This document shows, in pieces, positions 1 through 18,388 of a DNA stretch of 18,388 nucleotides (its first letter is position 1; the number at the start of each line of letters is the position of its first letter). The position numbers and the translations under genes were made by a program. Source of the stretch: Gammaproteobacteria bacterium (GTDB taxonomy: Bacteria; Pseudomonadota; Gammaproteobacteria; Steroidobacterales; Steroidobacteraceae); the NCBI GenBank assembly GCA_009923475.1, contig RFTM01000001.1, positions 1 to 18,388 on the forward strand, written 5' to 3'. The notes under the pieces are model-generated. The model did not search any database, was not told the origin of the DNA, and was given only the letters and a program-made list of their open reading frames with translations.

Positions 1-1
1 C

Positions 2-271
2 CTCGAGCAGGTGCTCGGCAACTCGGTGGGCGCGGGCGGGGGCTCGCCGGGCCTCGAGCCGGGCCTCGCCGAGCGGCTGCAGGGTCGCTTGGTGGAGGCG
101 GTTCGCCGCCAGGAGTTGGCGGGACAGCCCGCCGTGCTGCTCGTCCCGCCGGCGCTGCGCCCGATTCTTGCGAGGTTCCTGAGGGCGACCGTGCCCCAGA
201 TGCACGTCCTCGGCTGGAACGAGATCCCGGACAGCCGCCGAGTGCGGCTGGTGAGCACCATCGGAAACTAG
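2..271 (+). CDS. flhA: Flagellar export protein FlhA, C-terminal end (5'-truncated by window)
   Basis: This is the last 89 codons of FlhA, the large inner-membrane component of the flagellar type III export gate. Only the end of the cytoplasmic domain is visible. It shows the run PAVLLVPPALRPILARFL followed by HVLGWNEIPD, which is typical of the FlhA C-terminus that docks substrate-chaperone complexes. The frame is open from base 2, so the gene begins upstream of the window. It stops with TAG, 12 bases before flhF, as expected for the flhA-flhF-flhG-fliA order of polar flagellates. Identification rests on these motifs and on the neighbours. Confidence 0.9.
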   Translation, partial: LEQVLGNSVGAGGGSPGLEPGLAERLQGRLVEAVRRQELAGQPAVLLVPPALRPILARFLRATVPQMHVLGWNEIPDSRRVRLVSTIGN

Positions 272-283
272 GGACAGAACGCC

Positions 284-1576
284 ATGAAGATGCAGAAATA
301 CACGGCTCCGGACATGCGCAGCGCCCTGCGCATGGTGCGTACGGAGCACGGGCCGGATGCCTTGATCCTCTGGACCCGTCGCGCCGCCGGCGTCGTGGAA
401 TTGACGGTCGCCACCGATCCCGAGGCGGCCGTCCACGCCGGAACCTTGGCGCCTGCGCTGCAGGTGGTCGGGGGCGAACCCCTGCCCGCGCGCAGCATGC
501 CCGCCGCTTCCAGGGGCGAGCCGCCGCCGGTCGTGACCGCGATGCCGCCCTCCGTCCCCGAGCCTTCGTCGCGGGTCGAATCCGTCGTCACACCGGTCAT
601 CCCCGAGGTCCGGGCGCCTTCGCGGGGCACGGTCACAGCCATGGCCGCTGAGGCGGGCATCGACGGCGAACTCAAGGCGCTGCGCCGCCTGCTCGAGACG
701 CAGCTTGCCGCGCTGGCATGGAACGATCTCACGCGGCGCTCACCGGTCATCGCCGAGCTGATGCGCCTGCTCGCGGCCCTTGGCGTCGACCGCGCGCTCG
801 CCGCCCGGCTGCTCGACTCGGTCCCCGCGACCGACGATCTGGGCTTCGCGCGCCGCATGGTGCTCGACGGTCTGCAGGCGGAGATCCCGACCTTGGGTGA
901 CGCCTGGACCGAGCAGGGCGGGACGCTCGTGTTGACCGGTCCCGCCGGTTCCGGAAAGACCAACGCGCTCGCGGCCCTCGCTGCCCGTTGGGTGCTGCGC
1001 CATGGTCCCTCGGGCGCCGCGCTCGTGAGCGCCGGCGAGACGCGCCTCGGCGCCTTCGAACATCTCGCGCGGCTCGGACGTCTGCTCGGCGTGCCGACCT
1101 ACCAGATCGGCGACGTCGCGGAGCTCCCTGAACTCATGAAGCGCCTGCAGGACCATCGCCTTGTCCTGGTGGACACGCCGGCGCCCGGCGGCCGTGGCGA
1201 GGACATCGAGGCTTACGGGCGCGGCTTGGCCGCCTTGCGCGGCATCGCCACCGTCGCGGTGGCCTTGCCCGCGACGCTGCAGGCCACGGCGCTGCGCGCC
1301 TTGGCCGCCCGCCACGCGCGTTGGGGGGCCACCGCCTGCATCCTGACCCGGCTCGACGAGGCCTTGAGCCTCGGCGGGGCGATCTCGGCGGTCATCGGCC
1401 ACCGCCTTCCCGTCGCGTACGTGACCGAGGGCACGAGCCTGACGGACGACCTTCGTCCTGCCCGCGGCGAGGAGCTGGTAGAACGCGCCGTGGCGCTGGT
1501 CGAACGCCATGGGACGACGGCCGACGAAGACCTTTTGACCCGCAGGATGGAGGGACGCCTGGATGTCGCGTCCTGA
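284..1576 (+). CDS. flhF: Flagellar biosynthesis SRP-like GTPase FlhF, with altered GTPase motifs
   Basis: FlhF is an SRP-family GTPase that normally marks the pole for flagellum assembly. This protein has 430 residues. The N-terminal B domain starts MKMQKYTAPDMRSALRMVR. A low-complexity linker covers roughly residues 50-120, a helical N domain about 125-205, and the NG GTPase domain about 210-400. The P-loop is GPAGSGKT (219-226) followed by N, where the family normally has GKTTT. The other motifs are also changed: the usual D(T/S)(Y/F)RIGA is ETRLGA (E252), DTAG is DTPAP (D297), and TKLD is TRLD (355-358). The fold looks complete, but GTP binding or hydrolysis may be weakened. The gene overlaps flhG by 14 bases. 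The family call is firm; impaired catalysis is inferred. Confidence 0.93.
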   Translation: MKMQKYTAPDMRSALRMVRTEHGPDALILWTRRAAGVVELTVATDPEAAVHAGTLAPALQVVGGEPLPARSMPAASRGEPPPVVTAMPPSVPEPSSRVESVVTPVIPEVRAPSRGTVTAMAAEAGIDGELKALRRLLETQLAALAWNDLTRRSPVIAELMRLLAALGVDRALAARLLDSVPATDDLGFARRMVLDGLQAEIPTLGDAWTEQGGTLVLTGPAGSGKTNALAALAARWVLRHGPSGAALVSAGETRLGAFEHLARLGRLLGVPTYQIGDVAELPELMKRLQDHRLVLVDTPAPGGRGEDIEAYGRGLAALRGIATVAVALPATLQATALRALAARHARWGATACILTRLDEALSLGGAISAVIGHRLPVAYVTEGTSLTDDLRPARGEELVERAVALVERHGTTADEDLLTRRMEGRLDVAS

Positions 1577-2270
1577 TCGTCGCGGGGACCTGCTTCGCCG
1601 CGACCCCGTGCAGGTGGTCGCTGTCACCGGCGGCAAGGGCGGTCGGCGTACGCTCGATGAGGTGCTCACGCCGGTACGACCGGGGCTGTCCATCATCGCC
1701 GGCGCGTCGGGCCTGATGCCGCTCGCTGAACTCGACACCGCGGGGCATGTCGGCATCGTGCGCGCGTTCAGCGACCTCGCGACCGACCTCGACCTACTGC
1801 TGGTCGACACCGCTGCGGGCATCTCGCCAGGCGTCCTGCAACTGGTCCAGGCCACGCAGCACGTACTGGTCGTGGTGAGCGAGGATCCGGCGTCGGTGAC
1901 CGATGCCTACGCGCTCATCAAGGTATTGAGCCGCCACCACGGGGTGCGCGAGTTCCGCGTCGTCACCAACATGACCTCGGACCCGATGGCCGGCGGCCTA
2001 CTGTTCGCCGCGCTGCAGCGCGTCACGAGCCGCTTCCTGGACGTCACGCTGGTCCATAGCGCCGACATCCCGTCCGACGAACTGCTGCGCCGTGCGGTGC
2101 GTGAACAGCGGCCCGTGGTCGAGGCGTATCCGGGTTGCGGCGCGTCGCAGATCATCCGCCGCCTTGCCGTGGCGCTCGAATCCTGGCCGCCCCCCGAGGG
2201 GCGCGGCAACATCGGTTTCTTCGCCGAGCGGGTGGCGCGACCCGCGCCGCGCCTGCAGGTGGTGCGGTGA
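1563..2270 (+). CDS. flhG: Flagellar number regulator FlhG/FleN (MinD-like ATPase) lacking most of Walker A
   Basis: FlhG (FleN) is a MinD/ParA-type ATPase that limits polar flagellar number with FlhF and FleQ. This copy has 235 residues. It starts normally and reaches VVAVTGGKGG (residues 18-27), the first half of the deviant Walker A. It then jumps straight to RRTLDEVL, which normally lies about 50 residues further on. The missing piece should contain GKT, the first helix and the LLDADLG switch I segment. The rest is well conserved: LLLVDTAAGIS (Walker B/switch II, D82), DPASVTDAYALIKVLSR and RRAVREQRPVVEAYP. The junction is near base 1643 and stays in frame. As written the protein should not bind ATP normally. 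The cause, deletion or assembly mis-join, cannot be told from sequence alone. Confidence 0.88.
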   Translation: MSRPDRRGDLLRRDPVQVVAVTGGKGGRRTLDEVLTPVRPGLSIIAGASGLMPLAELDTAGHVGIVRAFSDLATDLDLLLVDTAAGISPGVLQLVQATQHVLVVVSEDPASVTDAYALIKVLSRHHGVREFRVVTNMTSDPMAGGLLFAALQRVTSRFLDVTLVHSADIPSDELLRRAVREQRPVVEAYPGCGASQIIRRLAVALESWPPPEGRGNIGFFAERVARPAPRLQVVR

Positions 2271-3001
2271 ACGCCGTGGCCAAACCGCCGCCGACCGGCG
2301 CGCACAGCGAGGCCGACCGGCTGGTGCGTCGGCACGCCGAACTCGTGAAGCGCATCGCCTACCATCTCTGTGCCCGTCTGCCGGCCTCGGTGGAGGTCGA
2401 TGACCTCATACAGGCCGGCATGCTCGGGCTGCTGGAGGCCGCCGCCCACTACACGGAGGGCAAGGGCGCGACCTTCGAGACGTTCGCAGGCATCCGCATC
2501 CGCGGCGCCATGATCGACGCCCTGCGCAAGCTCGACTGGGCCCCGCGCTCCGTGCATCGGCGGTCGCGGGCGGTCGCGCAGGCGATCCGCGAGATCGAGC
2601 GCGACACCGGTGGCGAGGCGCGTGCCGGCGACATCGCGGCCCGGCTCGGCATCGATCTCGACGAGTACCACCGCATCGTGCAGGACTCCGTGTCCTGCCA
2701 GTTGGCGAGCCTCGAGGACCTGGGGGGTGTCGATTCTCCCGACCAGGGTCCGGATCCCTTCCGCGAAGTCGCGGACCTCGGGTTCCGCGCGGCCTTGGTG
2801 CGGGCGATCGCGGGCCTGCCCGAGCGCGAGCGGCTGCTGATGGCGCTCTACTACCAGGAAGAGATGAACCTCAAGGAGATCGGCCTCGTCATGGGCGTCA
2901 CCGAATCGCGGGTGTCGCAGTTGCACGGCCAGGCGATCACGCGGCTCAAGGCGCGCCTCGCCGATTGGCGTGACGCCGCCGGCAAGGCGCGGGAGGCCTG
3001 A
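2267..3001 (+). CDS. fliA: Flagellar sigma factor FliA (sigma-28)
   Basis: FliA directs RNA polymerase to late flagellar promoters such as those of flagellin and motor genes. The protein has 244 residues if it starts at the GTG at 2267, whose GTGA overlaps the flhG stop; a second GTG at 2276 is possible. Sigma region 2 is near residues 44-90 (VDDLIQAGMLGLLEAA and RIRGAMIDALRKLDWAPRSV). Region 3 is near 95-150. Region 4 is near 176-232, with the helix-turn-helix at about 202-222 (NLKEIGLVMGVTESRVSQLH). Length and domain order are normal for the family. Translation is probably coupled to flhG, and the motC start follows the fliA stop by one base. Confidence 0.95.
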   Translation: MNAVAKPPPTGAHSEADRLVRRHAELVKRIAYHLCARLPASVEVDDLIQAGMLGLLEAAAHYTEGKGATFETFAGIRIRGAMIDALRKLDWAPRSVHRRSRAVAQAIREIERDTGGEARAGDIAARLGIDLDEYHRIVQDSVSCQLASLEDLGGVDSPDQGPDPFREVADLGFRAALVRAIAGLPERERLLMALYYQEEMNLKEIGLVMGVTESRVSQLHGQAITRLKARLADWRDAAGKAREA

Positions 3002-3002
3002 A

Positions 3003-3746
3003 ATGGACCTGTTGACGCTGCTCGGTCTGGCGCTCGCGGTGGTCGCGATCGTCGTCGGCTCCATCCTCAAGGGCGCGGGCGTCGCGGCCTTGGTGTCGCT
3101 GGCCGCGTTCATGATCGTGCTGGTCGGCACCGTGGCGGCGATCCTGGTGCAGACGCCGGCCGCGACGCTGCGCCGGGCGATCGGGATGCTGCCGTCCATC
3201 CTCCGGCCGGCGCCGGACGGGGGACAGGCGGCGATCGACCGCATGGTCGATTGGAGCCGCGCCTCGCGCCGCAACGGCTTGCTCGGGCTCGAGCCCGAGA
3301 TCGAGCGCATCGACGACCCGTTCATGCGCCGCGGCCTGGAACTGGTGGTGGACGGCACGGACCCCGCGCGCCTGCGTGGCATCCTCGAAGTGGAGCTCGA
3401 TGCCCGCGAGGACGACCAGTTGGCCGCCGCGCGCGTCTTCGAGAGCATGGGCGTGTACGCGCCGACGCTCGGCATCATCGGCGCCGTGCTCGGCCTGATG
3501 ACGGTCATGCAGAACCTCGAGGACCCGCGGATGCTGGGGCAGGGCATCGCCGCCGCCTTCACGGCGACGGTCTACGGCATCGGTTTCGCCAACCTGCTGT
3601 TCCTGCCGGCAGCGGCCAAACTGAAGGCGTTCACGGCGCTCGAGTCGCGGCGCCGCGTGATGATCATCGACGGTCTTGCGGCGGTCGCCGAGGGCGAGAA
3701 CCCGCGCTCCATCGCGGCGCGCCTGCAGGGCTATCTGCCGTCGTGA
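3003..3746 (+). CDS. motC: Flagellar stator protein MotC (MotA/PomA type)
   Basis: This is the MotA-family subunit of a flagellar ion-channel stator, 247 residues long, as in MotC/PomA proteins. Four membrane segments are visible: about residues 2-20 and 27-49, then 152-172 (YAPTLGIIGAVLGLM) and 182-204 (AFTATVYGIGFANLLFLP). They flank a cytoplasmic loop that carries the charged stretch ERIDDPFMRRGLELVVDG. P154 and P202 sit where the channel-lining prolines of MotA/PomA are expected. ATG 3003 comes one base after the fliA stop, so it was chosen over an in-frame upstream extension inside fliA. It pairs with motD immediately downstream. The coupling ion, H+ or Na+, cannot be decided from this sequence. 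Confidence 0.94.
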   Translation: MDLLTLLGLALAVVAIVVGSILKGAGVAALVSLAAFMIVLVGTVAAILVQTPAATLRRAIGMLPSILRPAPDGGQAAIDRMVDWSRASRRNGLLGLEPEIERIDDPFMRRGLELVVDGTDPARLRGILEVELDAREDDQLAAARVFESMGVYAPTLGIIGAVLGLMTVMQNLEDPRMLGQGIAAAFTATVYGIGFANLLFLPAAAKLKAFTALESRRRVMIIDGLAAVAEGENPRSIAARLQGYLPS

Positions 3747-3756
3747 GCGGTCGGTC

Positions 3757-4626
3757 ATGAACCGTGCGCTGCGTCGTCGTCGCGAACGGCATGAGGAACG
3801 CGCACACCACGAGGCCTGGGCGATCCCCTACGCCGATCTCATGACATTGCTGCTCGCGTTCTTCGTGGTGATGTACGCGATCTCCTCGATCAACACCGGC
3901 AAGTACCGCGTGCTGGCCGACGCGCTATCGGTGGCATTCAAGGGCGGCACGGAGTCGCGCGATGCCGGCGTGATGCGTCCGGCGGGGGCCGCGGGGCTGA
4001 CCGTGCTCGACACGTCAAGGGGACAGGATCCGATCAGCGCCCGCGGCGGTCGCGTCGAGGACGCGAGCGCCCTCGATCCCGGTGTGGGCGAGACGCGTGA
4101 GTGGCCCGAAGTCCTGAACTCCGGCCGGATCGCGGCGCGCATGGCCCGCGCCGCCGCACCCTTGGTGATGCGCGACCAGGTCGTCATCCGGCCGCATCCG
4201 AAGTGGGTCGAGGTCGAGATCCGGAACGATGTGCTCTTCCCAAGCGGCTCCGCGACGCTCAATCCCGACGCCGAGCGCGTGCTCGCCCAACTCGCCGGGG
4301 CGTTGCTCGGGTTCGGCAACGCCATCCGCGTGGAGGGACACACCGACAACGTACCGATACAAGGCGGGATATACCGCGACAACTGGGACCTCTCTGCGGC
4401 CCGTGCTGCGGCGGTCGTGCGGGTGCTGCACGCCAACGGTGTCGACCCCGCACGCTTCGCCGTGCTCGGTTTCGGTGAGCACCGCCCGGTGCAGTCCAAC
4501 GACACGGAGTCGGGCCGGCGGGCGAACCGTCGGGTGTTGTTCGCCATCCTCGGCGAGGACGACGTGGCCGAGGGGCCTTACGGTCGACAGCGTGGCAGCC
4601 GGGGGACGGGGGACGCGCACCCATGA
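3757..4626 (+). CDS. motD: Flagellar stator protein MotD (MotB type, OmpA-like peptidoglycan binding)
   Basis: This is the MotB-family partner of MotC, 289 residues. After a basic, Arg-rich N-terminus comes the plug and channel helix IPYADLMTLLLAFFVVMYAIS, in which D27 is the ion-carrying aspartate. The variable periplasmic linker covers about residues 60-150. The C-terminal OmpA-like domain (about 155-270) carries VLFPSGSATLNPDAERVL, VEGHTDNVPI and SNDTESGRRANRRVLFAIL, the usual peptidoglycan-anchoring motifs. The start at ATG 3757, ten bases after the motC stop, matches the usual short N-terminus. A longer in-frame upstream extension would overlap motC and looks unnatural. Confidence 0.94.
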   Translation: MNRALRRRRERHEERAHHEAWAIPYADLMTLLLAFFVVMYAISSINTGKYRVLADALSVAFKGGTESRDAGVMRPAGAAGLTVLDTSRGQDPISARGGRVEDASALDPGVGETREWPEVLNSGRIAARMARAAAPLVMRDQVVIRPHPKWVEVEIRNDVLFPSGSATLNPDAERVLAQLAGALLGFGNAIRVEGHTDNVPIQGGIYRDNWDLSAARAAAVVRVLHANGVDPARFAVLGFGEHRPVQSNDTESGRRANRRVLFAILGEDDVAEGPYGRQRGSRGTGDAHP

Positions 4627-4740
4627 CGGTCTCCATGCTCCGGGAGGGGGTTGGCATGGAAACTGCAGAAGATCCCTTCAATGACGCAGGCGTCGGTCCG
4701 CCGACACACCGCCGCGCCGCGAACCGTTTACGGAGGAACC
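4627..4740. other. Intergenic gap between motD and the DUF2802 gene
   Basis: This 114-base stretch holds no convincing gene of its own. It contains the sigma-54-like promoter at 4652-4667 and a strong ribosome binding site, GGAGGA at 4732-4737, just before the ATG at 4741. No remnant of the parA or cheW genes that often follow motD in related genomes could be recognised by eye. Confidence 0.5.
4652..4667 (+). promoter_or_regulatory. Probable sigma-54 (RpoN) promoter, -24/-12 elements
   Basis: The 16-base string TGGCATGGAAACTGCA fits the sigma-54 consensus TGGCACG-N4-TTGCA with only two mismatches. The invariant GG (4653-4654) and GC (4665-4666) are separated by exactly ten bases. The predicted transcript start is near 4678, leaving a leader of about 62 bases to the ATG at 4741. 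In polar flagellates sigma-54 with FleQ drives many flagellar genes, so the position fits. No upstream activator site was identified. The string overlaps no identified coding sequence. Confidence 0.6.
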
Positions 4741-5160
4741 ATGTCCGCATTTCTGCCCGAAGATGTCGAGGCTTACGCGCTCGCCGCCTTCCACGCCGCA
4801 TTCCTGCTCGCCGTGCTTTGGCTGGGCGCATGGGCGGTGTTCTGGCGCGGCACGACCGCGGAGCTCGCGCGGCTCGATGCCGAGCTGCAGCGACAGAAGT
4901 ACCAGGTTTCCGCGAGCGAGGCAGAGGCAAGACGCCTTGCGGGGCTGATCCGCCAACTGGAGGACCGGCAGGTCGCCGAGGCGCGCTTTGGCGCCGCCGC
5001 CGTGGCGCCGCGCACGCAAGCCAACGGGTACGACATCGGCATCCGCATGGCCGGGTCGGGCGCGTCCGACGCCGAGATCGCCGCAGCCTGCGGCATGAGC
5101 CGCGAGGAGGCGGCGTTGCTGCAGCGTCTGCACGGCAGGCGCGCGCGCACCGCCGCTTGA
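4741..5160 (+). CDS. DUF2802-type membrane-anchored protein near flagellar genes
   Basis: The protein has 139 residues. One membrane segment lies at about residues 11-36 (AYALAAFHAAFLLAVLWLGA). It is followed by a likely coiled coil at about 39-80, rich in Glu, Arg and Leu, and by a C-terminal helix-turn-helix-like segment, GASDAEIAAACGMSREEAALLQRLHG in the family sense, at about 109-134. This layout and the DxEIxxxCGxSxxEAxLLxxLH pattern match DUF2802 proteins that often sit at the end of flagellar/chemotaxis operons in Pseudomonas and relatives. The molecular role is not known. A clear GGAGGA site three bases before ATG fixes the start, and a sigma-54-like promoter lies upstream. Confidence 0.72.
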   Translation: MSAFLPEDVEAYALAAFHAAFLLAVLWLGAWAVFWRGTTAELARLDAELQRQKYQVSASEAEARRLAGLIRQLEDRQVAEARFGAAAVAPRTQANGYDIGIRMAGSGASDAEIAAACGMSREEAALLQRLHGRRARTAA

Positions 5161-5164
5161 TGCG

Positions 5165-6013
5165 ATGGGCGCCGAAGGTCATAAGTTCCAGCAGCGGCTG
5201 AAGGCGGAGTTCATCCGTCCGGAGCTCGGCATCCCGGGCATGCCCGAGGTCGCGCTGCGGGTCGTCCGGCGGCTCGCCGACATCTCGTCGACGGGTCCGC
5301 AGGTCTCGCGTCTCGTATCCTCGGATCCGGCGCTCGCCGGCATGCTGCTGCGCAGCGCGAATTCGATCGATTTCAACCCCGCCGCGATGCCGACCGACGA
5401 CCTGGGTGTCGCGGTGCGGCGTCTGGGTTTCGACACCGTGCGGCGGTTGACGCTCTCCTACGCGCTGCAGCAGGTCCGCGATGAACCCCGCTATCGCATC
5501 GTCCATGGGCGCCTCGCGGCGATGTGGCAACGCAGCGTCGCGCTCGCCTCCATCGCGCGCGCGATGGCCAACCGCCTCGGCGGCGTGCCGCGCGAGCGGG
5601 CCAACACCGCCGGGCTGTTGCATACGGTCGGGCACATCTGGGTAACCGCCAAGGCGGCGTCGTCGCCGGCGGTGCTGCAGGACCCCATGCATCTCGAGAT
5701 GGTCATCAATGAGTGGCGCGTGCCGGCGGCGCGACGCCTCCTGCAGAGCTGGGGCATGGACCCGGAGTTCATCGAGGCCGTCTGCGACCACGAGTCCGCC
5801 GACCGCCCGGAGGGGCTGAACTCGCCGCTGATGGACCTGTTGTTCGTGTGTCAGCTGCTGCTGGCCTTCAAGGATGCGCCGATCGAACTGACCCAGCGCC
5901 TGTCCTCCTCGCTGGCGGCCGGGCGCCTTGGGCTGCGCGGGCGGGAACGTGACATCGTCTTCACGAACTCGGCCGAAGAGGTGCGCTCGGTGCGCAACGC
6001 GCTCTGCGACTGA
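5165..6013 (+). CDS. HDOD domain protein
   Basis: The protein has 282 residues and an HDOD domain over about residues 18-215. It shows IPGMPEVALRVVRRLADI, then VSRLVSSDPALAGMLLRSANS, a typical HDOD opening, and later AGLLHTVGHIWV where HD-type relatives have LLHDIG. HDOD proteins lack the full HD metal site. They act in signalling and are often linked to chemotaxis, motility or c-di-GMP circuits, but no enzymatic activity can be assigned. The start codon lies four bases after the upstream DUF2802 stop, so the two are probably co-transcribed from the sigma-54-like promoter. A motility-related role is inferred from position only. Confidence 0.85.
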   Translation: MGAEGHKFQQRLKAEFIRPELGIPGMPEVALRVVRRLADISSTGPQVSRLVSSDPALAGMLLRSANSIDFNPAAMPTDDLGVAVRRLGFDTVRRLTLSYALQQVRDEPRYRIVHGRLAAMWQRSVALASIARAMANRLGGVPRERANTAGLLHTVGHIWVTAKAASSPAVLQDPMHLEMVINEWRVPAARRLLQSWGMDPEFIEAVCDHESADRPEGLNSPLMDLLFVCQLLLAFKDAPIELTQRLSSSLAAGRLGLRGRERDIVFTNSAEEVRSVRNALCD

Positions 6014-6027
6014 GGCGCGGGCTTCGC

Positions 6028-6033
6028 TAGAAT
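6028..6033 (+). promoter_or_regulatory. Possible -10 element for the L,D-transpeptidase gene
   Basis: TAGAAT matches five of six bases of the sigma-70 -10 consensus and ends six bases before ATG 6040. Transcription would therefore start at or next to the start codon, giving a leaderless or nearly leaderless message. No good -35 hexamer is visible 16-18 bases upstream, since that stretch lies in the end of the HDOD gene. No Shine-Dalgarno sequence is seen before the ATG. Confidence 0.4.
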
Positions 6034-6039
6034 GCGGCC

Positions 6040-7068
6040 ATGTCCGGCCGTCGTGGAACACCGCCCCCTGTCCGCCACCGCCCCATCGGCCTGCCGCTGT
6101 GGGCAGCCGCCTTCGCGCTTTGGGTCCTTCCCGCGCATGCCGTCGAGTTCCCGCTACGGGACGATGGCGGCGAGCTCATCGGTGAGGTCAAGCGCGTGCG
6201 TACGCGCTATGAGGACACCCTCATCCAACTCGCACGCCAGTACAGCCTCGGCTACGAGGAGTTGCTGCGGGTCAACAAGGGCGTCGATCCGTGGTTGCCC
6301 GGCGCCGGCACCGAGATCCTCATCCCTGGGCAGCGGCTGCTGCCGCCCGGCGAGCGCAGCGGGATCGTGGTCAATCTCCCCGAGCACCGGATGTACTACT
6401 TCCCCAAGGCGGCGAAAGGCGAAACCCCGCGCGTGTTCACCTTCCCGGTGAGCGTCGGCAAGATGGACTGGCTCACGCCCCTCGGTGTGACGCGCATCGC
6501 GCGCAAACAGAAGGATCCGGCTTGGTATCCGCCCGAGTCGGTCCGCAAGGAGCACGCCGACCGGGGCGATCCGCCGCTGCCGAAGATCGTCCCGCCCGGC
6601 CCCGATAATCCGCTCGGCACGCGCGCGATGCGGCTCGACATCCCGGGCGGCTCCTATCTCATCCACGGCACCAACAACCCGGACGCGGTGGGCATGGCGG
6701 TCACGCACGGCTGCCTCCGCATGTACCCCGAGGACGTGGAACGGCTGTTCGACCTCACTCCGGTGGGCACGCGTGTCGCGCTCGTCAACGAGCCGCTCAA
6801 GCTCGCGCGTTTCGGCGGCGAGGTGTGGGTAGAGGTCCATCCGCCCATCGATGCCCAAGGGCAATCGGGCGCCGTCGACCTCGAGGCCTTCGAGGCGCGG
6901 CTCAACGAGCTGCTCGGCGAGGCCGAGGTGATCATCGACTGGGACGTGGCGCTCAAGGCGCTGCGTGAAGCGAAGGGCATGCCGGTGCTCATCGGGCTCG
7001 AGCTGGTCCCGGAGGGCGGCGCGCCCGATGCGTCGGCGGTCGCTCCTGCGCGCGGCGTAGCACCGTGA
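6040..7068 (+). CDS. Exported LysM and L,D-transpeptidase (YkuD/ErfK-type) protein
   Basis: This is a 342-residue secreted cell-wall enzyme. L,D-transpeptidases crosslink peptidoglycan or attach proteins to it in the periplasm. The signal peptide has a hydrophobic core at about residues 16-31 and probable cleavage after AHA34. A LysM-like peptidoglycan-binding segment follows at about 50-95 (DTLIQLARQYSLGYEELLRVN). The YkuD catalytic domain covers about 107-253. Its active site is visible: H209 in LIHGTN, and H223-G224-C225 in VTHGCLRMYPEDVERLF, with C225 as nucleophile. The C-terminal tail is predicted to be soluble. Length and order match the ErfK/YbiS/YcfS/YnhG group. The stop overlaps the next gene's GTG. 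Confidence 0.92.
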   Translation: MSGRRGTPPPVRHRPIGLPLWAAAFALWVLPAHAVEFPLRDDGGELIGEVKRVRTRYEDTLIQLARQYSLGYEELLRVNKGVDPWLPGAGTEILIPGQRLLPPGERSGIVVNLPEHRMYYFPKAAKGETPRVFTFPVSVGKMDWLTPLGVTRIARKQKDPAWYPPESVRKEHADRGDPPLPKIVPPGPDNPLGTRAMRLDIPGGSYLIHGTNNPDAVGMAVTHGCLRMYPEDVERLFDLTPVGTRVALVNEPLKLARFGGEVWVEVHPPIDAQGQSGAVDLEAFEARLNELLGEAEVIIDWDVALKALREAKGMPVLIGLELVPEGGAPDASAVAPARGVAP

Positions 7069-8567
7069 GCGACGGCGGCGATGCACGCAACGAGCAGTTG
7101 CGGCTCTCGCCGTGGCGGTTGCTCCCCGGACCGCTGATCTTCCTCTTCACGCTGCTCTGGCCGGCGCCCGAGGGCTTCGCCGGGACGGCATGGCCGGTGC
7201 TCGGCCTCACGCTCTGGATGGCGCTGTGGTGGGCGCTCGAGGCGGTCCCGCTCGCCGCGACGGCGCTGCTGCCCCTCATCGTCGTGCCGCTCGTGGGCGT
7301 GCCGCAGACCCGGCAGGTGCTGGGCGAGTACGCCAACCCGTCGGTGATGCTGCTCATCGGCGGCATGCTGGTCGCGGTGGCGATGGAGCGCTGGCGGCTG
7401 CACGAGCGGATGGCCTTCGCGATCATGCGCCGGGTCGGCGCCGAGCCGCGACGGCTCGTGCTTGGCATGATGGTGTCGACCGCGTTCGTCAGCATGTGGG
7501 TCTCCAACACCTCGACGGCGCTGATGATGTTGCCTGTGGCGATGGCGATCGCCCTGCTCGCGACGCCGGCGGACGGCGCCGGGGCCGGCGAGTCCGGGTC
7601 GCCGACCGGCGCGGCGACGGGATCTGACGCGCAGAATTTCGCGGCGGCCATGGTCCTCGCGGTGGCTTACGGCGCGACCATCGGCGGCATGGGCACGCTG
7701 ATCGGCACCCCGACCAATGCGCTGGTCCAGGGCTTCATGGCGCGAAACTTCGGCGTCGACATCAGCTTCGTCGACTGGCTGGCCTTCGGGCTGCCCACCG
7801 TCGCGCTGCTGTTGCCCTGCGCCTGGCTCTGGCTGGTGCGGGTCGGCACGCCCTTCGATCCCCGCGCCGTTCCCGTGGCGGTCGAAGCCGTCGAAGAGGG
7901 GTGGCAGCGGCTCGGGCCGATGTCCGCGGAGGAGCGACGCATCGCCGCCGTGGCGCTGGCGGCCGCCGCATTCTGGGTGCTGCGGCCTTGGCTCGCGCAG
8001 TGGCCGCCGTTCGCGCGGCTCGACGATACCGTGATCGCCGTCGCGGCGGGGGTCGCGCCGTTCATCATCCGTGCCAGGGACGGCGGGGCGCTGCTCCGCG
8101 CCGCCGATATCCAAAGATTGCCTTGGGCGGTCATGCTGCTGTTCGGGGGCGGGCTCGCGCTCGCGGCCGCCATCCAGGAAAGTTCGCTCGCCGACACGCT
8201 CGGCGTCGCACTGGCCGGGCTCGGCAGTTGGCCGCTGCCATTGCTGATCGTCACGATGGTGCTCGCGCTGATCGCGTGGACCGAGCTCAACAGCAACGTC
8301 TCGACGGCCGCGACGTTCATGCCGATCATGGCCGCGGTGGCGGCCGGTTCCGACCATTCCGTGTTGACGCTGGTGGCGCCCGCGGCGATGGCCGCCTCGG
8401 CGGGCTTCATGCTGCCGGTCGGCACGCCGGCCAACGCCCTGGTCTTCGGCACGGGCCGCGTGACGCTGCGGCAGATGCTGCGCGCCGGCGCGGGGGTCAA
8501 CCTCGCCGCGGCCATCATCATCTCGGTGGTGGGCTACCTCGCCTCGGGCTGGCTCTCGAAGGGCTGA
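7065..8567 (+). CDS. SLC13/DASS-family anion transporter (dicarboxylate type)
   Basis: This is a 500-residue integral membrane protein with about ten to twelve hydrophobic segments. It carries both SNT signatures of divalent anion:sodium symporters: VSNTSTALMMLP (S147-N148-T149) and LNSNVSTAATFMP (S410-N411-V412). The paired GTPxNAL motifs, TLIGTPTNALV and VGTPANALV, lie at the two re-entrant tips. Such proteins import dicarboxylates such as succinate or malate, usually with Na+; sulfate or citrate are alternatives. A Gly/Ala/Ser-rich insert at about residues 167-185 looks like a cytoplasmic loop. The GTG start overlaps the upstream stop as GTGA. The stop lies two bases from the convergent SDR gene. 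Substrate is not assignable. Confidence 0.88.
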   Translation: MSDGGDARNEQLRLSPWRLLPGPLIFLFTLLWPAPEGFAGTAWPVLGLTLWMALWWALEAVPLAATALLPLIVVPLVGVPQTRQVLGEYANPSVMLLIGGMLVAVAMERWRLHERMAFAIMRRVGAEPRRLVLGMMVSTAFVSMWVSNTSTALMMLPVAMAIALLATPADGAGAGESGSPTGAATGSDAQNFAAAMVLAVAYGATIGGMGTLIGTPTNALVQGFMARNFGVDISFVDWLAFGLPTVALLLPCAWLWLVRVGTPFDPRAVPVAVEAVEEGWQRLGPMSAEERRIAAVALAAAAFWVLRPWLAQWPPFARLDDTVIAVAAGVAPFIIRARDGGALLRAADIQRLPWAVMLLFGGGLALAAAIQESSLADTLGVALAGLGSWPLPLLIVTMVLALIAWTELNSNVSTAATFMPIMAAVAAGSDHSVLTLVAPAAMAASAGFMLPVGTPANALVFGTGRVTLRQMLRAGAGVNLAAAIIISVVGYLASGWLSKG

Positions 8568-8569
8568 AC

Positions 8570-9346
8570 TCAGACCAGCGCGGCGTGGTGCCCGCCGTCG
8601 ACCGCCAAGGTGACGCCGTTGACGAAGCTTCCGGCGTCGCTCGCCAGCAGCAGGGCGGGGCCCACGAGCTCGCGAAGCTGCCCGGCGCGCTTCGGCGGGA
8701 TGCGCGCCAGGTACTCCCGGCCGGCCTCGGAGCCGAGCCAGTCGTCGTTCATCTCGGTGACGAACCAGCCGGGCGCGATGGCGTTGACCCGGATGCGGTG
8801 GCGCACGAACTCGAGCGCGAGGCACCGCGTGAGATGGGTGAGCGCCGCCTTCGAGGCCGCGTAGGCGGCGTAACCGGGCGCACCGCCGAGCGCCAGCACG
8901 GAGGCGATGTTCAGGATGCAGCCGGGCTTGCCGGCGGCGATCATGCGCCGCGCCGCCTCGGCGCTGAGGTCCCAGGCCGCATCGAAATTGGTGGCGAAGG
9001 TGGCGTCGCGCTCGGCGATGCCGGTCTTGAGGAACATGCCGGTGCGGGCGATGCCGGCGTTGTTCACCAGCAGGTCCGGCACGCCGAGCTCCGCTTCGAC
9101 GCGCTCGAAGGCCGCCGGGATCGCCGCCGCATCGGTGACGTCGAGCTGCAGCGGCAGCACGCGGGCGCCGGTGGAACGCAGGACGTCGGCCGCCTCGTCG
9201 AGCCGCTCGCGACGCCGCGCGACCAGCGCGACCGCCGCGCCCGCTTGCGCGAAGGCGCGCGCGAGCTCTGCGCCTATCCCGCTCGAAGCGCCCGTGACCA
9301 AGGCCACCCGGCCATCGAGACGGAAAGAATGGGTGGGGTCGCTCAT
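8570..9346 (-). CDS. SDR family oxidoreductase (classical, Rossmann fold)
   Basis: This is a 258-residue classical short-chain dehydrogenase/reductase. It has the cofactor loop TGASSGIG (residues 18-25), NNAG (95-98), and the catalytic S149, Y162 and K166 in the YxxxK pattern. The basic run ARRRER after beta-2 suggests NADP(H). The segment AIAPGWFVTEMND and the tail LAVDGGHHAAL are typical of FabG-like SDRs. The substrate is unknown; 3-oxoacyl or sugar/alcohol reduction are possible. The start at 9346 has a good AGGAG site (9354-9358). It converges on the SLC13 gene with a two-base gap and diverges from the SAM hydrolase gene. Confidence 0.9.
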   Translation of the reverse strand: MSDPTHSFRLDGRVALVTGASSGIGAELARAFAQAGAAVALVARRRERLDEAADVLRSTGARVLPLQLDVTDAAAIPAAFERVEAELGVPDLLVNNAGIARTGMFLKTGIAERDATFATNFDAAWDLSAEAARRMIAAGKPGCILNIASVLALGGAPGYAAYAASKAALTHLTRCLALEFVRHRIRVNAIAPGWFVTEMNDDWLGSEAGREYLARIPPKRAGQLRELVGPALLLASDAGSFVNGVTLAVDGGHHAALV

Positions 9347-9391
9347 GCCGCTGCTCCTTCGTGGTTACGCGCCCGATGATAGCCTAGCGAT

Positions 9392-9967
9392 GTGAAGACG
9401 CATGCCGACAACGGGACTCGGTCCGGAGCGATCACGCTGACCACGGATTTCGGCCTTCGAGACCCGTTCGTCGGCGTCATGAAGGGCCGCATCCTCGGGC
9501 GCTTCCCCGTCGAGGGCCTGAAGCGGTGTGGTATCGGTCCCGTGAGCGCCACCTTCCACGGTCGCGACATCTTCGCGCCGCTGGCCGCGGAACTCGCAGC
9601 CGGTCGTGTCTCGCCCGCTGAGCTCGGAGCCCGGGTCGAGCGCATCTCGCCGTCTCCGGTCGCGGCACCGGTGGTGACTGAGGGCCGGATCGCGGGGCAG
9701 GTGATCACCGTCGACCATTTCGGCAACCTGATCACGGACATCGACGCTGGCCTGCTGTTGCGGGTGCGTGAACCCCGGATCCTCGTGGCGGGTCGCGAAC
9801 TGCCGTTGCGTCGAACCTATGGAGAGTGCTCACCGGGGACGCCCTTGGCCCTGATCGGTTCGTTCGGAGTGCTGGAGATCGCGGTCACCGAGGGCCGTGC
9901 AGTCGATGTGCTCGGGGTGCCGAGGGGCGCCCCGGTCATCGTCCTCGACGGGTCAGGCGCCGGCTGA
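9392..9967 (+). CDS. SAM hydroxide adenosyltransferase (SAM hydrolase, DUF62) with core segment missing
   Basis: Members of this family cleave S-adenosylmethionine to adenosine and methionine using water. Normal proteins have about 250-290 residues; this one has 191. The N-terminus is a textbook match (ITLTTDFGLRDPFVGVMKG). Residues 36-39 (GRFP) are then followed within about 12 residues by PVSATFHGRDIFAPLAA, which normally lies some 95 residues after the start motif. The missing part should hold the Asp of the DxxHxxP region, DPGVG and GPDNG, which form the SAM site. The C-terminal domain (TVDHFGNLITDI and later) is intact. The frame is kept across the junction near 9508-9540. The protein is probably inactive as written. 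The GTG start was chosen because no ATG fits. Confidence 0.75.
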   Translation: MKTHADNGTRSGAITLTTDFGLRDPFVGVMKGRILGRFPVEGLKRCGIGPVSATFHGRDIFAPLAAELAAGRVSPAELGARVERISPSPVAAPVVTEGRIAGQVITVDHFGNLITDIDAGLLLRVREPRILVAGRELPLRRTYGECSPGTPLALIGSFGVLEIAVTEGRAVDVLGVPRGAPVIVLDGSGAG

Positions 9968-10005
9968 CGCTCTGCGTCCCCGGCGGGTCGGAGGCGAGGC
10001 CGACC

Positions 10006-10033
10006 TTGCGCGAGGGCCCGTTTTCGTTATAGT
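10006..10033 (+). promoter_or_regulatory. Sigma-70-like promoter upstream of the PA3496-like gene and lysAC
   Basis: TTGCGC (10006-10011) and TATAGT (10028-10033) are separated by 16 bases. The -10 matches five of six consensus positions and the -35 three of six. Transcription would start near 10040 and give a leader of about 60 bases before ATG 10101. That leader is locally AT-rich (10060-10090) against a very GC-rich background. It is the only promoter seen for the two-gene unit ending at 12967. Confidence 0.5.
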
Positions 10034-10100
10034 GCGGCGTCCGGCTCGGCTGGGCATCGCGTAACACATTGATTCTTAAAGATTAGGATCCATCCTCCCC

Positions 10101-10328
10101 ATGTCTGAACGGGATTCCGACAGCTTCGAGATCGACGAGGACCTGCTGGGCGAGAGCAACCTGCAGGAAGAGAACCAGGATTACGATCGATTTCTCGACC
10201 GCGTCGAGCGGCGTGGGCGTCCGGTGCCCGGCAAACGTGGCAAAGCGGCTTGGAGCAAGCTCGAGGAGGTCCTGGCCGAGAAACGTCTCGCCAAGGACCT
10301 GCGGGAAGTCTACGACGACGAAACCTGA
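10101..10328 (+). CDS. Small acidic PA3496-like protein (putative envelope integrity)
   Basis: This is a 75-residue, highly charged protein. The N-terminal half is acidic (SDSFEIDEDLLGESNLQEEN). The C-terminal half has the pattern AWSKLEEVLAEKRLAKDLREVYDDE, which resembles the conserved end of PA3496-family proteins (RRxIExLLExRxLRxxLxDDF). No signal peptide or membrane segment is visible. Family members are widespread in gammaproteobacteria and are only loosely described as envelope-integrity proteins, so function is uncertain. The stop lies eight bases before the lysAC GTG, so the two are probably co-transcribed. The coding potential is supported by charge pattern, promoter and spacing. Confidence 0.72.
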   Translation: MSERDSDSFEIDEDLLGESNLQEENQDYDRFLDRVERRGRPVPGKRGKAAWSKLEEVLAEKRLAKDLREVYDDET

Positions 10329-10336
10329 GCGGCGCC

Positions 10337-12967
10337 GTGTCCGGGGCCGCATCTTCGGGGCGCGTCTGGCGGGTGCTGAAGTTCGGCGGCACCAGCGTCT
10401 CCACTGAACCCAATTGGCGCAGCATCGCTGCGACCATCCGTGATCGGGGCGCCGACGGCAGCCCCGTGCTCGTCGTCCATTCGGCGTTGAGCGGGATCAC
10501 CGACCGGCTCGAGCGCTTGCTCGCCGCTTGCGTGGCGGGTCGACAGATCGAAGAGCTCGAGTCGCTCCGCGCGCGCCACCTCGAACTGGCCGCCGCGCTC
10601 GGCTTGGGGGCGGTCCCGGCCTTCGACCGCCAGTTCGCGCTCTTGGAGGCCTGCGCGAACGGCATCGCCGCGCGGCGACAGGCCGATGCCCGGGACCGGG
10701 CGGCGGTGATGGCGTTCGGCGAGCTGCTCGCGACCACGCTCGGCGTCGCCTACCTTGCGACGCAGGGCATCGAGGCCGCATGGCTCGACGCGCGCACCGT
10801 GTTGCGCGCGGAGTCCCGTGAGGGCGCGACGCGCGAGTCCGGCTATCTTTCGGCGACCTGCGACTTCCGGCCCGACAGCGCCGTGCAGTCGCGGCTCGCG
10901 GCGCTCGGCCGCGTGGTCTTGACCCAAGGCTTCATCGCGAGCGACGCGGCGGGCGACACGGTATTGCTCGGACGCGGCGGTTCGGACACCTCCGGCGCGT
11001 ATTTCGCCGCTTTGCTTGCGGCGCGCGAGCTCGAGATCTGGACCGACGTGCCCGGCATGTTCAGCGCCAACCCGCGCTCGACGCCGGCGGCCCGTCAGCT
11101 GCGGTCCCTGTCCTACGATGAAGCACAGGAGATCGCCACCGCGGGCGCGAAGGTGTTGCACCCGCGATGCCTGTTGCCGGTGCGCCAGCACGGCATCCCG
11201 CTCGCCGTCTACGCCACGCAGGCCCCGCAGCTCGGCGGCACGCACATCAGCGAGACGCCGGCGGGCAAGGGCGCCCAGGTCAAGGCGGTCTGCGTCAAGA
11301 ACGGCGTCACGCTCGTGGCCATGGACAGCCCGGGCATGTGGCATCAGGTCGGGTTCCTCGCCGATGCGTTCGCCGTCTTCAAGCGGCACGGGCTGTCGGT
11401 CGACCTCGTCTCCACCAGCGAGACCAACGTCACGGTGTCGCTCGATCCGCAGGCCAATGCGCTCGGCGACGACGTGCTCGATGCGCTGCAACGCGACCTC
11501 GCGCCGCTCTGCCGCACCAAGGTCATCGGCCCCTGCGCTTCGGTGAGCCTCGTCGGCCGCAACATCCGCGGCATCCTGCCGCGGCTCGGCGATGCGCTAG
11601 GCGTGTTCGCCGAGCAGAACATCCACCTCGTGAGCCAGGCCGCCAACGACCTGAACCTCACCTTCGTGGTCGACGAGTCGCAAGGTGCGCGGCTGGTCGC
11701 GGATCTGCACGAGATGCTGATCGCGCCGGTCGCGGACGATGCGGTGCTGGGACCGACCTGGCAGTCGCTGATGCGCACGGCGGTCCCTGGCGCAGGCGCG
11801 GGGTCGGGCGAGGGCGCTGCGCGCGGCGAGCCGCTGCCTTGGTGGCGGCAGCGTCGCGAGACCTTGCTTTCCTTGATGCGGGACCGGGATGCCGCGTACG
11901 TGTACGACACCGCGACCATCGGCGCCCGTTGCCGCGAACTGCGGGGGTTGCGCGCGGTGTCTCGCCTGCACTATGCGATGAAGGCCAACCCGCATCCGGC
12001 GGTGCTCGCGGCCGTGCACGCGGCCGGCGTCGGCATCGAGTGCGTCTCGCGGGCCGAGGTCGAGCATGCGCTTGCCTCGCTGCCGGGCCTTGCGGCGAAC
12101 GAGATCCTGTTCACGCCCAATTTCGCGCCCCGCGACGAATACCGCTGGGCGCTCGATGCCGGGGTGCGGCTCACGCTAGACAACCTGCATCCGCTGCGGC
12201 AATGGGCAGGGCTGTTCCGCGGCCGCGAGGCGTTCCTGCGCCTCGATCCGGGCGCGGGCCGTGGTCACCACGCCCATGTGCGCACCGGCGGGACCGCCTC
12301 GAAGTTCGGCATCCCCTCGGGCGACCTCGCCGAGGCCGCGCGCCTCGCGCGCGAGGCCGGGCTGCGGGTGACCGGCCTGCATGTCCATGCCGGCAGCGGC
12401 ATCGGCGATGCGGGCCACTGGGCCGCGGTGGCGGAGTTCCTCTTGGGCGCAGCGGAGCACTTCCCCGACGCCCGTGTGTTCGACCTGGGCGGCGGCCTCG
12501 GCGTGCCGGATCGCAGCGGTCGCGCCGCCCTCGACCTCGCGGCGCTCGATGCCGCGCTGCTCGCGCTCGCGCCGCGGCTCGGCGGACGCGAACTCTGGCT
12601 GGAGCCCGGCCGATACCTGGTGGCGGAGGCCGGCGTGCTGCTCGCGCGCGTCACCCAGCTCAAGGACAAGGGCGCGAGCGCCTTCGTCGGCGTCGCCACC
12701 GGCATGAATTCCTTGATCCGCCCCGCGCTCTACGGCGCGCACCACGACATCTTCAACCTCACGCGTCTCGACGACGGCGGCGAACGTCGCGAGTTCGAGG
12801 TGGTGGGTCCGATCTGCGAGACCGGCGACGTGCTGGGTCACGGCCGGCTGCTGCCCGCGGCGACCTGCGAAGGCGACGTGCTGCTGGTCGCCACGGCGGG
12901 CGCTTACGGCGCCGCCATGGCCTCACACTACAACTTGCGGTCGCCGGCCCCCGAGATCGCGCTCTGA
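10337..12967 (+). CDS. lysAC: Bifunctional aspartate kinase / diaminopimelate decarboxylase
   Basis: This is an 876-residue fusion of the first and last enzymes of lysine synthesis. The aspartate kinase half covers about residues 10-455. It has LKFGGTSVST (K15), LLGRGGSDTSGAY and IWTDVPGMFSANPR, then two ACT-type regulatory segments beginning near QVKAVCVKNGVTLVAMDS and ASVSLVGRNIRGILPR. The PLP-dependent decarboxylase half covers about 500-876. It has LHYAMKANPHP (PLP lysine K549), HVHAGSGIG, DLGGGLGVPD, LEPGRYLVAEAGVLL and GPICETGDVLG. Such fusions are known in Xanthomonas and Xylella. The GTG at 10337 was chosen because it lies eight bases after the upstream stop and just before the kinase fold. 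The 3' end overlaps hisIE by 40 bases on the opposite strand. Confidence 0.93.
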   Translation: MSGAASSGRVWRVLKFGGTSVSTEPNWRSIAATIRDRGADGSPVLVVHSALSGITDRLERLLAACVAGRQIEELESLRARHLELAAALGLGAVPAFDRQFALLEACANGIAARRQADARDRAAVMAFGELLATTLGVAYLATQGIEAAWLDARTVLRAESREGATRESGYLSATCDFRPDSAVQSRLAALGRVVLTQGFIASDAAGDTVLLGRGGSDTSGAYFAALLAARELEIWTDVPGMFSANPRSTPAARQLRSLSYDEAQEIATAGAKVLHPRCLLPVRQHGIPLAVYATQAPQLGGTHISETPAGKGAQVKAVCVKNGVTLVAMDSPGMWHQVGFLADAFAVFKRHGLSVDLVSTSETNVTVSLDPQANALGDDVLDALQRDLAPLCRTKVIGPCASVSLVGRNIRGILPRLGDALGVFAEQNIHLVSQAANDLNLTFVVDESQGARLVADLHEMLIAPVADDAVLGPTWQSLMRTAVPGAGAGSGEGAARGEPLPWWRQRRETLLSLMRDRDAAYVYDTATIGARCRELRGLRAVSRLHYAMKANPHPAVLAAVHAAGVGIECVSRAEVEHALASLPGLAANEILFTPNFAPRDEYRWALDAGVRLTLDNLHPLRQWAGLFRGREAFLRLDPGAGRGHHAHVRTGGTASKFGIPSGDLAEAARLAREAGLRVTGLHVHAGSGIGDAGHWAAVAEFLLGAAEHFPDARVFDLGGGLGVPDRSGRAALDLAALDAALLALAPRLGGRELWLEPGRYLVAEAGVLLARVTQLKDKGASAFVGVATGMNSLIRPALYGAHHDIFNLTRLDDGGERREFEVVGPICETGDVLGHGRLLPAATCEGDVLLVATAGAYGAAMASHYNLRSPAPEIAL

Positions 12968-13593
12968 CGCGCGGCGTGCCTGCGGCCGAGCTCGCGCTCG
13001 ACCTCGAGCAGCGGCACGCCCCGCAGGCGCAGCAGGACCAGCAGGTGATAGAGCAGGTCGGCGGACTCGCCGACGAGCTCATCGCGGCCGCCGGCGGTCG
13101 CGGCCAGCGCCGTCTCCACCCCTTCCTCGCCGACCTTCTGCGCGACCCGCTTCACGCCCTGGGCGGCGAGCCGGGCCGTGTAGCTGCCCTCCGGGGCCTC
13201 CTGCAAGCGGGCGGCGATCAAGGATTCGAGTTGCGCGAGGAACGCGCCGGGCGCATCGCCGTCCCCGAAGCAGGTGGCACTGCCGGTGTGGCAGGTCGGA
13301 CCCTGCGGGAGCGCCTGCACCAGCAGCGTGTCGCGGTCGCAGTCCGCGGCGATCGAGCGGACCAAGAGCCCGTGACCGGTCGTCTCGCCTTTTTCCCATA
13401 GCCGGCTGCGGCTGCGGCTCCAGAACACCACGCGACCGCGCCGCAGCGTCTCGCGGGCGGCCTCGGCGTTCATCCAGCCCACCATGAGCACGCGCCCGTC
13501 CTGGGCGTGCTGCACCACCGCCGGCAGCAAGCCGTCGCCCTTGGCGAAATCGAGGGACGCGAGTGTGGCTTCGGTCTCGGCATCGGGTCGCAT
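12928..13593 (-). CDS. hisIE: HisIE: phosphoribosyl-AMP cyclohydrolase / phosphoribosyl-ATP pyrophosphatase
   Basis: This is a 221-residue bifunctional enzyme of histidine synthesis. The HisI half covers about residues 15-120, with VLMVGWMNAEA, VVFWSRSRSRLWEKGETTGH, AADCDRDTLLVQ and GPTCHTGSATCF; the Cys and Asp residues bind Zn and Mg. The HisE half covers about 125-215, with KVGEEGVETALAA and ADLLYHLLVLL. HisE hydrolyses PR-ATP to PR-AMP and HisI then opens the ring, so both consecutive steps are covered. The start at 13593 has GGAGG upstream (13601-13606 region). The gene follows the hisF-like frame by 25 bases in the usual hisF-hisIE order. Its end overlaps the convergent lysAC end. Confidence 0.94.
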   Translation of the reverse strand: MRPDAETEATLASLDFAKGDGLLPAVVQHAQDGRVLMVGWMNAEAARETLRRGRVVFWSRSRSRLWEKGETTGHGLLVRSIAADCDRDTLLVQALPQGPTCHTGSATCFGDGDAPGAFLAQLESLIAARLQEAPEGSYTARLAAQGVKRVAQKVGEEGVETALAATAGGRDELVGESADLLYHLLVLLRLRGVPLLEVERELGRRHAARQSAISGAGDRKL

Positions 13594-13618
13594 GCGATCG
13601 CCTCCGCGGTGATCCGTG

Positions 13619-14242
13619 TCAGGGTCGTACGACGATGCCGGCGGCGCGCAGCGTCGTCTTGAGGTCGGGTATGGCGAGCGCGCCCGAGTGGAACACGCTG
13701 GCCGCAAGCGCGGCATCGACACCGGCATCGCGGAACACCTCGACGAAGTGCCGCGCCTCGCCGGCGCCGCCGGAGGCGACCAGGGGCACGGAGCAGCAGG
13801 CCCGCGCCTGCCGCAACTGCGCGAGGTCGTAACCCTGGCGCACGCCGTCGCTCGCCATGCAGTTGAGGACGATCTCGCCGGCGCCCCGGGCCTGCGCCTC
13901 GCGCAGCCATTCGAGGGTGTCGCGTCCGGCCTCGCCCGAGCGTCCAGGATCGCCGGTGTAGCGGTGCACGCGCCACCCCGCGGGCGTCGTCTGGCTGTCG
14001 ACGCCCACCACGACGCACTGTGAGCCGAAGCGCCGGGCAAGCGCGTCGATCAGCGAGGGATCCTCGAGCGCCGGCGAATTGACCGACACCTTCTCCGCGC
14101 CGGCCCCGAGCACCGCCTCGGCATCCGCCACCGAGCGGATGCCGCCCGCGACGCAGAACGGGATGTCGAGCACGCGCAGCAGCACCCAGGGGCGCAGCGA
14201 CCACGAGGAGTAGTTCTTGTTGGCGATGTAGAGCTGGTACAT
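13619..14242 (-). CDS. hisF: Chimeric HisF: GST N-terminus joined to HisF residues from about 80 onward
   Basis: HisF is the cyclase subunit of imidazole glycerol phosphate synthase, normally about 255 residues. From residue 26 (DIPFCVAGGIRS) to the end this protein is normal HisF: KVSVNSPALED, CVVVGVDSQ (the second catalytic Asp), GAGEIVLNCMASDGVRQGYD, PLVASGGAG and DAALAASVFHSG. Its first 25 residues (MYQLYIANKNYSSWSLRPWV and following) are the start of a glutathione S-transferase instead. The first catalytic Asp and the first beta/alpha units of the barrel are absent, so it should not be active. The join falls in LRVLDIPF (bases 14156-14179), where both families can share sequence. ATG 14242 is the usual GST start; 14257 and 14260 are in-frame alternatives. 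Confidence 0.85.
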   Translation of the reverse strand: MYQLYIANKNYSSWSLRPWVLLRVLDIPFCVAGGIRSVADAEAVLGAGAEKVSVNSPALEDPSLIDALARRFGSQCVVVGVDSQTTPAGWRVHRYTGDPGRSGEAGRDTLEWLREAQARGAGEIVLNCMASDGVRQGYDLAQLRQARACCSVPLVASGGAGEARHFVEVFRDAGVDAALAASVFHSGALAIPDLKTTLRAAGIVVRP

Positions 14243-14301
14243 GCGCCGATTGTGCATCACGGCGCGGCGCCGCAGCGACCCCGCCTACCGCCGCTACGCG
14301 C

Positions 14302-14979
14302 TCAGCGGACGATCGCCAGCAGTTCGATGTCGAAGACCAAGGTCGCGTTGGGCCTGACGGCCGGCGGGGCACCGCGCTGCCCATAGGCGAGCTCGGGCGG
14401 GCAGACCACGCGGCTGCGGCCGCCGACCCGCATGGCCTGCAGCGCCTCGGTCCAGCAGGCGATGACGCCGCGCACCGCAAAGGTCTCCGGTTCGCCGCGG
14501 GCTCGGGAGCTGTCGAACACCTTGCCGTCGGGCAGGCGACCCTCGTAGTGCACGCGCACGATGTCGGTCGCGCTCGGGGTCGGGCCCTCGCCGGCCTGCA
14601 GCGGTTGCAGCAGGGCGCCGGCGGGCAGACGGACCGTGCCCGGCGTCGCCGCCGCGTCCGCCAGCGTCGCGGCTCCGGCCTGCCGCTCGCGCGCGGCGAG
14701 CGCTTCGCGGCGCGCCGCCTGCAGGGCATGCAGTTTCGGCGCCTCGGCGGCGAGGTCGACCTTGGAGGGCCTGCCGAGCGCCCCATCCTCCAGGCCCTGC
14801 TGGACGACCGCGAGCTCCTCCGGCGTCAGCGCGAAGTCCTCGAGGGTGCGCGAGATGAGCTGGCCGAGCGTGTAGAGCGTCGGCGCGTCGTCGGACGGGG
14901 CCGGCGAGGGCGCGGCGGATGCTGCGGGCAAGCAGCAGAAGAGCAGTGCGACCACCGACAGCATTCTTGTTGTTCTCAT
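14302..14979 (-). CDS. Exported FKBP-type peptidyl-prolyl cis-trans isomerase
   Basis: This is a 225-residue periplasmic protein-folding catalyst. The signal peptide covers about residues 1-22 (basic start, then MLSVVALLFCCLPAASA). An FKBP N-terminal dimerisation-like helical region spans about 30-105 (LGQLISRTLEDFALTPEELAVVQQGLEDG). The FKBP domain lies at about 115-225: IVRVHYEGRLPDGKVFDSS, GVIACWTEALQAMRVGGRSRV, PELAYGQRG and ATLVFDIELLAI. The usual GVI.GW motif is GVIACW, a small change at the ligand pocket. It resembles FklB/FkpA/Mip-like enzymes. The ATG at 14979 has GGAG upstream. It diverges from the S8 protease gene with a 67-base gap. Confidence 0.9.
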   Translation of the reverse strand: MRTTRMLSVVALLFCCLPAASAAPSPAPSDDAPTLYTLGQLISRTLEDFALTPEELAVVQQGLEDGALGRPSKVDLAAEAPKLHALQAARREALAARERQAGAATLADAAATPGTVRLPAGALLQPLQAGEGPTPSATDIVRVHYEGRLPDGKVFDSSRARGEPETFAVRGVIACWTEALQAMRVGGRSRVVCPPELAYGQRGAPPAVRPNATLVFDIELLAIVR

Positions 14980-15005
14980 GTCGTGCTCCGATGACGGTCT
15001 TTGGT

Positions 15006-15033
15006 ATCTTGCGCCTTGCACAAGCCCTGTCAA
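15006..15033 (-). promoter_or_regulatory. Sigma-70-like promoter for the FKBP gene
   Basis: Read on the minus strand, a perfect TTGACA (15033-15028) is followed after 16 bases by CAAGAT (15011-15006). The -35 is perfect and the -10 is weak, with three of six matches including the key second A and final T. It lies 27 bases upstream of the FKBP ATG at 14979, inside the 67-base gap shared with the protease gene. Confidence 0.5.
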
Positions 15034-15046
15034 CCGGGAGCCGCCG

Positions 15047-17125
15047 ATGACCCATGTCCTGTCCCCTGGAGCGACCGCGCGCGCGGTGCTCGGCCTGTTT
15101 TCGGTTCTGGTCGTGGCGGGCGGGGTCCCCGCCCTGCAGGGCGCCGAACGCAACCCCGCTGCCCGCGAGCCATCGGGTGCGCCCGTCACCGGCCGATTGA
15201 TCATCGGCCTGCGCGGCGGCGCAGGTGGCGCCGAGTCGGCGATGAGCGATGGCGTCCGCGTCGCCGCCCTCGCGACACGGACGCGCCTCGCGCTCGGCAA
15301 GGCCTCGGCCATCGCGCCGCAGATGCAGGCGCTCACCGTCGAGGGCATCAGCGACGGGCGTTCGCTCGCCGACACGCTCGCCGTGCTGCGCGCCGATCCA
15401 GAGGTCGCCTTCGCCGAGCCCGACCAGCGGCGGCACCGGCACCTCGTGCCCAACGATCCGCTCTTCAACGCGCAGTGGTACCTGCAGTCGGCGCAGCCTG
15501 CGGCCATCGCCGCCGCCACGGCCTGGGAGTCGAGCGCCGGCGACAACGCCACCGGCAGCGACGGCATCGTGGTGGCCGTGCTCGACACGGGCGTGCGCTT
15601 CGACCACCCGGACCTCAAGCGCGCGAGCGCCGCCGGGCGCCTGCTGCCCGGCTACGATTTCGTGAGCGGCGATGGCGGCGGCTCGTTCAAGACCGCCAAC
15701 GACGGCGACGGCCGTGATGCCGACCCGTCCGATCCCGGCGACTGGGTGACCTCAGCCGAGGCCACCGGCGGCTGCACGCAGGAAGACAGTTCCTGGCATG
15801 GCACCCGCGTGTCCGGGATCATCGGCGCGCTCGCCAACAATTCCACCGGCGTCGCGGGCTCGACCTGGCGCCCCTGGCTGCTGCCGGTGCGGGTGCTCGG
15901 GAAGTGCGGCGGCTACGATTCGGACATCATCGCCGGCATGCGTTGGGCGGCCGGGCTCAGCGTGGGCGGCATCCCCGCCAACCCGTATCCCGCGCGCATC
16001 CTCAACCTCAGCCTCGGCGGCACCGGGGCCTGCTCGGCGGCTTACCAGAGCGCGATCGACGAGATCGTGGCGCGCGGCGTGGTGGTGGTCGTGTCGGCGG
16101 GCAACGAGTCGGGCGCGGTCGCCTCGCCGACCAACTGCCGCGGCGCGGTGTCGGTGGTGGCGCTGCGGCACGTGGGCACCAAGGTGGGCTTCAGCAACCT
16201 CGGCGCGATCTCCACCATCGGCGCGCCCGGCGGCAACTGCGTCAACACCGGCGCCGGGCAGCCTTGCCTCTTCTCGATCGACACCACGACCAACGCCGGG
16301 CTCACCACGCCGGGCGCGGACACCTACACCGACCAGTTCAACTTCAACGTGGGCACCAGCTTCTCGGCGCCCATCGTCTCGGGCGTCGCGGCGCTGATGC
16401 TGTCGGTGAACGGCAACCTCAACAGCGCGCAGGTGACGGCGCGGCTGCGTGAAGGCGCGACCGCCTATCCGTCGCCGCCGGCCGGCATCCCGCTGTGCCA
16501 CGAACCTGCCGGTCCCAACGACCTGCAGTCGAGCGAATGCGCCTGCAGCGCTGCGACCTGCGGCGCGGGGATGCTGAACGCCGTGGGCGCGGTGCGTGCG
16601 GCGCGACGGCCCATCGCGGCGGTCGCGTTGCCGTCCTCGGTGTCGGCCGGCCAGAACTTCACGCTGCAGGGCGGCGTTTCGGCGGCCTCCTGCGGACGCA
16701 GCGTCGGCACCTACGCCTGGACCGTGGTGGACGCGGGCACGGGCGGTTCCATCGTCTCCGGCGCCAACGCGGCCACCGTGCAGGCGGTCGCGCCCACCGC
16801 CGGGACCTTGCGGTTGCGGCTCACCGTGACCGACAACACCGGCGCCACCGATGTCGCCGACGTGAGCGTCACCAGCAGCGCGGCCACGAGCAGCGCGCCC
16901 GCCTCGACCGGCGGCATTGCCTGCCCTGTCGCGATCAATCCCAACGCCGGCAGCGGCGGCGGGAGCGGCAGTGGCGGCAGCGGCGGGGGCACGACCACGC
17001 CGACGACGCCCGCCAGCGGCGGCGGGGGAGGCGGCGGCGCGCCCGATCTGCTGTCGCTGCTCGCGCTCGCCCTGTGGGGCTTGGCGCGCGCGGCATCCAC
17101 GACCCGTATCCGGAGAACTGCATGA
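15047..17125 (+). CDS. Exported S8 (subtilisin-like) serine protease with GlyGly-CTERM-like tail
   Basis: This is a 692-residue secreted protease. The signal peptide covers about residues 1-33. A propeptide of the inhibitor I9 or autotransporter-like kind spans about 45-130 and ends PEVAFAEPDQ. The S8 domain covers about 140-500, with the triad D180 (VAVLDTGVRFDHPDL), H251 (SSWHGTRVSGII) and S438 (GTSFSAPIVSGVAAL). Paired Cys residues suggest disulfides. A PKD/Ig-like domain lies at about 525-615. A Gly/Ser/Thr linker then leads to a short hydrophobic helix and an Arg-rich end, resembling GlyGly-CTERM signals that are processed by rhombosortase after type II secretion. ATG 15047 has GGGAG upstream. 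The stop overlaps the next ATG. Confidence 0.92.
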   Translation: MTHVLSPGATARAVLGLFSVLVVAGGVPALQGAERNPAAREPSGAPVTGRLIIGLRGGAGGAESAMSDGVRVAALATRTRLALGKASAIAPQMQALTVEGISDGRSLADTLAVLRADPEVAFAEPDQRRHRHLVPNDPLFNAQWYLQSAQPAAIAAATAWESSAGDNATGSDGIVVAVLDTGVRFDHPDLKRASAAGRLLPGYDFVSGDGGGSFKTANDGDGRDADPSDPGDWVTSAEATGGCTQEDSSWHGTRVSGIIGALANNSTGVAGSTWRPWLLPVRVLGKCGGYDSDIIAGMRWAAGLSVGGIPANPYPARILNLSLGGTGACSAAYQSAIDEIVARGVVVVVSAGNESGAVASPTNCRGAVSVVALRHVGTKVGFSNLGAISTIGAPGGNCVNTGAGQPCLFSIDTTTNAGLTTPGADTYTDQFNFNVGTSFSAPIVSGVAALMLSVNGNLNSAQVTARLREGATAYPSPPAGIPLCHEPAGPNDLQSSECACSAATCGAGMLNAVGAVRAARRPIAAVALPSSVSAGQNFTLQGGVSAASCGRSVGTYAWTVVDAGTGGSIVSGANAATVQAVAPTAGTLRLRLTVTDNTGATDVADVSVTSSAATSSAPASTGGIACPVAINPNAGSGGGSGSGGSGGGTTTPTTPASGGGGGGGAPDLLSLLALALWGLARAASTTRIRRTA
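16948..17041 (+). repeat. Low-complexity Gly/Ser/Thr-coding linker in the protease gene
   Basis: Two runs of GGC/AGC-type codons encode Gly/Ser and poly-Gly blocks, separated by a Thr/Pro stretch. They form the flexible linker just before the C-terminal membrane helix of the protease. Such simple GC-rich runs are prone to length variation and sequencing error. Confidence 0.7.
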
Positions 17126-17943
17126 CCCAGACCGTCCTCATCACCGGCGCCTCGAGCGGCATCGGCGCGGAGCTCGCCCGCTCCTACGCGCGGGAGGGTG
17201 CGCGGCTCGTGCTGCTCGCGCGGCGCCGCGACCGGTTGGAGCAGCTGGCGGCCGAGGCGCGCGCCTTGGGCGCCGCCGAGGTGGAGGTGCACGAGGCCGA
17301 CGTCACCCGCGAGGGCGATGTCGCGCGCGCGGTGGCAGCCTTGCAGGGGCGCGGCATCGGGCTCGATATCGTCTACGCGAACGCCGGGTTCGGCGTGGCG
17401 GGCATGATGCAGCGCCTGACCGTCGCCGATTACCAGCGGCAGCTCGACACCAACGTCATCGGCCTGCTGCGCACGGTCTACGAGACCCTGCCCGGCTTGC
17501 GCGCCGCGCGCGGGCGCCTGGTGCTGGTCGGCAGCGTGGCCGGGCACATCGCCTCGCCCGGGTCCTCGGCCTATTGCATGAGCAAGTTCGCCGTGCGCGC
17601 GCTCGCCGAGTCCTTCCGCGGCGACCTGCGCAGCGAGGGCATCGGCGTGACGCTGGTCTCGCCGGGCTTCGTCGCCTCCGACATCCGCCGCACAGACAAC
17701 AAGGGGGTGCTGCGCGCCGATGCGCCGGACCCGATCCCGGCCTGGCTCATCGTGCCCACCGACCGTGCGGTGCGCGAGATCGTGCGTGCGGTGCGCCGCG
17801 GACGCCCCGAGATCGTGGTCACCGGCCACGGCAAGGTGCTGGTGTACATCTCGCGGCATTTCCCGTGGCTGCTGCGCTTCCTGTCGGCCCGTCTCTACCG
17901 CGGGCGCCCGGAACCCAAGTCGGCGGCGCAGGGCGGCGCATGA
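17122..17943 (+). CDS. SDR family NAD(P)-dependent oxidoreductase
   Basis: This is a 273-residue short-chain dehydrogenase. It has TGASSGIG (residues 8-15), NAG (87-89), and the catalytic S138, Y151 and K155. A basic ARRRDR after beta-2 favours NADP(H). The C-terminus is extended (about residues 215-273), with a basic, partly hydrophobic end (YISRHFPWLLRFLSARLYRG) that could sit on a membrane surface, as in DltE/YqjQ-like SDRs. The substrate is unknown. It starts with an ATGA overlap on the protease stop and ends with an ATGA overlap on the oxygenase, so all three are likely translated from one message. Apart from the shared fold motifs it is distinct from the SDR at 8570-9346. Confidence 0.9.
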   Translation: MTQTVLITGASSGIGAELARSYAREGARLVLLARRRDRLEQLAAEARALGAAEVEVHEADVTREGDVARAVAALQGRGIGLDIVYANAGFGVAGMMQRLTVADYQRQLDTNVIGLLRTVYETLPGLRAARGRLVLVGSVAGHIASPGSSAYCMSKFAVRALAESFRGDLRSEGIGVTLVSPGFVASDIRRTDNKGVLRADAPDPIPAWLIVPTDRAVREIVRAVRRGRPEIVVTGHGKVLVYISRHFPWLLRFLSARLYRGRPEPKSAAQGGA

Positions 17944-18388
17944 GCGGCGACCGCGCCCGCGGCACGCAGAGCCTGTTCCCGACGCTGATCCACGTCGCGC
18001 CGCTGCAGCGCGGCGGATCGGCGGCGCTCAACCGGCAGCTGCTCGCCGAGAGCCTGCAGTTGCGGGCCGATGATGCCGCGGGCCGGCGCTGGTCGGCGCG
18101 CAACTACCCGGGCGGCTACACCTCGTATGCCTCGCAGTCGCGCATGCAGCGCATCTCGCCCACCTTCGCGCGGCTCGAGCGGCTGCTCACGCGCCATGTG
18201 CGCGGCTTCGCCCGCGCGCTCGCGCTCGACCTCGAGGGCCGTGAGCTCGCGATGACCGATTGCTGGGTGAACATCATGCCGCGCGGCACCGCGCACAGCC
18301 TGCACCTGCATCCCTTGTCGACGATCAGCGGCACCTACTACGTGCGCACCCCGCGCGGCGCGCCCGGTCTCAAGTTCGAGGATCCGCG
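17940..18388 (+). CDS. TIGR02466-type 2OG-Fe(II) oxygenase family protein (3'-truncated by window)
   Basis: The frame opens at ATG 17940, overlaps the SDR stop by four bases, and runs to the window edge without a stop, so at least 149 residues are encoded. Visible motifs are LFPTLIHVAPL near the start, RRWSARNYPGGYTSYAS, MTDCWVNIMPRGTAHSLHLHPLS, and ISGTYYVRTPRGAPGLKFEDP. These match the TIGR02466 putative 2-oxoglutarate/Fe(II) oxygenase family. The His residues in HSLHLHP are the likely first iron ligands; the second His and the 2OG-binding Arg would lie beyond the window. The substrate is unknown. Protein hydroxylation is known for related folds, but that is only a guess here. Confidence 0.82.
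   Translation, partial: MSGDRARGTQSLFPTLIHVAPLQRGGSAALNRQLLAESLQLRADDAAGRRWSARNYPGGYTSYASQSRMQRISPTFARLERLLTRHVRGFARALALDLEGRELAMTDCWVNIMPRGTAHSLHLHPLSTISGTYYVRTPRGAPGLKFEDP

Follow-up and report, generated by a model that had tools for sequence, protein, structure and literature searches.

Organization of the hybrid open reading frame

The window analysed here is a stretch of 18,388 nucleotides that makes up the whole of one contig (C1; 71.5% GC) in a Steroidobacteraceae assembly (G000) of 2.45 Mb and 635 contigs, 86.9% complete and 3.6% contaminated. Its minus strand carries an open reading frame of 207 amino acids (14242-13619) with an ATG at 14242 and a stop codon at 13621-13619; in the longest form the frame starts at a GTG at 14260 and encodes 213 amino acids. 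The translated product has the N-terminal start MYQLYIANKNYSSWSLRPWVLLRVLDIPF and then continues as CVAGGIRSVADAEAV. Three segments follow each other along this strand. The 5′ end of a GST gene, with the ATG at 14242, occupies 14178..14242 and was assigned from protein and DNA matches to the GST of relatives, among them contig C23 of the relative G015. Next comes the junction tract, no longer than 22 nt (14156..14177), which reads RVLDIPF and fits HisF throughout and GST in part, as deduced from the overlap of the blastn alignments to G015 contigs C23 and C10 and from the base alignment. The remainder (13619..14155) is the 3′ part of hisF with its stop, from codon 78 of 255 in G015 numbering, identified by the Pfam family PF00977 and by 87% identity to the HisF of G015.

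The neighbouring genes, both on the minus strand, belong to two different surroundings. Downstream lies hisIE (12928..13593; start codon at 13593 assigned by reading the sequence), which encodes the PRA-CH and PRA-PH domains (PF01502 and PF01503 in 12931-13590) and is colinear with G015 C10. On the GST side lies a gene for an FKBP-type peptidyl-prolyl isomerase (14302..14976), with PF00254 in the enclosing frame, a G015 protein match at 14976-14308 and colinearity with G015 C23.

HisF is the cyclase subunit of imidazole glycerol phosphate synthase (PF00977). The family profile matched the hybrid frame at an E value of 5.1e-43 over positions 70-227 of 228, and the best match among relatives was the HisF of G015, with 87% identity over its residues 63-255. 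HisF sequence begins at about residue 29 of the 213-amino-acid form. The hybrid is thus HisF-like from about residue 71-78 on, with hisIE next to it as in G015, but everything before about residue 71 of the barrel is absent, and the window holds neither hisA nor hisH upstream. The region of Asp11 is lost with this first part and the Asp130 motif VVVGVD is retained; we take these two aspartates to be the catalytic residues of HisF. The loss of the first catalytic aspartate and of part of the barrel had been correctly anticipated.

The GST portion is much shorter. Hybrid residues 1-22 (14242-14177) match the GST of relatives G008 and G004 with 76% identity over query residues 3-35, and the matches to the GST start within the genus are 27-33 residues long at 69-78% identity. 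Conversely, the GST of G015 used as a query against G000 found the hybrid frame at an E value of 6.5e-12. Pfam called no GST domain on the short GST piece of the hybrid frame; since the profiles are silent on so short a piece, the label GST relies on the matches to relatives and on the DNA alignment. Compared with the GST of the genus (G015 C23, G008 C94, G004 C34), the hybrid has the first 22-29 residues in common and lacks the rest, so that it contains neither a complete N-terminal thioredoxin-like domain nor the C-terminal helical domain.

The GST matches in relatives, the PF00977 match and the alignments to G015 confirm the predicted make-up of the frame, that is, the start of a GST followed by the last 70% of HisF, and agree with the original prediction of a GST-HisF chimera. 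The encoded protein would not be expected to function either as HisF or as GST.

The junction tract

The comparison of the window with G015 covers positions 4836-16355, where the fetched stretches of C10 and C23 end. Window segments 4836-9497 and 9515-14177 are colinear with contig C10 of G015, and segments 14156-14294 and 14281-16355 are colinear with contig C23, at 75-82% identity. The two sets of alignments overlap at 14156-14177. This places the junction at the R-x-L-x-I-P-F stretch (here RVLDIPF), where it had been proposed on the basis of the window alone. The 22-nt tract agrees with the hisF of G015 at 22/22 bases and with its GST gene at 18/22 (four differ). The value of 22 nt is an upper bound for the shared tract because the assembly lacks the sequences that this organism natively has at the two places. 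Where the junction falls, the run of bases that the two genes of a relative have in common in register measures 3-6 nt in 19 of 21 genomes; it reaches 9 nt in G015 and 15 nt in G012.

The joined reading frame is open and in phase across the junction, which lies 4.2 kb from one contig end. An open in-frame junction is no proof of a real fusion. Repeats around it were also considered: three weak direct pairs (the longest 30 nt, 70% identical) and two inverted 14-nt pairs (86%) were detected, none of which explains the junction.

The two parent genes are separate loci in relatives

Both loci, with their flanks, were fetched from four relatives (G015, G008, G004 and G033). In none of them do the two sides of the window fall together: the his side and the GST side correspond, respectively, to contigs C10 and C23 in G015, C13 and C94 in G008, C60 and C34 in G004, and to two separate stretches of the one contig of G033. 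This analysis was extended to the genes themselves. A GST-type and a HisF match were present in 25 genomes, from which we dropped G031, G032 and G036 (GST only about 45% identical) and G034 (GST match of 20 residues); the 21 retained have a GST of at least 57.8% identity over at least 222 residues and a HisF match over 254 or 255 residues. Both genes are full length and separate in 21/21. They lie on different contigs in 20 of them, a placement that gives no distance by itself, and in the remaining one (G033, a single contig of 4.65 Mb) they are on the same strand, 1.2 Mb apart by the shorter way. In G001, hisF lies 210 kb deep in a 454-kb contig without the GST gene.

The missing halves and the flanking sequences in the source assembly

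The original prediction had named the finding of the HisF N-terminus and the GST C-terminus at contig ends as the sign of a mis-join. Neither half was found anywhere in G000. PF00977, which covers both HisF and HisA, has a single match in this assembly, the hybrid frame (6/6 candidates scored). With the HisF protein of G015 as query and all candidates scored, the HisF N-terminus was not found in G000; the query returned the hybrid frame and one weak match (E 0.012). Likewise, the GST protein of G015 revealed no GST C-terminus in G000, all candidates being scored, and matched the hybrid frame and four more distant places. At the DNA level, the segment running from hisH into the beginning of hisF recovered the window; its other matches in G000 were short and scattered, the best covering 60 bases (E 5e-7). 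The DNA searches scored 40 of 305, 444 and 608 first-look candidates, and their absences are therefore less firm than those of the protein searches, in which all were scored.

Sequences from the far sides of both breaks are nevertheless present in G000. The his operon of G015 begins with hisG, followed by hisD, C, B and H, named by reading the translations. DNA from its start matched one place in G000 (C151:1-356), where the sequence breaks off within hisG after about 66 codons. Contig C151 is colinear with G015 C10 over its whole 3.6 kb; relative to the order in G015, about 5.8 kb are missing between it and the window. On the GST side, contig C123 corresponds to a part of G015 C23 that lies past the GST gene, and a gap of about 2.9 kb separates it from the window. 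Both contigs are 79-85% identical to G015.

No second case of the fusion

Occurrence of the same fusion in related isolates had been put forward as the sign of a real gene. Searching 60 genomes including the window's own, 55 of which had a match, we found no single match spanning both parts in the 59 relatives. HisF is full length (residue 1 to at least 253) in 31/31 of the relatives' loci examined. Among GTDB species, a listing that may omit records of the window's own genome, 79 of the best 80 of 538 HisF candidates are full length (residue 3 or earlier to at least 245), and the single other one (L115) is cut by the start of its contig, at base 1. By their titles, these 80 loci include metagenome-assembled Gammaproteobacteria and Steroidobacteraceae, and also named Lysobacter, Dyella and Rhodanobacter. 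Two loci with a match starting at query residue 7 (L070 and L076) passed the test for a full-length HisF and were set aside. Several GST matches run past residue 35, at 31-54% identity (to 143 in G036, 128 in G032 and at most 106 in others); these are GST-type genes and not fusions, as full-length GST matches showed. A conserved fusion gene was rejected, as no independent genome among the relatives or the best 80 of 538 GTDB loci provided a second case. The literature search yielded no HisF-GST fusion in the excerpts it returned, which dealt with unrelated ergothioneine work only.

Further suspect joins in the source assembly

A second lesion was found within the window. The open reading frame at 9392-9967 on the plus strand encodes a SAM hydroxide adenosyltransferase (PF20257, PF01887) of 191 amino acids. 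Its N-terminal domain lacks some 80 residues, with the reading frame preserved, at about 9497-9515. The open frames at the corresponding loci of seven relatives are 271-296 amino acids long. This lesion is probably another assembly join.

Contig C123 (L051) itself looks chimeric. Its positions 1 to about 430 encode a piece for which Pfam gave hits to Gfo/Idh/MocA-type oxidoreductase domains, none of them reaching the cut-offs, and which has a single weak match (E 8e-4) among 39 relatives. This piece passes, with a change of frame, into a native gene whose product carries a 2OG-Fe(II) oxygenase domain, and no obvious shared tract is visible at the join.

Origin of the hybrid frame

We consider it very likely that the hybrid frame results from an assembly mis-join of two ordinary genes and does not encode a new protein. 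The his operon, broken inside hisF, and a GST/FKBP/protease neighbourhood, broken inside the GST gene, would have been joined at a short similar stretch encoding R-x-L-x-I-P-F. Speaking for this are the separate positions of the two genes in relatives, the lack of a second fusion among the genomes searched, the HisF and GST halves not found in G000, the end of C151 in hisG and the further suspect joins; speaking against it are the open, in-phase frame, the missing halves not turning up at contig ends, the short runs shared in relatives and the near lack of repeated 21- and 22-mers in the window. The cause may be a short k-mer that both places share or, where coverage was low, a chimeric read. 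The source genome is presumably a metagenome bin, as the kinship table and the number of contigs suggest, and a de Bruijn assembler with k starting near 21 could traverse such a tract at low coverage. Under an independent-base model for 2.45 Mb at 71.5% GC, about 48 shared pairs of 21-mers and 14 of 22-mers are expected by chance; within the window alone, a single 21-mer recurs and no 22-mer does.

The excerpted text of a study of metagenome bins (PMC8172020) ties mis-assembly by k-mer assemblers to high GC and low coverage, and describes sets of k from 21 up and paths without read support. The bins that it terms 'Chaos' are tied to high GC and to coverage below about 30X. G000 resembles them, as far as these excerpts describe them, in its high GC content and in joins that are not borne out by other evidence. 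It differs in that those bins were diagnosed by read re-assembly and the examples given are far less fragmented, whereas the present diagnosis comes from the comparison of assemblies. Furthermore, in the mock-community tests of that text (PMC8172020) all chimeric sequence lay at the ends of contigs, unlike the junction described here, which is 4.2 kb away from one. A variant of the artefact would be a physical chimera formed in the library or during amplification by template switching, and then used by the assembler at low coverage. It would fit a shared tract that may be short, as well as the join in C123 with no obvious shared tract, and we regard this particular route as rather unlikely.

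Of the two origins offered in the original prediction, mis-join and deletion, the first is strongly favoured and the second did not stand. A real microhomology-guided deletion between about codon 22-29 of the GST gene and codon 70-77 of hisF would agree with a junction that keeps the frame and falls in a short similar tract, and with the failure to find the missing HisF and GST halves in G000. A simple deletion is, however, contradicted by C151, which runs upstream of and into hisG, and by C123, beyond the GST gene, because they hold sequence from both sides that a deletion would have removed. In relatives the interval is also large, with 1.2 Mb in G033 and no less than 210 kb in G001. A simple genomic deletion was thus rejected and is almost certainly not the origin of the junction. 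The main alternative to a mis-join is a real inversion or translocation that brought the two loci together and left a truncated, probably dead, hybrid gene. No loss of the far sides is needed in this case, hence the presence of C151 and C123 does not speak against it. It is nonetheless quite improbable: G000 yielded no reciprocal junction, although both places fall in gaps; the junction was seen in no relative examined; the his operon would be broken; and an artefact is the simpler cause in view of the other suspect joins in G000. Were the fusion true, the histidine operon would be broken in the source species. A large real rearrangement in which the GST start is fused to a truncated hisF, the strain may need histidine and the hybrid protein is made strikes us as very improbable.

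Read as a mis-join, the frame serves as a warning. Gene fusions, pathways that seem absent (here from hisG to hisF) and gene neighbourhoods taken from one fragmented, GC-rich assembly should be checked against relatives first.

Other genes of the window and their neighbourhoods

On the GST side, the start of the GST gene and the stop of the FKBP gene are separated by 59 bases (14243-14301). The gene beside GST was compared in 28 GST-type loci, each from a different genome within the genus and family and including the two loci of the query proteins, with names given by reading translations: a methyltransferase-like gene was present in 15 of the 28, a sulfite-oxidase-like gene in two, and neither was found in 11. 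The arrangement in the window is a further suspect join of the assembly, but it may be real variation.

On the plus strand, a single open reading frame (10250-12967) contains amino-acid kinase, ACT and PLP-dependent decarboxylase domains and reads as a putative fused aspartate kinase/diaminopimelate decarboxylase. The DNA across it is colinear in G015 and G004. Further upstream, the order of the plus-strand frames between 284 and 4626 is like that of a flagellar block, with FlhF-, FlhG-, FliA- and motor-protein-like products named from their translations only.
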